Shown here: positions 1 to 64,000 of the stretch, piece by piece
How positions within the stretch are numbered: position 1 is the stretch's first letter
Layout: every line of letters starts with the position of its first letter
DNA from: Bacteroidota bacterium
Lineage (GTDB): Bacteria > Bacteroidota > Ignavibacteria > Ignavibacteriales > Melioribacteraceae
Direction of reading: 5' to 3'
Assembly: GCA_018818165.1 (NCBI GenBank)
Contig: JAHISP010000071.1
Location: 62,001-126,000, forward strand
Length of the DNA stretch: 64,000 bases
Position numbers and translations under genes: made by a program
The notes under the pieces: model-generated
Told to the model about the DNA's origin: nothing
What the model saw: only the letters and a program-made list of their open reading frames with translations
Databases searched by the model: none

Positions 1-53
1 CAAGAACTATTAAGCTTGGCGTTAAAGTTAGGTTTTCAAACTTTGGTGGATAA
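1..53 (+). CDS. 3' end of a probable outer-membrane beta-barrel protein (partial)
   Basis: The reading frame starting at base 3 is open from the window edge and stops at TAA 51-53, giving the tail IKLGVKVRFSNFGG. Alternating hydrophobic and polar residues with aromatics near the end resemble the last beta strand of a TonB-dependent or related outer-membrane barrel. That would fit the secreted T9SS cargo gene that follows. A second frame is also open up to TGA at 61-63 and cannot be excluded. Too little is present to name the family. Confidence 0.4.
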   Translation, partial: RTIKLGVKVRFSNFGG

Positions 54-95
54 TAATGAATGAATTTAATACTGAAATAAATTTATGGCGGAAAA

Positions 96-3000
96 ATGAA
101 AAACTTTAAAAACAATTATTTTAGAAAAATATCAGGTTTGGCTTTTCTAGTAATTATTTTTCTTTTTTCAATTGGTGCTACAACAAATACCGTGAAAAAA
201 GGAAAGAATAATACAATTAAAAAAGTTCAAGCTGGCGGAGAATTCTTCGTTTTTGATATTAATAACTTAAATATTCCTGTGGATAACAAAGGTGTTATTG
301 CAGATGTAGACCCAGGAACTGGCGTTGGTGCTGGTGCTTGGTATGATAATGTTGTCTTTTTGTTTTCATCAGGATTCTACGTTTCTGGTTATTCAAATGG
401 AGCATTATGGGGTAATGGAGTGTTAAGTGCTTCAAGAATTGAAGACTATCAACCAGGACCAGTTGGTTCAAATAAAAATGATTCCAAAAATGTTATGTAT
501 GTTGTTTCTCAGCAAGACAAGCAGTTTGGAGATAGCTGGCAAGAATGGAGTGATGCTGTTTCTATTGGTGCTGATTTTTATGATGGCGATGGCGATGGTG
601 CTTATAGTCCTATTGATAAAAATGGTAACGGAAAATGGGATAAAGATGAAGATAGACCTGACATTTTAGGCGATGTAACTGCTTGGTGTGTTTATAATGA
701 TGGTCTTGTATCTGCTTTAAGACGATTTTCTGTTAACCCACAAGGCATTGAAATTCATCAATCAGTTTTTGGATTTAAAGCCAAAAGTATTGTTGGAGAT
801 CTTATGTTCGTACGTTACAGAATTAAAAATTCTGGAGCTTTTGTTGATACATTGAAAGACATATATTTTTCTGCTGCTGCAGATCCTGATTTAGGTGATT
901 CTGGAGACGATTTAGTTGGTTCAGATATCAATTTAAGTGCTGGTTTTGTATATAACGATGGAGACGATATTTCTTATGGTGCTAATCCGCCAGCTTTTCT
1001 AATGGATTTTTTTCAAGGACCTTATGTATATATTCCTGGTGAAACTTTTACTGATGTTGATGGTGATGGAGTTTATACTGATGGAGTTGATGTTGCTCTT
1101 GATACTGCTTACGCTGTTAGAGGACCACAAATTGGTGTTGACCAATACATTGGAGCTAAAAACATACCATTAACTTCTATGTCTCAATATATACAGTCAC
1201 ATCCTACACATGGTGATCCTGATACACATACCGAACTAAGAAATTATATGATAGGTGGACACGGTAAAACAGGTGATTCCCTTTATGTTAGTAATTGGGA
1301 ATTTGGTAATGGTCCTGATTTAGCGGCTCAAGGTATTGATACTTCTAGTGTAATAGCTAAATATATGTATTCTGGTGATCCAGAAAAAGGGACTGGTTGG
1401 TTAAATATTAAACCCTTTGACCAAAGGCAAATGAGTAATACTGGTCCTTTTAATTTAGCGGCTGGTGAATATCAAGATATTTATGTTGCTTATGTAGTTG
1501 GTAGAGGAACTGATGCTAAAAATAGTGTAACTGTAGCTAAAGAAACAGATAAAACTGCTCAAATTATTTTTGATAATAACTTCCCAGCACCTCCTCCACC
1601 AGATCCAATATCATATACAATTGAATCAGGTGATGGTTTTATTGACATTACTTGGGATACTTACAAGCAAGTACCTTATGATGTTCAAGATACAGTATTG
1701 TTGCTTCGTAATAAATTTGAAGGATATTATTTAACAGCTTTTGGTACTCCAACAAGTCAAATAACTATTAATGGTGTATTAAATGCAAAAGAAGTGATTT
1801 CATACGATTTAGATAATATCATTGAAGACATTTATTCGGTTGATAAGCAAGGAAATACTAATCTTGTGCGTAGAGTAAGTGCTAATCCTTTGGATTCATT
1901 ACTTTATGCAGATCCTGCAACCGGACGTATAAGATATCGTGTAACAAAAAATCCTCTTACTGGAGCTGATTTAATTCCTGGTCACGAATATTACTTTGCG
2001 ATTGGTATGTACACATTAAACCACAATGCAATAGTAAATAAGGAAACAGGAGTTTATGGAGGTAAAGGAGATTATGTTGACCCAACAAATTCTGCGTTTA
2101 ATGCCTACGAAACCCCTCTATTTACTTTTACTTATGGTGTAGATGAAAGTAACCCAGCTTTAATTGGTGGTGACGGAAGCAATTCTGGAGCTTCGGATGG
2201 TGCTGTAAAATATGTTGTTGTTAACAAAGAAGAGTTAACAGGTGACGATTACAGTGTTACCTTTTATCAAAATTTAGATTCTGCTATTTATAGAGTATTC
2301 TGGAAACTTACAAATACTACAACTAATACTGTTTTAGTTGATTCTTCAACCAATTTTGATTTTAATTCTGATAATGTTGCTTCTGTACCAACAGAAGGTT
2401 TTATTACCAAGGTTCAAGAAGCCATTGCGACAATATCGAATCTTACAACACAGCAAAATGCTTTTGTTACTTCAACTAAATGGTTTGATGTTTTTAATAG
2501 AGCTGAGAAGACAGGTGCTTATTATGTAGGTACAGATATTCCATATGCTGCTGCAGATGATTTAGAAAGCCCAATTGGAAATCCAGCTTTCCCTGCAGCC
2601 AAATCAAATATAATTACTGCTGGTGATTTGCGACAAATTGAAGTAAGATTTGGCGAACCTAGTATGGCTTACAGATACCTTAATGGTTTTGTTGGTGGAG
2701 CTATTGGCGCAATAAATAATTATTTTTATGGAGATGCCGTTACACCTGCCGATACAGTTTCAAAAGGGCAAGTAGGTAAATGGGATACAGTTAACGACCA
2801 CGCAATGGGTCTTGTTGAGGTTCCATTCTCAGTTTATGTTAAAGACGAGAAATTTGGAGAAGATAAAAAATTAGCTGTTGGTTTTATAGAAACTTCTCAT
2901 GATAGTAAAATTGCTGCAAGAAGAAACAATTATGGAAAACCTGATGGTATTTGGGATCCACTTGATAGAGTTGATAAATCAAAAGAAGTTATTATCATTT

Positions 3001-3692
3001 TTAATGAAGATTATAATGAAAATGGTGGTAATATAATTTATACTGGTGGTTTCGATGACGGTAAAGGCGGAAAAGTATGGGCTGATATTATTAACGGTTA
3101 CAAAGTTCCTGCTGGAAGTCTTTCATCAGAAGATAGCTTAATTGCTGCCTCACCATTTTTTAATGCTATGTATGTCCTAAACATACATAGAATACAGAAC
3201 CCAGACTCTACATCTGAAGTACTACCTTTCTGGTCTGATGGTGATAAATTAACTGTTGGAATTGATAAATATCCATATACAAAAAATGATAATTATACAT
3301 TTACCACAAGAGCTGGTGGTGCATTAACAAATGACGAATTAAAAAATAATTTCGATAAAGTAAATGTATTCCCTAATCCTTTATTCGCTTATAACCCTCA
3401 AACAAGTTATGATGGACAAGCAAAGACTGATGATCCATTTGTTACATTTAGTCATCTTCCAGAAGATGCTACAGTAGCAATTTATTCATTGTCAGGAAGT
3501 TTGTTACGTACATTAGATTCGTTTGATAAAGCTTCGCCTTCTTCACAGTTTTTACGATGGGATTTGAAGAACGAAAGTGGTTTAAGAGTTGCTTCTGGTT
3601 TATATATTGCATTAGTTGAATCAGTAAAATACGGACAGAAAATTCTTAAATTTTCTGTAATTCTTCCACAAAAGCAATTACCAAGATATTAA
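96..3692 (+). CDS. Large secreted protein with C-terminal T9SS type A sorting domain
   Basis: This 1198-residue protein has an N-terminal signal sequence (basic start, then a hydrophobic stretch at about residues 13-28). Two Asp/Gly-rich calcium-loop-like segments lie near residues 163-186 (DGDGDG, then NGNGKWDKDED) and 320-332 (DVDGDG). A fibronectin-III-like stretch begins after a proline run near residue 500. The last ~110 residues carry the hallmarks of the Por/T9SS type A sorting domain: VFPNP, then IYSLSG, WDLKNESG, ASGLYI and a final KFSVI. In this family the C-terminal domain directs export through the type IX machinery and is removed or anchored at the surface. The start has GGCGGA just upstream. 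The PorV-like gene follows 38 bp later. The function of the body is unknown; a surface or adhesive role is inferred. Confidence 0.85.
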   Translation: MKNFKNNYFRKISGLAFLVIIFLFSIGATTNTVKKGKNNTIKKVQAGGEFFVFDINNLNIPVDNKGVIADVDPGTGVGAGAWYDNVVFLFSSGFYVSGYSNGALWGNGVLSASRIEDYQPGPVGSNKNDSKNVMYVVSQQDKQFGDSWQEWSDAVSIGADFYDGDGDGAYSPIDKNGNGKWDKDEDRPDILGDVTAWCVYNDGLVSALRRFSVNPQGIEIHQSVFGFKAKSIVGDLMFVRYRIKNSGAFVDTLKDIYFSAAADPDLGDSGDDLVGSDINLSAGFVYNDGDDISYGANPPAFLMDFFQGPYVYIPGETFTDVDGDGVYTDGVDVALDTAYAVRGPQIGVDQYIGAKNIPLTSMSQYIQSHPTHGDPDTHTELRNYMIGGHGKTGDSLYVSNWEFGNGPDLAAQGIDTSSVIAKYMYSGDPEKGTGWLNIKPFDQRQMSNTGPFNLAAGEYQDIYVAYVVGRGTDAKNSVTVAKETDKTAQIIFDNNFPAPPPPDPISYTIESGDGFIDITWDTYKQVPYDVQDTVLLLRNKFEGYYLTAFGTPTSQITINGVLNAKEVISYDLDNIIEDIYSVDKQGNTNLVRRVSANPLDSLLYADPATGRIRYRVTKNPLTGADLIPGHEYYFAIGMYTLNHNAIVNKETGVYGGKGDYVDPTNSAFNAYETPLFTFTYGVDESNPALIGGDGSNSGASDGAVKYVVVNKEELTGDDYSVTFYQNLDSAIYRVFWKLTNTTTNTVLVDSSTNFDFNSDNVASVPTEGFITKVQEAIATISNLTTQQNAFVTSTKWFDVFNRAEKTGAYYVGTDIPYAAADDLESPIGNPAFPAAKSNIITAGDLRQIEVRFGEPSMAYRYLNGFVGGAIGAINNYFYGDAVTPADTVSKGQVGKWDTVNDHAMGLVEVPFSVYVKDEKFGEDKKLAVGFIETSHDSKIAARRNNYGKPDGIWDPLDRVDKSKEVIIIFNEDYNENGGNIIYTGGFDDGKGGKVWADIINGYKVPAGSLSSEDSLIAASPFFNAMYVLNIHRIQNPDSTSEVLPFWSDGDKLTVGIDKYPYTKNDNYTFTTRAGGALTNDELKNNFDKVNVFPNPLFAYNPQTSYDGQAKTDDPFVTFSHLPEDATVAIYSLSGSLLRTLDSFDKASPSSQFLRWDLKNESGLRVASGLYIALVESVKYGQKILKFSVILPQKQLPRY

Positions 3693-3730
3693 TATCTTGG
3701 CGGATAAATAATAGTAGGAGAAAATAAATA

Positions 3731-4747
3731 ATGAAAAAAATAATTGTTTTAATATTACTCTTTAACATAACTGCTGTTTTTGCAGGTGATGTTTCTAGAA
3801 AAGGTACAACGGGAGCAGACCAATTGTTTATTCCTGTTGGTGCTAGAAGCATTGCTACTTCAGGGGCTTTTGTAGCTTCTGTTATGGGAACTGAGTCAAT
3901 CTATTACAATCCTGCTGGGTTGAATAGAAGTAACAGTTCTGAAGCAATGTTTTCGTATATGAACTACATAGCGGATATCAACGTTAGTTATATTGGTGTT
4001 GCTGGATATTTAGGTGATTTGGGAAGCATAGGCTTCTTTATGAAAACCTTTGATATTGGTGATATTCCACAAACAACAATTAACGATCCTGATGGAAATG
4101 GTGTATTTTATTCACCATCATTATATACTTTTGGTGTAACATATTCTAAATTAGTTACTGACAGAGTTTCAGTTGGTGTTAATTTAAAAATGATAAACGA
4201 AAGTATTATGAGTACAAGTACTACAGGATTTGCAATTGATTTTGGTGTCCAATATGCATTCTCTAAAGATTTTCATATTGGTGTTGTTGTTAATAACGTT
4301 GGTGGCAACATGAAGTATGATGGTCAAGATTTACAAGTAAAAACTTCTTTACCTGGTTCTTATCCTGGTTCAGTACCTGCTGCTTATACTGCTGTTACTG
4401 AAGAATTCCAAATTCCTAGTTATTATGAATTAAGTTTAGCGTATAAATTTAATCTTGATGCAGCTAATGGTTTGGCTCTTGGTGGTGTATTCAGAAATAA
4501 TAACAATCTAGAAGATGAAATGAGATTCGGTCTTGAATATGATTATTCAAGAATGTTTTATCTTAGAGCTGGATATTCACTAATGATGGAAAATTCTGAC
4601 CAATCTATTTATACTTACACAGTAGGTGCTGGTATAAACATGAAATTAATGGATGCATTAAATGCACGATTTGATTATGCGTTTAGACCTGTAAATGAGT
4701 TCCCAACTGACAATCATGTATTTACTTTGATGTTAGGTGTAAACTAA
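3731..4747 (+). CDS. PorV/PorQ-family outer membrane protein
   Basis: This 338-residue protein has a signal peptide (MKKII...TAVFA, cleavage after about residue 18). The start of the mature part is typical of the PorV/UPF0164 family, with GARSIATSGAFVAS followed by YYNPAGL. The remainder alternates beta strands as in a 14-stranded FadL-like barrel, ending with a strand VFTLMLGVN. In T9SS organisms PorV shuttles cargo carrying the C-terminal domain from the translocon to the attachment complex. Its place 38 bp behind a T9SS cargo gene suggests a dedicated or co-expressed partner, although this family is usually multi-copy and this copy need not be PorV itself. AGGAG lies 11 bp before the ATG. 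A strong terminator follows. Confidence 0.8.
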   Translation: MKKIIVLILLFNITAVFAGDVSRKGTTGADQLFIPVGARSIATSGAFVASVMGTESIYYNPAGLNRSNSSEAMFSYMNYIADINVSYIGVAGYLGDLGSIGFFMKTFDIGDIPQTTINDPDGNGVFYSPSLYTFGVTYSKLVTDRVSVGVNLKMINESIMSTSTTGFAIDFGVQYAFSKDFHIGVVVNNVGGNMKYDGQDLQVKTSLPGSYPGSVPAAYTAVTEEFQIPSYYELSLAYKFNLDAANGLALGGVFRNNNNLEDEMRFGLEYDYSRMFYLRAGYSLMMENSDQSIYTYTVGAGINMKLMDALNARFDYAFRPVNEFPTDNHVFTLMLGVN

Positions 4748-4766
4748 TTTATAAGATACAATTAGT

Positions 4767-4799
4767 AAAAAAGGTGTCCATTTTGGACACCTTTTTTTA
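4767..4799 (+). terminator. Rho-independent terminator after the porV-like gene
   Basis: A perfect 10-bp stem (AAGGTGTCCA at 4771-4780 with TGGACACCTT at 4784-4793) closes a TTT loop and runs into a T tract. An A tract precedes it, so it could also act on the opposite strand. It separates the secretion genes from the housekeeping block. Confidence 0.9.
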
Positions 4800-4882
4800 T
4801 ATACATGTAAAAACTCTTCCCTTACTTCTTTCTCAAAAATTTATTAAATTAGCATCAAATTACTACAATTAATGAGCAACAA

Positions 4883-6256
4883 ATGAAAAAAATAATATTG
4901 TTTACTTTATTCCTCAGTGTCCAAATCTTTTCTCAAGATAATATATCTTTCGAATTTGATTATGCAAAATTTAAGTTCGATTCTACAAAAACATATTTAG
5001 AATTATATTATTCTTTTGGTCAAAATACGCTAACTCAATTTAAGGAAGAAGATAAAATATTTGTTGGTGCTTATCTTGATGTTGTAATTATTGATACAAT
5101 TACAAATACTACTTTGGTTGATAACAGATATATATCAAAAACAGAAATACAAAATAATGATTCAACATATAAAATGAAAAGTTCAATTGGCAATTTGGGC
5201 TTTATTCTTAATAGTGGCACATATTTGTTTTTAATTTCTGGTACAGATATAGCCGATACTAATAGGACTTTAGCACATAAAGAAGTAATTACAATTAAGG
5301 AATATCAAGAAGATAAATATGCTATAAGCGATATTCAATTAGCAACAAGAATTATTTCAGATAGCAAAAATGTAAAATCTATATTTTACAAAAATACTAT
5401 GGAAGTATTTCCAAATCCACACAATATATATTCCGAAAAAATGCCAATTCTGTTTTATTATGCGGAGTTGTATAATCTTAATTTGCCAGAATTTCAGGAC
5501 AGAGATTTAATATTAATTCAGCAATTAAATGATAATTATGGTAAATCATTAGAGGTTAAAAATAAAGTACTTCAAAAAAATAATAGCTCAATTGTAGAAG
5601 CTGGTGTGATAAATCTTAAAAAATATCCTACTGGTTCATATACTGTAGTACTAAGCATTTTTGAAGATTCAGTACAAGTTGGAATTTCATCTGCAAAAAG
5701 ATTTTATTTAGTAAATCAATCTGTGCAACAAAATAATAACACTTCAATTTCAAATATGGATGTTAAAAGTAGTGAATTTGGCATATTAAGTGAAGAAGAG
5801 TGTGATGATTTATTTGATGTATCTGACCCAATAGCTCGTAAGGGAGATGCTGATAGTTATGCTAAGTTGCAAAATCTAGAATCTAAAAGAAAATATCTTT
5901 TCGATTTCTGGAAAGTTAGAGACCAAATTCCAGAAACATCAAAAAATGAATTTAAGGAAGAATATCTAAATAGAGTAAAATATGTTGACGAAAGGTATAG
6001 AACATTTGTAAGAAGGGGTGCAAAAACGGATAGGGGACGTATTTACTTACAATATGGCGAACCAGATGAAATAGATAATTATCCAAGTGAATATAACATG
6101 AAACCATATGAAATATGGAATTATTACAGTATTGAAGGTGGAGTTTTATTTATTTTTGGTGATGTAACAGGTTATAATAATTATGAATTGCTAAATTCAA
6201 CTAAGCGAGGTGAATTACGCGATGATTTATGGCAAAGACGTATAACTGTTGATTAA
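4883..6256 (+). CDS. GWxTD-domain protein (secreted)
   Basis: This 457-residue protein has a signal peptide (about 17 residues, ending FS before QDN). A beta-rich body follows, and a C-terminal GWxTD domain lies at about residues 340-457. The domain is recognised from RTFVRRGAKTDRGRIYLQYGEP and PYEIWNYY. The usual GWxTD signature reads GAKTD here, so the tryptophan is replaced by alanine. The molecular role of GWxTD proteins is not established; they are common in Bacteroidota, Chlorobi and Acidobacteria. The stop codon overlaps the next start by one base (TAATG), which indicates translational coupling to the acyltransferase gene. Confidence 0.8.
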   Translation: MKKIILFTLFLSVQIFSQDNISFEFDYAKFKFDSTKTYLELYYSFGQNTLTQFKEEDKIFVGAYLDVVIIDTITNTTLVDNRYISKTEIQNNDSTYKMKSSIGNLGFILNSGTYLFLISGTDIADTNRTLAHKEVITIKEYQEDKYAISDIQLATRIISDSKNVKSIFYKNTMEVFPNPHNIYSEKMPILFYYAELYNLNLPEFQDRDLILIQQLNDNYGKSLEVKNKVLQKNNSSIVEAGVINLKKYPTGSYTVVLSIFEDSVQVGISSAKRFYLVNQSVQQNNNTSISNMDVKSSEFGILSEEECDDLFDVSDPIARKGDADSYAKLQNLESKRKYLFDFWKVRDQIPETSKNEFKEEYLNRVKYVDERYRTFVRRGAKTDRGRIYLQYGEPDEIDNYPSEYNMKPYEIWNYYSIEGGVLFIFGDVTGYNNYELLNSTKRGELRDDLWQRRITVD

Positions 6257-7140
6257 TGGCACTGTTAAATAAGAATAAAATTGAATTTGCCCTTTGGAAA
6301 ATTTTCACTAAAATTGTTCATACAATTGGGTTTCATAATATTCCAAAATTGGCAAAATCTTTAGCATTTATATTTTACTATTTTATTCCTATTAGAAAAT
6401 CACTAGTAATTTCTAATCTTAAAAAAGCCTTTCCAGATAAATCAGGAAAAGAAATATCAAAAATTGCTTATAAAAATTATGTTAGTGTTGGAACAACCTT
6501 TATGGAAATAATGGCTTTTCAATTGATGACTAAAGATGAAATACTCACTTTAGCTGATGTAAATAATATAGAACTTGCACAAGAAAAAATAAAAAATGGT
6601 AAAGGAGTAATATTATTAACTGCACACATTAGCAATTGGGAACTGGGAGCTTTATTTATGGGATTGGTTCTTGATAAACAAATAAATGTACTAGTTAAGA
6701 AACAACGAAATAAATATGTCGCAAATTGGATGAGTGAAGTTAGAGAAAAATTTACTAATAAAGAAGTTCCTTTAGGCGTTTCTGTTCGTGAATTGTATAA
6801 AACATTAATAACTGGTGGAGTTGTTGGAATTGTTGGAGATCAGCGCGGTAAGAAAGAAGATGGTATAATTGTAAACTTTTTTAATATACCGACTGTTACT
6901 TTTCAAGGGTTCGCTTCACTTGGAATAAAAAATAAAGTACCAATTTTGGTTGTGCTAGGCAAACGTCTTAACAATGGAAAGTATTTAATTGATGTTGAAG
7001 AAATAAACTACGATAATTTGCCAGAAAAATTATCTGACCAAGTTCGGGAATTAAACCAGCGTTATATGACTTTACTTGAAAATAAAATTAAAAAAAATCC
7101 AGAGCAATGGCTTTGGATGCACAATATATGGAAGTACTAA
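6256..7140 (+). CDS. Lipid A biosynthesis-type lauroyl acyltransferase (LpxL/HtrB family)
   Basis: This 294-residue membrane-associated acyltransferase carries the family's HX4(D/E) active-site motif as HISNWE, with the catalytic His near residue 124, followed by a downstream GVVGIVGDQRG segment. LpxL/HtrB enzymes transfer secondary acyl chains from acyl-ACP onto Kdo-lipid A at the inner membrane. Length matches the family (about 290-310 residues). It overlaps the upstream stop codon by one base, so it is probably translated together with the GWxTD gene. Together with the LptE-like gene at 55 kb it implies an LPS-bearing outer membrane. A different acyl acceptor, such as an ornithine lipid, cannot be ruled out from sequence alone. 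Confidence 0.85.
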   Translation: MALLNKNKIEFALWKIFTKIVHTIGFHNIPKLAKSLAFIFYYFIPIRKSLVISNLKKAFPDKSGKEISKIAYKNYVSVGTTFMEIMAFQLMTKDEILTLADVNNIELAQEKIKNGKGVILLTAHISNWELGALFMGLVLDKQINVLVKKQRNKYVANWMSEVREKFTNKEVPLGVSVRELYKTLITGGVVGIVGDQRGKKEDGIIVNFFNIPTVTFQGFASLGIKNKVPILVVLGKRLNNGKYLIDVEEINYDNLPEKLSDQVRELNQRYMTLLENKIKKNPEQWLWMHNIWKY

Positions 7141-7182
7141 TTTCTTAATTGTAATCACTTATAAAATTATATAAATTAAACT

Positions 7183-8007
7183 ATGTCACTATTTAGTATT
7201 AAAAACCTTAAAAAATCTTCTGTGTATATAACTCCTAATTTCCCAACACTGGAAACTAAGAGATATAAGATAAAATTCTTCAGATTAGTTCGTTATTTTA
7301 TCCTATTAATAATAGCTTTGGTACTTATTTTAGCAGTCCTTTTCACTTATACCCCCTTAAATAAAATAATAATGTATCTGGAAAATGAGAAAATATTATT
7401 ACAAACAGAAAGGATTGAATTATTAGAAAACAGAGTTGTAATATTAATAAATGAATTAAATAGAATATCCAATGTTGACAAGCGTCTAAATTATGCTTTA
7501 ACGCTTGGCAAAACAGATTCGTTGGATTCTACAGCAGCAATTTATGACTCGCTGAGAAAAACAAAGGGCAATATAATTCCACCCGGTGGTTCAATTTTAT
7601 TTGCATTTGAAAATTTATATGATAGATATTTTTCTGATTCATTGTTTTTTATAAAGCCGATTAATTCAATTGTTGGCAGGGGATTTAATCCAGAAAATGG
7701 TCATCTTGGAATTGATTACTTAGTTAAGGAAGGAACACCGGTTTTTGCTACAGCCGATGGTACAATAATATTTGCCGATTATACAATTGAAAATGGAAAT
7801 GAAATAATTATTCAACATGATAATAATTATGTATCAATCTATTTACATTGTTCTGCACTTCTAAAATCAGTAAGAGAAGATGTGATTCAAGGTGAAATTA
7901 TTGCATTAACAGGAAATACAGGAACCAACACAAGTGGTGCGCATTTACATTTTGAGATATGGAAAAATTTAAAACCAATTAATCCAGAAGGATTATTTAT
8001 TAACTAA
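7183..8007 (+). CDS. M23 family metallopeptidase, membrane-anchored (LytM-like)
   Basis: This 274-residue protein has one N-terminal transmembrane helix (about residues 32-54). A predicted coiled coil (about 58-95) and a C-terminal peptidase_M23 domain follow. Zinc ligands are intact: His174 and Asp178 in GHLGID, and His256 within the HLHFE motif (His254-x-His256). It should therefore be an active D,D-endopeptidase cutting peptidoglycan cross-links, rather than a degenerate EnvC-type activator. The bactofilin gene follows 10 bp later. M23-bactofilin pairs are a recurrent arrangement in which the cytoskeletal bactofilin localises the hydrolase for cell shape; that link is inferred from context. 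Confidence 0.9.
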   Translation: MSLFSIKNLKKSSVYITPNFPTLETKRYKIKFFRLVRYFILLIIALVLILAVLFTYTPLNKIIMYLENEKILLQTERIELLENRVVILINELNRISNVDKRLNYALTLGKTDSLDSTAAIYDSLRKTKGNIIPPGGSILFAFENLYDRYFSDSLFFIKPINSIVGRGFNPENGHLGIDYLVKEGTPVFATADGTIIFADYTIENGNEIIIQHDNNYVSIYLHCSALLKSVREDVIQGEIIALTGNTGTNTSGAHLHFEIWKNLKPINPEGLFIN

Positions 8008-8017
8008 AGGAGAAAAT

Positions 8018-8380
8018 ATGGGTAAAAATTACGATCAGGATTTTAGTATTTTAAGTACAGGTGTTAAATTAGTAGGTAAACTTACAAGTGATGGAAATCT
8101 TAGAGTTGATGGGGATTTTGACGGCGAATTAATTATAAATGGAAATTTAACCCTTGGCGATAAAAGTACATCAAATGGGTTAATTCGTGCATCCAATATC
8201 ACTTGTGGAGGAACAGTTACAGGTATTATTGAAGCATCTGAAAAGCTAATTCTTGAATCTTCAGCTAAAGTGGAAGGTGATATTTCTTCAAAAATCTTAA
8301 TTATTAACGAGGGAGCAAGTTTTAAGGGAAGAAGTAATCTTCAAAAAGAAGCACAAGAAAATACTCAAAGCAATGAGTGA
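8018..8380 (+). CDS. Bactofilin (polymerising cytoskeletal protein)
   Basis: This 120-residue protein consists almost entirely of the bactofilin right-handed beta-helix domain. The periodic hydrophobic/glycine pattern (GKLTSDGNLRVDGDFDGEL, then SNGLIRASNI) spans about residues 15-105, with short polar tails. Bactofilins self-assemble into filaments without nucleotide and position peptidoglycan enzymes. AGGAG lies 6 bp before the ATG. Its last 8 bases overlap the start of the AtpI/AtpZ-like gene, so it sits in the same transcript as the ATP synthase. Confidence 0.9.
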   Translation: MGKNYDQDFSILSTGVKLVGKLTSDGNLRVDGDFDGELIINGNLTLGDKSTSNGLIRASNITCGGTVTGIIEASEKLILESSAKVEGDISSKILIINEGASFKGRSNLQKEAQENTQSNE

Positions 8381-8624
8381 ATTAGATAAAAAAGATTTCA
8401 CAAATACTTATAAAGAAGTAGGTCCTTATCTTGGATTAGGAACTCAGTTAGCAGCATCAATAATTTTATTGTTTTTTCTGGGTAAATGGCTGGATGAAAA
8501 ATTTGAATTGTTTCCACTTTTAACAATTACTTTTTCTTTCCTTGGCGGATTTGCTGGAATTTATAACTTTATTAAGTCAGTACTAAGATTAAACGAAAAG
8601 AAAAAGAATGAGAAACATACTTAA
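8373..8624 (+). CDS. AtpZ/AtpI-like ATP synthase accessory membrane protein
   Basis: This 83-residue protein has two transmembrane helices (about 20-38 and 46-67) with a GKWLDEKF linker between them. That matches the small F0F1-ATPase accessory family (AtpZ, formerly called a Ca/Mg transport subunit) found at the head of ATP synthase operons. Such proteins are thought to help c-ring assembly or Mg transport. It overlaps bactofilin by 8 bp and the next gene by 17 bp, so translation is tightly coupled. Confidence 0.75.
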   Translation: MSELDKKDFTNTYKEVGPYLGLGTQLAASIILLFFLGKWLDEKFELFPLLTITFSFLGGFAGIYNFIKSVLRLNEKKKNEKHT

Positions 8625-8988
8625 AACAATTATTTATATATTTTTCCCACCATATGTAATTGTATATTTTCTAAAATATTTTGAGATTATAGATATTACA
8701 ACAGAGATTTCAGTATTTCTGGCGTTATTCATTAATATTATCAACCTCTTTCTTGCGCTTATGTTTCATAACATTTCAAAAAATAAATCTAACCAAATAT
8801 TTATGATATTAAATCTTGGGGGAATGGGACTTCGTGTATTTTTTGTGATAATTACTTTTACACTAAGTCTTATTTTCTTGGAAATTGATAAATATGCTTT
8901 TATATTTGTATTCTTGATTTTTTATAGTCTAAGTATCTTTCTTGAAGTCAAGCATTTTAACTCTAAAAGCGAGAAAAAAGTACAATAA
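8608..8988 (+). CDS. Small integral membrane protein, probable AtpI-like
   Basis: This 126-residue protein has four predicted transmembrane helices (about 8-25, 33-54, 68-90 and 94-113) and a basic C-terminus. No motif is diagnostic. The size, four-helix topology and place immediately before atpB resemble AtpI/UncI proteins, which assist assembly of the c-ring. It overlaps the previous gene by 17 bp and ends 3 bp before atpB. The assignment rests mainly on context. Confidence 0.6.
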   Translation: MRNILKTIIYIFFPPYVIVYFLKYFEIIDITTEISVFLALFINIINLFLALMFHNISKNKSNQIFMILNLGGMGLRVFFVIITFTLSLIFLEIDKYAFIFVFLIFYSLSIFLEVKHFNSKSEKKVQ

Positions 8989-8991
8989 GAT

Positions 8992-9831
8992 ATGGAAATA
9001 AACACATCTAATGCAATTCAGGACACGCTTCATCAAGCAAAAGGAGATGTTGGTTCAGATTGGATAATGCATCACATTCTTGATTCGCATCAATTAGATT
9101 TTGCACCGTTCGGTTCTATTCAACTTCCTCATTTATCACTTTTCGGATTTGATATATCAATTACGAAACATGTAGTGTTTTTGTGGATTGTTGCTATACT
9201 GTTGCTTATTACATTTAAAATTGCTGCAAGTGCTTATAAAAAATCAAGAATTCCGCACGGATTTGCCAATTTTATTGAAGTATTAATTGTTTTTGTAAGA
9301 GATGAGATTGCTAAACCTACAATCGGTAAAGGATATGAAAAATTCCTACCTTACTTATTAACTGTATTTTTCTTTATTCTATTCAGCAATTTTATTGGAT
9401 TAATTCCCAATGGTGCAACAGTTACAAGTAATATTTCAGTAACTACTACGCTTGCTATTTTATCCTTTATTGCAGTGCAGGCTGGCGGAATGATGAAGAA
9501 TGGAGTTTTTGGTTATTTCAAAGGACTTATTCCATCAGGAGTTCCAGCATGGCTTTTACCAATAATGTTTATTGTTGAAATACTTGGGTTATTTACAAAA
9601 CCTTTTGCTTTAGCTATAAGACTTTTTGCAAACATGACCGCTGGTCATATTGTAATATTTGCCTTAATTGGGTTAATATTCTTTATGAAAACTTATTTTG
9701 TTGCACCAGTTTCGGTTGCGTTTGCGTTATTTATATATTTGTTAGAAATTTTAGTTGCTTTAATTCAGGCATATATATTTACAATGTTGTCTTCATTGTT
9801 TATTGGTATGGCTGTTCATCAAGATCATTAA
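8992..9831 (+). CDS. atpB: ATP synthase F0 subunit a
   Basis: This 279-residue membrane protein has five or six transmembrane helices. The conserved fourth/fifth helix motif LAIRLFANMTAGH carries the essential stator arginine (Arg210), which faces the c-ring carboxylate. The N-terminus is about 60 residues longer than in E. coli and includes a His-rich stretch, as is common in Bacteroidota/Chlorobi a subunits. It forms the proton half-channels of the F0 sector. It is the first of six consecutive ATP synthase genes. Confidence 0.95.
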   Translation: MEINTSNAIQDTLHQAKGDVGSDWIMHHILDSHQLDFAPFGSIQLPHLSLFGFDISITKHVVFLWIVAILLLITFKIAASAYKKSRIPHGFANFIEVLIVFVRDEIAKPTIGKGYEKFLPYLLTVFFFILFSNFIGLIPNGATVTSNISVTTTLAILSFIAVQAGGMMKNGVFGYFKGLIPSGVPAWLLPIMFIVEILGLFTKPFALAIRLFANMTAGHIVIFALIGLIFFMKTYFVAPVSVAFALFIYLLEILVALIQAYIFTMLSSLFIGMAVHQDH

Positions 9832-9860
9832 ATAAATTAAATTATAAACGGAGGAAACTC

Positions 9861-10079
9861 ATGGATTTTGCATATTTAGCTGCTGGTTTTGGTGCCGGCT
9901 TAACAGTTATAGGTGGTGCGTTTGGTATTGGCAAATTAGCTAGTTCAGCAATGGAAGCTAGTGGTAGACAACCTGAAGCTGCTGGTGACATTAGAACATC
10001 AATGATTATTGCTGCCGCTCTTATTGAAGGTATCTCTCTTTTTGCATTGGTTATCTGTATTCTTTTGGCATTAAAGTAA
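9861..10079 (+). CDS. atpE: ATP synthase F0 subunit c
   Basis: This 72-residue hairpin of two transmembrane helices has a polar loop GRQPEA. The ion-binding glutamate is Glu56 in ALIEGISLF. Sodium-type c subunits usually have a glutamine in the first helix and an ES/ET(G) motif next to the glutamate; both are missing here, so proton coupling is inferred. GGAGG lies 8 bp before the ATG, a strong site that fits the high c-ring stoichiometry. Confidence 0.95.
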   Translation: MDFAYLAAGFGAGLTVIGGAFGIGKLASSAMEASGRQPEAAGDIRTSMIIAAALIEGISLFALVICILLALK

Positions 10080-10097
10080 TAACTTATAAATTAATTT

Positions 10098-10118
10098 AGA
10101 GAGTGTTTTGCACTCTAT
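10098..10118 (+). other. Hairpin in the atpE-atpF gap
   Basis: AGAGTG (10100-10105) and CACTCT (10111-10116) form a 6-bp stem around TTTTG without a following T run. It is not a terminator of the usual kind. It may stabilise the 3' end of the atpE message after processing, which would raise c-subunit output; this role is inferred. Confidence 0.4.
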
Positions 10119-10144
10119 AAATAATTATTGAAGGAAAAGATTAA

Positions 10145-10690
10145 ATGGCTAAAATTATAAATTTGGCTTTTCTTGCTTTTAGTGGTGGTGAATCATCGGG
10201 TGGTTTGCTTGATGTTAATCCAGGATTAATTTTTTGGGTAGTTATTACTTTTGTATTGCTTCTCATTTTATTGAAAAAAATTGCTTGGGGTCCCATTCTT
10301 AATTCATTAAATGAAAGAGAAAGCTTTATTAAAGATTCATTAGATAAAGCTGAAAAAGCTCAAAATGATGCTGAAAAATTGCTTGAAGAAAATAAAGCTA
10401 ATTTAGCTAAAGCTGAAGACGAAGCTCAAAAAATAATTGAGCAAGGACGCGAGTATTCAGAAAAACTTAAAGCACAATTACTTGAAGAAACAAAGAGCAT
10501 AACCCAAAAGATGATTTCAGAAGCAACTTCTGAAATTGAAAGAAAAAACAGAGAAGCTTTTAATAATCTAAAAGAAGAAGTTGCTGATATTGCAATTAAT
10601 GCTGCAGAAAAGATTATTAGAACTACTTTAGATAAAGAAAAGCAGACAAAATTAATTAATGATTATTTGAAAGACTTAAACAAGAATTAG
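10145..10690 (+). CDS. atpF: ATP synthase F0 subunit b
   Basis: This 181-residue protein has one N-terminal membrane helix (about residues 27-47) followed by a long, highly charged coiled coil (about 55-150), the standard b-subunit layout. It forms the peripheral stalk linking subunit a to delta and F1. The end is only 1 bp before atpH, so the two are probably translated together. The GESSGG segment before the helix is typical of the Bacteroidota/Chlorobi version. Confidence 0.92.
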
Positions 10691-10691
10691 T

Positions 10692-11231
10692 ATGAGTAGT
10701 TTTAATATTTCAACAAGATATGCTAACGCCTTTATGGAATTTGCTGATGAAAAAAAATCGTTGGAGCAAGCATCTAAGGATATGGTAATGTTGGAAAAAG
10801 CATTAATCAACTCTAAAGACTTAAAAGCTATTCTAAAAAGTCCGGTAATAAATAAAGAAAAAAAAGAAGTAATCATTAAAGAAATATTTGCCAGCAAGGT
10901 TGGAAAAGTAACATTAGAATTTCTTCTATTTATTAATAAAAAAGATAGAGAAAATATACTTTTAGATATTGCAAAGAGATTTAATGAAATACGAAATATT
11001 AAATTAAATAGAGTTGAAGCTGTAGTTGTTAGTGCTATTGATTTTTCTGAAGAACAGAAAAATTTATTGCATAAACAACTAATAAAAATATCTGATAAAG
11101 AGGTTATTCCAAGTTTTATTACTGATGAGTCTCTTATTGGAGGTTTTACTGTGAAAATTAATGACACAGTAATTGATTCTTCTGTTAAGCAGCAACTTAA
11201 AAAATTAAGAAAGAGTTTAGTTAAAAATTGA
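10692..11231 (+). CDS. atpH: ATP synthase F1 subunit delta
   Basis: This 179-residue protein has an N-terminal helical domain that begins with the family pattern STRYANAFMEFA. It ends with the conserved C-terminal beta region ESLIGGFTVKINDTVIDSSV. It caps the alpha3beta3 head and binds the b-subunit stalk. Length is normal. It begins 1 bp after atpF. Confidence 0.93.
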   Translation: MSSFNISTRYANAFMEFADEKKSLEQASKDMVMLEKALINSKDLKAILKSPVINKEKKEVIIKEIFASKVGKVTLEFLLFINKKDRENILLDIAKRFNEIRNIKLNRVEAVVVSAIDFSEEQKNLLHKQLIKISDKEVIPSFITDESLIGGFTVKINDTVIDSSVKQQLKKLRKSLVKN

Positions 11232-11250
11232 AAAATAATAAGGTATAAAC

Positions 11251-12801
11251 ATGGCTGAAGTTAGACCAGATGAAATATCAGCAATTTTAAGAAAACAATT
11301 AGCTGGCTTTGATAACGAAGCAGAAATATATGATGTTGGTACTGTTCTGCAAGTTGGTGATGGTATTGCTAGAGTTTATGGATTATCTAAAGTGATGGTC
11401 AGTGAGTTAGTTGAATTTCCAAATGATGTTATGGGAATGGTACTAAATCTAGATGAAGATAGTGTTGGTTGTGTACTTTTTGGTGAAAGTCAACTAATAA
11501 AAGAAGGCGATACTGTTAGAAGAACAAAGCGACTTGCTTCGTTTCCTGTCGGAAATGCTATGTTAGGTCGAGTTGTAAATCCTCTTGGTGAACCTGTTGA
11601 TGGAAAGGGCTCTATCCAGCATGAAGCATATATGCCAATTGAAAGAAAAGCTCTTGGTGTAGTAACTCGTCAATCAGTTTCCGAACCATTGCAAAGTGGA
11701 ATAACTGCTGTTGATGCAATGATTCCAATTGGTCGTGGTCAGCGTGAATTGATTATTGGTGATAGACAAACAGGAAAAACTGCAGTTGCTATTGATACTA
11801 TTATTAATCAAAAACAAACACACACTGAAGAAGCAAAAGAAAATGGTATTGAACCAGTTTTTTGTGTGTATGTAGCTATTGGTCAAAAAGATTCTACTGT
11901 TGCGCAAGTTGTTGCTAAACTAGAAGAACATGGAGCTATGGAATATACAACTGTCATTATTGCTGGTGCGTCTACTCCAGCACCATTACAATATATTGCT
12001 CCTTATGCTGGTGCAACACTTGGTGAATATTTTAGAGATAAGGGTCAGCACGCTCTTGTTGTTTATGATGATTTGTCGAAACAAGCAGTTGCTTATCGAG
12101 AACTTTCATTATTATTAAGAAGACCTCCAGGCCGTGAAGCATATCCTGGTGATGTTTTTTATGTGCATTCGCGTTTACTTGAAAGAGCGTCAAAACTAAA
12201 TGACAAATTGGGTGGTGGTAGTTTAACTGCACTTCCAATTATTGAAACTCAACAAGGTGACGTTTCTGCTTATATTCCAACAAATGTAATTTCAATTACT
12301 GATGGTCAGATTTATCTTGAACCAAGTTTATTTAATGCAGGTATTCGTCCAGCAATTAATGTTGGTATTTCAGTATCGCGTGTTGGTGGTAATGCTCAAA
12401 TTAAGGCAATGAAAAAAGTTGCTGGTTCGTTAAAACTTGATTTGGCTCAATATAGAGAATTAGAAGCATTTGCAAAATTTGGTTCAGATCTTGATAAAGC
12501 AACGCAGCGAACTCTTTCGCGTGGAGCAAGGTTGGTGGAATTACTTAAACAAGGTCAATACATTCCAATTCCAGTGGAAAAACAAGTTGTAAGTGTTTTC
12601 CTAGGAACTCAAGGTCTACTAGACGAACTTCCAGTTAAGGATATTAAAAGATTCGAAAGTGAATTTATAGAATACCTTGAGCTTAAAGATCAAGTCGTTT
12701 TAAATGCAATTCGTAAAGAAAAGGTTTTAAGTGATTCTATTGTTGCAAGTATAAAAACTAATGCTCAAGAATTTAAAAATAAATTCAAGGTATCTGAATA
12801 A
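11251..12801 (+). CDS. atpA: ATP synthase F1 subunit alpha
   Basis: This 516-residue protein has the N-terminal beta-barrel, a central nucleotide-binding domain with the P-loop GDRQTGKTA (about residues 170-178), the [12 protein letters not shown] Walker B region and the family signature [14 protein letters not shown]. It supplies the non-catalytic nucleotide sites of the F1 head. It lies in the order a-c-b-delta-alpha-gamma. The catalytic beta subunit is not in this window. Confidence 0.97.
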
Positions 12802-12806
12802 ATTTT

Positions 12807-13691
12807 ATGGCAACTTTAAGAGACATAAAACGCAGTATTTCTGGTGTAAAGAGTACACAAAAAATTACGAAAGCAATGAAAATGGTTTCCGCTGCTCGTT
12901 TGAGCAAAGCGCAGGAGAATATTATCAATTCTCGTCCATATTCAAGAAAGATAGCCGAAGTTCTTAGTCAATTACTTGCAGTTGAAAAAAATTATGAGCA
13001 TCCATTTCTTGTAGAAAAGGGTGATGAAAAAATAGCAATAATAGCTGTTTCGTCTGATAGAGGTTTATGCGGTGCTTTCAATAACAATATAATTTCTGAA
13101 GTTGAAAGAATGCTAAAAGAGGATTATTCCGAACAGAATAAGAATAATAATCTTTCACTTATTTGCGTAGGTAAAAAAACTAATGATTATTTTAATCGTC
13201 ACGGATATAATGTAGTACAAGGGTTTAATGGAATTTTTAGTGATTTGAAGTTTGATTTTGTTGCCCAACTTAATAAGCAATTATCAGGCAAATTTATTTC
13301 AAGTGAATTTGATAAAATAATAGTTGTATACAACAAATTTACATCTGTTGCCCAACAAAAGGTTACAACAATTCAACTATTTCCAATTAAGCCAGAAGTT
13401 TCAGATGATACTTTACAAGAAGTAAATATAGATTATATTTTTGAACCTGATAAAAAGACAATTATTGATGGATTGTTACCTCAATATTTAAATGTACAAT
13501 TATGGGCTGTGTTATTAGATTCATATGCTGGTGAGCTTGGAGCTCGTATGACTGCTATGGATATGGCTACTGAAAATGCTTCTGAGATGATTAGTTCTCT
13601 TCAACTATCCTTCAACAAAAGACGTCAAGCAGCAATTACCAATGAAATATTGGAAATTGTTTCTGGTGCTAACGCTCTTAAAGGAAATTAA
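12807..13691 (+). CDS. atpG: ATP synthase F1 subunit gamma
   Basis: This 294-residue rotor subunit has the conserved N-terminal helix (IKRSISGVKSTQKITKAMKMV), the SSDRGLCGAFN segment and the C-terminal helix ending in ITNEILEIVSGANAL. It transmits rotation from the c-ring to the catalytic head. It ends the ATP synthase run: atpD and atpC do not follow, and ffh begins 26 bp downstream. Confidence 0.95.
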   Translation: MATLRDIKRSISGVKSTQKITKAMKMVSAARLSKAQENIINSRPYSRKIAEVLSQLLAVEKNYEHPFLVEKGDEKIAIIAVSSDRGLCGAFNNNIISEVERMLKEDYSEQNKNNNLSLICVGKKTNDYFNRHGYNVVQGFNGIFSDLKFDFVAQLNKQLSGKFISSEFDKIIVVYNKFTSVAQQKVTTIQLFPIKPEVSDDTLQEVNIDYIFEPDKKTIIDGLLPQYLNVQLWAVLLDSYAGELGARMTAMDMATENASEMISSLQLSFNKRRQAAITNEILEIVSGANALKGN

Positions 13692-13716
13692 TTTTTGAGT
13701 AGGGGAATTTGATTTA

Positions 13717-15048
13717 ATGCTCGAAGATTTAACGTTAAAATTTGACAAAGCCCTCAAAAAGGTTACTGGTCAAGGTCGTTTAACAGAACAAAATATCTCT
13801 GATACTATGCGAGAACTTCGTAGAGTATTACTGGATGCGGATGTTAACTATAAAGTTGCTAAATCATTTATTGATGAAGTAAAAGTAAAAGCTCTTGGTG
13901 AAGAAGTTTTAGCCTCTGTTTCTCCTGGACAAATGATAACAAAAATTCTTTACGATGAACTTACCAAACTTATGGGTGGCTCTCGTTCAGAATTAACATT
14001 TAATCCATCAGGACCAACAATTATTTTAATGGTTGGTTTACAAGGTTCTGGAAAAACAACCTTTAGTGCTAAACTTGCAAAATATCTAAAAGATAAAAAT
14101 AGAAAAGTACTTTTAACAGCTGCAGATGTTTATCGTCCAGCTGCGAAAGATCAATTAAAAACTCTTGGAAGTCAGATAGGTGTTCCTGTTTTTTCTATTG
14201 ATGACAGTAAAGATGCTGTTCTAATTTCTCAAGAATCAGTTAAATATGCTGTAGAAAATGGACTAAATACAATAATTGTTGATACTGCTGGTCGTCTTCA
14301 TGTTGATGAAGTTTTGATGGACGAAATTAAGCGAATTAAGTCAGCCATTAAACCAACTGAGATTCTGTTTGTTGTAGATTCAATGACTGGGCAAGATGCC
14401 GTTAATTCTGCAAAAGCATTCCATGATGCAGTTGATTTTGATGGTGTTGTTCTTACAAAACTTGATGGCGATTCACGCGGTGGATCTGCACTATCAATAA
14501 AAGCAGTTGTTGATGTTCCAATAAAGTTCTCCAGTCTTGGTGAAAAATTAGATTCTATCGAAATATTTCACCCAGATAGATTAGCCTCAAGAATTCTTGG
14601 TAAAGGCGATGTTATTTCTCTTGTTGAAAAAGCTCAAATTCAATATGATGAAAAAGAAGCAGAAGATTTAGAGAAAAAATTATTATCCAATAATTTTAAT
14701 TTTGAAGATTTTCTTAAGCAAATTAAAATGATTAAGAAAATGGGCTCATTAAAATCTTTATTAGGTATGATCCCAGGATTAGGTGCAAGTCTTAAAAATG
14801 TTGATGTGGATGATAAGCAACTTGTAAGAGTTGAATCCATAATTCAATCAATGACTAAAGAAGAACGAGGCAATCCAAAAATACTAAATGGAAGTAGGAG
14901 AATGAGAATTGCAAAAGGTAGCGGCAATTCTATTCAAGATATTAATAGACTCATCAAGCAATTTAAAGAGATGGGTAAGATGATGAAAATGTTTAAGAAT
15001 AATAAAAACATGAAAAATGTACTAAAAAAAGGTAGAAGGAAATTTTAA
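13717..15048 (+). CDS. ffh: Signal recognition particle protein Ffh
   Basis: This 443-residue SRP54 GTPase has the N domain (1-~95), the G domain with GLQGSGKTT (about 107-115), DTAGR and TKLDGD motifs, and a C-terminal methionine-rich M domain. That domain ends in a basic tail with Met-rich helices that bind 4.5S RNA and signal sequences. It delivers ribosomes making membrane proteins to FtsY. The ffh-rpsP-rimM-trmD-rplS order that starts here is widely conserved. Confidence 0.97.
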   Translation: MLEDLTLKFDKALKKVTGQGRLTEQNISDTMRELRRVLLDADVNYKVAKSFIDEVKVKALGEEVLASVSPGQMITKILYDELTKLMGGSRSELTFNPSGPTIILMVGLQGSGKTTFSAKLAKYLKDKNRKVLLTAADVYRPAAKDQLKTLGSQIGVPVFSIDDSKDAVLISQESVKYAVENGLNTIIVDTAGRLHVDEVLMDEIKRIKSAIKPTEILFVVDSMTGQDAVNSAKAFHDAVDFDGVVLTKLDGDSRGGSALSIKAVVDVPIKFSSLGEKLDSIEIFHPDRLASRILGKGDVISLVEKAQIQYDEKEAEDLEKKLLSNNFNFEDFLKQIKMIKKMGSLKSLLGMIPGLGASLKNVDVDDKQLVRVESIIQSMTKEERGNPKILNGSRRMRIAKGSGNSIQDINRLIKQFKEMGKMMKMFKNNKNMKNVLKKGRRKF

Positions 15049-15143
15049 TTTCTAGATATCAGTTTATAAGGTAATTGTATAAGTTTAAAAAAAATAGTAA
15101 TTTAACTTTTAATTAATATAAAAATATGCACGGAGGTTCTTAA

Positions 15144-15596
15144 TTGGCTGTAAAGATTAGATTAAGAAGAATGGGAAAGAAAAGACAACCTATTTATAAA
15201 GTTGTGGCTGCTGATGAGCGTTCGCCAAGAGATGGTAAGTTTATTGAAATTATTGGTATGTATAATCCAATTACTAATCCTGCAACAATCGAAATAAAGG
15301 AAGAAAGAGCTCTATATTGGCTTGGTGTTGGAGCACAACCAACTACAACTGTAAAAGGTCTTCTTTCAAAACTTGGTATTTTATACAAGAGAGATTTGTT
15401 GAGTTCAGGCTTAAAGGAAGAAGAAATTACATTAAAATTAGAAGAATGGCTTAAAAATAAAGAAGCTAAATTAGCATCAAAAGCTGCTAAAAAAGTAATT
15501 GTAAAAGCAACAAAGGATGAAAAAAAGATTGAAGAAATTGTGTCAGATTCAGAGGGCACTGTCTCTGAAGAATTACAAGAAGAAAAAGCTGAGTAA
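15144..15596 (+). CDS. rpsP: 30S ribosomal protein S16
   Basis: The first 85 residues match S16 ([23 protein letters not shown], then GMYNPITNP). A charged, Lys/Glu-rich extension of about 60 residues follows; long acidic/basic tails on S16 are normal in Bacteroidota and relatives. The start codon is TTG at 15144, fixed by the strong CGGAGGT site at 15131-15137 and by alignment with the family N-terminus. The 95-bp gap after ffh may hold a promoter. Confidence 0.95.
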
Positions 15597-15654
15597 TTAG
15601 TATTCTTTTTGTTTTAATTATGTGCCCTTTTTTCAAATTATGAAAGGTATTCTC

Positions 15655-15888
15655 ATGAAAGAATTCATCGAATTTATCTCAAAACACCTTGTCGACACTC
15701 CAGATAGTGTGAGTGTTGTAGAAGTTGAAAACAGTGACAAGACAATAGAACTTACTTTAAAAGTAGGTGCTGAAGATGTTGGCAAAGTTATTGGAAAGCA
15801 AGGTAAAACAGCTCAGGCTATGAGAACCCTACTTACTGCTATTGCTGCTAAGGATGGTAAAAGGGCAATTTTAAAAATTTTAGATTAA
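15655..15888 (+). CDS. khpA: KH-domain RNA-binding protein (KhpA/YlqC family)
   Basis: This small single-KH-domain protein carries the KH core GKVIGKQGKTAQAMRTLL. The family begins MKEF(I/V)EFI and is 75-80 residues long. The ATG at 15655 (77 residues), preceded by GAAAGGT at 15640-15648, is therefore preferred over the ATG at 15622, which would add 11 unrelated residues. KhpA binds structured RNA and, with KhpB, affects translation and cell division in Gram-positives; the role here is inferred. It stands between rpsP and rimM as in many phyla. Confidence 0.9.
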   Translation: MKEFIEFISKHLVDTPDSVSVVEVENSDKTIELTLKVGAEDVGKVIGKQGKTAQAMRTLLTAIAAKDGKRAILKILD

Positions 15889-15897
15889 AATTGCTAT

Positions 15898-16425
15898 TTG
15901 GAATATTTGGAAGACTTTTTTTTAATTGCAGAAATATCATCAATATTTGATGAGAATGGTTTTGTGAAAATAAAATCATATTCCGATTTCCCAGAAAGAT
16001 TTTTTCTTCTTGATAAAGTTTATATAAACATATACGGTGATTATAGAGAGTTTATTGTAGAAGATGTTGAACGACTTGAAAATTATTTTATAATCAAGTT
16101 TAGAAACTTTAATTCTAATATAGATGTAGAATTTTTAGTTGGATGTACTGTATTTGTGAATAAAAAAGATGCAGTTACATTAGATGAAGATACTTTTTTT
16201 ATTCATGACCTTATTGGATGTGAAGTTGTTTTTAATGAAAAGTTCTTTGGAAATATTGTTAACGTTTTGAGCTTAAATTCAAACGATGTATATGTGGTTG
16301 AAGATAATGATGGTATTGAAAGATTAATTCCTGCAATTTCTCAATTTATTGATTCAATAAATATCGTTGAAAAGAAAATTACTCTTAAACAAGATTTTGA
16401 TGAGTTTAGTGATGATGAGAATTGA
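15898..16425 (+). CDS. rimM: Ribosome maturation factor RimM
   Basis: This 175-residue protein has the N-terminal RimM barrel (LIAEISSIFDENGFVKIKSYSDFPERF) and a C-terminal PRC-like barrel containing DLIGCEVV and LIPAISQFI. RimM binds S19 and assists maturation of the 30S head. The first codon used is TTG at 15898 and no ATG lies nearby in frame; a second TTG at 15907 is possible, so the start is uncertain. It overlaps trmD by 14 bp. Confidence 0.88.
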   Translation: MEYLEDFFLIAEISSIFDENGFVKIKSYSDFPERFFLLDKVYINIYGDYREFIVEDVERLENYFIIKFRNFNSNIDVEFLVGCTVFVNKKDAVTLDEDTFFIHDLIGCEVVFNEKFFGNIVNVLSLNSNDVYVVEDNDGIERLIPAISQFIDSINIVEKKITLKQDFDEFSDDEN

Positions 16426-17095
16426 TATTTTATCGGCAGTTCCTGAGTTATTACAGAGCCCACTTAATACAAGTATTATAAAAAGAGCTCAAGATAAGAA
16501 AAAATGCGAAATTGTTATTCATAATTTAAGAGATTATGCATACAACAAACATCGTCAAATTGATGATAAACCGTTTGGTGGTGGACCGGGAATGTTATTA
16601 AAACCTGAACCGTTCTTTGAATGTATTGAAAAATTGCAAAGTGAAAGAGATTATGATCATATCATTTTTACTTCTCCAAAAGGAAAAATATTTGATCAAT
16701 CTTATGCAAATAAATTGTCTCTTGCAAAACATATTATTATTATTGCCGGTCATTACAAAGGTATTGATGATAGAGTTAGAGAGAGATTTGTAACAGATGA
16801 AATTTCAATAGGCAATTTTGTTCTTAGTGGTGGCGAACTTCCTGCTCTTATTATTGCAGATGCTGTAATAAGATTAATTCCTGGAGTTTTAAATGATAGT
16901 GAATCAGCATTGAATGATTCATTTATGAATGATGATTCGGTTGAAGCACCATATTATACCCGACCAGCAGAATACAAAGGGATGAAAGTTCCCGAAATAT
17001 TGCTTTCAGGACATGATAAGAACATTTCCGATTGGAAAGATGAAAAATCGATAGAGATGACGAAAAAATGGAAACAAATAAATTCAATGGAGTAA
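16412..17095 (+). CDS. trmD: tRNA (guanine-N1)-methyltransferase TrmD
   Basis: This 228-residue SPOUT methyltransferase contains the trefoil-knot motifs GGGPGMLLKPEPF and LSGGELPALIIADAV, with the C-terminal helical domain after them. It makes m1G37 in tRNAs reading CNN and some other codons, preventing +1 frameshifts. The in-frame ATG at 16367 would add about 15 residues absent from the family. The tandem ATGs at 16412/16415 give the canonical MMRIDIL start, overlapping rimM by 14 bp. Confidence 0.95.
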   Translation: MMRIDILSAVPELLQSPLNTSIIKRAQDKKKCEIVIHNLRDYAYNKHRQIDDKPFGGGPGMLLKPEPFFECIEKLQSERDYDHIIFTSPKGKIFDQSYANKLSLAKHIIIIAGHYKGIDDRVRERFVTDEISIGNFVLSGGELPALIIADAVIRLIPGVLNDSESALNDSFMNDDSVEAPYYTRPAEYKGMKVPEILLSGHDKNISDWKDEKSIEMTKKWKQINSME

Positions 17096-17098
17096 ACG

Positions 17099-17446
17099 AT
17101 GGATAAAATACAAGAGATTGTTAATGATCAAATTAGGACTGATTACCCAAACTTTAATGCAGGTGATAAAGTAAAAGTTCATGTTAGAGTTATAGAAGGT
17201 GACAAGGAAAGAATTCAGATTTTTGAAGGTGATGTAATTGCTATAAATGGTTCAGGAATTAGTCGTTCTTTCACAGTTAGAAAAATGTCAAGTGGTGTAG
17301 GAGTTGAAAGAATATTCCCATTCAGTTCACCTAAAGTGGCTAAAATAGAGATAGTAAGAGAAGGTAAAGTTAGAAGAGCAAAACTTTATTATCTAAGAAA
17401 TCTTTCTGGTAAAGCAGCAAGAATTAAAGCAAAAAATCTTAGATAA
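17099..17446 (+). CDS. rplS: 50S ribosomal protein L19
   Basis: This 115-residue protein has the L19 core [29 protein letters not shown] and the basic end ([21 protein letters not shown]). It lies at the 30S-50S interface. It starts 3 bp after trmD, completing the rpsP-rplS cluster, and is followed at once by a terminator. Confidence 0.97.
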
Positions 17447-17456
17447 ATTTGAAGAT

Positions 17457-17482
17457 AAAGCTCCTAAATGGGGCTTTTTTTT
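17457..17482 (+). terminator. Rho-independent terminator after rplS
   Basis: AAAGCTCC (17457-17464) pairs with GGGGCTTT (17470-17477), including one G-U pair, around TAAAT, followed by a run of T. It lies 11 bp after the rplS stop. It overlaps the longest reading frame of the next gene, which argues for the later start of that gene. Confidence 0.8.
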
Positions 17483-17493
17483 CTAATAATTTT

Positions 17494-18255
17494 ATGAATA
17501 TTATTATACCTCAAAATATCTATTCTGCGCTTTTTGCATTATCATTACCTGATAACCTAAAAGAAAATGTACTAATTAAGGAATCTTCTTTAATTGTAAA
17601 AGAATTGGAGAAAAATAGAGATGATGTTGGACTCATTCCCTCATTTGATTTATTACTTCATCCAGAAATATTTATTTCTGATAGTTTTGCAATTTCTTTT
17701 GATGGAATTCTATCTAATTCATATTTGTATTTTATACCAGAGCAAAAGAGTTTTAATAAAATTCTACTAAGAGGTGATATTGCCTCGAATGATTTAATGC
17801 TAAGTAAAATCCTTTTTCCAGAACAATATGGCATTGAGCCTGAATTGGCTTTTGACACTAAACCGATTGATTTTGAAAACAATAATTATTTAGTTATTGG
17901 GATGGAAAATGATGTTTATCCAGTTACTAATAATGGAATAAGTTTTGCTGACCATATTGCAGAGCTCATTGATTTTCCATATGTTAATTTTGTTTTAGCA
18001 TCATATAATGAAGAGAGTCTAAAACAAGTAAATGAAAACATAAAATCTATAAATGAAAAAATAGATAGCAAACTTCCAGAATATTTAAATAAACTACAGC
18101 TTAATCCAAAACTAAATGATTTTGTGCAAAAGAATATACAATCATTATACTATGATTTTACGGACAATGAAAAACAGGCATTAAAGGAATTATTACAACT
18201 TCCATATTACCATGCAATAACTGAAAATCTCGTAGACATTAAATTTTCTAAATAG
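17494..18255 (+). CDS. Probable MqnA/MqnD-like (periplasmic-binding-fold) protein
   Basis: The 253-residue protein starts at ATG 17494. A TTG at 17449 would place the rplS terminator inside the gene. Segments such as DVGLIPSFDLL near the N-terminus, the middle region VNFVLASYNEESLK and the terminal LPYYHAITENLV resemble the solute-binding-like fold of MqnA/MqnD. These are futalosine-pathway menaquinone enzymes with no signal peptide. The match is weak and no catalytic residue can be assigned. A profile comparison of MqnA with this protein would decide. No other menaquinone gene is nearby. Confidence 0.45.
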   Translation: MNIIIPQNIYSALFALSLPDNLKENVLIKESSLIVKELEKNRDDVGLIPSFDLLLHPEIFISDSFAISFDGILSNSYLYFIPEQKSFNKILLRGDIASNDLMLSKILFPEQYGIEPELAFDTKPIDFENNNYLVIGMENDVYPVTNNGISFADHIAELIDFPYVNFVLASYNEESLKQVNENIKSINEKIDSKLPEYLNKLQLNPKLNDFVQKNIQSLYYDFTDNEKQALKELLQLPYYHAITENLVDIKFSK

Positions 18256-18724
18256 TTTCTTTATTAATCATAACTTCTTGGTTTAAACTAACTTCAAATT
18301 AAATAGCTTTTATACTGTCGTATTTAGTTGTGAATATTTTTTTTAACAATATAAATTGACTTTGACAGTAAAAATTTATTGTCATATTTCGTATGAATCT
18401 ATTGACACATTTTAGAAAACACCTTTCAGAATGCCCTCTAACTGAATTCATTGAAATTCATATCATTTCATTCTGTTATAACAGAGTAGCAATTGATTCA
18501 AAACACTGATATATAGTAGGGTATATAGCAAAAAAAGTTCTAAAATTATTTTATGCTATGAGCTGAACATATTTTTTAAACTGATAAAAATCGATTTACT
18601 TTCAAAGTAAAAAGATATTGAAAAACTTGTCACAAATTCTAATTACAAGTTAATAGAATAGTCTTATTGGAAAATCATTTATATTTTAATATTTTTATTT
18701 TTCGTAAAATAAAAATGGGGTATT
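18256..18724. other. 469-bp intergenic region upstream of yifB with palindromes
   Basis: No open frame of note was seen. The region is very AT-rich. It holds a perfect 14-bp palindrome TCTGTTATAACAGA at 18472-18485. A longer imperfect one (TGACAGTAAA at the left, TTATTGTCA at the right) lies at 18363-18384. Either could be a regulator site for yifB, 240-360 bp downstream. No riboswitch or tRNA was recognised. Confidence 0.5.
18472..18485. promoter_or_regulatory. Perfect 14-bp palindrome, possible operator
   Basis: TCTGTTATAACAGA reads identically on both strands. It is the only perfect palindrome of this size that I noticed in the yifB upstream region. The regulator is unknown, and it is far from the start codon, so this is only a candidate site. 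Confidence 0.3.
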
Positions 18725-20263
18725 ATGTTTTCTAAAATCTTCTCAAGTTCAACCTTTGGAATAGACGCAGTTATTGTAGAGGTAGAAGTACATTTCGAAA
18801 AACAACTTCCATCAATTGTTATTGTTGGCTTACCTGATAGTGCGGTAAGAGAAAGCAAAGAAAGGGTAACTGCCGCAATAAAGAATAGTGGATTCGAATT
18901 TCCTCTAAAAAAAATAACAATAAATTTAGCTCCAGCTGATATTAAAAAAGAAGGTAGTGCTTTCGATTTACCAATTGCTATTGGAATTTTATCCGCAAAT
19001 GGTAATATTCCAGTTGAAACAACAGAGAAAACTCTTTTTCTTGGAGAATTATCTCTTGATGGTTCATTACGCAAAATTAAAGGAACTTTACCAATAGCTG
19101 TTGAAGCAAAAAAACTTGGCTTTACTAAAATTGTCCTTCCAATTGAATCAGTTAAAGAGGCTTCAATTGTTGATGGAATAGATGTATTTGGAGCCGAAAA
19201 TTTGAAAGATGTAGTTTCATTTTTAAATAATGAATTAGAATTGGAACCAATTAGGACAGATAGGGATAAACTTTTTTCTCAAATAAATAGATATAATTTA
19301 GACTTCTCAGATGTAAAGGGACAAGAAAATGTAAAACGATCGCTGGAAATAGCAGCGGCTGGAAGTCATAATATAATTATGATTGGACCTCCAGGATCAG
19401 GAAAATCGATGCTTGCAAAAAGATTTCCATCAATTCTTCCACCATTAACTTTTGAGGAGGCACTTGAAACAACTAAAATTCATTCAATTGCTGGAATATT
19501 ATCGAGTGACATAGCATTAATTACCGAACGACCGTTTCGCTCACCACATCACACAGTTTCTGATGCGGCATTAATTGGCGGAGGCTCATTTCCTCGTCCT
19601 GGAGAAGTATCGTTTGCCCATCATGGAGTATTATTTTTAGATGAATTTCCAGAATTCAAAAAAAATGTACTAGAAGTAATGCGACAGCCAATGGAAGACT
19701 ATAAAGTTACTATCAGTCGTTCCAAAATGTCTCTAGAATTTCCCGCAAATTTTATGTTAGTTGCTGCTATGAATCCTTGTCCATGCGGTTATTATACAGA
19801 TCCAACAAAAGAATGTACATGTAATACTGGAATGATTCAGAAATATATGGCAAAAATATCTGGACCAATGTTGGATAGAATTGATATTCATATTGAAGTT
19901 CCTGCAGTAAAATATAAAGATTTATCTTCCAATTTAAATGGGGAAACATCAGACGAGATTAGAAAAAGGGTTATTGCAGCAAAGGAAATTCAAATTATTA
20001 GATTTAGTGAATTTCCAAATATATATAGTAATGCTGATATGGGGACAAACGAAATTCGCCAATTTTGCAAATTGGATAGTGCAGGAACAGAATTACTTAA
20101 AATGGCTATGACAAAACTTGGATTATCAGCCCGAGCCTATGATAGAATTTTAAAAGTTAGTCGAACAATTGCAGACGTTGAAAAAAGTGAAAATATTCTT
20201 CCAAGACATTTAAGTGAAGCAATTCAATATAGAAGTTTAGATAGGGAATTATGGATGCATTAA
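18725..20263 (+). CDS. YifB/ComM-family Mg-chelatase-like AAA+ ATPase
   Basis: This 512-residue protein has an N-terminal Lon-protease-like ChlI fold (residues 1-~175), a central Mg-chelatase AAA+ domain with Walker A GPPGSGKS (about 220-228) and Walker B LFLDEFPEF, and a C-terminal helical domain. A Cys cluster (CPCGYY...CTC) sits in the AAA domain as is usual. ComM, the characterised member, is a hexameric helicase promoting branch migration during natural transformation; that role here is inferred. It converges with the LapA-like gene, overlapping its end by 4 bp. Confidence 0.92.
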   Translation: MFSKIFSSSTFGIDAVIVEVEVHFEKQLPSIVIVGLPDSAVRESKERVTAAIKNSGFEFPLKKITINLAPADIKKEGSAFDLPIAIGILSANGNIPVETTEKTLFLGELSLDGSLRKIKGTLPIAVEAKKLGFTKIVLPIESVKEASIVDGIDVFGAENLKDVVSFLNNELELEPIRTDRDKLFSQINRYNLDFSDVKGQENVKRSLEIAAAGSHNIIMIGPPGSGKSMLAKRFPSILPPLTFEEALETTKIHSIAGILSSDIALITERPFRSPHHTVSDAALIGGGSFPRPGEVSFAHHGVLFLDEFPEFKKNVLEVMRQPMEDYKVTISRSKMSLEFPANFMLVAAMNPCPCGYYTDPTKECTCNTGMIQKYMAKISGPMLDRIDIHIEVPAVKYKDLSSNLNGETSDEIRKRVIAAKEIQIIRFSEFPNIYSNADMGTNEIRQFCKLDSAGTELLKMAMTKLGLSARAYDRILKVSRTIADVEKSENILPRHLSEAIQYRSLDRELWMH

Positions 20264-20514
20264 TCTGGATTTATAATTTTATCTTTTACTAATACTTTTT
20301 TGTTTTGATGATTTACATAACTTTTTAAAAACCAACCGAATAGCACTCCTACAATGAGCATTGAAATTATAACAATGGAAACTGACATATAATATGTCCA
20401 AACAAGAACATTAATATTAATAATTTGTATGTTTTGTCCAGAAAAAACTGTAGTTATAAAAATAAGAGCAAGTATTAAAACTAATTTTAAATTAGAACTA
20501 TTCAAGATTTTCAC
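20260..20514 (-). CDS. LapA/DUF1049-like small membrane protein
   Basis: This 84-residue protein has two membrane helices (about 9-24 and 40-64). The pattern FSGQNIQIININVLVW followed by a second helix with GVLFGWFL resembles the LapA domain (Q-N-x-x-V-x-N-x-x-x-W), which assists LPS assembly at the inner membrane. Its start overlaps the upstream lipoprotein gene by 17 bp, so the two are co-translated. Confidence 0.7.
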   Translation of the reverse strand: MKILNSSNLKLVLILALIFITTVFSGQNIQIININVLVWTYYMSVSIVIISMLIVGVLFGWFLKSYVNHQNKKVLVKDKIINPD

Positions 20515-21205
20515 TCCTGTCTGTTATGTTATTTTTTGAGATATAATTTCTAATCCACTCAATAAACTGAATATTACTTTCAATAATTTTTGTTCTATCA
20601 GATGATTCCATTTCACTATCTAAAAGCTTGGCTTTTTGAAGATATTTTTCGGCGACATTTAAAATAACAAAATTATTTTTGAAATCAAATTTCACTTTTT
20701 CTACCAATAAAGCTTTTTCTTTTAAGTTATCAACAGTTGCCAATTTCTGCATTTGCTTATCATAATCGGTTCTTTTTTTGAATTCGTTTATTGAGTAATA
20801 TCCAATATTATTTAGTTGCCAAGTGGCAATATCTTCACGGCTAAGTTCATATGCTGCTTCACTTGCAAGACTAAAATAAACAATTATTGAATCCAAATTG
20901 TTTTCTAAAGTAAATTTATCCGCCTTTGCCTTTGCAAATTTATATTGCTTCCAAAGTTCCGAAATTGACTTTATTTGGTAGGTAGACTTACTATTTTCTT
21001 CATCAAGAATATTGTTACTATTTTCTTCGTTTATAATTGAAGTATCTTTTAAAACGGTTGTATCCTTTACTTGTTCAGTAGTTTTAGATATATTGCTATC
21101 AATTTGCAACTTTTTCTGACTCTCAGAATCAAAATTCTCATTATTACTATCCCCACAGGAATAAAAGAATAAATAGAGTAATATAAGCAGCGATATCTTT
21201 TTCAT
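20498..21205 (-). CDS. Predicted lipoprotein of unknown function
   Basis: This 235-residue protein has a lipoprotein signal (MKKISLLILLYLFFYSC; the lipobox cysteine is residue 17). A low-complexity Asn/Ser/Glu linker follows to about residue 75. The C-terminal region is helical, possibly TPR-like (KFAKAKADKFTLENNLDSI...YFSLASEAAYELS). No family was recognised. It is expressed with the LapA-like gene. Confidence 0.7.
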   Translation of the reverse strand: MKKISLLILLYLFFYSCGDSNNENFDSESQKKLQIDSNISKTTEQVKDTTVLKDTSIINEENSNNILDEENSKSTYQIKSISELWKQYKFAKAKADKFTLENNLDSIIVYFSLASEAAYELSREDIATWQLNNIGYYSINEFKKRTDYDKQMQKLATVDNLKEKALLVEKVKFDFKNNFVILNVAEKYLQKAKLLDSEMESSDRTKIIESNIQFIEWIRNYISKNNITDRSENLE

Positions 21206-21275
21206 AACCCTTACAAATTAAATTTTGAATTCATAGATTCAAAAATATATTTTTAATATTAAAAGACCTAAATTA

Positions 21276-22382
21276 TTACAATTTATTTTTATAATTCTCA
21301 AATAATCTTTCAACTGAATCTATAACAGAAATATTGTTATTCAAAAAATCCCTTTCAATTTTTGGTAAAAGTGTTTTTATTGTTTCATTATTGAAAAATT
21401 CTGTTTTTAATTTTTCTTCAATCAAAGAATTAAACCACTCTTTGGATTGATTTTTCCTTCTTTCCTGAAACACACCGGATTTATTAGTGATTTCTGTAAA
21501 TTTGATAATTTCGTCCCAAATTTCAGTTATTCCTTCATTGTTTATTGCTGAACAAAGATTTACAGAAGTTGTCCAACCTTCTGTATTTGGTTTTAAGTAG
21601 TGAAGAGCATTTGAGTATTCCGATTTTGCAATTTCAGCTCGCTGTTTATTATCGCCATCAGCTTTGTTAATTAACAAAGCATCTGCAAGCTCAATAACTC
21701 CACGTTTTATACCTTGAAGCTCGTCACCAGCGCCAGAAATCATAATTAAAAGGAAAAAATCAACCATTGAACGGACTGTAATTTCATTTTGTCCAACTCC
21801 AACAGTTTCAATTAAAATTATATCATATCCAGCAGCTTCGCAAACAGTAATTGTTTCACGACTTTTTCTTGTTACTCCGCCAAGTGTTGTTCCAGAAGGC
21901 GAAGGACGAATAAAGCAATTTGGCTCACGTGATAATTGATCCATTCGCGTTTTATCGCCAAGAATGCTTCCTTTTGTAATTGAAGAACTTGGGTCAACGG
22001 TCAAAACCGCAACTTTATGTCCTTTTGAAATTAAATGCAATCCCAAAGCCTCAATAAAAGTACTTTTTCCAGCGCCTGGAACTCCAGTTATTCCAACACG
22101 AATTGAATTTCCAGCTTTTGGTAATAATTTTTGAATAATTTCGTTTGCTAATTTAAAATGCTTTTCCGAGTTACTTTCAATTAAAGTGATTGTCTTTGCT
22201 AAAAGTGTTTTTTGGTTGTTCAAAACGCCATCAACATATTCCTCAATTGTTGGCTCATATTTGCTAATATTTTTATTTGAAGTATTATTTGTTTCGCTAA
22301 CGCCTTTTTTTATAGTTATCGCAAACTCTTTTCCAGCATTATCTGGAACCCAATCTGGTTTATATGAATTGTTTTCGCTCAT
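21276..22382 (-). CDS. meaB: Methylmalonyl-CoA mutase-associated GTPase MeaB (ArgK family)
   Basis: This 368-residue G3E-family GTPase has the P-loop GVPGAGKST (about residues 100-108), the DPSSSITKGSILGDKTRM switch region, ETVGVGQNE and the NKADGD guanine-specificity motif. MeaB protects and reloads adenosylcobalamin-dependent methylmalonyl-CoA mutase. It carries an N-terminal extension of about 40 residues containing DWVPDNAGKEFA, a feature I associate with Bacteroidota-type MeaB. The mutase genes are 12 kb away on the same strand, so the system is split by purL and the accessory region. Confidence 0.93.
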   Translation of the reverse strand: MSENNSYKPDWVPDNAGKEFAITIKKGVSETNNTSNKNISKYEPTIEEYVDGVLNNQKTLLAKTITLIESNSEKHFKLANEIIQKLLPKAGNSIRVGITGVPGAGKSTFIEALGLHLISKGHKVAVLTVDPSSSITKGSILGDKTRMDQLSREPNCFIRPSPSGTTLGGVTRKSRETITVCEAAGYDIILIETVGVGQNEITVRSMVDFFLLIMISGAGDELQGIKRGVIELADALLINKADGDNKQRAEIAKSEYSNALHYLKPNTEGWTTSVNLCSAINNEGITEIWDEIIKFTEITNKSGVFQERRKNQSKEWFNSLIEEKLKTEFFNNETIKTLLPKIERDFLNNNISVIDSVERLFENYKNKL

Positions 22383-22582
22383 TGTTTCTAAATTATTATT
22401 CGGTTTCCAAATATAAATTAAATTATAACGAATTATTGTTGTTTAATATAAAAATAGTGAAAATGGATTAGTGCAAATATTTTGGGGAAATTATTCTTAA
22501 GAATCACTAACTTTGAAAGTCAAATTTTTATCTCAAATTTCATTTACCACTTAAAAAAAAAATACAACCGCTTGAGGAATTA

Positions 22583-25500
22583 GTGAATATCAAAAGAATT
22601 TTCGTTGAAAAAAAAGATGGTTTTAACATTGAAGCTGTTTCTTTAACAAAAGAACTAAAAGAGCATCTTTTTATTTCTGGAATTGAACATGTGCGAATTT
22701 TATATCGTTACGATATTGAAAATATTTCTGACGAAATTTATGAACTTGCGAGAAAAACAATCTTTTCGGAACCTCCAGTTGATTTTGTTTATGATGAAGA
22801 ATTTTTAGTAAATCCCAAAGACAAAATTTTTGCAATTGAATATTTGCCAGGTCAATATGACCAGCGAGCGGATTCTGCTTCGCAATGTATTCAAATTTTA
22901 ACTCAAGGCGAACGTACAAGTGTTAAATATGCTAAAGTTGTGATTATTAATGGAAGTATTTCGGATGAAGATTTTAGCAAAATTAAGCACTATTTGATAA
23001 ATCCAGTTGATTCTCGCGAAGCAACAAACCCAAAACCCAAAACTCTTGTTGATGAAACTTTCATTCCAGATGATGTTTTAATTATTGAAAATTTCATTTC
23101 AATGAATGAAAATGAATTAAGCAGCCTACTAAAATCAATGGCTTTGGCAATGGATTTGGATGATTTAACGTTCTGTCAAAACTACTTTCGCAATGATGAA
23201 AAAAGAAATCCAACAATTACTGAAATGAAAATTTTGGACACATATTGGTCAGATCATTGTCGCCACACAACATTTTCCACAACTATTAACCAAATTGAAT
23301 TTGAAAGCGGAAAAATAACTTCCAAAATAAAAGAAATTTATGAGCAATATCTTAAAGATAGAGAATTTGTTTACGGCGAAAGAATTACGCAAAAAGAAAT
23401 AAATTTTATGGACATTGCAACTCTTGCAATGAAAAAATTGAAAAAAGAAGGAAAGCTTGTTGGGCTTGATGAATCGGAAGAAATAAACGCTTGCAGCATT
23501 GAAGTAAAAGTAGATATTGCTGGAAAAGATGAAGATTGGCTTGTAATGTTCAAAAATGAAACGCACAATCATCCAACCGAAATTGAACCTTTTGGCGGCG
23601 CAGCAACTTGCCTTGGTGGAGCAATTCGCGATCCGCTTTCGGGTCGTGCGTATGTTTATCAAGCTATGCGTGTTACTGGTTCTGGCGATCCGCGAATTTC
23701 GATTGATAAAACAATTGAAGGCAAGTTGCCACAACGTAAAATTACTACCGAAGCGGCTCACGGATATAGTTCTTATGGAAATCAAATTGGATTAAGCACC
23801 GGACTTGTTGATGAAATTTATCATCCAGGCTATGTTGCAAAACGGATGGAAATAGGAGCTGTGATTGCTGCTGTTCCAAAATGCAATGTTGTACGCGAAA
23901 GACCGACCGCAGGCGATGTAATTGTTCTACTTGGTGGAAAAACTGGACGCGATGGATGTGGCGGTGCAACTGGCTCTTCAAAAGCTCACACAGAAGATTC
24001 AATTATTACTTGCGGTGCAGAAGTTCAAAAAGGAAACGCACCAGAAGAAAGAAAAATACAGCGACTTTTTAGAAATCCAGAAGTTACGCGGATGATTAAA
24101 CGCTGCAACGATTTTGGTGCTGGTGGAGTTTCAGTCGCAGTTGGTGAACTCGCCGATGGATTGGAAATAAATCTTGATGCAATTCCAAAAAAATATGAAG
24201 GTCTTGACGGAACAGAATTAGCAATTTCTGAAAGCCAAGAACGAATGGCATGTGTTATTTCCAAAGAAAATGAAATTGATTTTAAAATTGCTGCTTCAAA
24301 AGAAAATATTGAAACATCTACTGTTGCCGAAGTGAAGGAAGAAAAAAGAGTAAAAATGCTTTGGCGTGGAAAATCAATTGTGGATATTTCACGACAATTT
24401 CTTGATAGCAACGGAGCTACAAAAATCAGCAAAGTTAAAATTACTGAGCCACAAGCGGAAAGCTATTTTAATAAAAGTGAAGCAGAAAACATTAAAATTG
24501 AATGGTTAAAAATGTTTGCAAACTTGAATGTGGCAAGTAAAAAAGGATTGGTTGAGCGATTTGATAATTGCGTTGGTGCTGCAACCGTAAATTATCCTTT
24601 TGGCGGAAAATATCAGCTAACACCAACCGAAAGCATGACTGCAAAAATTCCCACTTTAATAAATGAAACCACAACTGGAACAATAATGAGTTACGGTTTT
24701 GACCCATTTGTTTCAAGTTGGTCACCATTTCACGGAGCAATTTATGCTGTTGTTGAATCGGTTGCAAAAATTGTCGCATCTGGCGGAAACTATAAATCCG
24801 TTTGGTTTAGCTTTCAGGAGTATTTTGAAAGGCTTGGTGAAAATTCCACAAGATGGGGAAAACCAATGGCAGCTTTACTTGGTGCGTATTATGCTCAAAT
24901 GCAATTTGGGCGAGCCGCAATTGGTGGAAAAGATAGTATGTCAGGCTCATTTAAGGATTTGGACGTTCCTCCAACATTGGTTTCGTTTGCTGTTGATACT
25001 GCAAATTTGGAAAATATTATTTCACCAGAGTTTAAAAGCACAAATTCAGTGGTGATTTACCTTCCGCCCAAATGTGATGAAAATTATCTTCCAAATTTCA
25101 ATTTGCTTAAATCTAATTACGAAGTAGTTTCTGAGTTGGTTAAGCAGAAAAAAATAAACGCAATTCACACGGTAAAAGGCAATGGCATTGCCGAAACAAT
25201 TAGCAAAATGTGTTTTGGAAATAGAATTGGATTCAAATTTGACTCAAGTTTTGATAGCAAAATGTTGTTCCAACCAGCTTTTGGTGGATTGATTTTGGAA
25301 TTGAAATCAGACGTTAATCCACAAGAAAATTTTGCTAATTTGGAATTTATCAATCTTGGCAACACAATTTTGGAAGAAAAAATTATTGTTGGCGAAGTTG
25401 AAATAAATCTTGAAGAAGCAATTTCAACTTGGTCAGAGCCGCTTGAAGATATTTTTCCAACAAAAGTAGAATGCAAAAAGACGACTTTTGAAGATTACAA

Positions 25501-26341
25501 ATATGAAGGAAAAAGCATCTATTTAGCCAAAAACAGAATTGCGAAACCACAAATTTTAATTCCAGTTTTTCCAGGAACAAACAGTGAATATGATTCAGCC
25601 AAAGTTTTTGAAAAAGCGGGCGGAACGACGAGCATAATTCCTGTAAGAAATTTAACAGCTAAAATGCTGGAAGAAACAATAACGGAATTGACCGAAAGCA
25701 TAAAAAAATCGCAAATTGTTTTTATTCCAGGCGGATTTAGTGCCGGCGACGAGCCAGAAGGAAGTGGAAAGTTTATCGCTGCTATGTTCCGAAATCCACA
25801 AATTAAAGATGCGGTTTCTGATTTATTAAACAATCGCGACGGACTAATTCTTGGAATTTGTAACGGATTTCAAGCTTTAATAAAATTGGGATTGCTTCCA
25901 TACGGCGAAATTAGGGAAATTGACGACGAAACTCCGACGCTTACTTTTAACAAAATTGGACGACATATTTCCAAAATTGTGTATGCAAAAACAGTTTCAA
26001 ATCTTTCGCCTTGGCTTAAAAATGTAAATGTTGGAACAATTCAAGCAGTTCCAGTTTCGCATGGCGAAGGCAGATTTGTTGCAAACGAACAATGGCTTGC
26101 AAAATTAAAAGAAAGTGGACAAATTGCAACTCAATATGTCAATTTTAACGGCAACCCAACAATGGATGTTTTCTTTAATCCAAATAGCTCTGATTTTGCA
26201 GTTGAAGGTATTACGAGTCCAGATGGAAGAGTTTTTGGAAAAATGGGACACAACGAACGGCTCGGAAATTTTGTTGGACAAAATATTCCAGGCAATAAAG
26301 AAATAAAATTATTTGAAGCTGGGGTGGAGTATTTTAGATAG
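22583..26341 (+). CDS. purL: Phosphoribosylformylglycinamidine synthase, single-chain
   Basis: This 1252-residue enzyme converts FGAR to FGAM with glutamine in purine synthesis. The N-terminus (IKRIFVEKKDGFNIEA...VRILYRYDIENIS) resembles the clostridial-type single-chain PurL. The paired AIRS-like halves contain TYWSDHCRHTTF and FKNETHNHPTEIEPFGGAATC. The C-terminal class I glutaminase has the nucleophile Cys1093 in LGICNGFQAL and the His in MGHNER. The start is GTG with GAGGA 5 bp upstream. The last 80 bases are duplicated 645 bp downstream (see repeats), so the present 3' end may have been replaced by recombination. Confidence 0.95.
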   Translation: MNIKRIFVEKKDGFNIEAVSLTKELKEHLFISGIEHVRILYRYDIENISDEIYELARKTIFSEPPVDFVYDEEFLVNPKDKIFAIEYLPGQYDQRADSASQCIQILTQGERTSVKYAKVVIINGSISDEDFSKIKHYLINPVDSREATNPKPKTLVDETFIPDDVLIIENFISMNENELSSLLKSMALAMDLDDLTFCQNYFRNDEKRNPTITEMKILDTYWSDHCRHTTFSTTINQIEFESGKITSKIKEIYEQYLKDREFVYGERITQKEINFMDIATLAMKKLKKEGKLVGLDESEEINACSIEVKVDIAGKDEDWLVMFKNETHNHPTEIEPFGGAATCLGGAIRDPLSGRAYVYQAMRVTGSGDPRISIDKTIEGKLPQRKITTEAAHGYSSYGNQIGLSTGLVDEIYHPGYVAKRMEIGAVIAAVPKCNVVRERPTAGDVIVLLGGKTGRDGCGGATGSSKAHTEDSIITCGAEVQKGNAPEERKIQRLFRNPEVTRMIKRCNDFGAGGVSVAVGELADGLEINLDAIPKKYEGLDGTELAISESQERMACVISKENEIDFKIAASKENIETSTVAEVKEEKRVKMLWRGKSIVDISRQFLDSNGATKISKVKITEPQAESYFNKSEAENIKIEWLKMFANLNVASKKGLVERFDNCVGAATVNYPFGGKYQLTPTESMTAKIPTLINETTTGTIMSYGFDPFVSSWSPFHGAIYAVVESVAKIVASGGNYKSVWFSFQEYFERLGENSTRWGKPMAALLGAYYAQMQFGRAAIGGKDSMSGSFKDLDVPPTLVSFAVDTANLENIISPEFKSTNSVVIYLPPKCDENYLPNFNLLKSNYEVVSELVKQKKINAIHTVKGNGIAETISKMCFGNRIGFKFDSSFDSKMLFQPAFGGLILELKSDVNPQENFANLEFINLGNTILEEKIIVGEVEINLEEAISTWSEPLEDIFPTKVECKKTTFEDYKYEGKSIYLAKNRIAKPQILIPVFPGTNSEYDSAKVFEKAGGTTSIIPVRNLTAKMLEETITELTESIKKSQIVFIPGGFSAGDEPEGSGKFIAAMFRNPQIKDAVSDLLNNRDGLILGICNGFQALIKLGLLPYGEIREIDDETPTLTFNKIGRHISKIVYAKTVSNLSPWLKNVNVGTIQAVPVSHGEGRFVANEQWLAKLKESGQIATQYVNFNGNPTMDVFFNPNSSDFAVEGITSPDGRVFGKMGHNERLGNFVGQNIPGNKEIKLFEAGVEYFR
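26262..26341 (+). repeat. purL 3'-end direct repeat, copy 1 (in gene)
   Basis: These are the last 80 bases of purL, including the stop. The same 80 bases recur at 26907-26986 with 74 identities and a 42-base exact core. Four of the six differences are silent, including the stop codon (TAG here, TAA there). Two change amino acids (Phe/Tyr, Gly/Glu). Confidence 0.9.
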
Positions 26342-26616
26342 TTTTTATGTTTAAATAGCACGCGGATTGAACGGATTTTGCGGATTTGCACGGATTGCAG
26401 TTAAAAAAAGATTAAGATTAAGAGTTCTTTTTTTTTTTTTCAGTTCATCCTAAAAAATCATAATAATCATAAAAATCTGCGTTCCTATTTTTATATTGCA
26501 TACGGTTTTATCAGATTGAATTTCAAGAGCAGATTAAGATTAGGATTAAGAATTAAGATTAAGAAAAAATATCATGCGGATTTAAAGGATTTTGCGGATT
26601 TGAATTATATTAACTT
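26342..26616. repeat. Insert between the purL repeats: cggatt and attaag repeats
   Basis: No gene was seen here. A 27-base direct repeat beginning GCGGATT lies at 26362-26388 and again at 26576-26602 with two mismatches. Between them are AGATTAAG-type short tandem repeats (26409-26424 and 26531-26564) and a T run. The GCGGATT repeats look like the 'cggatt' type often seen between genes in Bacteroidota-related genomes. The stretch begins right after the purL stop. Confidence 0.7.
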
Positions 26617-26799
26617 TTACTCGAACCATTTTTCAATTTCTTTGTCTAGTTCATTTTCAGTTATAGTTTGTCCAGTCTCAGACTGAGTATTTCCATTTTC
26701 GATTTTTGAAATTAAAATTAGTTTGTCATTCAAATCATCGATTGAAAATTCTTCTGGAAACTCTTCAATTTGTTCTAAAAGATTTGTTTTAGTAAGCAT
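26617..26799 (-). CDS. Small antitoxin-like protein (orphan)
   Basis: This 60-residue acidic protein contains ...NLLEQIEEFPEEFSIDDL... and ends ITENELDKEIEKWFE. The layout resembles short antitoxins paired with RelE/ParE toxins in Bacteroidota, in which a helical dimerisation part is followed by an acidic Trp-containing tail that wraps the toxin. GAGGT lies 7 bp before the ATG, so it appears translatable. No toxin gene is adjacent on the same strand: downstream are only the GCGGATT repeats and the end of purL. It lies wholly inside the insert bounded by the purL repeats. Confidence 0.55.
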   Translation of the reverse strand: MLTKTNLLEQIEEFPEEFSIDDLNDKLILISKIENGNTQSETGQTITENELDKEIEKWFE

Positions 26800-27344
26800 T
26801 TTTTTACCTCAAATATTCTAAAATTATTTCATACACATATTACAATTAAGTGTTATCAATTTAGCAAAATATTTACTCATAATATATTCAATTTTCTAAA
26901 TCTATTTCGGAAATTATGTTGAACAAAATATTCCAGGCAATAAAGAAATAAAATTATTTGAAGCAGGGGTTGAGTATTTTAGGTAAAAAATGGAACGCTA
27001 CACGATTAAAGTTTCTAAAATATAATTTGTTGTCAGTATCTTTTCATGCTGTAGAAGATTTTTAAGATAACATCAATGGTTCACGACAGCAAACCAAAGA
27101 ATGTCTATGTTGTAAGTATAATATTCACAATCAACAAATTGTTTTAAAATTGGGATTGGCTTGTAAAACTGCTTAAAATTTATTTGTTCAAGGTGTGTTT
27201 TGCTTTGTGGTATGAGAAGACTTTTCTTGGTAAAAGATAGAAAATTTGTTTAACTTAGCAAAGGAATAATAACAAAAGTTATGTATGTTTGCAATTAGTA
27301 AGAGAAATTTGGCAGGTGTTTTAAATTAATTATTTGAGGGAGTA
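26800..27344. other. 545-bp gap holding the displaced purL end and unassigned DNA
   Basis: Apart from the second purL 3' copy (26907-26986) no gene was seen. Bases 27189-27206 (CAAGGTGTGTTTTGCTTT) nearly repeat the right end of the palindromic element at 30151-30170. The 3' part probably carries the promoter of the protease gene; TATGTTTG at 27284-27291 matches the Bacteroidota -7 consensus TAnnTTTG, but no partner -33 box at proper spacing was found. Confidence 0.5.
26907..26986 (+). repeat. purL 3'-end direct repeat, copy 2 (displaced)
   Basis: This 80-base duplicate of the purL end keeps frame and a stop codon (TAA 26984-26986). It encodes the tail GNYVEQNIPGNKEIKLFEAG and VEYFR. It has no upstream coding context. 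It is probably the original 3' end, displaced when the 565-bp segment 26342-26906 arrived with its own purL end, or the reverse. Confidence 0.85.
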
Positions 27345-28373
27345 ATGAAGAAAGACCGTATAGACTTTTATAAAGAAATTGAAAAATCAAGAAACTCAAA
27401 GCTAATTATTTATATTACTGGTGATAGACCTGGTTTAGAAACCCAAATTCATCCTGAAATATTAGAGTATTTTGTTGATCATCTTGATTCTCTAGGTAAT
27501 AATAAGGTTGAGAAAATTTCCTTATTCTTATATACAAGAGGTGGAAGTACACTTGCTGCATGGAGTTTAGTTAATTTACTTAGGCAATTTTGTAAAGAAC
27601 TTGAGGTTATAATACCATCTAAAGCACAAAGCGCAGGAACTTTAATTGCAATTGGAGCTGATAAAGTAGTCATGACAAAACAAGCAATATTGGGTCCTAT
27701 TGATCCAAGTGTTAATGGACCTTTGAACCCACAAAATCCTGCCTTCCCTAATAATCTTCAAGCTCGTCTTCCAGTAAGTGTTGAGTCTATCAACGCATAT
27801 TTTCAATTAGCAAGTGAGGATGTAAAAGTAAATAAATCAAGTGATTTAGTTAATGTTTTTACAAATCTAGCGAATCAAGTTCATCCATTGGTTCTTGGTG
27901 ATGTTTATAGAACCAGAACGCAAATTCAAATGTTAGCTAGAAAATTACTCAACAGAACAATTAAAAACTCTAAAGAGGTTGAAAGAATAATATCTTTTTT
28001 AACTAGCGGTTCAGGTAGCCATGACTATACTATATACCGAAGCGAAGCAAAGGATGAACTAGGATTAAAAATTGAAAAACCAAATGATACATTGTATAAA
28101 GTTATTAAAAAAATATACGATGATATTAGTGAAGAATTAGAATTAAGAAAAAGATATGATCCAAATATGATTATTGGTACAAATAGTACAGCTCCATATG
28201 AATTTAGAAGAACTTTAATTGAGAGTTTACATGGTGGCACTGATGTCCTCATTAGTAAAGGAATTTTGACAAAAAGGATACAAACTATTCAACAACCACC
28301 ACCTTTCCCACCAATCGATAGAACGGTTGTTGAAGATAACCGTACATTTGAGGGGTGGCAGCATGAAGTATAA
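27345..28373 (+). CDS. SDH-family Clp-fold serine protease
   Basis: This 342-residue protein lacks a signal peptide or membrane helix. Residues 20-~190 have a ClpP/crotonase-like fold as in the serine dehydrogenase proteinase (SDH) family. FLYTRGGSTLAAWSL supplies an oxyanion-type glycine loop, Ser96 in KAQSAGTLIAIGAD is the likely nucleophile, and GPIDPSVNG follows. The C-terminal half is helical with a final PPPFPPIDRT segment. Cytosolic proteases of this type occur in archaea and accessory regions of bacteria; substrates are unknown. GAGGGAG precedes the ATG. The small gene 27 bp downstream probably shares its transcript. Confidence 0.8.
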   Translation: MKKDRIDFYKEIEKSRNSKLIIYITGDRPGLETQIHPEILEYFVDHLDSLGNNKVEKISLFLYTRGGSTLAAWSLVNLLRQFCKELEVIIPSKAQSAGTLIAIGADKVVMTKQAILGPIDPSVNGPLNPQNPAFPNNLQARLPVSVESINAYFQLASEDVKVNKSSDLVNVFTNLANQVHPLVLGDVYRTRTQIQMLARKLLNRTIKNSKEVERIISFLTSGSGSHDYTIYRSEAKDELGLKIEKPNDTLYKVIKKIYDDISEELELRKRYDPNMIIGTNSTAPYEFRRTLIESLHGGTDVLISKGILTKRIQTIQQPPPFPPIDRTVVEDNRTFEGWQHEV

Positions 28374-28400
28374 AATCTTATTAATAAAAGAGAGATTATT

Positions 28401-28622
28401 ATGAATACATTAATTAGAAATACAGGATTTGACAATTATGTAAATTACGAAACTGGGGAATCCAGTTTAGATCTATCAAAAGGGAATTGCGATAATTCAA
28501 CAGACCCATCTAGCTTATCTTATTTGTTAAAAAATAATATACTTGTTCAATATAGTTTGGCAAATATTATTAGTAGGGAAGTGACACAAAAACCTGATGA
28601 ACAATTCCAAATAGTCAAATAA
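28401..28622 (+). CDS. Hypothetical 73-residue protein
   Basis: No family was recognised. It is acidic and polar (NYVNYETGESSLDLSKGNCDNSTD), with one short hydrophobic segment near residues 45-58 (NNILVQYSLANIIS). AGAGAG lies about 8 bp upstream of the ATG, and it is closed by a terminator 33 bp downstream. It follows the SDH-type protease gene closely, so it could be a substrate, inhibitor or adaptor of that protease; this is inferred from position only. Confidence 0.6.
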   Translation: MNTLIRNTGFDNYVNYETGESSLDLSKGNCDNSTDPSSLSYLLKNNILVQYSLANIISREVTQKPDEQFQIVK

Positions 28623-28655
28623 TAGAGTATAGTTTCATAACATTTTAATTGTGTG

Positions 28656-28685
28656 CCCATCTTAAAAGGATGGGTTTTTTATTTT
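28656..28685 (+). terminator. Rho-independent terminator after the protease pair
   Basis: CCCATC (28656-28661) pairs with GATGGG (28669-28674) around a 7-base loop and is followed by a T-rich run. It marks the end of the SDH protease/small protein unit and separates it from the array upstream of DUF6261. Confidence 0.85.
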
Positions 28686-28998
28686 TCTGCTACTTTTCCA
28701 AATTTTAACAATTTCTGTTCAATAGATTGCTGACTCTAATTCCAATATGCTGGGGAAATAAACCTCCTCGAAGCGAAATTACAATAAATATTAGGAAACC
28801 TCTGGGTTTGATTTGCTCAAAATAAGATTATGCAAAATAGATTCTCTCAATTTTTCTATCCCAAAGTAATGTTTTGTTAGGGAATATGGCTTTTATTAAC
28901 AAATTGCGGGAATCTTTATGCCATGACAATTAAATAAAACAAAACTGTTCAGAAGAGGCAAATTGCAACAAGTTCAAGTTTCTAAACACATAAATGCA
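28686..28998. other. Gene-free stretch before the 41-bp array
   Basis: I see no open frame or known RNA. Bases 28960-28998 show weak resemblance to the array units (ACAAG at 28968) but out of phase, so degenerate or deleted units may extend into it. TTGCGGGAAT at 28903-28912 recurs in the inverted repeat at 59918-59927. Confidence 0.5.
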
Positions 28999-29244
28999 AA
29001 TATTACAAGAAAAATTGATTATTTATCTAATGTACTTAGTACATTCAAAGAAAAAATGGTTTATTAATGAATACAATTTATACATTATATGAAAAATTAG
29101 TTTTTTGCTAAAAACATTATCTACATTATAAGAAAAACAAGTATATCTACCAATATACTTTATACATTACAAGAAATATGTATATATTTATAAATGTACT
29201 TTATACATGAACTAAAAATCTATTTTTGAGCTGCAATATTAAAA
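28999..29244 (+). repeat. Six-unit interspersed array, exact 41-bp period, upstream of DUF6261
   Basis: Units begin at 28999, 29040, 29081, 29122, 29163 and 29204. Within a unit, columns 1-16 follow the consensus TACATTAYAAGAAAAA. Columns 17-30 differ in every unit. Columns 31-41 follow AATRTACTTTA. Joined across unit borders this gives conserved 27-bp repeats at 29029-29055, 29070-29096, 29111-29137, 29152-29178 and 29193-29219, separated by 14-bp variable segments. The first and last units are the most decayed. No cas gene, leader or palindromic repeat is present. The array ends about 68 bp before the DUF6261 start. It could be a set of protein-binding sites near four helical turns apart, or a transcribed small-RNA array. 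Confidence 0.85.
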
Positions 29245-29312
29245 CATTAGGCTTAGCTCATTAATATAAGTAGCACTAATTAAATATATAAAATATTTAT
29301 CTGGAGGAATTA

Positions 29313-30038
29313 GTGAATGCACTAAACAAATTAACCTCAATTAGCCGAACAACAGAAGTAAACTCTGTAGTTAGCAGAATTATTTTTGAGTATGAGAAAA
29401 CAGAATGGAGCAGTGATACTCATTTAACAGGAGTGTTCAATTTACTAAAAGGCAAAAACGAAATACTAACAGATTCCATAAACAGAATAAAAGCTAATAG
29501 TAATCTTAAGGAAAAGGACAAAATACGTGATGAGAAAGTACGCTCAGTTCATTATTTAATTTTAGGATTTATGCATTCTCCCGATTTGGCAATTAAAAGT
29601 GCGGCGCAAGAGGTTTATAAAATGTATGAGCACTTTGGTCTTGGCATAATTAACCAGAGTTACGCAACCGCAAGTTCGCTTATTCACGCGTTATTGCTTG
29701 AATTTTCAAACGCAAGTTTACAACCCTCAATTGTGGCACTGCCTGGATTAAGTCAACTTATTGAAGAATTAACAACAGCACAAAGCGAGTTTGATGCTGC
29801 AAGTGTTATTTACGATGAAGAAAAAGCAGCAGAGGGAACAAAAGAAAATGCGAGCAAAATTAAAAAGGAAGTACTTTCTTTAGTTAATGATAAACTTGTT
29901 GTGTATTTAAGGGCAATGATACAAGTGGATGAAGCAAAATATGGCGAGCTAACACGCACCATTGCTCAAACAATTGACGACAATAACATTGCTGTAAATA
30001 AAAGGAAAAAGAAAGCAAAACCTGTAGTTGAGCAGTAA
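29313..30038 (+). CDS. DUF6261 family protein
   Basis: This 241-residue, mostly helical protein has no signal peptide or membrane segment. I place it in DUF6261, a family of unknown function common in Bacteroidota, from its overall pattern (LNKLTSISRTTEVNSVVSRI at the start, a central FGLGIINQSYATASSLIHALL, and IIAR-like helices). The C-terminal tail NKRKKKAKPV is very basic and could contact nucleic acid. The start is GTG with a strong GGAGG site at 29303-29307. A six-unit 41-bp repeat array lies directly upstream and a palindromic element directly downstream. No catalytic residue can be named. Confidence 0.7.
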   Translation: MNALNKLTSISRTTEVNSVVSRIIFEYEKTEWSSDTHLTGVFNLLKGKNEILTDSINRIKANSNLKEKDKIRDEKVRSVHYLILGFMHSPDLAIKSAAQEVYKMYEHFGLGIINQSYATASSLIHALLLEFSNASLQPSIVALPGLSQLIEELTTAQSEFDAASVIYDEEKAAEGTKENASKIKKEVLSLVNDKLVVYLRAMIQVDEAKYGELTRTIAQTIDDNNIAVNKRKKKAKPVVEQ

Positions 30039-30054
30039 TAAATGTTAAAAAAGG

Positions 30055-30161
30055 CACACACCCCTAAATCCCCTCTCAATAGGGGACTTTTAAAAGCCAA
30101 AACAAAAATAATCCCACTCTTGAGAGGGGAAAGATGCGGCTTTTTCGCAGCAAGGTGTGTG
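30055..30161. repeat. Palindromic intergenic element (nested inverted repeats)
   Basis: Outer arms CACACACC (30055-30062) and GGTGTGTG (30154-30161) enclose inner arms CCCCTCTCAA (30070-30079) and TTGAGAGGGG (30120-30129), with a further small hairpin TGCG...CGCA near 30135-30149. This 'cacacccctaaatcccctctc' type sequence is a familiar intergenic repeat in Bacteroidota-related genomes. It has no coding capacity and may be a MITE-like remnant. It may also terminate DUF6261 transcription. Confidence 0.75.
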
Positions 30162-30194
30162 TTTTGCTTTAAATGAAATTATGTTAAAAAAACA

Positions 30195-30228
30195 AAGGTT
30201 TCCAAAAACCTTGGAGGGTTGCTTTATT
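30195..30228. repeat. Short hairpin element, relative of 33069-33110
   Basis: AAGGTT (30195-30200) pairs with AACCTT (30207-30212) around TCCAAA, and the flank GGAGGGTTGCTTT follows. The same layout (AGGTTTCCAAAA, then CCT, then GGAGG, then GGCTTT) recurs at 33075-33106, so these are two copies of one dispersed element about 2.9 kb apart. Confidence 0.6.
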
Positions 30229-30328
30229 AAAAATATGAATATAATTACATTTGACAGCGATAACGAAAACAAGTAAATTGAAGCGTAAAAACAATTGCAT
30301 TGATTAAGTTTTAGGAAGGAAATATTAT

Positions 30329-30541
30329 ATGGGAAATCTTGCTTTAAATAATGGAACACTAAATAAGTATTTTGGGATTCTTGAAAACTTAGATGTCGAT
30401 TCAAAAAAGAATTTAATTATAAAGTTGACTAAGTCAATCAATTCCAAACCAAAATCAAAAATAAATATTAAAAATATTTTTGGTGCTTGGCAAGACACAA
30501 GAACAGCCGATGATATTATTAAAGATATTGAATTAAATTGA
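30329..30541 (+). CDS. Antitoxin-like small protein (VapB-type tail), orphan
   Basis: The C-terminal pattern IFGAWQDTRTADDIIKDIEL in this 70-residue protein is typical of short antitoxins that partner PIN-domain toxins in Bacteroidota, where this tail binds the toxin. The N-terminal part is helical (LNKYFGILENLDVDSKKNLIIKL). AGGAAGGA lies 9 bp upstream of the ATG. No PIN toxin follows: the next gene, 75 bp on, is another small protein. It may therefore be a solitary antitoxin or the remnant of a lost module. Confidence 0.65.
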   Translation: MGNLALNNGTLNKYFGILENLDVDSKKNLIIKLTKSINSKPKSKINIKNIFGAWQDTRTADDIIKDIELN

Positions 30542-30616
30542 ATAAACTAACCAACATGCCACTTAAATTAATATAGCTCTACTTACCTCTGTCTATCTTT
30601 AACAAGGAATAGCAAA

Positions 30617-30817
30617 ATGAAAAAGGAATATGATTTTACAAAAGGTGAGCGAGGTAAGTTTTATAACAAAGATGCAAAAATAAATTTACCTGTTTACCTT
30701 GAAGAAGCAAACTTAAAATTTGTTGAGAAAATTGCAAAAGAAAAGAATTTATATTTAACAACAATAGTCAATAGACTTATTAAAGAGAATATTAATATTG
30801 CTCAAATGTTAAATTAA
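30617..30817 (+). CDS. BrnA/CopG-like antitoxin (ribbon-helix-helix-type), orphan
   Basis: The 66-residue protein begins MKKEYDFTKGERGKFYNKDA, an N-terminus shared by many short antitoxins. It continues with INLPVYLEEANLKFVEKIAKEKNLYLTTIVNRLIKENI, which fits a ribbon-helix-helix DNA-binding fold (strand followed by two helices). It should bind operator DNA as a dimer. No toxin gene is adjacent on this strand. AAGGA precedes the start. Confidence 0.65.
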   Translation: MKKEYDFTKGERGKFYNKDAKINLPVYLEEANLKFVEKIAKEKNLYLTTIVNRLIKENINIAQMLN

Positions 30818-30882
30818 GAAATTCTTTGCCAACTATTTATAAGAGCAAATCTTAACAGAAATAATAGCTATACTGCCATTAT

Positions 30883-31148
30883 TTACTCGTAATGTGTCCA
30901 CATTCGTAAAATTTTAACAACATGGTCATTTTCTAAAACTTGATAAACCAATCTGTGTTGAATATTAATTCGGCGTGATAAAGTACCAGTTAAATCTCCC
31001 AATAATCTTTCTAAAGGCGGTGGATTTTTAAATGTACCGTCTTCAAGCAATTTAATTATAGATTGCGCTTTAGGTTTTAAATTTGAGGAAGAGAGTTTTT
31101 TTTCATCTTTTTGTGCTCGTCAGTAAAAACAATTTTCCACTTTACCAA
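30883..31148 (-). pseudogene. yoeB: Frameshifted Txe/YoeB-type toxin
   Basis: Read on the minus strand from TTG at 31148, which overlaps the antitoxin stop, the frame gives VKWKIVFTDE. It then leaves frame through a single-base deletion near 31115. With one base restored the frame stays open to TAA at 30883-30885 and reads ...SIIKLLEDGTFKNPP, PLERLLGDLTGTLSRRINIQ and HRLVYQVLEN...WTHYE. This is a complete YoeB C-terminus including the RINIQHRLVYQV region and the terminal catalytic HY. Repaired length is about 88 residues, normal for the family. As written the product is truncated after about 20 residues, so the mRNA-cleaving toxin should be inactive. A sequencing error is the alternative. Confidence 0.85.
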
Positions 31149-31384
31149 TCTAATTCCGTAGAACAATCATCTGTTTTGGTGTTTGCACCTTCAATAATGG
31201 ATTCGAGCATATTGGGAATTGATAGAAGATACAGAGTTTCTTGAATTGCTCGCCAATTGTCATCCGAGATTAAAACAGTATCACCTCTTTTTCCTGTTAT
31301 TTTGATTGGTTCATTTGTTGAATGAGTGTCGTCAATCAATTTGTAAAGATTTAAACGTGTGCTTGCAGCATCTATAGTTTTCAT
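31142..31384 (-). CDS. yefM: YefM/Phd-family antitoxin
   Basis: The 80-residue protein shows the whole YefM pattern: an N-terminal DNA-binding Phd fold (MKTIDAASTRLNLYKLIDD, then EPIKITGKRGDTVLISDDNW), RAIQETLYLLSIPNM, and a C-terminal acidic tail ending ELDW that folds onto YoeB. Its stop overlaps the start of the broken toxin gene, as in intact yefM-yoeB operons. The antitoxin is intact while the toxin is frameshifted, the usual order of decay for such modules. Confidence 0.9.
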   Translation of the reverse strand: MKTIDAASTRLNLYKLIDDTHSTNEPIKITGKRGDTVLISDDNWRAIQETLYLLSIPNMLESIIEGANTKTDDCSTELDW

Positions 31385-31514
31385 AAATCACTCCATTTGA
31401 ATTATAGAAAAGTACATAATAACGAAGGGAAAAGCAGATAATTATTTTCCAAAATTATATAGATAATACTGCTGTCCTAAACAGAAATAAATTACTGTGT
31501 TTAGATATGCTACA

Positions 31515-31561
31515 CTCGAAACAGCGTTTCGAGCTACATGTAGTGCGATTCGCTGAATCGC
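31515..31561. repeat. Twin-hairpin REP-like element
   Basis: Two adjacent stem-loops are present: CTCGAAA/TTTCGAG (31515-31521 and 31527-31533) and GCGATT/AATCGC (31545-31550 and 31556-31561). They are joined by GCTACATGTAGT, itself containing the palindrome CTACATGTAG. This paired layout resembles repetitive extragenic palindromes. It sits between the YefM gene and the TlpA-like gene, which are divergent, so it is not a terminator for either. Confidence 0.7.
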
Positions 31562-31661
31562 AAAACCTATTTTTTGCATAATTATATTTTGGACAGATAT
31601 GATAGAAAACATTAAATTGCACTTCACTAATTTCTATTTATAATCGAGTTGAGATGTTTCC

Positions 31662-33035
31662 ATGAAGAAAAATCTAATTATTCCTTTTATCTTTTTTGTC
31701 CTACTTTCAAATTTAAACATGGCACAAAACATTTCAATTGTTGTTGAAAACTCTTCAATAACTAAAGCTTCCGTTCAACAACTAGAAGGTGAAAAGGTAA
31801 GCATTGTTGATACAGTAATTTCCCCAAGTGGTGATTTTCGATTTTCTTTGGATGGAAAGCACAATGGATTTTACCGTCTGCAAATGGATAGTAAGCATTG
31901 GATTGATTTCATTAACGATGGAATTGATGTTGAAATAAGAACTGATTTTAATAGTATGATTGATAGTCTGCAAATTGTAAAATCGGAAAGCAATAAATTG
32001 TATTATAATTTTATGGAGTTGAGTAAAGCCTACAAAACAAAAACGGAGCTACTTAATTTAATTTTGGTTCATTATCCTAATAATGATGATTATTATCAAA
32101 CAACTAAAACAAAATTGTTGCAAACTAAAGAAGAGTACATTCATTTTGTTGAAGTAACTTCGCAAAAAAATCCAAAATCATTTACTGCTCGCTACATTAA
32201 AGCTGCACAATTACCGATTGTTCCCGAACTGACAAATAATCCTAAAAATCCTTATGAAGATAATAACCAACTAAAGTTTTTAAAATCTCATGCATTGGAT
32301 AAGGTTGATTTTAATGATTTCGAAATGATTTATTCAAATTTATTTGCAAACAAGAGCATTGAATATTTAACCTATTATAGAAATCAGCAATTGCCCAAAC
32401 AGCTTTTAGAACAAGAGTTTATGAAAGCTGTGGATACTCTGCTTAATAAAGCAAAAGTAAATGATTTAGTTTATCAACAAATGACGGAATATTTAATTGA
32501 TGGATTCACAAAATTTGGCTTTGATGCAATAATAAATTACATAGTTGATAATTATGTAATTAAAGATGATTTGTGCCTTGATTCACAAATTGAGTCCACA
32601 ATTCAAAGACGGATTGACCAATCAAAATATTTGAAAATTGGAAATGTTGTTCCAAAAATCGTGTTGCCTGATTCAAATGGGAACAATATCGATTTAAGCA
32701 AAATTGAATCAGAGAAAATTTTAATTTTATTTTATGCAAGCTGGTGTCCGCATTGCAAAACAACAGTTACTGAGTTGATTAAACTTTATAACAATCAGAA
32801 ACAAAAGAAAGTTGAAATACTTGCTGTTTCTCTGGATGAAAACAGAACCGAATGGCTAAAATTTATTAAAAGTAATAAATTGGACTGGTTAAATGTTTCT
32901 GACTTAAAGGGCTGGAATGGAAAAGCAATTGAAGAATATTTTATCTATGCCACTCCAACAATGTTTTTTGTGGATAGTAAAAGAAATATTATCTCAAAAC
33001 CATTGACGATTGATGAAATTAAATCAGTTTTTTAA
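31662..33035 (+). CDS. Exported TlpA-like thioredoxin-fold protein with DUF4369-like N-terminus
   Basis: This 457-residue protein has a signal peptide (MKKNLIIPFIFFVLLSN...MA before QNIS). An N-terminal beta domain of DUF4369 type (SPSGDFRFSLDGKHNGFYRL) and a long helical middle follow. The C-terminal TlpA/AhpC-TSA thioredoxin domain has the redox motif WCPHC (Cys362 and Cys365) and the cis-proline context YATPTMFF. Such proteins reduce periplasmic disulfides, for example in cytochrome c maturation. The gene stands alone in the accessory region, and a terminator-like hairpin follows. Confidence 0.85.
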   Translation: MKKNLIIPFIFFVLLSNLNMAQNISIVVENSSITKASVQQLEGEKVSIVDTVISPSGDFRFSLDGKHNGFYRLQMDSKHWIDFINDGIDVEIRTDFNSMIDSLQIVKSESNKLYYNFMELSKAYKTKTELLNLILVHYPNNDDYYQTTKTKLLQTKEEYIHFVEVTSQKNPKSFTARYIKAAQLPIVPELTNNPKNPYEDNNQLKFLKSHALDKVDFNDFEMIYSNLFANKSIEYLTYYRNQQLPKQLLEQEFMKAVDTLLNKAKVNDLVYQQMTEYLIDGFTKFGFDAIINYIVDNYVIKDDLCLDSQIESTIQRRIDQSKYLKIGNVVPKIVLPDSNGNNIDLSKIESEKILILFYASWCPHCKTTVTELIKLYNNQKQKKVEILAVSLDENRTEWLKFIKSNKLDWLNVSDLKGWNGKAIEEYFIYATPTMFFVDSKRNIISKPLTIDEIKSVF

Positions 33036-33059
33036 GTAAGAGCATTGCACACAAATAAA

Positions 33060-33110
33060 AGGCAAAAAACCTACGAGGTTTCCAAAACCTCGGAGGTTTG
33101 GCTTTTTAAA
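33060..33110 (+). terminator. Hairpin element ending the TlpA-like gene
   Basis: ACCTACGAGGTT (33069-33080) pairs with AACCTCGGAGGT (33086-33097) with one mismatch around TCCAA. An outer A-rich/GGCTTTTT flank follows, so it can serve as a terminator. It is a relative of the hairpin at 30195-30228, so the site has the character of a dispersed repeat as well. Confidence 0.65.
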
Positions 33111-33146
33111 AAACTATTGAATAATGTCTATTAACAAAAAAATATT

Positions 33147-33527
33147 TTAGCCTATTTCTTCGATAATTTTGTTAATAGTTACTGATAAATGTGGAATATT
33201 TTTTTCGCAAACCCAAAATATTTGTTCAGCATCAATATCAAAATAGTGATGAGAAATTATATCTCTCATTCCTTTTGCCCCTTTCCAATCAACATTGGGA
33301 TATTTATTTAAAAGTTTTGAATTAGTCATTTTGTCAATATTTTTCAAACTTTCTCCAATGGCAATTAATTGCATACAAATTGCATCAAGTGTTACCATAC
33401 CTTGATTAGAATTGGTAAAGTCTTCAACCGATTTGATTGAACTGAAGCGCTCATTTACTTTTTGAGTGGCAACATAGATTTGCTCTAGGATGCTGATTAC
33501 TAATTCTTTGTCATACATAACTAGCAT
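33147..33527 (-). CDS. HepT-like HEPN toxin (DUF86)
   Basis: This 126-residue all-helical HEPN protein has the active-site motif RX4HXY complete as Arg88, His93 and Tyr95 in RDIISHHY. HepT toxins cleave RNA and are neutralised when the partner MntA adds AMP groups to the tyrosine of this motif. Its start overlaps the end of the nucleotidyltransferase gene by 17 bp, the standard operon layout. The motif is intact, so this pair looks functional. Confidence 0.88.
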   Translation of the reverse strand: MLVMYDKELVISILEQIYVATQKVNERFSSIKSVEDFTNSNQGMVTLDAICMQLIAIGESLKNIDKMTNSKLLNKYPNVDWKGAKGMRDIISHHYFDIDAEQIFWVCEKNIPHLSVTINKIIEEIG

Positions 33528-33801
33528 CAGTATTAATTCGTTTCATCAAAATTGGATTCATATTGCCTCGTTTTCTTATTAAATCAACTTTTGTTTTTAA
33601 TAACAATTCAAGTTCTTCTTTTATATGCACTAACTGAAATAAGTCTGGAGTTTTAGTCTCAATAACAATATCAATATCACTGTTTTCATTTTCTTCATTT
33701 CTAGAATATGAGCCAAAAACACCAATTGATTTAATACCGTATCTATTTTGATTTAGAGTTTTATATTCTTTAAGAGTCTTTAAAATTATTGCCTTATTCA
33801 T
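33511..33801 (-). CDS. MntA-like minimal nucleotidyltransferase antitoxin
   Basis: This 96-residue minimal polymerase-beta-type nucleotidyltransferase has the GSx10DxD motif as Gly30-Ser31 in FGSYSR and Asp42/Asp44 in NSDIDIVIE. In HEPN/MNT modules this enzyme AMPylates and silences the HepT partner. The order MntA then HepT with a 17-bp overlap is typical. Confidence 0.88.
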   Translation of the reverse strand: MNKAIILKTLKEYKTLNQNRYGIKSIGVFGSYSRNEENENSDIDIVIETKTPDLFQLVHIKEELELLLKTKVDLIRKRGNMNPILMKRINTDASYV

Positions 33802-33972
33802 CGCTTAACTCGGTTATTTAATTATTTATAATTTAATAAAAATCTTAGCTAAAAAATATTGTTTTTCAATAAAACTGTAAGTGAGTGATAAAGGTACTTA
33901 AGATAAACTATGGAGGTTTTAAAACTTTCGTATTTGTGCGGTAATTATTTTTAAAAATTTATTGTTGAGAAT

Positions 33973-34003
33973 TGTAGAGGTCGCATAATATGCGACCTCT
34001 ACA
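33973..34003. repeat. Perfect 31-bp palindrome
   Basis: TGTAGAGGTCGCATA (33973-33987) and TATGCGACCTCTACA (33989-34003) are exact reverse complements around one A. It lies 8 bp beyond the stop of the mutase large-subunit gene. Without a T run on the minus strand it is not a standard terminator. It resembles GTAGAGACGCATA-type dispersed palindromes known from Bacteroidota-related genomes. Confidence 0.8.
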
Positions 34004-34010
34004 AAAATAA

Positions 34011-36191
34011 TTAGCCAAATCTTTCTTTGATAATTTCCATCAATTTAATTGTAGCTTCCGGAATTTTTGTTCCGGGTCCAAAGATTGCGGAAGCACCGTG
34101 TTCGTATAGGAATTCATAATCTTGTGCTGGAATTACTCCGCCAATAATTACAATTATATCTTCACGTCCAAGTGCTTTTAGTTCAGCAACCAATTGTGGA
34201 AGTAAAGTTTTGTGTCCCGCGGCAAGCGAACTCATTCCAACAACGTGAACATCATTTTCAACAGCTTGCATAGCAGCTTCTTTCGGAGTTTGAAATAACG
34301 GACCCATATCAACGTCAAAGCCGAGATCGGCGTAGGCGGTAGCAACAACTTTTGCACCACGGTCGTGACCATCCTGTCCAAGTTTAGCAATCAATATTCG
34401 AGGTCGTCTTCCTTCCTCATTTGCAAACTCGTCTGTAAGTTCTTTTGCTTTTTCAACACTCATATTTTTCTCTGAATTATATTCGCCACTATAAACCCCG
34501 GAAATAGTGCGTGTAACAGCTTTGTATCTTCCACTAACTTCTTCAATTGCATCAGAAATTTCGCCAAGAGTTGCTCTTACGCGTGCTGCTTCAACTGCTA
34601 ATTGTAAAAGATTTCCATCACCAGTTGCAGCACATCTAGTTAAATTATTAAGAGCAATTTTTACTGCTTCACTATTTCTGCTAGCTTTTATGTTATTAAG
34701 TCTTTCTATTTGTGATAATCTTACTGCGGTATTATCAACTTCCAAAATATCAATAGGATCTTCTTTATCTAATCTGTATTTATTAATTCCAACAATTGTA
34801 TCTTCGCCAGAATCTATACGTGCTTGTTTACGGGCAGAAGCTTCTTCTATTCGCATTTTAGGAATTCCAGCTTCAATTGCTTTTGTCATTCCGCCATAAG
34901 ATTCCACTTCAAGAATATGTTCCCAACCTTTTTGTACAAGTTCGTTTGTTAACGACTCAACATAGTAAGAGCCAGCCCAAGGATCAATAACTTTTGTAAT
35001 TTCTGTTTCGTCCTGCAAAAATAATTGTGTGTTACGTGCAATGCGGGCAGAAAAATCTGTTGGAAGTGCAATTGCTTCATCCAATGAATTTGTGTGCAAC
35101 GATTGCGTATGCCCCATTACTGCCGCCATAGCTTCAATACAAGTTCTTACAATATTGTTATATGGATCTTGCTCAGTTAAGCTCCAACCAGAAGTTTGCG
35201 AGTGTGTGCGCAACGACATTGACTTTGGATTTTTTGGATTAAATTGTTTAATCAATTTAGCCCAAATTAAACGCGCTGCTCTCATCTTAGCAACTTCCAT
35301 AAAGAAGTTCATGCCTTGTGCCCAGAAGAACGATAGACGCGGCGCAAACGTGTCTATATCCATCCCAGTAGCAATACCAGTGCGAACATATTCCAATCCG
35401 TCAGCAAGTGTGTATGCCATTTCCAAATCGGCAGTAGCACCAGCTTCCTGCATGTGATATCCAGAAATAGAAATGCTATTATATTTAGGCATTTTTTCGG
35501 ATGTGAATTTGAAAATGTCTGCAATAATTTTCATTGACATTTGTGGAGGATAAATATAAGTGTTTCTAACCATGTACTCTTTGAGAATATCATTTTGTAT
35601 AGTGCCAGAAAGGAGTTCGTTTGCAACGCCTTGTTCTTCGGCTGCAACAATAAAAAACGCAAGTATTGGAAGCACGGCTCCATTCATTGTCATTGAAACG
35701 GACATTTTATCAAGAGGAATATTATCGAAAAGAATTTTCATATCCTCAACAGAATCAATAGCAACACCAGCTTTACCAACATCGCCAACAACACGCTCGT
35801 GGTCAGAATCGTATCCGCGGTGTGTTGCTAAATCGAAAGCCACTGAAAGCCCCATTTGACCTTGTGCAAGGTTTCGTCTGTAAAAAGCATTACTTTCTTC
35901 AGCAGTTGAAAATCCGGCATATTGACGAATTGTCCAAGGTTTATTTACATACATCGATGTATAAGGGCCACGCAAAAATGGAGGCAAGCCGGACATATAT
36001 TCCAGATGTTCAAGATTTTTGATATCGTCTTTTGTGTAGAGTGGTTTAACAATAATTTTTTCCATTGTTTTGGTTTCGCACTCAGAAACAGCCTTTCCAG
36101 TTTTATCTGAAAATTGTTTGCTCCACTCATTCATGGTTGATTTATCTATGTTTAATTTTAAATCAATTTCTGCAAAATTTGGATGTCTCAT
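34011..36191 (-). CDS. mutB: Methylmalonyl-CoA mutase large (catalytic) subunit
   Basis: The 726-residue catalytic subunit has a TIM-barrel substrate domain ([20 protein letters not shown], then [17 protein letters not shown] and [19 protein letters not shown]). The C-terminal cobalamin-binding domain has the DxHxxG motif DGHDRG (His609 is the lower-axial cobalt ligand) and GGVIP. It isomerises (R)-methylmalonyl-CoA and succinyl-CoA with adenosylcobalamin. The start overlaps the small-subunit stop by 4 bp, so the subunits are translated in step. Confidence 0.96.
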
Positions 36192-38362
36192 TTTACCTCC
36201 AAAGAATAATTCTCTAAAATATTTGAAAGGATTGAATGAACATCAGCACCGAGGTAGATAAAATCATCTACTCCGCTATTTTTATATTCTTCAATTTTAT
36301 CTTTTGGATAACCAGCAAGCAAAATTGTAACATTTTTAAGCCTTGCTTTTAACTTGCCCGCTAACTCTGGAACGATCTCAGTGTATTTGTCATCTGTTGA
36401 ACAGATAACAATAATATCATTTTTTGAATCATCAGCAGCTTTAACAGCTTCATCACAAGTTGTAAATCCACTAGGATAATTTACTTCGAAACCGCCCACT
36501 TCAAGGAAGTTTCGTGAAAAATCTGCTCTTCCTTTGTATTCTTTCAAACTTCCCATTGTTGCAAGAAAAACGGTTGGTTTCTTTCCAATACTGGCTTTTA
36601 TTGAATTTGCTTTAATTCGCAATTCTTCAAAAGGCTCTGCAGCGCGTCTTGATTTTATTGCATTTATTTTTATTCTTTCAATATCATTTACATTAACGCG
36701 GCACGAACTAGTAATTTCGCCAAGTGTAGCTCCATTTAATATTGCCGATGCAGCAATATCAATACTTTCGTCCGTGCATTGTTTTGAAAGCTTATCCAGA
36801 GCTGTTAAAATATCTTCATTTTTCTTTTTACTTTCGGAAACGCGGAATATTTGTAAAAATTCTGCTCTTCGTTTTTGTAATTCTTCATGATTTACTTTTC
36901 TTCCTTCAAGCATTTCTTCTGTTGGATTTGCATACATATTTGTTCCAACAATTACAGACTTACGTTTAGCAATTGCCTTTGCACGCTGTTGATATACAGT
37001 TTCAATTTCATCTTGAATAAAATTGCTTTTGAGACACTCAATCATTCCACCATTATTTTCTATCTTCTGGAATAATTTCCATGCATTTTTAGCAAGCTCT
37101 TCGGTTAAATTTTCAACATAATATGAGCCACCGGCAGAATCGATTGTTGTTCCAAAATGTGATTCTTCTTTAAGAATAATTTGTACGTTACGCGCAATTC
37201 TTCTTGAAAAATTATCAGAAGTTGAAAATATTGAATCGAATGGAGAAACTTGCAAGCTATTTACTCCACCAACAATTGCGGAAAAAGCTTCTGTTGTTGT
37301 ACGAAGAATATTTACATGCGGATCAAAAATTGTTTTGTTGAATTGTGATGTTACTGCAAAAATATTAATACTTTCGGATTCTTCATTTCCACCAAATGCA
37401 GAAATTAAATTCTTCCAAAGTAGTTTTGCAGCTCTAAATTTAGAAACCTCTGTAAAAAAAGAAGTTCCAATTCCAAAAGTAACTTTAATGTTTTGAGCAA
37501 CATCATCTATATCAGCTCCCAAATCAATAAGATTTCGTATGTACTCAGCTGTAGTTGCAATTGCAAATGCCAGTTCTTGAGTTGCATTTGCACCGCTATT
37601 AATATAGGGAAGCGAGCTAACACTAATAGTTTTCATTAATGGAGCATATTTTTTTTTCCATAACAGTGATGATTTTAATCCGGAAATAGCAGAATTTAAT
37701 GGAACAGGAAGTTCGCCTTCGGAAGCCCAATAGCCTATTGGATCGGCCTCAACGGAACCAACTACTTTGGAAATATCAATATTATTCTTCTTGCAATAAG
37801 CTGAAAGTATTGATATAAAAGGCACAGATGAAAATCCAGTGCTAATGAATAGTGGAAATTTAGTGATGTCAACATCTTTAAGAGCGCGGGAAAAACTGCT
37901 TAATCCAGAAATTGAAAGACCGCCATTTCCAACATCTTCGGTTTTAGCATAATCAGCGTCTAAGCCAAGTTTTGATGCTTTATCGAGAGCAACATAAATG
38001 CTATTTTGTCCACGCTCCAAAGCATCCTTTAATGCGGTATTAAATTCGTCCGCATCAGCAAGCTCAATTCTTTGATTTATTAACCAAGCAGAATCAAAAT
38101 AACCGGCAACATTAGCCGAACGTGTACTTCCATCGCCTGGATATTGGTCAAGATGGGAGTTCTTTTCTAATGTTTCACGAGTGTAAATTGGTTGAAGTTC
38201 AATACCTTCAATAGTTTTTGTAATAAGTTTTTCAAATGGTAAACCCTTTAGGTCTTTTTCCACAACCTTTTTCCATTCATCATAAGTTGGGGGAGTGAAA
38301 TCGTTTTTTAAATCTATAGATTTAGGGAGTTCAAATTTCTTATCGACCGATTCAAGATTCAT
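36188..38362 (-). CDS. mutA: Methylmalonyl-CoA mutase small (non-catalytic) subunit
   Basis: The 724-residue paralogue of the large subunit shows the same domain order, but the cobalamin motif DxHxxG is absent ([15 protein letters not shown] instead) and the active-site stretches are degenerate. It forms a heterodimer that stabilises the catalytic chain. A two-subunit mutase is found in Bacteroidota, Propionibacteria and relatives. It is first in the minus-strand mutAB pair. Confidence 0.93.
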
Positions 38363-38617
38363 GTTTATCCTTTTTAATTTATATTGACGAATTAAACAAT
38401 ATCTATGCCAGATAAGTTTATAGCTAAAATTAAGTAAAAGTTCGGATTATTGGATGAAATAGCCAAATTGATTATCATTATAAGAGAAAAATACTATTAG
38501 CAAAAAGAATATTCCAATAACTTAGAATTGTTTTCTAAATATGCAAAATAACAAAAAAGATTAGCTAATTTATTATCTCAAGGATTTTAAAACTAGAGAG
38601 ACTATAAATTAAAATTC

Positions 38618-39118
38618 TTATCCAATCTCTAAAAGAGCTTCTCCTTTTTCAACAGAACTATTCTCTTTTGCTGAAATTGACTTTACAATTCCAGAAGCAG
38701 AGGCTCTTATTTCGTTCTCCATTTTCATGGCTTCTAATAGAAAAATTGGTTCACCCATTTGAACTTTATCACCAACTTTTTTCAATATTTTTACAATCAA
38801 ACCAGGCATTGGAGATTTAATAATTTCACTGTTACTTTCCTTAGCTTTATTCTTCAAATATTCATTTGCTTTTTCTTCAAGATTAGTCCGCACTGTAACA
38901 TTGTAAGAATATCCAGCAATAGTAAAAGAATAATTTTCGTGGTTATTTTTATCCGATGTAACTTGATAAACTCTGTTGTTAACTTTTAGTAAATACGAAT
39001 ACTTCGATAATTGCGAAAGCTCAACATATAAAATAACACCATTTAATTCAACTTTATTATTATTTAATATTTTAAGATTGTGCTTATTATTATTTACAGA
39101 AACTGTGTAATCATTCAT
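38618..39118 (-). CDS. Biotin carboxyl carrier protein (propionyl/acyl-CoA carboxylase)
   Basis: The 166-residue protein has a biotinyl domain in the last ~75 residues with the biotin-accepting Lys132 in EAMKMENEI. The N-terminal ~85 residues are beta-rich, the kind of segment that connects BCCP to the carboxylase core in acyl-CoA carboxylases. The 8-bp overlap with the biotin carboxylase gene upstream shows that they are co-translated. Confidence 0.9.
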   Translation of the reverse strand: MNDYTVSVNNNKHNLKILNNNKVELNGVILYVELSQLSKYSYLLKVNNRVYQVTSDKNNHENYSFTIAGYSYNVTVRTNLEEKANEYLKNKAKESNSEIIKSPMPGLIVKILKKVGDKVQMGEPIFLLEAMKMENEIRASASGIVKSISAKENSSVEKGEALLEIG

Positions 39119-40607
39119 AAGTATTTTTACCCCACTTATTGTTTGGACTGCATTCTCTTTTAAATGGTTTTGTTTTTGAATCTTTATCTTTTAATAAAGC
39201 AGCTAAAATTATTGCTACATTTTCAAATTCATCTACTATTTCAGTTTTCCATTTACCTGGAAGAAGATTAATAAATTTGTTATCAAGAAAATTAATATCA
39301 AAATTACCCTCAAGAAATATTGGGTTATTCAAAATCCATTGAAAAGCATGAATATTTGTAATTACACCAACAATTTGATATTCTGCTAAAGCTCTTTTCA
39401 TTCTTGAAATTGCTTCCTCCCTATCTTTACCGTAAGTAATTACTTTAGATAACATTGGGTCGTAATAAACGGAAACATCGGAGTGAATATCAATTCCTCT
39501 ATCAACTCTAATTCCAGGTCCTGATGGAAGTCTGTGATGCAGAATTTTACCAGTTGAAGGAGCAAAGTTTGCGTCAACATCTTCTGCATAAATTCTGCAT
39601 TCAATTGCATGACCAATAATTTTTAAGTCCTCTTGTTTGATAGTAAGTTTATCACCTTGCGCAATTTTAATTTGCTCTTTAACCAAATCAATTCCAGTAA
39701 TCATTTCTGTTACTGGATGTTCTACTTGGAGGCGAGTGTTCATCTCTAAAAAGTAAAAACTTTCTTTTTGATCAAATAAAAATTCAATTGTTCCTGCATT
39801 ATAATAATTGCACGCTTTTGCAGCGTTAACAGCAGCAGTCGTAACTTTAGCTCTTAGTTCATCAGTTAAAGTAAATGCTGGAGCTTCTTCAACCACTTTT
39901 TGATGCCGCCTTTGAATTGAGCAATCTCTTTCAAATAAGTGAAGATAGTTACCATGCTTATCAGCTAAAATTTGAACTTCAATATGTTTTGGATTTTCAA
40001 CAAACTTTTCGATGTAAACTGAATCGTCGCCAAAAGCTTTTTTAGCTTCGTTTTTTGCTCTATCAATAGCATCTTTTAATTCTTCAATTTTATCAATTTT
40101 GCGCATCCCTTTACCACCACCGCCCGAAGCAGCTTTAAGCATAACTGGTAAACCAATTTCAAGACAAATGTTTTTTGCATCTTCGTACGATTTAATTCCT
40201 TCCGTGGAACCTGGAACAATTGGAACTTTGTTTTGCTTCATTATTGTACGTGCAGTGGTTTTATTTCCCATCATTTCAACAGACTTGGAAGAAGGTCCAA
40301 TAAATATTATTCCAGCGGTTTCACATTTTTTAATAAAAGCTGAGTTTTCAGATAGAAAACCATATCCGGGATGAATTGCATCTGCGCCAATATTTTTAGC
40401 AAGCTCAATTATTTTGTCGCCATCCAAATAAGATTCGGAAGCTGCACTATTTCCGATGTGGTATGCTTCATCTGCTACTCTAACATGAAGTGAATACTTA
40501 TCAGCCTCAGAATATACTGCCACAGAAGTTATTTTCATTTCGTGACATGCTTTTGCAATTCTTACAGCAATTTCACCACGGTTAGCTATTAGGATTTTTT
40601 TTATCAT
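39111..40607 (-). CDS. Biotin carboxylase subunit of acyl-CoA carboxylase
   Basis: The 498-residue ATP-grasp enzyme has IANRGEIAVRIAKAC at the N-terminus and the glycine loop SGGGGKGMR. Catalytic stretches are RDCSIQRRHQKVVEEAP, EMNTRLQVEHPVTE and GHAIECRIYAED, and all are intact. It carboxylates the biotin of the neighbouring carrier with bicarbonate and ATP. With the carboxyltransferase at 40756 and the mutase genes it most likely forms a propionyl-CoA carboxylase. Acetyl-CoA as substrate cannot be excluded by sequence alone. Confidence 0.94.
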   Translation of the reverse strand: MIKKILIANRGEIAVRIAKACHEMKITSVAVYSEADKYSLHVRVADEAYHIGNSAASESYLDGDKIIELAKNIGADAIHPGYGFLSENSAFIKKCETAGIIFIGPSSKSVEMMGNKTTARTIMKQNKVPIVPGSTEGIKSYEDAKNICLEIGLPVMLKAASGGGGKGMRKIDKIEELKDAIDRAKNEAKKAFGDDSVYIEKFVENPKHIEVQILADKHGNYLHLFERDCSIQRRHQKVVEEAPAFTLTDELRAKVTTAAVNAAKACNYYNAGTIEFLFDQKESFYFLEMNTRLQVEHPVTEMITGIDLVKEQIKIAQGDKLTIKQEDLKIIGHAIECRIYAEDVDANFAPSTGKILHHRLPSGPGIRVDRGIDIHSDVSVYYDPMLSKVITYGKDREEAISRMKRALAEYQIVGVITNIHAFQWILNNPIFLEGNFDINFLDNKFINLLPGKWKTEIVDEFENVAIILAALLKDKDSKTKPFKRECSPNNKWGKNTYE

Positions 40608-40755
40608 AGTTTATTTTATTTAGTTTTTTCATTTTTCAATTAAACTAGTTATTAGTTTATTGTTGCATTGTTACATTGTTGAAAAACGAATAACAATTAA
40701 GCAATTAGTCAATTTAGCAATTAAACAATTTAGCATTCTCTCTTCTTCGTTTTCA

Positions 40756-42303
40756 TCACAAAGGAATATTTGTATGTTTTTTATTTGGATTACTATCAAC
40801 CTTTGTTTTAAGTAGCTGCAACGCATTTACTAATCTTAATTTTGTTTCATTTGGATAAATTACAGCATCAACATAGCCACGTTCGGCAGCAATGTATGGA
40901 TTTGCAAATTTTTCAGTAAACTCAGAAATTTTTTCATTCAGCTTTGCTTCGCTATCATCGGCGCTTTCAATTTCTTTTTTGAAAATAATTTCAACCGCAC
41001 CTTTTGGTCCCATCACAGCAATTTCGGCAGTTGGCCATGCAAAGTTAAAATCAGCGCGTATATGTTTGGAATTCATAACATCGTAAGCACCACCATAGGC
41101 TTTGCGAGTAATTACTGTTATTTTGGGAACTGTAGCTTCGCTGAACGCAAAAAGTAATTTTGCTCCGTGTTTAATTATTCCACCCCATTCTTGTTCAGTT
41201 CCAGGCAAAAATCCGGGAACATCTTCCAAAACAATTAATGGAATGTTGAAAGCATCACAGAAGCGAATAAATCTAGCTCCTTTTATCGAAGCATTAATAT
41301 CCAATACTCCCGCCAAAACTGCTGGTTGATTAGCAACAACGCCCACAGACATTCCGCCAATTCTGCCAAATCCGACAATTATATTTTCGGCATAATTTTT
41401 ATGCACTTCCAAAAATACTCCATTATCTAGCAGAAGTTTTATAACCTCATTCATGTCATAAGGTTTGTTTGGATTATCGGGAACAATATTGTCAAGAGCT
41501 GGAATTGACAAGTCTTGTGAAAAATCGAAATCCTTTTCAGGTGATTTATCCTTCCAATTTAATGGAATATAATCGACTAGCTTTCTGATATTTTGCAAAA
41601 CTTCAATTTCACTTTCAAAAGCAAAATGAGCAACACCACTTTTTGTGGAATGGGTTTCGGCTCCGCCAAGTGCATCAAAAGTAACTTCTTCGTGTGTAAC
41701 CGTTTTAACAACATTTGGTCCTGTAACAAACATGTGACTTGTGTGATTTACCATAAAAATAAAATCTGTAATAGCGGGAGAATAAACAGCCCCACCAGCA
41801 CAAGGTCCAAGTATTGCAGAAATTTGTGGAATAGTTCCTGAAGCCAATGTGTTTCTTAAAAATATATCAGCATAACCGCCAAGACTAACAACGCCTTCTT
41901 GTATTCGCGCACCGCCAGAATCGTTTAGTCCAATTACTGGAATACCAATTTTCATTGCCATATCCATTATCTTCACTATTTTTTCAGCATGTGCTTCGGA
42001 AAGCGAACCGCCGAATATTGTAAAGTCCTGACTAAAAACAGCAATTGGTCTATCATTTATCCTAGCAAAGCCAGTAATAACACCATCACCAAGAAACTTT
42101 TGCTCCTCTAATCCAAAATCAGAAGAACGATGTTTTACAAACATGTCAATTTCTTCAAAACTTCCTTCATCAACAAGTAATGTAATTCTTTCTCTTGCGG
42201 TTAATTTTCCTTTATCATGCTGGCTTTTAATTCTAATTTCGCCACCACCAAGCTGTGCTTTTTCGCGTAGTTGGCCAAGTTCATCCATTTTTTTCTGAAT
42301 CAT
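40756..42303 (-). CDS. pccB: Carboxyltransferase subunit (propionyl-CoA carboxylase beta)
   Basis: This 515-residue protein has two crotonase-fold domains. The oxyanion glycines are seen in [13 protein letters not shown] and [14 protein letters not shown] in the first half, and in [12 protein letters not shown] and [14 protein letters not shown] in the second. It transfers the carboxyl from biotin to propionyl-CoA. Sequence of this type is usual for PccB/MmdA, which overlap in sequence; the neighbouring biotin carboxylase favours the ATP-dependent carboxylase over a sodium-pumping decarboxylase. A 148-bp gap separates it from the biotin carboxylase gene. Confidence 0.92.
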
Positions 42304-42519
42304 AATTGTATTACCTATGTTTCAATTCATGAATTTCTAATTTTTGATAAAAATATTTGAATCAAAAAGAGAATTTAATGCTAAAATAGAAAAAACATTT
42401 ATTATATAAAACATTTCAACTACATTTATTATTTTTCAATTTTAGCAACAAGAAAATAGTTTTTGCAATAAATTAATTTTCTATTTTAATAATCATTAAA
42501 ATTTAATTTATAGGCGGTT

Positions 42520-43134
42520 ATGAAAAAGATATTATTGGTTATGTTCATATTATTTCAAGTAGCTTCATTTGCTCAAGATGAGCAAAAAATAAATATTATG
42601 GAACTAAACTATCCTGAGGAATTGAGTGTAATTACTCGCTCAGATTGGGGCTGGCTTCCATTAGAGAATTCAAAAGAAGAAGCTAAGATTACCAAAATTA
42701 CAATTCACCATGGCGGTGTTGAAGTTAGTGCTGACAAAGACCCGATTGAATCAATTAGAAATTTGCAAAAATGGAGTAGAGTAGAAAAAAAATGGATTGA
42801 TATTCCTTATCATTTTATGATTGACCTTGAAGGCAAAATATATGAAGCTCGTCCAATTAATTTACCTGGCGATACTAATACCGAATATGATCCTACTGGA
42901 CATGCATTAATTGAAGTTATGGGAAATTATGAAATTCAAGAATTTAGCGAAAATCAAATGAAATCATTAGTTGCTCTTTCTGTATTTCTTGCAAAAGAAT
43001 TTAACGTTCCAGTTTCGGATATAAAAACTCACAAAGATTATTCCGCAACGACTGTTTGTCCAGGTAAAAATATTTATAAATATTTTGAAGATGGAACTTT
43101 TATTAAAATGATAGAGGCAAAAGTGGAGGATTAA
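42520..43134 (+). CDS. Exported N-acetylmuramoyl-L-alanine amidase / PGRP-type (Amidase_2)
   Basis: The 204-residue protein has a signal peptide (MKKILLVMFILFQVASFA before QDEQ). The amidase_2/PGRP fold starts with VITRSDWGW. Zinc ligands are visible as His in TIHHGG, His in KTHKDY and Cys in TVCPGKN. IPYHFMIDLEGKIYEARP matches the substrate groove. It should cut the muramoyl-alanine bond of peptidoglycan or anhydro-muropeptides in the periplasm. It stands upstream of the alpha-2-macroglobulin and PbpC genes on the same strand, with a 316-bp gap. Confidence 0.88.
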   Translation: MKKILLVMFILFQVASFAQDEQKINIMELNYPEELSVITRSDWGWLPLENSKEEAKITKITIHHGGVEVSADKDPIESIRNLQKWSRVEKKWIDIPYHFMIDLEGKIYEARPINLPGDTNTEYDPTGHALIEVMGNYEIQEFSENQMKSLVALSVFLAKEFNVPVSDIKTHKDYSATTVCPGKNIYKYFEDGTFIKMIEAKVED

Positions 43135-43450
43135 TTTTTCTTTTATCCTTCACAATCCTAATCTTCAATATCTCTTGACACAATTTTTATATTGATTTTT
43201 CCTTTTCTATAAATTATAATTCATCCACAGTAAGCAAGATTGATTTCTAGCATGCTGTTTAAACTAATCATCTTCAATAATTGTTTTTCCATTGTAAAAC
43301 ACCAAAATTCATAATTAGTTATTAAAGATTATTATTTAAAGAAAATTTATGTTAAAATGTTTTAAGTTATATAGAAGTAACTTAAAATATATATCATAAA
43401 AGATTCATAATAATTTTTTAACTTTGAATAACAATATTATAGAGGCAGTT
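43135..43450. other. 316-bp gap before the alpha-2-macroglobulin gene
   Basis: No gene or known RNA was seen. TTGACA occurs at 43175-43180, but no TATAAT at suitable spacing follows, so a sigma-70 type promoter is not secure. The stretch probably contains the promoter of the downstream pair. Confidence 0.4.
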
Positions 43451-46400
43451 ATGAAATTAAAGATTTGGATTCTTTTCGGTTTATTCGTTTTTACATTATT
43501 TCTGTTAAGTTGTTCAGATAAAAATAGTGTGAAAGTATTAAGTTTCTCTCCAGAAGGTGAAACAAAAGCACTCACATATATTCAAGTTGACTTTTCACAA
43601 TCAATTGCTCCAGTTGATAAAATTGAAAAATGGATAGAGGATGAGTTGATTGAATTTGAACCAAAAATTGTTGGAAAATTTAAGTGGACAAATCAGAAAA
43701 CTTTAATTTTCTCTCCCGATTATCCACTAAATCCTAGTCAAAATTATAAAGCTAATATATCAGACAAAGTACTTATCAACACTAAATACACTAGTGATTT
43801 TGAAACACATGAGTTTCATACGCCATACTTTGATGCGATAAAAGCGGAATATTTTTGGACTCAATTAGAGGATGAAGAATATAAAATTAGTGTTAAAGCA
43901 AATTTAGTGTTCAACTATCCAGTTTTACCAGATATGTTAGAGCAGAATTTGAAAGTGACTATAAATGGAAAGGTTAAAGATGATTTTAAAATAATTTCCG
44001 ATAATTCATCAACAATAATTGCCATTGATTTAGGCACTATTAAGCAAACGGATAAAAACCAAGATTTAGTAATTACTATAAAAAAAGGATTAAACTCGGT
44101 TGTTAGTAAAATGCCAACTACTGATGAGCGACATTTTTCATACACACTTCCACCAATAACACGTGTAGCTATAACGGGTGTTTCATCGGGATATGATGGA
44201 ACAGACGGATGGATATTTGTTAATACAACGCAGAAAATTAAAGAGAAAGATATTCTAAAATACATAACTCTGAAACCAGCAAAAGATATTATTGTGTCAT
44301 CAAATGAAAATGGATTTAAAATTAGTGCTGATTTTATGAAGTCAAAAACAGTTAATCTAAATATTTCAAAAGGTTTGCCTGGTTTATATGGCGGTAAATT
44401 GGAGTTTGATTACGAGCAGGTTATAACTCTTGTTGATATTGAACCAATAATTAATTTTAGTTCAAAGGAAGGAAAATATTTATTGCTTGGTGGTAATGAA
44501 AATTTGAAAGTTAATACCGTTAATGTTGATGCTGTAGAAATTGAAGTATCAAGAATTTATAAAAACAATTTACTTCATTTCCTAGATAACTATTCATACT
44601 ACTATAATGACAATTATAATTATAATCCATCATATTACACTGGAAATTTTGGTGATAAGGTTTTTAGCGAAAAGAAAAAATTGGACTCTGAGCGAAATTG
44701 GCAAAATAGTTTTAATATAAATCTTAATAGAGTTTTAAAGGATAAACAAAAGGGAATTTATACTATTAATGTCAGATCGGATGATAGACGCTGGTTGCAT
44801 GATGGAAAGATGATTGCAATTTCTGATTTGGGAATTATTTCTAAAAAGTCTGAGAAGGATTTAATAGTCTTTGTTAATTCAATTAGTAGTGCTGAGCCTG
44901 TTGAGGGTGTAGATGTAAATATTATTTCATCAAAGAATCAGACTATTCTTAAAGGTACAACTGATGAAAAGGGTATTATTCACTTCAAAGATATAAGGAC
45001 AAAGGTAGGCGAAGCAATTCCAATTTTAGTAACATGCGAATTAAATGATGATTTTAATTATATAGATTTACGAGAAACGGAAATTGAAACATCACGCTAT
45101 GATGTTGGAGGAATTACTCAATACTCAAACTTCTTTAATGCTTTTATATATTCAGCCAGAGATATATACAGACCTGGCGAGGAAGTAGTAATCTCCGGCA
45201 TTGTTCGGGATGAAAAGATTGCTTTGCCATCAGAACTGCCAGTTTATGTTAAAGTAATTTCACCAACCGGAAAAACATTTGCTGAGTACAAAAAACGTTT
45301 GAACGAGCAAGGATCTTTTGAACTGTTTGTCAATCTTCCAGATTATGCACAAACGGGAATTTACTTTGCTGAGTTATATGTTAATAGTAAAGAGATGATA
45401 GGAAGTTATAAATTCAAAGTGGAAGAATTTGTACCTGATAAAATACGTGTTACAGTTAATTCAGAAAAAGAAAAATATATTCTTGATGAAAAAGTTGAAT
45501 TCCAATTAGATGCAGAATTTCTCTTTGGTGCAAAAGCATCGGGATTAAAGTACGAAGCAGATATCCAACTTCAATCGAAAAAATATCAAAGTAAAAATTA
45601 TCCAAAATTTAATTTTGCCAATTCATCTGTAACTGATCAGCACTATGAAAATTCATTTGTTGATGGTCTTTTGGATGACAATGGAAAAGCTGAATTCAAC
45701 TATCAAATCCCTAAATTACTTGCCAGTAGTGGGTATATTCAAGGAACTGCTTTTGTCAGTGTATTTGATTTGACTGGACGAACAGTAAATAAACCTGTAA
45801 TATTTAAAGTTTATCCAAAAGATTATTTTATTGGAATTCGTTCTAAAGGATATTATCACAGTACAAATAGCAAACTTAATTATCAGTTTATAGCTGTGGA
45901 TAAGGATGACAAAGCACTAAATAACTTTGAATCTACAGTGGAGTTAGTAAAATTTGAGTGGCAGACAGTACTCAAAAAAAGCCAAAATAATAAATATTAT
46001 TATGCATCCGAGAAAAAAGAAATTACTGAATGGAAAAAAGAACTTCTTTTGAATGGGCAGACCAATTTTCAATTATCCGTTGATAAAACTGGTAGTTATG
46101 AGATTAGGATTTATAAAAAGGGAAGTGATGAGTATAAAAAAGATAATTTTTATGTATATGGCTGGGGCGGTTCTACGGCATCAACTTTTGAAGTGGATAA
46201 AGAAGGTAGAGTTGAAATACTATTTGACAAGGAATCTTACCAACCAGGTGACAAAGCAACCATACTTTTTACTACACCATTTTCTGGAAAAATGTTAGTC
46301 TCATTTGAACGAGATAAAATTTATGAATACAAAATTATTGATGTAAAAAACAAATCAGCAGAATTGAAAATTGATATCGCGGATGAATATTTGCCAAATA

Positions 46401-48841
46401 TTTATGTCTCTGCTACTTTATTTAAGGAGCATTCAGAAATAAGTGAAACTCCATTTCTAGTCGGGCATGGATATGAGTCAATGACTGTTGAGCAAAAATC
46501 AAATAGATTACCATTACAAATTACAGCTCCAACAAATATTGAACCACGAACTAAACAAAAAATTAAAATTAAATCAATTTCAGAAAAAGATGTTTATATA
46601 ACTCTTGCAGTTGTGGACGAAGGTATTTTGCAATTGAACGATTACCAAACTCCAGATGCATACAATTATATGTATGCCAAAAGACCGTTGAGTGTGGACA
46701 GTTACAATTTGTATAAACTTTTATTACCGGAGATTGTTAGTCAATCCAGTTCTACTGGAGGAGATGCACTTGCAAGTGAATTTAAGAAGCGGACTAATCC
46801 TGTAAAATCAAAAAGATTTAAATTGCTTTCATTTTGGAGTGGAATTAAAAAAACAGATAGTAATGGTGAAGTTACTGTTGATGTTGATATTCCACAATTT
46901 AATGGTGAAGTAAGAGTGATGGCCTTAGCATATTCTGGCAAGCGTTTTGGTAATGCAGAAGCAAAAATAAAAGTAGCTGACAAAATTATTATTGAAGCAG
47001 AGATTCCAAGATTTTTAACAATTAGAGATACTTTGTTATCAAATGTTACTGTACTAAATCCAAATAACTTAAAAGGTGAATTGGAACTTTCGCTAAAAGT
47101 TGAAGGACCATTGAAGGTTATTTCAGAAAAAAGCATAAAACTCAAGCTAGCAAAAGATAAGAATGCTTCTGTGCAGTTTAAAATTGCTACAGAACAGAAG
47201 ATAGGAGTTGGTAAAATAGTAATTCAATCGAGTGGGGTTGCTAAAGTAAAAGAAGAAATTGAATTAGGAGTAAGACCTGCTTCAGCATTAATTACTGAGA
47301 CTGGTGATGGTGTTATTACTGCGGGTGAAAAATTGGAAGTAAATATTCCAAGTGGATATTTAGAAGCTACGCAAAGTACGGCACTTTTAATAAGTAAATA
47401 TCCTTCAATAAAATTGGCTAAACATTTAAAATATCTTGTTGGATATCCGTTTGGATGTCTTGAGCAAACAACATCTAAAGTATTTCCACAATTATATTTT
47501 GAAGAATTAGCAAAGTTAGCTGCACCAGAATATTACAAAACAAAAACTCCTAAATACTATGTAATGGAAGGAATTAGAAAAATAGAATCAATGCAGCTTT
47601 ATGATGGATCATTCAGTTATTGGCAAGGTGGGAATCATTCTAATTTATGGTCAACAGTTTATGCAGCTCATTTCTTGGTTGAAGCTAAATCAGCAGGATA
47701 TAATGTATCTGAAAGTGTTTTAACAAATGTTCTTAATTATTTGAGTAATAATGCTAAAACAAGAAATGTTGAAGATAATAGGAGATCAAGAAATAATAAA
47801 ATAACTATAATTAAAACAGCTCCAAAGGAAGTTCTCTATTCTTTATTTGTTTTGGCTCTTGCAAAACAAGCTGATATTTCAACAATGAATTATTATAAAG
47901 CTCATCTTGATCTGTTAACAACTGATTCGCAGTATTTGCTAGCCGCTGCTTATGGATTAAATGGTAGGATGAATTCATTTTACGAGTTGTTGCCCACAGA
48001 AAATTTCACTAAAAATATTAGCCGTAATAGCGGGGGTGATTTTGATTCTGAAATTAGAGCAAATTCAATTATACTCTATACATTACTTACGGTTGACCCA
48101 GAGAATGAAAAGATTCCATTTATGGTGAAACATTTGTCAAAAATATCTGAGTCTATTTACTCTACTCAGGAAAGATCATTTGCAATGTTAGCACTGGGCA
48201 AAGCTGCTTCAATCAATGGAGATAGTAATGTTGAAGTAAATATTACTCTTGATGGAAAAACTGTTGGTACATTTGTTGGAAATAATTTGAGAATTTCAGA
48301 TAGGAAATTAAATTCATCAAAGATTATACTTTCTGCAAAGGGAAAAGGTAAGGTTTTTTATTCGTGGGAAACTGAAGGAGTTAAATTGGATAAACCTGTT
48401 ATTGAAAAAGATTCGTATATGAAGGTTAGAAAAACTTACTACGACTATAAAAATGGAAACCTGTTAACGAGTAATAAATTCACTCAGGGCGATATGATTG
48501 TTGCAAAAATATCATTAACTGGATTTGAACAATCGGCACAGAATATTGTAATTAGTGATTTAATTCCAGCAGGTTTTGAGATTGAAAATCCACGATTAAA
48601 ATCGGAATCACAATTCAACTGGGTTGTAAAAAATGAAATGCCTATTGAATACTTAGATATTCGTGATGATAGATTACTAATATTTACGAATTTGGCTCGT
48701 AATAAAACAATGGATTATTATTACTTATTGCGTGTTGTAAGTAAGGGTAAGTTCGTTCAACCTGCAATTGGCGCAGAGGCAATGTATGATGGAGACTTTA
48801 ATTCGTATAACGGTTTTCAAATTATTGAGATTATTAAATAA
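43451..48841 (+). CDS. Bacterial alpha-2-macroglobulin lipoprotein (YfhM-like) with intact thioester
   Basis: The preferred ATG at 43451 (1796 residues), preceded by AGAGGC, yields a lipoprotein signal ending LFLLSC. An in-frame TTG at 43424 would bury this signal. Macroglobulin-like beta domains follow, then the bait and alpha-2-macroglobulin domains (KTDSNGEVTVDVDIPQFNGE). The thioester motif CLEQ (Cys1336 to Gln1339 in YPFGCLEQTTSKVFP) and an alpha/alpha toroid come next. Such proteins trap attacking proteases covalently in the periplasm. The pairing with pbpC 153 bp downstream is the conserved arrangement in which PbpC repairs the wall after a breach. Confidence 0.93.
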   Translation: MKLKIWILFGLFVFTLFLLSCSDKNSVKVLSFSPEGETKALTYIQVDFSQSIAPVDKIEKWIEDELIEFEPKIVGKFKWTNQKTLIFSPDYPLNPSQNYKANISDKVLINTKYTSDFETHEFHTPYFDAIKAEYFWTQLEDEEYKISVKANLVFNYPVLPDMLEQNLKVTINGKVKDDFKIISDNSSTIIAIDLGTIKQTDKNQDLVITIKKGLNSVVSKMPTTDERHFSYTLPPITRVAITGVSSGYDGTDGWIFVNTTQKIKEKDILKYITLKPAKDIIVSSNENGFKISADFMKSKTVNLNISKGLPGLYGGKLEFDYEQVITLVDIEPIINFSSKEGKYLLLGGNENLKVNTVNVDAVEIEVSRIYKNNLLHFLDNYSYYYNDNYNYNPSYYTGNFGDKVFSEKKKLDSERNWQNSFNINLNRVLKDKQKGIYTINVRSDDRRWLHDGKMIAISDLGIISKKSEKDLIVFVNSISSAEPVEGVDVNIISSKNQTILKGTTDEKGIIHFKDIRTKVGEAIPILVTCELNDDFNYIDLRETEIETSRYDVGGITQYSNFFNAFIYSARDIYRPGEEVVISGIVRDEKIALPSELPVYVKVISPTGKTFAEYKKRLNEQGSFELFVNLPDYAQTGIYFAELYVNSKEMIGSYKFKVEEFVPDKIRVTVNSEKEKYILDEKVEFQLDAEFLFGAKASGLKYEADIQLQSKKYQSKNYPKFNFANSSVTDQHYENSFVDGLLDDNGKAEFNYQIPKLLASSGYIQGTAFVSVFDLTGRTVNKPVIFKVYPKDYFIGIRSKGYYHSTNSKLNYQFIAVDKDDKALNNFESTVELVKFEWQTVLKKSQNNKYYYASEKKEITEWKKELLLNGQTNFQLSVDKTGSYEIRIYKKGSDEYKKDNFYVYGWGGSTASTFEVDKEGRVEILFDKESYQPGDKATILFTTPFSGKMLVSFERDKIYEYKIIDVKNKSAELKIDIADEYLPNIYVSATLFKEHSEISETPFLVGHGYESMTVEQKSNRLPLQITAPTNIEPRTKQKIKIKSISEKDVYITLAVVDEGILQLNDYQTPDAYNYMYAKRPLSVDSYNLYKLLLPEIVSQSSSTGGDALASEFKKRTNPVKSKRFKLLSFWSGIKKTDSNGEVTVDVDIPQFNGEVRVMALAYSGKRFGNAEAKIKVADKIIIEAEIPRFLTIRDTLLSNVTVLNPNNLKGELELSLKVEGPLKVISEKSIKLKLAKDKNASVQFKIATEQKIGVGKIVIQSSGVAKVKEEIELGVRPASALITETGDGVITAGEKLEVNIPSGYLEATQSTALLISKYPSIKLAKHLKYLVGYPFGCLEQTTSKVFPQLYFEELAKLAAPEYYKTKTPKYYVMEGIRKIESMQLYDGSFSYWQGGNHSNLWSTVYAAHFLVEAKSAGYNVSESVLTNVLNYLSNNAKTRNVEDNRRSRNNKITIIKTAPKEVLYSLFVLALAKQADISTMNYYKAHLDLLTTDSQYLLAAAYGLNGRMNSFYELLPTENFTKNISRNSGGDFDSEIRANSIILYTLLTVDPENEKIPFMVKHLSKISESIYSTQERSFAMLALGKAASINGDSNVEVNITLDGKTVGTFVGNNLRISDRKLNSSKIILSAKGKGKVFYSWETEGVKLDKPVIEKDSYMKVRKTYYDYKNGNLLTSNKFTQGDMIVAKISLTGFEQSAQNIVISDLIPAGFEIENPRLKSESQFNWVVKNEMPIEYLDIRDDRLLIFTNLARNKTMDYYYLLRVVSKGKFVQPAIGAEAMYDGDFNSYNGFQIIEIIK

Positions 48842-48994
48842 TATAATATTTAAAATGAAAAAGTTGAGAACTTGTTTTTCTTTTCTGTAATGAAAAGATT
48901 TGTTTTTTAATTATTAGGCAAAAGTAGTTGGTAAATAAAGCTGATAAATGAAATTATGGAATAGATATTTAATGTATCAAGAAAAACGTGACGA

Positions 48995-51316
48995 ATGAAC
49001 TCAAATAATTTTGCAAAATATTTTCGACAAATTATTAACTCAATAATTTTCAGAATACTTCTATCAATTATTTTGATAGGAGTATTGCTTAATTTAATGT
49101 TTCCAATACCAGAGCCAAAAGAATATTCACAAGTTATTTATGCTAAAGACAGCACTATGCTAGCAGCTTATTTAACATCGGATGATAAATGGCGTCTCGA
49201 AACAAAAGTCTCAGATATTACTCCAGAAATGGTTCAAGCTATTATTAACAAAGAGGATAAATGGTTTTATTGGCATTTTGGATTCAATCCGTTTTCAATT
49301 GTTAGAGCGTTTGCTAGTAATATTACTAGTGATAATAGGATTTCTGGTGCATCAACAATAACAATGCAGATTGCCAGAATAATGGAACCAGGCGAGCGTT
49401 CATATTTCAATAAGTTACTGGAAATATTTCGAGCCATACAATTAGAATTACATTTTAGCAAAAAGGAGTTGCTTGAAATCTATTTATCAAATATACCGAT
49501 GGGTGGAAATATTGAAGGAGTGAAAGCCGCTTCTCTCCTTTATTTCAATAAACTTCCTAAGAAACTAAGTCTTTCTCAATCAGTTCTACTTACAATTATT
49601 CCTAACAATCCCAATAAGAACAGATTGGATATACCCAACGAAAGTATTATTAGAAAAAGAAATAATTTGCTTTTAAAATTTAGAGGGCAAAATCTTTTTT
49701 CTAACGAATCTATCTCTGATGCACTTGAAGAAAAAGTTGAATCACATAGGTATAACATACAAAACTTTGCGCCTCACTTTACGCAAGTGATAAATTCGAG
49801 TTCAAAAGAAACTGAAATATTTACTACTCTAATTCCTAAAATTCAATTAAAGTGTACTAAACTTTTAGAAAATCACGTAAATAGAAGTATAGGTAAAGGT
49901 GTTACTAATGGAGCTGTATTAGTAATTGAAAATACTAGAAACTCTATTATTGCGTATTGTGGTTCGTCTGATTTTTATAACTCTGAAACAGCTGGACAAG
50001 TAAACGGTATAACGTCAATCCGATCGCCAGGCTCTGCATTAAAACCATTTCTTTATTCACAAGCTTTAAACAACGGAGTAATTACTCCCAAAAGTAAATT
50101 ACTTGATGTACCAACAGACTTTGGAAGCTACGCTCCAGAAAATTACGAAAGAGAATTTAATGGTGAAGTTACAGTAGATTATGCTTTAGTAAACTCATTG
50201 AATGTGCCTGCTGTACGATTATTACAAAAAATTGGATTCCAACCATTTATAAATCTATTAGAAAGCTTAAATTTTAAAGAGATTGAAAGGCAAGAAAAAA
50301 CACTAGGATTATCAGTAATTTTAGGCGGTTGTGGTGTTACTCTCGAGGAATTAACTATCGCATACTCAATATTTGCTAATAAGGGGAAACTGAGAGCAAT
50401 AAATTGTTTCAACAACAAATTAATTGAAGATGAAAAACAAATACTATCAGAAGAAACGAGTTATTTAATTTCAAATATACTATCCTCTTTAGAGAGAACT
50501 GAATCACCAAATCTTATTTCATCTGTGAGCAAGTTACCAAACATTGCTTGGAAAACAGGTACTTCCTATGGAAGAAGAGATGCTTGGGCAATTGGATATA
50601 ATAAAAGCTATACTATTGGTGTTTGGATGGGAAATTTTGATGGAAAAGGGTCGCCATATCTTTCCGGAAGTGAAATGGCTGTTCCACTGTTATTTAGTCT
50701 TTTTAATTCAATAGATTATGAGAATTCTGCTAATTGGTTTCACGAGCCAGTAGGAATATCAACGAGGGATGTTTGTAAAAATAGCGGGCTAATTCCTTCG
50801 GAGAATTGTACAGATATAATTCGGGATTATTACATCGAGAATGTTTCGTCAAATGAAAAGTGTAATCATATTCAAGAAATATATGTAAATGAAGATGAGA
50901 CTGAATCTTATTGTCTTGGCTGCTTGCATGAAAAGAAATATAAAATTAAAAAATATTCATTTTATCAACCTGAATTAGCACTTTGGTATAAAAAATCTGG
51001 AGTAAGTTTTAATTCTCCTCCAAAGCACAATGAAAATTGTGAAGTAATGGGACTCAAAAATGGATTAAAAATATTGTCACCATCAGCAGAGTTTGAGTAT
51101 CTTCTTGAGAAATATGTAAATCAAGAGGTTATGCTTTTAGCTACTTCTAACACAGATGTAAAAGAAATATTTTGGTATGTAAATAAAAAATATTTTGGAA
51201 AGACAAATCTTGGTGAAAAGTTGTTTTTCAAACCTATAAATGGATTAAACAACATTCTTTGTGTTGATGATAAAGGAGGGGAGAGTAGTTTAACAATTAA
51301 AGTTAAGTTTTATTGA
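48995..51316 (+). CDS. pbpC: Penicillin-binding protein 1C
   Basis: The 773-residue class A PBP has an N-terminal membrane anchor (about residues 15-35). A transglycosylase domain follows with EDKWFYWHFGFNPFSI and GASTITMQIAR, then a transpeptidase domain with Ser347 in SALK, SLN and the KTGTS box. A C-terminal biPBP_C domain follows the segment with KNSGLIPSENC. It polymerises and cross-links peptidoglycan. The partner alpha-2-macroglobulin lies directly upstream. Confidence 0.95.
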   Translation: MNSNNFAKYFRQIINSIIFRILLSIILIGVLLNLMFPIPEPKEYSQVIYAKDSTMLAAYLTSDDKWRLETKVSDITPEMVQAIINKEDKWFYWHFGFNPFSIVRAFASNITSDNRISGASTITMQIARIMEPGERSYFNKLLEIFRAIQLELHFSKKELLEIYLSNIPMGGNIEGVKAASLLYFNKLPKKLSLSQSVLLTIIPNNPNKNRLDIPNESIIRKRNNLLLKFRGQNLFSNESISDALEEKVESHRYNIQNFAPHFTQVINSSSKETEIFTTLIPKIQLKCTKLLENHVNRSIGKGVTNGAVLVIENTRNSIIAYCGSSDFYNSETAGQVNGITSIRSPGSALKPFLYSQALNNGVITPKSKLLDVPTDFGSYAPENYEREFNGEVTVDYALVNSLNVPAVRLLQKIGFQPFINLLESLNFKEIERQEKTLGLSVILGGCGVTLEELTIAYSIFANKGKLRAINCFNNKLIEDEKQILSEETSYLISNILSSLERTESPNLISSVSKLPNIAWKTGTSYGRRDAWAIGYNKSYTIGVWMGNFDGKGSPYLSGSEMAVPLLFSLFNSIDYENSANWFHEPVGISTRDVCKNSGLIPSENCTDIIRDYYIENVSSNEKCNHIQEIYVNEDETESYCLGCLHEKKYKIKKYSFYQPELALWYKKSGVSFNSPPKHNENCEVMGLKNGLKILSPSAEFEYLLEKYVNQEVMLLATSNTDVKEIFWYVNKKYFGKTNLGEKLFFKPINGLNNILCVDDKGGESSLTIKVKFY

Positions 51317-51353
51317 AATATTATTGATTTAATTATTATCAAAATGACATAAA

Positions 51354-51386
51354 ATAAAACTGTCTTTTCTGTAAAGACAGTTTTAT
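51354..51386. terminator. Bidirectional terminator between pbpC and the DUF3108 gene
   Basis: ATAAAACTGTCTTT (51354-51367) pairs perfectly with AAAGACAGTTTTAT (51373-51386) around TCTGT. A/T tracts on both sides let it act for the two convergent genes that end at 51316 (plus) and 51391 (minus). Confidence 0.88.
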
Positions 51387-51390
51387 GAAA

Positions 51391-52143
51391 TTATTTTAAT
51401 AAACCTTCAAATTTCGCAAGTTCAGCGTCAATTGAACCAATAATAATTTTAGTTTTAACTTTAACTGGAATTTTCAATTCATCATCTGAAAGCCAAATTG
51501 TTATTTGACCTTCGGTTTTAAATAAGCCACCCTCTGCAATAATTGGCTCTACCATAATGCAATTAAAGGTACCAGCCTCAACTTCAATTGTTTCCTTTCC
51601 TTTATACACTACATCTAATGGATAAACTTTTTTCTTATAAAAATTATGAAGTTCAAATTTATCACCCACTTTTAATCCAGTATAATCCAAAGTTCTTGAA
51701 TAATAAAATGCCGAAACAATATCATTTATATTTGCAGGAATGTCATAACTACCTTTACTTGTTTTAGCAACACCTTTTCTATGGTCGAAGAAAGCAGCAA
51801 AATCCATACTAAAACCACCTTCACGAACATGTTGTTCAAAGCGCCAAGGGAACAAAGCTTCCACATCTAAATATGTTTCATATCTATCACGTACTTTGTA
51901 AAAAGGATCAAAACTTGGAAGTGAATTTACACTAAATGTAACATGATAAACATCACGTCCAGCAATTCTCTTTATTTTAGGAATTTCCATTACGGCAACA
52001 CCAGCTGTAACAAATCCGTATTTAACATTAAAAGTTAGTTTTTCGCCAACTGTAAATGCTTTATTTTCAATTTTTCTAAAATTATCTTGCCCAAAAATTG
52101 CTTGGGAAATAACGAACAATAATATTACTACTTTATATTTCAT
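51391..52143 (-). CDS. DUF3108 family exported protein
   Basis: This 250-residue protein has a signal peptide (MKYKVVILLFVISQAIFG before QDN) and the DUF3108 beta-barrel-like domain (AFTVGEKLTFNVKYGFVTAG near residues 30-50, and a tail TIWLSDDELKIPVKVKTKI). Function is not established; related proteins are exported and possibly lipid- or polysaccharide-binding. It stands alone between a bidirectional terminator and a 177-bp gap. Confidence 0.8.
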   Translation of the reverse strand: MKYKVVILLFVISQAIFGQDNFRKIENKAFTVGEKLTFNVKYGFVTAGVAVMEIPKIKRIAGRDVYHVTFSVNSLPSFDPFYKVRDRYETYLDVEALFPWRFEQHVREGGFSMDFAAFFDHRKGVAKTSKGSYDIPANINDIVSAFYYSRTLDYTGLKVGDKFELHNFYKKKVYPLDVVYKGKETIEVEAGTFNCIMVEPIIAEGGLFKTEGQITIWLSDDELKIPVKVKTKIIIGSIDAELAKFEGLLK

Positions 52144-52320
52144 AACAGACTCATTTTTTATGTAAAAACAATAAAAATTTCACTTTTATAACTAATTCAC
52201 ATTGCAACATAACACAAAATATATGCCATACAAATAAAACGATAAAAATTGCGATGAAAAGGATATTTCATTAATGTCTTGAATAGTTAAGCAAAATAAT
52301 GTTGACTAAAATAGACACAT

Positions 52321-52935
52321 TCATTTTTTAGATACAAATAAATTATCCTTAATGTAAAATCTGAGCAAAAGTTCTTTCGATTTTGTAATTCCAACTCTCT
52401 CAGTTTGTACAATCTTATTTGGCTCAATATTTTGAAAATCAAGTATATAAATATTGTTTTCTAAAAGATATACTCCGTCATCATTATTAGTAATTGCGAG
52501 TGCTTCACATAATTTTGCTGGGCCATTTGTTAAAGAGATTATATTTTTAGACAATATACTTTTTTCGCCAAATCTATTTTTATTCATTAATTCAATATTA
52601 GAAATAGGTTCAATAGCACGAATTAAAACTGCTTCGCCTACATTTTCTTTGCCTGTAACTATATTACAGCAAAAATGAATTCCATAAATTTGATATACGT
52701 ACAAATGCCCGCATGTTTTGAACATTGTTTTGTTTCTATATGATAATCCCTTGTACGAATGCGAAGCTTCATCGTTCTGAGCAAGATAAGCTTCGGTTTC
52801 CACAATTATACCTGCAAGCAAAATTCCATTAATATTTTTAACTAAAATTTTACCAAGTAAATTTTTGGCTACTTCAACAGTTGGTTTATTGTAAAATTGT
52901 AATTCGAGTTTTGGATTATTTTCAAACTCAATCAT
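52321..52935 (-). CDS. 3-methyladenine DNA glycosylase (Mpg/AAG family)
   Basis: This 204-residue protein has the AAG fold: LLGKILVKNINGILLAGIIVETEAY holds the catalytic Glu in the VETEAY motif, followed by ASHSYKGLSYRNKTMF and LTNGPAKLCEALAI. It removes alkylated or deaminated purines in base excision repair. It begins 6 bp after the TPR gene stop on the minus strand, so it is probably co-transcribed with it. Confidence 0.94.
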   Translation of the reverse strand: MIEFENNPKLELQFYNKPTVEVAKNLLGKILVKNINGILLAGIIVETEAYLAQNDEASHSYKGLSYRNKTMFKTCGHLYVYQIYGIHFCCNIVTGKENVGEAVLIRAIEPISNIELMNKNRFGEKSILSKNIISLTNGPAKLCEALAITNNDDGVYLLENNIYILDFQNIEPNKIVQTERVGITKSKELLLRFYIKDNLFVSKK

Positions 52936-52941
52936 TTGGTT

Positions 52942-53553
52942 TTATGATCTCATTCGTGCATTTATTTCTGCAATTTTTAATCTGAAATATTCTTCTCGGT
53001 CTGGCTGAATTTCCAATAAAGTATTATAAATAGCTTTTGCTTCTTTATAATTTGATTGATCAAAATAGATTGAAGCAAGCGTTTCGGATACTAATCCTTT
53101 GGGAGGCAAAAAATTTTCATTTTCATTGGTAACATTTGGTGCAGAGTAAGAAAAATCTTCATCAAGATTTACCTTAATTTTTGCATTTTTAAGAGCGTCG
53201 GCTAAATCTTGAAGTTCGTCATGCTTATTATCACTTATTAATTGCTCAGGTTTATCCTCCCCATTCTTAAAATCTGAATTACGATAGAAGTTGAAAGTTT
53301 TAGAATAATTAAGGAGTGAATTCCCCTTTTGGAAGCATTCCTCTGCTTCATCTAAATTGCCAATTTCTAAAAATAATTTACCTAATAAAAAATATGGAGT
53401 AGGATAGTTTTCGTAAAGCTCAATTCCATCTTGAAGAATAGAAATTGCATCTTCAAAATTATTTTTCGTTATTTCAACAGATGCAATTCGTGCAAAAAGG
53501 GGTGATTTATTATTTAATTCATAAATAGCAATATATTCATTTTTAATATTCAT
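52942..53553 (-). CDS. TPR protein of unknown function
   Basis: The 203-residue protein has three tetratricopeptide-like repeats in the N-terminal half (FEDAISILQDGIELYENYPTPYFLLGKLFLEIGNLDEAEECF). A polar linker follows, then one more at the C-terminus (SIYFDQSNYKEAKAIYNTLLEIQPD). It has no signal peptide. It likely acts as a protein-binding scaffold; the partner is unknown. It sits 13 bp downstream of the glycosyltransferase gene. Confidence 0.75.
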   Translation of the reverse strand: MNIKNEYIAIYELNNKSPLFARIASVEITKNNFEDAISILQDGIELYENYPTPYFLLGKLFLEIGNLDEAEECFQKGNSLLNYSKTFNFYRNSDFKNGEDKPEQLISDNKHDELQDLADALKNAKIKVNLDEDFSYSAPNVTNENENFLPPKGLVSETLASIYFDQSNYKEAKAIYNTLLEIQPDREEYFRLKIAEINARMRS

Positions 53554-53566
53554 GATATCAAGTTAA

Positions 53567-55030
53567 TTATTTTTTAATTAAAACTTGCTTTAATGATAGC
53601 ACAGATACTGAGAAAAATCCAAAAAAGAACATTAGGTTAAATGGAAGAGCTGCAAGTTCCAAAAAGTAGATAGAAGTGATTACACCTATTAAACTATAAA
53701 TAGCAAAGGATATTTCTACAAATAACAAAAAGGATATTTTGCTACCAGAAATATATTTGTTAACAACCTTAATTGTACTATTAGTAACAAATTTTGGAGT
53801 TCTAACAAATTCACTTTTTTTATTAAATACACCTTCAAGAACAGCTTTTGTGTTATTTAATGCTAATCCCATTGTTCCTGATAGAAAAATCGGGAAAATT
53901 AAAATTCTTCTTTTCCAATCGAGATAAATGTTTTTTTGCGCAGTAATATATAATAAAAATGTACTAATAAATGCTATGATAAATAGGGAGCTATATTGGA
54001 AATAAGTATCAAAGTTACCACTATGCTTAATAAAAAGAAGTGGCAAATTGAGAAGCGCAACTACAAGAACAAATGGAAATACAAAGTTATTTGTTAAATG
54101 AAAAGTTGATTGCAATTTAATTCTCAAACTAAGATCAGAAATCCAAATTTTAGGTAAAAGTTTTTTTGCCGTTTCAATAGCTCCTTTTGTCCAACGAAAT
54201 TGTTGTGATTTTAGTGCACTCATTTCAGCGGGTAATTCCGCTGGTGTTGTTACATCTTTTAAATATATAAATTGCCAACCTTTCATTTGAGCACGATAAC
54301 TTAAATCTAAATCCTCCGTTAAAGTATCATTTTCCCAATTGCCTGCATCTTCAATGCATTCCTTTCTCCAGACTCCACCAGTTCCGTTAAAGTTTATGAA
54401 GAAACCAGCATCATTTCTTACATTTTGTTCTATTGCAAAATGTCCATCAAGTGCAAAAGCTTGAACACGGGTAAGTAATGAATAGTTTTCATTTAAATGT
54501 CCCCAACGAGTTTGCACCATTCCAATATTTTTTGTGTAAAAATGTGGTAACGTATTACTTAGAAAATCTGGAGGTGGAATAAAATCAGCATCAAAGATGG
54601 CAATAAATTCACCATTAGTTTCAGCTAGTCCATTTTTAAGCGCACCAGCTTTGAAACCAGATCGGTTTATTCTTTGAATATGGCTAATTAAAAAGCCTTC
54701 TTCTTTTTTTTGTTTAACAATATTTGCAACAATGTTAACAGTTTCGTCATTAGAATCATCTAATACTTGAATTTCAAGTTTATCTTTTGGATAATCAAGC
54801 TTACAAACTGCATCGATAAGTCTTTCAGCGACATACATTTCATTAAAAAGCGGAAGTTGAATAGTTACAACTTTTGAAGTATCAATAACGTTCAATTGTT
54901 GTTTCAACTTATTTCTATGTTTATGCTGATAAAATAACATAACAAATCCATGACTCGAAAAAATGAGTAGAACGGAAAGAGAAAAAGTGTACAAAATCAG
55001 AACTAATTCTGAAAATGGAAAATTAATCAT
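53567..55030 (-). CDS. Membrane-bound processive family 2 glycosyltransferase
   Basis: This 487-residue protein has a membrane helix at about residues 8-28, a GT-A domain, and four or more C-terminal helices. The GT-A domain carries the D, DxD and QxxRW motifs: VLDDSNDET, IFDADF, TLTEDLDLSYRA and SQQFRWTKGA. The set matches cellulose synthase-like or glucosyl/mannosyl-transferases that extrude or make polysaccharide or glycolipid at the inner membrane. The product is not known. The downstream TPR gene is close (13 bp) and could modulate the enzyme. Confidence 0.88.
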   Translation of the reverse strand: MINFPFSELVLILYTFSLSVLLIFSSHGFVMLFYQHKHRNKLKQQLNVIDTSKVVTIQLPLFNEMYVAERLIDAVCKLDYPKDKLEIQVLDDSNDETVNIVANIVKQKKEEGFLISHIQRINRSGFKAGALKNGLAETNGEFIAIFDADFIPPPDFLSNTLPHFYTKNIGMVQTRWGHLNENYSLLTRVQAFALDGHFAIEQNVRNDAGFFINFNGTGGVWRKECIEDAGNWENDTLTEDLDLSYRAQMKGWQFIYLKDVTTPAELPAEMSALKSQQFRWTKGAIETAKKLLPKIWISDLSLRIKLQSTFHLTNNFVFPFVLVVALLNLPLLFIKHSGNFDTYFQYSSLFIIAFISTFLLYITAQKNIYLDWKRRILIFPIFLSGTMGLALNNTKAVLEGVFNKKSEFVRTPKFVTNSTIKVVNKYISGSKISFLLFVEISFAIYSLIGVITSIYFLELAALPFNLMFFFGFFSVSVLSLKQVLIKK

Positions 55031-55057
55031 TTATGGAATCCTATTAATATTAAAAAA

Positions 55058-55564
55058 TTACCAGTCAGCGACGACTGCTAATAACAAATCCAAATTAACA
55101 CTTTCAATAGCTCTTTGAATTGCATCTTGTCTATTTTCAATAGAGTTTCTTGTTGCATCAAATGTTGCGTAATTTGAAAATTTTTTATCAAAAATTGTTT
55201 TTTTCATCACTAAATCTTTATAAATAGCTTGAACATTAATTGTAATTTTCCGTTCAGTTGCTTTTTCATTTTCACCAGAAATAACCTCTGTTCTTTCTTG
55301 GAATGAAATTATTGCTACAGAAAGTATGGCATCTGAATTTGTTGAATTAACAACTTGCAAACTATTGTCATCTATAAATTGTTGTGTTAAGTTATTAGTA
55401 AAATCACTACTTATATTAGGTTCACCAAAACCACTTTTATCTTTAACTATTGGAATAGAAATAGTACGCAGATGCGCAGGCACTGAAGATCCTGTAAAGG
55501 AATAGCTGCAGCTCCACAATAAAGCTAAAATTGTAACAGCAATTATATTCTTAGTTGATTTCAT
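55058..55564 (-). CDS. lptE: LptE-like LPS-assembly lipoprotein
   Basis: The 168-residue protein has a lipoprotein signal ending LLWSC (Cys at residue 19) and the LptE-type pattern YSFTGSSVPAHLRTISIPIV with LTQQFIDDNSLQVV and SIENRQDAIQRAI. LptE plugs the LptD barrel and aids LPS delivery to the outer leaflet. Its start overlaps the sigma-54 regulator gene by 14 bp. A partner lptD is not in the window. The start of the gene fits a Bacteroidota/Chlorobi-style short LptE. Confidence 0.82.
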   Translation of the reverse strand: MKSTKNIIAVTILALLWSCSYSFTGSSVPAHLRTISIPIVKDKSGFGEPNISSDFTNNLTQQFIDDNSLQVVNSTNSDAILSVAIISFQERTEVISGENEKATERKITINVQAIYKDLVMKKTIFDKKFSNYATFDATRNSIENRQDAIQRAIESVNLDLLLAVVADW

Positions 55565-56651
55565 ATTCTTTCAATTTTCGATAAAGCGTACGTTCACTTA
55601 TGTTTAATAGCTTTGATGTAAGCTTTTTATTCCATTTTGTATAATCCAAAGCATGTTTAATCGCATTTTTTTCCAAATCACTTATAGGAATTATTTTACT
55701 TTCCTGAACACTATTATCTTCAATATTATTATAATTTAATCTAGCAATATTTTTTAAATCGTTTATATCTTTTTTAATATCAATTAAAGCTCTGTAAATC
55801 ATTTCTCTATCAAGAGCATCTGATGGTCTATCTAAATATACAGGTAGATTCATATTCTCTTTAAAAGCTGCTGGCTTGGAAAGTAGTAAATTAAAAGACT
55901 TAGCAGTAATTTTGCCAGTACTATTTAATGCTAGTGCAGATTCAATTGTGTTTTTCAATTCTCTAATATTTCCGGGCCAATAATAGTTTAGCAATAAATC
56001 TGTAACATCGTCACTATATTCAAATTGTGGTAGATTATTTCTTTCGGAATAATTTTTAATAAAATAATCAGCTAAAGGAAGAATATCTTCTCTTCGCTCA
56101 CGCAATGGCGGAATAGTTAACGTAACAGCTTTTAATCTAAAATATAAATCATTTCTAAATCGTTTATTTTGCACTTCAATTTCAAGTGATTTATTTGTTG
56201 CAGCAATTATTCTTACATCAACAGAAGTTACACGTTCACTACCTAAACGCATAAATTCATTGGTTTCCAATACTCTTAAAAGCTTAACTTGAGTAGTAAG
56301 CGACATTTCTCCAATTTCATCTAGGAAAAGAGTTCCTTTATCAGCAATTTCAAAATAACCTTTGCGAACATCAGTAGCACCAGTAAATGAACCTTTTTCA
56401 TGTCCAAAAAGTTCAGATTCAAGCAGTCCTTCAGGAATTGCTCCACAATTAACATTAACTAGATTTTTATGGGTTCTTTTGCTCGATTCATGAATAGCGC
56501 GCGCAAAAATTTCCTTTCCAACACCACTTTCACCGGTTAATAAAATGGAAATATCAGCATCTGCAACTTGCATAATTATATCCACCAAATCTTTTGTACG
56601 CTTAGATTTGCCAATAATACCGTGTTTTTTTTGGAATTCTTCTGTAGTCAT
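55551..56651 (-). CDS. Sigma-54-dependent transcriptional activator without receiver domain
   Basis: The 366-residue protein begins directly with the AAA+ domain: Walker A GESGVGKE (residues 40-47), the sigma-54-contacting loop GSFTGA (Ser in place of the first Ala of GAFTGA), and GTLFLDEIGEM. A C-terminal Fis-type HTH follows (TSKLLNISERTLYRKLKEYEIN). No response-regulator or GAF domain precedes it, a PspF-like layout, so it may be controlled by an unlinked protein. It is co-translated with lptE (14-bp overlap), which suggests an envelope-stress regulon; that is inferred. Confidence 0.92.
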   Translation of the reverse strand: MTTEEFQKKHGIIGKSKRTKDLVDIIMQVADADISILLTGESGVGKEIFARAIHESSKRTHKNLVNVNCGAIPEGLLESELFGHEKGSFTGATDVRKGYFEIADKGTLFLDEIGEMSLTTQVKLLRVLETNEFMRLGSERVTSVDVRIIAATNKSLEIEVQNKRFRNDLYFRLKAVTLTIPPLRERREDILPLADYFIKNYSERNNLPQFEYSDDVTDLLLNYYWPGNIRELKNTIESALALNSTGKITAKSFNLLLSKPAAFKENMNLPVYLDRPSDALDREMIYRALIDIKKDINDLKNIARLNYNNIEDNSVQESKIIPISDLEKNAIKHALDYTKWNKKLTSKLLNISERTLYRKLKEYEIN

Positions 56652-56724
56652 TAATCCATTTAAATATTAAATGCAAACTTACTAAAGGAATTGAAATTTC
56701 ACTAATAATTATTATGATAAAATG

Positions 56725-57495
56725 TCAAATAGTCGGATATACCTTCATACCGTCATAAGTAATAAATATTTTGTTTTTTAATTTATATGATAATTTTGAA
56801 TGCTTATCTACAATTCCATCATTATCGTTTATATGAACTAGATATACTTTTTCTACAAAAGAATTTTCTAGATAATTTATTATGTGATAAAAAGAAACAT
56901 GAGTGGATTCAACAATTAAATATTTTGGAAAAAATTCATTAAAAAGAGATAAATCTGCTATTGAGCCAATATCTGAAGTATAATGGATTGAAATTTCAGC
57001 ATCCATAATTAATATCGATGCTGAAACAAAATTATTTTTTGGAATCAATTTTACATTGTGTTTGTTGGTTATATGCGTGTTCTGGAGTGGTAAAATGCCA
57101 AAATTTTCATCAAAAAGTATTTTCTGTCCAAAATTATATCCTATTATTTTAAACAAGAAATTAAAAGTTTCTGGAAATAGAAATGATGAAAAAAGAAAAT
57201 TATTTGCAAAATTGACAAATGATGAATGAATATAAAAGTATAAAGGCTTTGTTCTTTCTGCCATTTTCATTTGTGTTAATAAAGAAGCAATTCCAGAAAA
57301 GTGATCAGAATGAGTGTGAGTAATAAATATTGAGTCAATTTTATTTAGGTCAATTTCTAAACTTAATAGTGCCTTCGAAATTCCATCACCAGTATCAATT
57401 AGAAGAGAATGATTTTTACTGCTTATTAATAATGACGTATGAAATCTTTTTAGTTGCGTCTTTCCTGAACCAGTTCCAACGAATGTAACTTCCAA
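56725..57495 (-). CDS. Metallo-beta-lactamase-fold hydrolase (RNase Z-like)
   Basis: The 256-residue protein begins with FVGTGSG and a Ser-rich strand and has the zinc motif HTHSDHFSG (about residues 59-67). Further ligands are likely in YTSDIG and in VYLVHIND. The overall layout is that of short RNase Z/ElaC or phosphodiesterase-type MBL proteins, but the RNase Z exosite is not evident. The exact substrate cannot be read from sequence. It starts 12 bp downstream of the SPOR gene. Confidence 0.8.
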   Translation of the reverse strand: MEVTFVGTGSGKTQLKRFHTSLLISSKNHSLLIDTGDGISKALLSLEIDLNKIDSIFITHTHSDHFSGIASLLTQMKMAERTKPLYFYIHSSFVNFANNFLFSSFLFPETFNFLFKIIGYNFGQKILFDENFGILPLQNTHITNKHNVKLIPKNNFVSASILIMDAEISIHYTSDIGSIADLSLFNEFFPKYLIVESTHVSFYHIINYLENSFVEKVYLVHINDNDGIVDKHSKLSYKLKNKIFITYDGMKVYPTI

Positions 57496-57507
57496 AATAT
57501 TTACCTT

Positions 57508-58203
57508 TTAATTAAGCGGAATAACTCGTCCAACTAAATTGTATTCCTTTTTCAACTCATCAAGAATTGGTTTTGCCGAGCTCTCATTAGTAAATTTTCC
57601 AATTATAACTACGTTTAATAGTGAAGCGCCAATTTCTTTTGTGTAAGTTTCGGAATAAATCCCTTTTTCCTCAAACTTTTTTTTGAGATTATTTGCATTG
57701 GTTCTGTTTAAGAAAGCTCCAGCTTGCACTGTAAATTCAAATTGTGCTGCTTTTTTTTGTTCTATGTTTACTATCGTTTTTTCTTCAGATTCACTCATTA
57801 TAAAAGCTTCTTCACTTGGTAAAGTTCTATCTGCGGCTCTAATATATGGCGAGTTTGGATAGCCTTTTTCCAGTTTTGATAAATATTGTTGAGCTTTGTT
57901 ATAAATTCCAAGTGAATAATAGTATGAAAAAACTCGATAAAGTGCGGCATCGGCAAATTGTGATTTTGGAAACTTTGTATAAACATCGGAATATTTTGTT
58001 AATGCTTCATCACCATTTTCAGTTAGTACAGCATCTAAAAATTGAACATTTGGATCATTGGGGTACTGATTTGCCAATTTTCTAAAATCACTTGTTGCTT
58101 CTGCAATTTCACCGTTTTCAATTTGTTTTAGAACCGAAACAATATCTACTTGAGCAAATGCGATTGAAGCAAAAAGGAGCATATAAATTAAAGTAAGTTT
58201 CAT
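57508..58203 (-). CDS. Exported TPR and SPOR-domain protein
   Basis: The 231-residue protein has a signal peptide (MKLTLIYMLLFASIAFA), tetratricopeptide-like helices in the middle (about residues 25-125: FRKLANQYPNDPNVQFLDAV, YYSLGIYNKAQQYL), and a C-terminal SPOR domain beginning FTVQAGAFLNRTNANNLKKK. SPOR domains bind denuded glycan strands at division sites. The combination suggests a septal or envelope scaffold. It is followed 12 bp later by the MBL gene. Confidence 0.88.
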   Translation of the reverse strand: MKLTLIYMLLFASIAFAQVDIVSVLKQIENGEIAEATSDFRKLANQYPNDPNVQFLDAVLTENGDEALTKYSDVYTKFPKSQFADAALYRVFSYYYSLGIYNKAQQYLSKLEKGYPNSPYIRAADRTLPSEEAFIMSESEEKTIVNIEQKKAAQFEFTVQAGAFLNRTNANNLKKKFEEKGIYSETYTKEIGASLLNVVIIGKFTNESSAKPILDELKKEYNLVGRVIPLN

Positions 58204-58303
58204 TTTTATATTCTCTATTAATTACTAACTTGAAACTAACGTAAAAATTTGTGTTAATCAATTTAATCAGCATAAAACATAATAAATCCGCTTTATCTGG
58301 ATT

Positions 58304-59635
58304 CTATCTTTTATAAACATCTGTAATTTCAAGAAACTCACCAAATAGTGTTGCGGAAGTAGCTTTGTAAATTTTTACTTTTACATAATCTCCAATTTGC
58401 ACATTTTCTGCAACTGGTAGAATTACAATTTTATTTGTTCCAGTTCTTCCAGAATAAAACTGGTCTGATTTTTTGCTTAAATTTTCGATTAGGACAATAT
58501 CTTCAGTTCCGATTAATTTTTGATTAATTTCATATGCAATTTTCTGCTGCTGATCAATTATTTCCGTTAATCTACGCGATTTAACATCTTCTGGAACGTC
58601 ATCAGCCATTTTGAATGCACGAGTGCCTTCTCTTGGAGAATATTTAAACATGTATGCACCGTCGTATCTAACTTTTGCCATAACATCCAAAGTCATTTTA
58701 TGCTCTTCTTCTGTTTCAGTAGGGAAACCAGCAATTATATCTGTTGAAAAAGTGACTCCTGGAATAATTTTTCTGGCGCGTTCAATAATTCCAAGATAAT
58801 GCTCAATTGTATATGTTCGGTTCATTTCCAACAAAACTCTATCGGAGCCAGACTGGACAGGTAAATGAATATAATTGCAAAGATTATCATGCTCTGAAAT
58901 GGCATAAAGCAATTTATCCGATAAATCTTGTGGATGTGAAGTTGTAAATCTAATTCGTAAATTTTTATCTACTTCGGCACAAGCAACTAGTAAATCCGCA
59001 AAGTCATTTTCACCATCGGAATATGAATTTACGTTTTGTCCAAGCAAAGTAACTTCCCTAAATCCCTTTTCAGAAAGTCGGCGTACTTCTTCAACTATTG
59101 ATTCCATTTTGCTGCTTCGTTCTCTTCCTCTCGTGAAAGGAACAACGCAATATGTGCAAAATTTATCGCATCCACGCATTACTGAAATCCAAGCGGAAAG
59201 ACCTTCTTCTCTATATGGCTCAATATCTTCGTATGTTTCAGTTCTGGAAAGTTTTACACCAATACCTTTTTCACCCGCAACGGCAGTATCAATAAATTCT
59301 GGAATTCTACGATATTCATCAGGCCCAACAACAAGATCAACCATTTTTTGTTTGTCAATTAAATCTTCGCGTAAACGTTCTGCCATGCATCCAAGAATAC
59401 CGATGACTAAATTAGGATTTTTCTGTTTCAATGTACCAATTGTTCCCAATCTTCCATGTATTCGTTGTTCCGCATTATCACGTACGCTGCATGTATTTAG
59501 GAAAACAACATCGGCAGAATCTATTTCTTTAGTTAATTCGTAACCTTTATTATTCAAAATTCCCATTACAACTTCAGTATCAGCCAAGTTCATCTGACAA
59601 CCATATGTTTCTATATAAACTTTATTTTTATTCAT
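58304..59635 (-). CDS. miaB: tRNA-2-methylthio-N6-isopentenyladenosine synthase MiaB
   Basis: The 443-residue radical-SAM methylthiotransferase has the N-terminal UPF0004 domain with Cys13, Cys49 and Cys83. The radical-SAM cluster motif is CDKFCTYC (Cys156, Cys160, Cys163), and a C-terminal TRAM domain ends in VKIYKATSATLFGEF. It adds the 2-methylthio group to i6A37 of tRNAs reading UNN codons. No neighbouring modification gene was seen. Confidence 0.96.
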   Translation of the reverse strand: MNKNKVYIETYGCQMNLADTEVVMGILNNKGYELTKEIDSADVVFLNTCSVRDNAEQRIHGRLGTIGTLKQKNPNLVIGILGCMAERLREDLIDKQKMVDLVVGPDEYRRIPEFIDTAVAGEKGIGVKLSRTETYEDIEPYREEGLSAWISVMRGCDKFCTYCVVPFTRGRERSSKMESIVEEVRRLSEKGFREVTLLGQNVNSYSDGENDFADLLVACAEVDKNLRIRFTTSHPQDLSDKLLYAISEHDNLCNYIHLPVQSGSDRVLLEMNRTYTIEHYLGIIERARKIIPGVTFSTDIIAGFPTETEEEHKMTLDVMAKVRYDGAYMFKYSPREGTRAFKMADDVPEDVKSRRLTEIIDQQQKIAYEINQKLIGTEDIVLIENLSKKSDQFYSGRTGTNKIVILPVAENVQIGDYVKVKIYKATSATLFGEFLEITDVYKR

Positions 59636-59994
59636 CTAAATCAAAACCTTTCTTCAAACAATTTATCTTAGTTATAATTTGCAAAAATTATCAATGCAAA
59701 TATATAGAATTTCTAAATAATTAGGACACTTAGTCTATTCTTTTGTAATTTTGCTACTGATGTCCAAAAAAATATGAGTTAAAGTATTTCACGATATAAT
59801 GATGGAAATTGTGGTTAGATTTACACTTAACCGATAGAGTCGAAAATGAGAAAATTCCCGCAATTTTTTCATAAAAAAGACATTATTATTATTAAAACAA
59901 TGCTTTTGGAGATAGAAATTGCGGGAATTTATTTTTGCATATTTTTATTTTGGTCAGAATTATGTTTTGCAGATAAATTAATAGTGTTAAAAAA
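59636..59994. other. 359-bp gap between miaB and rpiA, with an inverted repeat
   Basis: The two flanking genes are divergent, so the gap should hold both promoters. It also holds a perfect 15-bp inverted repeat (arms 59852-59866 and 59916-59930). Nothing coding was seen. Confidence 0.5.
59852..59930. repeat. Inverted repeat, 15-bp perfect arms around 49 bp
   Basis: AAATTCCCGCAATTT (59852-59866) is the exact reverse complement of AAATTGCGGGAATTT (59916-59930). The core TTGCGGGAAT also occurs once at 28903-28912. It may be a small MITE-like element or a long hairpin in the rpiA leader; the downstream start is 65 bp away. Confidence 0.7.
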
Positions 59995-60690
59995 ATGAAT
60001 GATCAAGAAATATTAAAAAGAAAATCGGCTGAAAAAGCTGTAGAATTTGTGAAGTCTGGAATGATTCTTGGCTTTGGAACAGGCTCAACATTTAATCATG
60101 TTTTATATGTGCTTGCCGAAAAATTGAAATCATGTGAAATTTCAAATATTGTTGGAATTCCATCATCCGAAAAAACACAAAAATTAGCTTCAGAATTAAA
60201 CATTCCAACTTCTACATTAGATAATTTTCCAATACTTGATTTAACAATTGACGGTGCTGATGAAGTTGATGTAAAATTAAATGTTATTAAAGGAGGCGGG
60301 GGAGCGCATTTTCGTGAAAAAATTATTGCTCAAGCAAGCAAAAAATATATTATTATTGTGGATGAATCTAAAATCTCCAAATCGCTTGGTGAAAAATGGG
60401 CTGTTCCAGTTGAAGTAATACAAATGGCTTACCAAGTTGAGTTACAATTTCTGCAATCACTTGGTGCGGAAGTTAAACCACGCTTAGATAGCGAAGGCAA
60501 TTTATTTATTACTGATGAAGGCAATAACATTATTGATGCAAATTTTGGAGTGATTAAAAATCCTAAAAAATTGGCTAGAAAATTAGAAAAACGCGCTGGC
60601 ATTGTTGAGCACGGAATTTTTGTAAATATGGCTGATTTTGTTATTGTTGCAAAAGAAAGCGGAATTGAAGTCTTGAAGAAAGGTGAGTAA
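59995..60690 (+). CDS. rpiA: Ribose-5-phosphate isomerase A
   Basis: The 231-residue protein carries the RpiA motifs LGFGTGSTFNH (phosphate loop), LDLTIDGADEVD, IKGGGGAHFREK and GIVEHGIF. It interconverts ribose 5-phosphate and ribulose 5-phosphate in the pentose phosphate pathway. It ends 3 bp before the end of the convergent Fic gene, with no terminator between them. Confidence 0.95.
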   Translation: MNDQEILKRKSAEKAVEFVKSGMILGFGTGSTFNHVLYVLAEKLKSCEISNIVGIPSSEKTQKLASELNIPTSTLDNFPILDLTIDGADEVDVKLNVIKGGGGAHFREKIIAQASKKYIIIVDESKISKSLGEKWAVPVEVIQMAYQVELQFLQSLGAEVKPRLDSEGNLFITDEGNNIIDANFGVIKNPKKLARKLEKRAGIVEHGIFVNMADFVIVAKESGIEVLKKGE

Positions 60691-60693
60691 AGT

Positions 60694-61650
60694 TTAAAAA
60701 GATGATTTATAGAAGGTTTTATTTTTATCTCCATATTTTGTTAAATATTTTTTTTCAACACCATTTGCCAAATCTCTGCTTGCAGTTGCAGATGAGATTC
60801 CTTTGAAAAAATTCATATAATCTTTTCGTGTAAATTCATTTGTGTTCAAGGATATAAAATGCTCTAATCGTTGTGTGCTAGATAATGTTATATTGTTAAT
60901 ATTCAACAAATTAATGAGCGATTTTTCCAATACTTTAAGCATATACTCGATAAATACTGTTGAATTGCCATTTTTATCACTTGCTTCTAAAGCATTATAA
61001 TACTCTTCTTGAGTTTGATTAATTAGCGTTTCAAATGGCAAGTTTTCAAAAACTGGATATTGCTGCATTAAAATTACAGTTTGCCAAAGTCTTCCCATTC
61101 TTCCATTGCCGTCCAAAAAAGGGTGAATGAATTCTACTTCATAATGAAAAACGCAACTTTTGATTAAATTTAGTTCGTCATAATTTTTTAAATACTTGAA
61201 CAAATCATCCATTAATTGGGGAACTCTTTCTGCAGGTGGAGCTAAATGAGTTATTTCCGAACCTTTAAATATGCCGACACCTTGAGTTCGGTATTTTCCA
61301 GAATTTTCAACTAAATTATTCATTAACAATTTGTGCGCATTTAAAAATGAGCTATCTGAAAATGGTTTAAGTGACTTTATATTATCATATACTTTAATTG
61401 CATTAGTTACTTCCAAAATATCTTTTTTTGAACCAACTACTTTTTTATTTTCTACTAATGCTGTTATCTGTTCTTCTGATAACGAATTTCCTTCAATTTT
61501 TAATGATGAATGAATTGTCTTGATCTTATTTTGTTTTCTTAACTGTGGTGAAGCATTTCCAATATAATTTGCATTTACTTCACCAATTTTTTCTGAAATT
61601 GACGAAACTAATCTTAAAGTATTTGTTGTTATTTCATATGGTGGTTTCAT
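60694..61650 (-). CDS. Fic-family AMP-transferase with N-terminal inhibitory helix
   Basis: The 318-residue protein has the complete active site HPFLDGNGRMGR (His176 to Arg187), so it should be able to transfer AMP from ATP to target hydroxyls. An N-terminal auto-inhibition motif (S/T)xxxE(G/N) is present as Ser49 to Gly54 in SLKIEG, marking a class II Fic that is silenced by its own helix. The C-terminal part is a winged-helix-like segment (LEHFISLNTNEFTRKDYMNFFKGISSATASRDL), usual for DNA-binding Fic proteins of this subgroup. Its target is unknown. Confidence 0.9.
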   Translation of the reverse strand: MKPPYEITTNTLRLVSSISEKIGEVNANYIGNASPQLRKQNKIKTIHSSLKIEGNSLSEEQITALVENKKVVGSKKDILEVTNAIKVYDNIKSLKPFSDSSFLNAHKLLMNNLVENSGKYRTQGVGIFKGSEITHLAPPAERVPQLMDDLFKYLKNYDELNLIKSCVFHYEVEFIHPFLDGNGRMGRLWQTVILMQQYPVFENLPFETLINQTQEEYYNALEASDKNGNSTVFIEYMLKVLEKSLINLLNINNITLSSTQRLEHFISLNTNEFTRKDYMNFFKGISSATASRDLANGVEKKYLTKYGDKNKTFYKSSF

Positions 61651-61723
61651 ATTGTCTTTATCGTGATACTATCATTTGATACTATCAAATTTAATTGTTT
61701 CGTTGCAGATTTACAATTGTTTT

Positions 61724-63019
61724 TTATTTCAAATCCATAATTAGAGTTTTTTCAATAGCGTCAATTTGTTCATTGGGAATGCCAGCTTCATTTGCAAATA
61801 ATCTCCATTTTGAAACAGATTCAACAACTTCATCAATTATATTTGCAGCTTTTTTAATGTTCATGTTTTTTGCTAACTCCAGAATATCCTCGCTATTTAT
61901 ATTTTCACGCTTACCATTAATGCTCATTTGGTGAGCCTTCATCCACTTATTTGCAGGGTCGTAAGCATAAGTAATATCGTAAGCTGGAGAAAGACTCCAA
62001 TTTCCAGCTTTATCCATAAGGAATGAAATATTTTTTGTGTGGTCGTCCTGATTGCGAGCAATTACATTAAAAACCATTCGGCGTAATAATTCTTCCATTT
62101 GTGAATATGCCAATTTTAGCTGTCGCATAACCTGAAACGCTTGTTCGTAGGAATAAGCGTTTGAATAGCTATAATCGAAATGAGCAATTGCACAAAGAGT
62201 TTGCATATGCAATTTGGTATTTCCAATTCTATCAAAACGTTTGGTCATAAAGTGAGTTCTATTATTTTCGGTTAAAATTTTGGAATCCATAATATTTATT
62301 CCAGCATCTTTTGCCATTAAGTAATATGCAAACTCAATTTTGCCATATCCTTTTGGGTCGCCAAGTGCTTTGTTTGTAACTCCATCAAATTTGATTATCC
62401 AATATTCGTAATTTTCAAGACCATCAATTTGCCCTGAGCGAACATCTCCAGTAATTGGATTATAAGCAATAATTGCCTTAGCTCTTGCACCACCAGCAGA
62501 AGTTCCGACACTAATTATTTTTAATAAATCATCGCTAGTTTTGTGGATATTTCCTTCAAGAGTTTTTCTATCCGATAGAATTTCACCAGCTAATTTTACC
62601 AATTCATCAATTTCTATTTTATTTGAAACGCTATCGGAAGGCGACAATATTGGCTCATATTCCAAAGCTCCCATTCCTCTTTTTCCCGTGTAGCAAAGAC
62701 GTTCTATTGAATTAAAGCTGTTTGGGTCGCGACCTTGCTGTGCCAACCACGAGTCAATTATTTTGTTTCCAAAAGCATCTGGCAAACTATCTGCTAATAA
62801 TCCAGGCAAACCTTTATAAGTCTCTTTATTTAGTGCTGGAAATGAAAAAAGATTTTTACTCCCAATTGCTTTTTCAAGTGGCATTGTGAGTGGAGCAATA
62901 TTCAAACCAGATTTCAAAAATGATTTATCATATTCAAATGTTGCAGTTTCTGTATTTTCATTCCAAGCAATTGCACCAACTACATTGTTCCATATTTTTA
63001 CTTTTGCGACTTTTATCAT
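61724..63019 (-). CDS. hipA: HipA-like serine/threonine kinase toxin
   Basis: The 431-residue protein has the HipA N-terminal domain (VAKVKIWNNVVGAIAWNE), a HipA-N2 segment and the kinase-like C-terminal half. Catalytic features include YWIIKFDG, FMTKRFDR and the ARNQDDHTKNISF loop with its catalytic Asp. HipA phosphorylates glutamyl-tRNA synthetase in E. coli and causes persistence; the target here is unproven. Its start overlaps the HTH partner by 4 bp, so the two are co-translated. Confidence 0.9.
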   Translation of the reverse strand: MIKVAKVKIWNNVVGAIAWNENTETATFEYDKSFLKSGLNIAPLTMPLEKAIGSKNLFSFPALNKETYKGLPGLLADSLPDAFGNKIIDSWLAQQGRDPNSFNSIERLCYTGKRGMGALEYEPILSPSDSVSNKIEIDELVKLAGEILSDRKTLEGNIHKTSDDLLKIISVGTSAGGARAKAIIAYNPITGDVRSGQIDGLENYEYWIIKFDGVTNKALGDPKGYGKIEFAYYLMAKDAGINIMDSKILTENNRTHFMTKRFDRIGNTKLHMQTLCAIAHFDYSYSNAYSYEQAFQVMRQLKLAYSQMEELLRRMVFNVIARNQDDHTKNISFLMDKAGNWSLSPAYDITYAYDPANKWMKAHQMSINGKRENINSEDILELAKNMNIKKAANIIDEVVESVSKWRLFANEAGIPNEQIDAIEKTLIMDLK

Positions 63020-63348
63020 TTTACTTTCTTTTTAGGAGTAGCTCTTTTGCGATATTTCTCTTGAATTTCTAACAACTTCATTGGACTTATTTCAGGTTCT
63101 TCAAAAAACACGTTTAGTAAATCTAATTTATCTAGTGCTCTTAAAGCTTGTATTAATGTGAGGAGTGAAACCGAGCGACCTGCTTCCATTCGGCTAATTG
63201 TAACACGATTAAGACCAGAGCGAGTTGCAAGCTCATCTTGAGAAATATTTTGATTTAATCGCATTTGTTTAATTCCGCTACATATTTGTTGAACGAGTGC
63301 GGAATTGGACATTGAATATAAATTGCTACTGTAGCTTTTCTGATACAT
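63016..63348 (-). CDS. hipB: HipB-like HTH antitoxin (Xre/Cro-CI)
   Basis: This 110-residue protein has a helix-turn-helix at about residues 26-80 (IKQMRLNQNISQDELATRSGLNRVTISRMEAGRSVSLLTLIQAL). A basic, presumably flexible tail ends KRATPKKKVK. HipB dimers bind operators and HipA to repress the operon. It lies upstream of hipA with a 4-bp overlap. The palindrome TGTAAC-N6-GTTACA upstream is a candidate operator. Confidence 0.85.
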   Translation of the reverse strand: MYQKSYSSNLYSMSNSALVQQICSGIKQMRLNQNISQDELATRSGLNRVTISRMEAGRSVSLLTLIQALRALDKLDLLNVFFEEPEISPMKLLEIQEKYRKRATPKKKVK

Positions 63349-63425
63349 TACCTGACCTTTTGCATGTTGTTGTATCTTTTCTGCTACAAATATAAGAAAT
63401 AATTTAAGAAAAGCAAATTGTTTTA

Positions 63426-63443
63426 TGTAACAAAAATGTTACA
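63426..63443. promoter_or_regulatory. Palindrome upstream of hipB, candidate operator
   Basis: TGTAAC (63426-63431) and GTTACA (63438-63443) are perfect inverted arms six bases apart, 78 bp before the hipB start on the minus strand. HipB-type antitoxins bind such two-fold sites to repress their operon. The E. coli site is different in sequence, so this is inferred from location and symmetry. Confidence 0.45.
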
Positions 63444-63610
63444 ATATCTTTGAAATGGCTATATAATGTATCACAAAAGCTACATAATACTAATAATTAT
63501 AAAACACTGTTTTAAGTTAAATTAAAATTACCACTAACAATTTAGCAATAAAACAATCTCTCAATTTAGAAAAAATGAAAGTTTGATAACTATCAATCCA
63601 ACAAAATGAA

Positions 63611-64000
63611 TTATTTATAATTAGTAAACTGCGCCGAAAAATCGAAATCAGCATTTTTTATTGCAGCCATAACTGCTTGCAAATCATCAAGTTTTGCCCC
63701 TTGCACACGCACTCTTTCATCCATTATTTGAGCATTAACTTTTAGACCTAAATCTTTAATTAGCTTAGTAATTTTCTTACCATTTTCTTTTGAAATTCCG
63801 CTTTGAAGAGTTATTTTTTGGCGCAATCTTCCACCAGAAGCAGCTTCTACTTCTTCAGGATGCATAGATTTAAGCGAAAGTTGTCTTTTCAAAAATTTTG
63901 TTTGAATTATATCATACGAAGCCGCAAGTGAGTATTCATCTTTGGAATTTATCAAAATTACTTTATCCGTTTTGTTCAGCGAAACCTCTGTATTCGAAGC
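63611..64000 (-). CDS. YajQ-family nucleotide-binding protein (5' end cut by window)
   Basis: The reading frame on the minus strand is open from the window edge and ends at 63611. The visible 129 residues give the latter part of YajQ/DUF520. YajQ is about 160 residues long, so roughly 30 residues are outside the window. Visible features include DYSLAASYDIIQTKFLKRQL-like beta-alpha elements and NAQIMDERVRVQGAKLDDLQAVMAAIK near the end. YajQ members bind nucleic acid or cyclic di-GMP; the role here is not known. Confidence 0.88.
   Translation of the reverse strand, partial: ASNTEVSLNKTDKVILINSKDEYSLAASYDIIQTKFLKRQLSLKSMHPEEVEAASGGRLRQKITLQSGISKENGKKITKLIKDLGLKVNAQIMDERVRVQGAKLDDLQAVMAAIKNADFDFSAQFTNYK

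Follow-up and report, generated by a model that had tools for sequence, protein, structure and literature searches.

Restriction-modification (R-M) systems can enter genomes by insertion with long, variable target duplications on the order of 100 bp, according to two reports (PMC3874152, PMC3031569; Nobusato et al. 2000 and Furuta et al. 2010 cited therein), and a review of toxin-antitoxin (TA) modules cites the R-M insertion work as a parallel (PMC2654758). In only a few strains of Microcystis aeruginosa, two direct repeats of 152 bp enclose a ParE/ParD-type TA pair downstream of the caspase-like MaOC1 gene (PMC7935541). The element Tn5253 has its attB in a coding gene, rbgA, which is restored on integration, with a repeat of 41-84 nt; in E. 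faecalis the start of rbgA is used, not the end (PMC8571831). Integrons carry TA genes in small, promoter-bearing gene cassettes (PMC2654758). The layout at the 3' end of purL analysed here resembles the R-M "insertion with long target duplication", but one of its two copies appears to be imported. No description of TA modules replacing the 3' ends of genes was found in searches of open-access literature.

The window, the whole 64,000-nt stretch of DNA that was analysed, holds an intact purL (22583-26341, plus strand) encoding a large-type FGAM synthase of 1252 aa (Pfam FGAR-AT linker, AIRS_C and GATase_5). Its last 80 bases (copy X, 26262-26341, plus strand) recur 645 bp downstream (copy Y, 26907-26986, plus strand), and a 565-bp insert (26342-26906) separates the two ends. 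In an ungapped comparison X and Y are identical at 74/80 positions and share a 42-nt exact core (26278-26319 in X, 26923-26964 in Y; plus strand), which confirms the duplication as originally predicted and rules out a chance match (E 8.8e-28). The six differences are TTT/TAT, GGA/GAA, GCT/GCA, GTG/GTT, AGA/AGG and TAG/TAA; both copies keep a stop codon, and the predicted count of four silent changes holds if TAG/TAA is included, the non-silent ones being TTT/TAT (F/Y) and GGA/GAA (G/E). An assembly artefact was rejected as very unlikely because X and Y differ and because other, separately assembled genomes share the layout.

It had been suggested that these 80 bases might also border larger islands. 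A third copy is absent from the window, whose best remaining ungapped match reaches 41/78, and from the rest of the genome; the duplication encloses instead a TA cassette of roughly 0.6 kb in its own right. An IMG/VR scan with the exact 42-base core gave no match, and a GTDB r220 search with the C-terminus of purL returned distant homologues only, mostly clostridial and none of them from a congener. The gene itself is of the large fused type, and most other genomes of the family have only a separate PurQ-like match of ~230-260 aa with 34-43% identity; the named best matches of purL are mostly Clostridia, and the genus and a few relatives may therefore have acquired it.

For comparison, congeners were taken at one genome per species: G000, which is the window's genome, and G001, G002, G003 and G004. 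On the minus strand of the insert lies an intact 60-aa ORF (26617-26799) that Pfam did not recognise. It has an 83% identical relative in G004, in the same gap between purL and a mutase gene, and a 68% identical relative in G001 that shares an overlap with an intact ParE toxin gene (PF05016 in Pfam); by its relationship to the latter relative it is an antitoxin. The remnant of a ParE-type toxin start (26582-26629, minus strand) begins in the antitoxin overlap (MVRVKV...) but, some 6 codons on, gives way to GCGGATTT-type repeats. The G001 relative MVRINWTFQAKSDLKAI is an intact toxin in the same frame and overlap as this remnant, and the G004 toxin MVRVNWTLQAKEDLRSI, placed alike, is truncated by a stop after about 27 codons. 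Thus the overlapping antitoxin-toxin operon typical of type II systems is intact in the G001 relative, and at purL the antitoxin alone is intact. Because the toxin frame is broken in the window, the insert is a decayed ParE-type TA module, a TA fossil whose toxin has since been lost. The original prediction spoke of an orphan antitoxin and repeats; both are indeed in the insert, but the antitoxin is what remains of a TA cargo rather than an orphan. The repeats are two copies of the GCGGATTT-type dispersed repeat (26353-26388 and 26567-26602), which has relatives at many places in the genome. No transposase-size ORF, as a sign of a composite transposon, was found in the 565-bp insert. The repeats that flank it are purL coding sequence and, by eye, not attC-like. 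Integron TA cassettes are also small TA units, but the repeats here are gene ends. The Microcystis case is similar in that direct repeats fence in a ParE-type TA pair immediately downstream of a gene; those repeats differ in being identical, lie 14 bp past the stop codon at their start and contain an inverted repeat, and PMC7935541, in its passages on the locus, gives no account of them as a displaced gene end.

The ancestral convergent neighbor of purL is a methylmalonyl-CoA mutase subunit gene (34011-36191, minus strand; identified by Pfam), which is the next such gene after purL in G001, G003 and G004. The empty site that the original prediction proposed to look for exists in G003, a congener in which roughly 100 bp separate purL from the mutase gene, with no insert; in the window this gap has grown to 7.7 kb. 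The G004 gap contains a relative of the window's antitoxin segment (26616-26822, 80% identity) and the G001 gap a relative of its YefM-YoeB segment (30887-31439, a 75% identical stretch), so the gap gathers TA genes in several species. In the window the YefM-YoeB pair lies at 30883-31384, with its toxin ORF shortened to 55 aa, and a HepT-like plus nucleotidyltransferase (MntA-like) pair at 33147-33801 occupies the mutase end of the accessory region.

Beyond the original prediction, the end-TA-end layout recurs at four other genes in the genus. In G001 (contig C59), a relative of the purL TA lies between two 3' ends of the aconitase gene, with a repeat of 85 nt (82% identity, 41-nt exact core, spacing 627). 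On G001 contig C87, an FAD-linked oxidase gene has four copies of its 3' end around two ParE-type pairs, with a spacing of 695 in both. Two 3' ends of a DPP-IV-type peptidase gene bracket a YefM-YoeB pair on G000 contig C35, and sdhB 3' ends bracket an antitoxin-ParE pair in G000, G001 and G002. Pfam confirms the identity of targets and toxins at these loci, and different TA families occupy the layout. Intact examples occur in G001 (aconitase and FAD oxidase) and in G000 (DPP-IV-type gene). Across loci the repeats measure 80-140 nt and the cassettes 0.6-1 kb, and every X-Y pair contains an exact run of 28-42 nt inside its last 64 nt. Over six pairs, third codon positions account for 49/81 of the X-Y differences; hence each copy has evolved as coding sequence, as had been proposed for purL.

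The survey behind this recurrence took in ~40 regions of the genus that hold ParE-type toxins, together with 381 kb of C35 in the window's genome as an unbiased stretch, enclosure being defined by direct repeats of at least 60 nt at a spacing of up to 1.3 kb. ParE-type toxins lay between such repeats in 9/43 cases in the genus, vs 0.8% of random 250-nt intervals (C35); the binomial p of 6e-11 is too small, since orthologous and tandem cases were taken as independent, but this still leaves about six independent loci. Of the nine enclosed toxins, six are 3'-end cases and two are enclosed by repeat-family DNA. The remaining one (L189, G001 C43, 49359-50068) is a TA pair with a copy of a 129-nt stretch from upstream of an rfbB-like gene on either side, possibly a 5' counterpart of the 3'-end layout. 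Four loci with REP-type repeats flanking toxins (L188, L200, L276 and L288) were set aside as dispersed repeats. Outside the genus, there was one possible 3'-end case (L323) among 70 loci.

Several further arrangements were noted. A complete end-TA-end unit with two FAD-oxidase 3' ends (L192, G001 C87, contig positions 10499-11316) lies about 4 kb from the FAD-oxidase gene, past its native neighbor, as if moved without the gene. In G001 C12 (L201) the two sdhB terminators, one on each side of the TA, have changed places relative to G000 C75 (L208) and G002 C57 (L205), which is not expected from a single simple event. A similar layout with non-TA cargo is found at G000 C35 9490-11315 (L209), where a ~300-nt stretch with the 3' end and terminator of a gene for a 180-aa protein is duplicated around a YhcG/DUF1016 PDDEXK nuclease gene. 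At G001 C99 2581-3482 (L178), an ATPase-like ORF lies between the 3' end of a UDP-galactopyranose-mutase-like gene and a second copy of that end (73%, with stops). In an unrelated genome (G149 C18, L305), a ParE-type toxin between attC-like repeats (TAACGACCCTGCGTTTAAGCGG...) is probably part of an integron cassette array.

At aconitase and the peptidase, comparison with congeners shows which of the two ends is the resident one. Aconitase ends in four congeners with ...NWVK(K/E)QIS or KKEISK, followed in G002 and G003 by a GTGGAC...GTCCAC-type palindrome and then an MExYRQ gene. The G001 gene now ends KRELK (stop) and runs into the TA; the stranded copy past the TA ends KKQIS (stop) and is followed by such a palindrome/terminator and a METYRQ gene. 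Similarly, the peptidase of G002 (99% identical protein segment) ends LLDK (stop), whereas the G000 gene now ends LLGF (stop) and its stranded copy LLDK (stop). At both genes, therefore, the displaced copy is the native end and the in-frame copy foreign, and the incoming end became the working one, as had been proposed for purL.

For purL the same assignment is less certain than for aconitase and comes mainly from flank similarity to one genome, G004. The 89 nt that follow Y (26987-27075; GGAACGCT...GATTAAAGTTTCT...) are homologous to the sequence directly after purL in G004 (score 43, shuffled mean 26, p 0.002), whereas the X flank has no match there (p 0.97); against G003 the alignment of the Y flank was not significant, although G003 has the GGAACGCT motif. 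Ghosts of the purL end were sought behind purL in seven relatives. G004 has a 36-nt ghost beyond the antitoxin (p 0.001-0.002 by shuffling); direct gap tests were significant in G004 and not in G001 (p 0.054) or G003. In a 6-kb scan the best 30-nt match in G004 was 21/30 at the expected place vs a shuffled maximum of 20, and in G002 and G003 the few values above shuffles were all kilobases away. The G004-like share of purL informative sites also rises from 43% to 62% at about 25433, a 3'-anchored shift (p 0.0015) that covers the last ~900 bp and points to the species with the same TA antitoxin; the imported stretch may thus exceed the 80 bases, and its source may be a lineage closer to G004. 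We infer from these comparisons that Y is the native purL end and X the imported one. Against this, the native-type flank in G004 follows the in-frame purL end, so the histories of the window and G004 purL loci are not identical. The original proposal that an incoming segment supplied a purL end and displaced the old one is nevertheless supported by the empty site in G003, by the native-type flank behind Y and by the clear parallels at other genes, most of all at aconitase.

The most plausible account, which we consider likely, is that a TA cassette with a foreign purL end entered by homologous recombination and left the native end beyond it. Homologous recombination with a donor carrying the target's 3' end beside a TA module is consistent with the foreign end in frame, the stranded native end, the short exact core, the different targets and the lack of a recombinase. 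A ParE-type cassette of ~0.6 kb, joined to the 3' end of a purL from a different lineage within the genus, would have entered the purL-mutase gap; recombination would have fused the incoming end in frame to the resident purL, keeping the essential enzyme intact, and the resident end with its native flank would have been stranded past the cassette. The joint could have been made by RecA-type recombination across about 30-40 nt of identity or more, and addiction could account for the cargo so often being a TA module. Such a donor might have been a circle of gene end plus TA, with a single crossover in the exact core that would leave the left part of Y foreign, or a linear molecule, with a crossover further upstream in purL, an illegitimate right junction and a longer imported stretch in the gene. 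Breakpoints at aconitase, where the left part of Y is diverged and the right part native, fit a core crossover and hence the circle; the G004 shift in purL favors an upstream crossover and hints at a linear donor. We regard as tentative at best the broader notion that TA modules of the genus form a class of recombinase-free mobile cassettes, circles that each combine a TA pair with a housekeeping gene's 3' end, enter the matching gene of related species by a single homologous crossover, restore it and can re-excise via the two ends.

The shift near 25433 would also suit plain allelic exchange, in which a linear donor replaced the 3' part of purL with an illegitimate right junction and the TA cargo was incidental. 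This seems unlikely given the strong TA excess among enclosed sequences and junctions that repeatedly lie 80-140 nt before the stop codon. Site-specific integration, in which a trans-acting tyrosine recombinase would link circular TA cassettes to attB sites within gene 3' ends, as for islands and ICEs, would give the same topology, with the gene end restored by element-borne sequence and a second att beyond, as in PMC8571831; the repeat lengths resemble the 83-nt attB of Tn5253, and nine integrase-domain (PF00589) matches occur elsewhere in the genome. Integrative elements, however, have their own integrase and one target gene. Here there are five different targets, and the cores at purL, acn, DPP-IV, FAD oxidase and sdhB have, by eye, no evident common sequence, so that a trans-acting integrase would have to accept many cores. 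The cassettes are 0.6-1 kb, and no integrase was found in the insert or accessory region or, with 0/9 PF00589 matches, on the window's 346-kb contig C22. We judge this explanation improbable, and there is no sign of an integrase-type element of the kind to which the original prediction likened the insertion. A further alternative is a true insertion with long target duplication, in which ~80 bp of native purL were duplicated by the event itself and the two copies drifted apart afterwards. It has the size class (order of 100 bp) and the addiction-module cargo logic on its side, and the R-M reports do describe similar features: an addiction-type gene pair without mobility genes, between ~100-bp direct repeats of target DNA. 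But the cargo here is TA, and the targets found are mostly 3' ends of housekeeping genes. Moreover, target duplication predicts the native end in the functional copy, whereas at aconitase and the DPP-IV-type peptidase the repeats around the module are not both native and the native end is the displaced one; the X-Y differences also show coding constraint in both copies. An imported in-frame copy and a displaced native copy would make the event an end replacement, not a duplication, and target duplication is improbable.

How chromosomal TA modules spread without a mobility gene is an open question. The layout seen here recurs, pairs each module with the end of the gene that it targets and lets an imported end be distinguished from a native one, which makes the question testable by strain comparison. 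As a by-product, the last codons of core enzymes (aconitase and the DPP-IV-type peptidase) are exchanged. The layout looks like a general recombinase-free route by which TA modules settle at gene ends in this genus.
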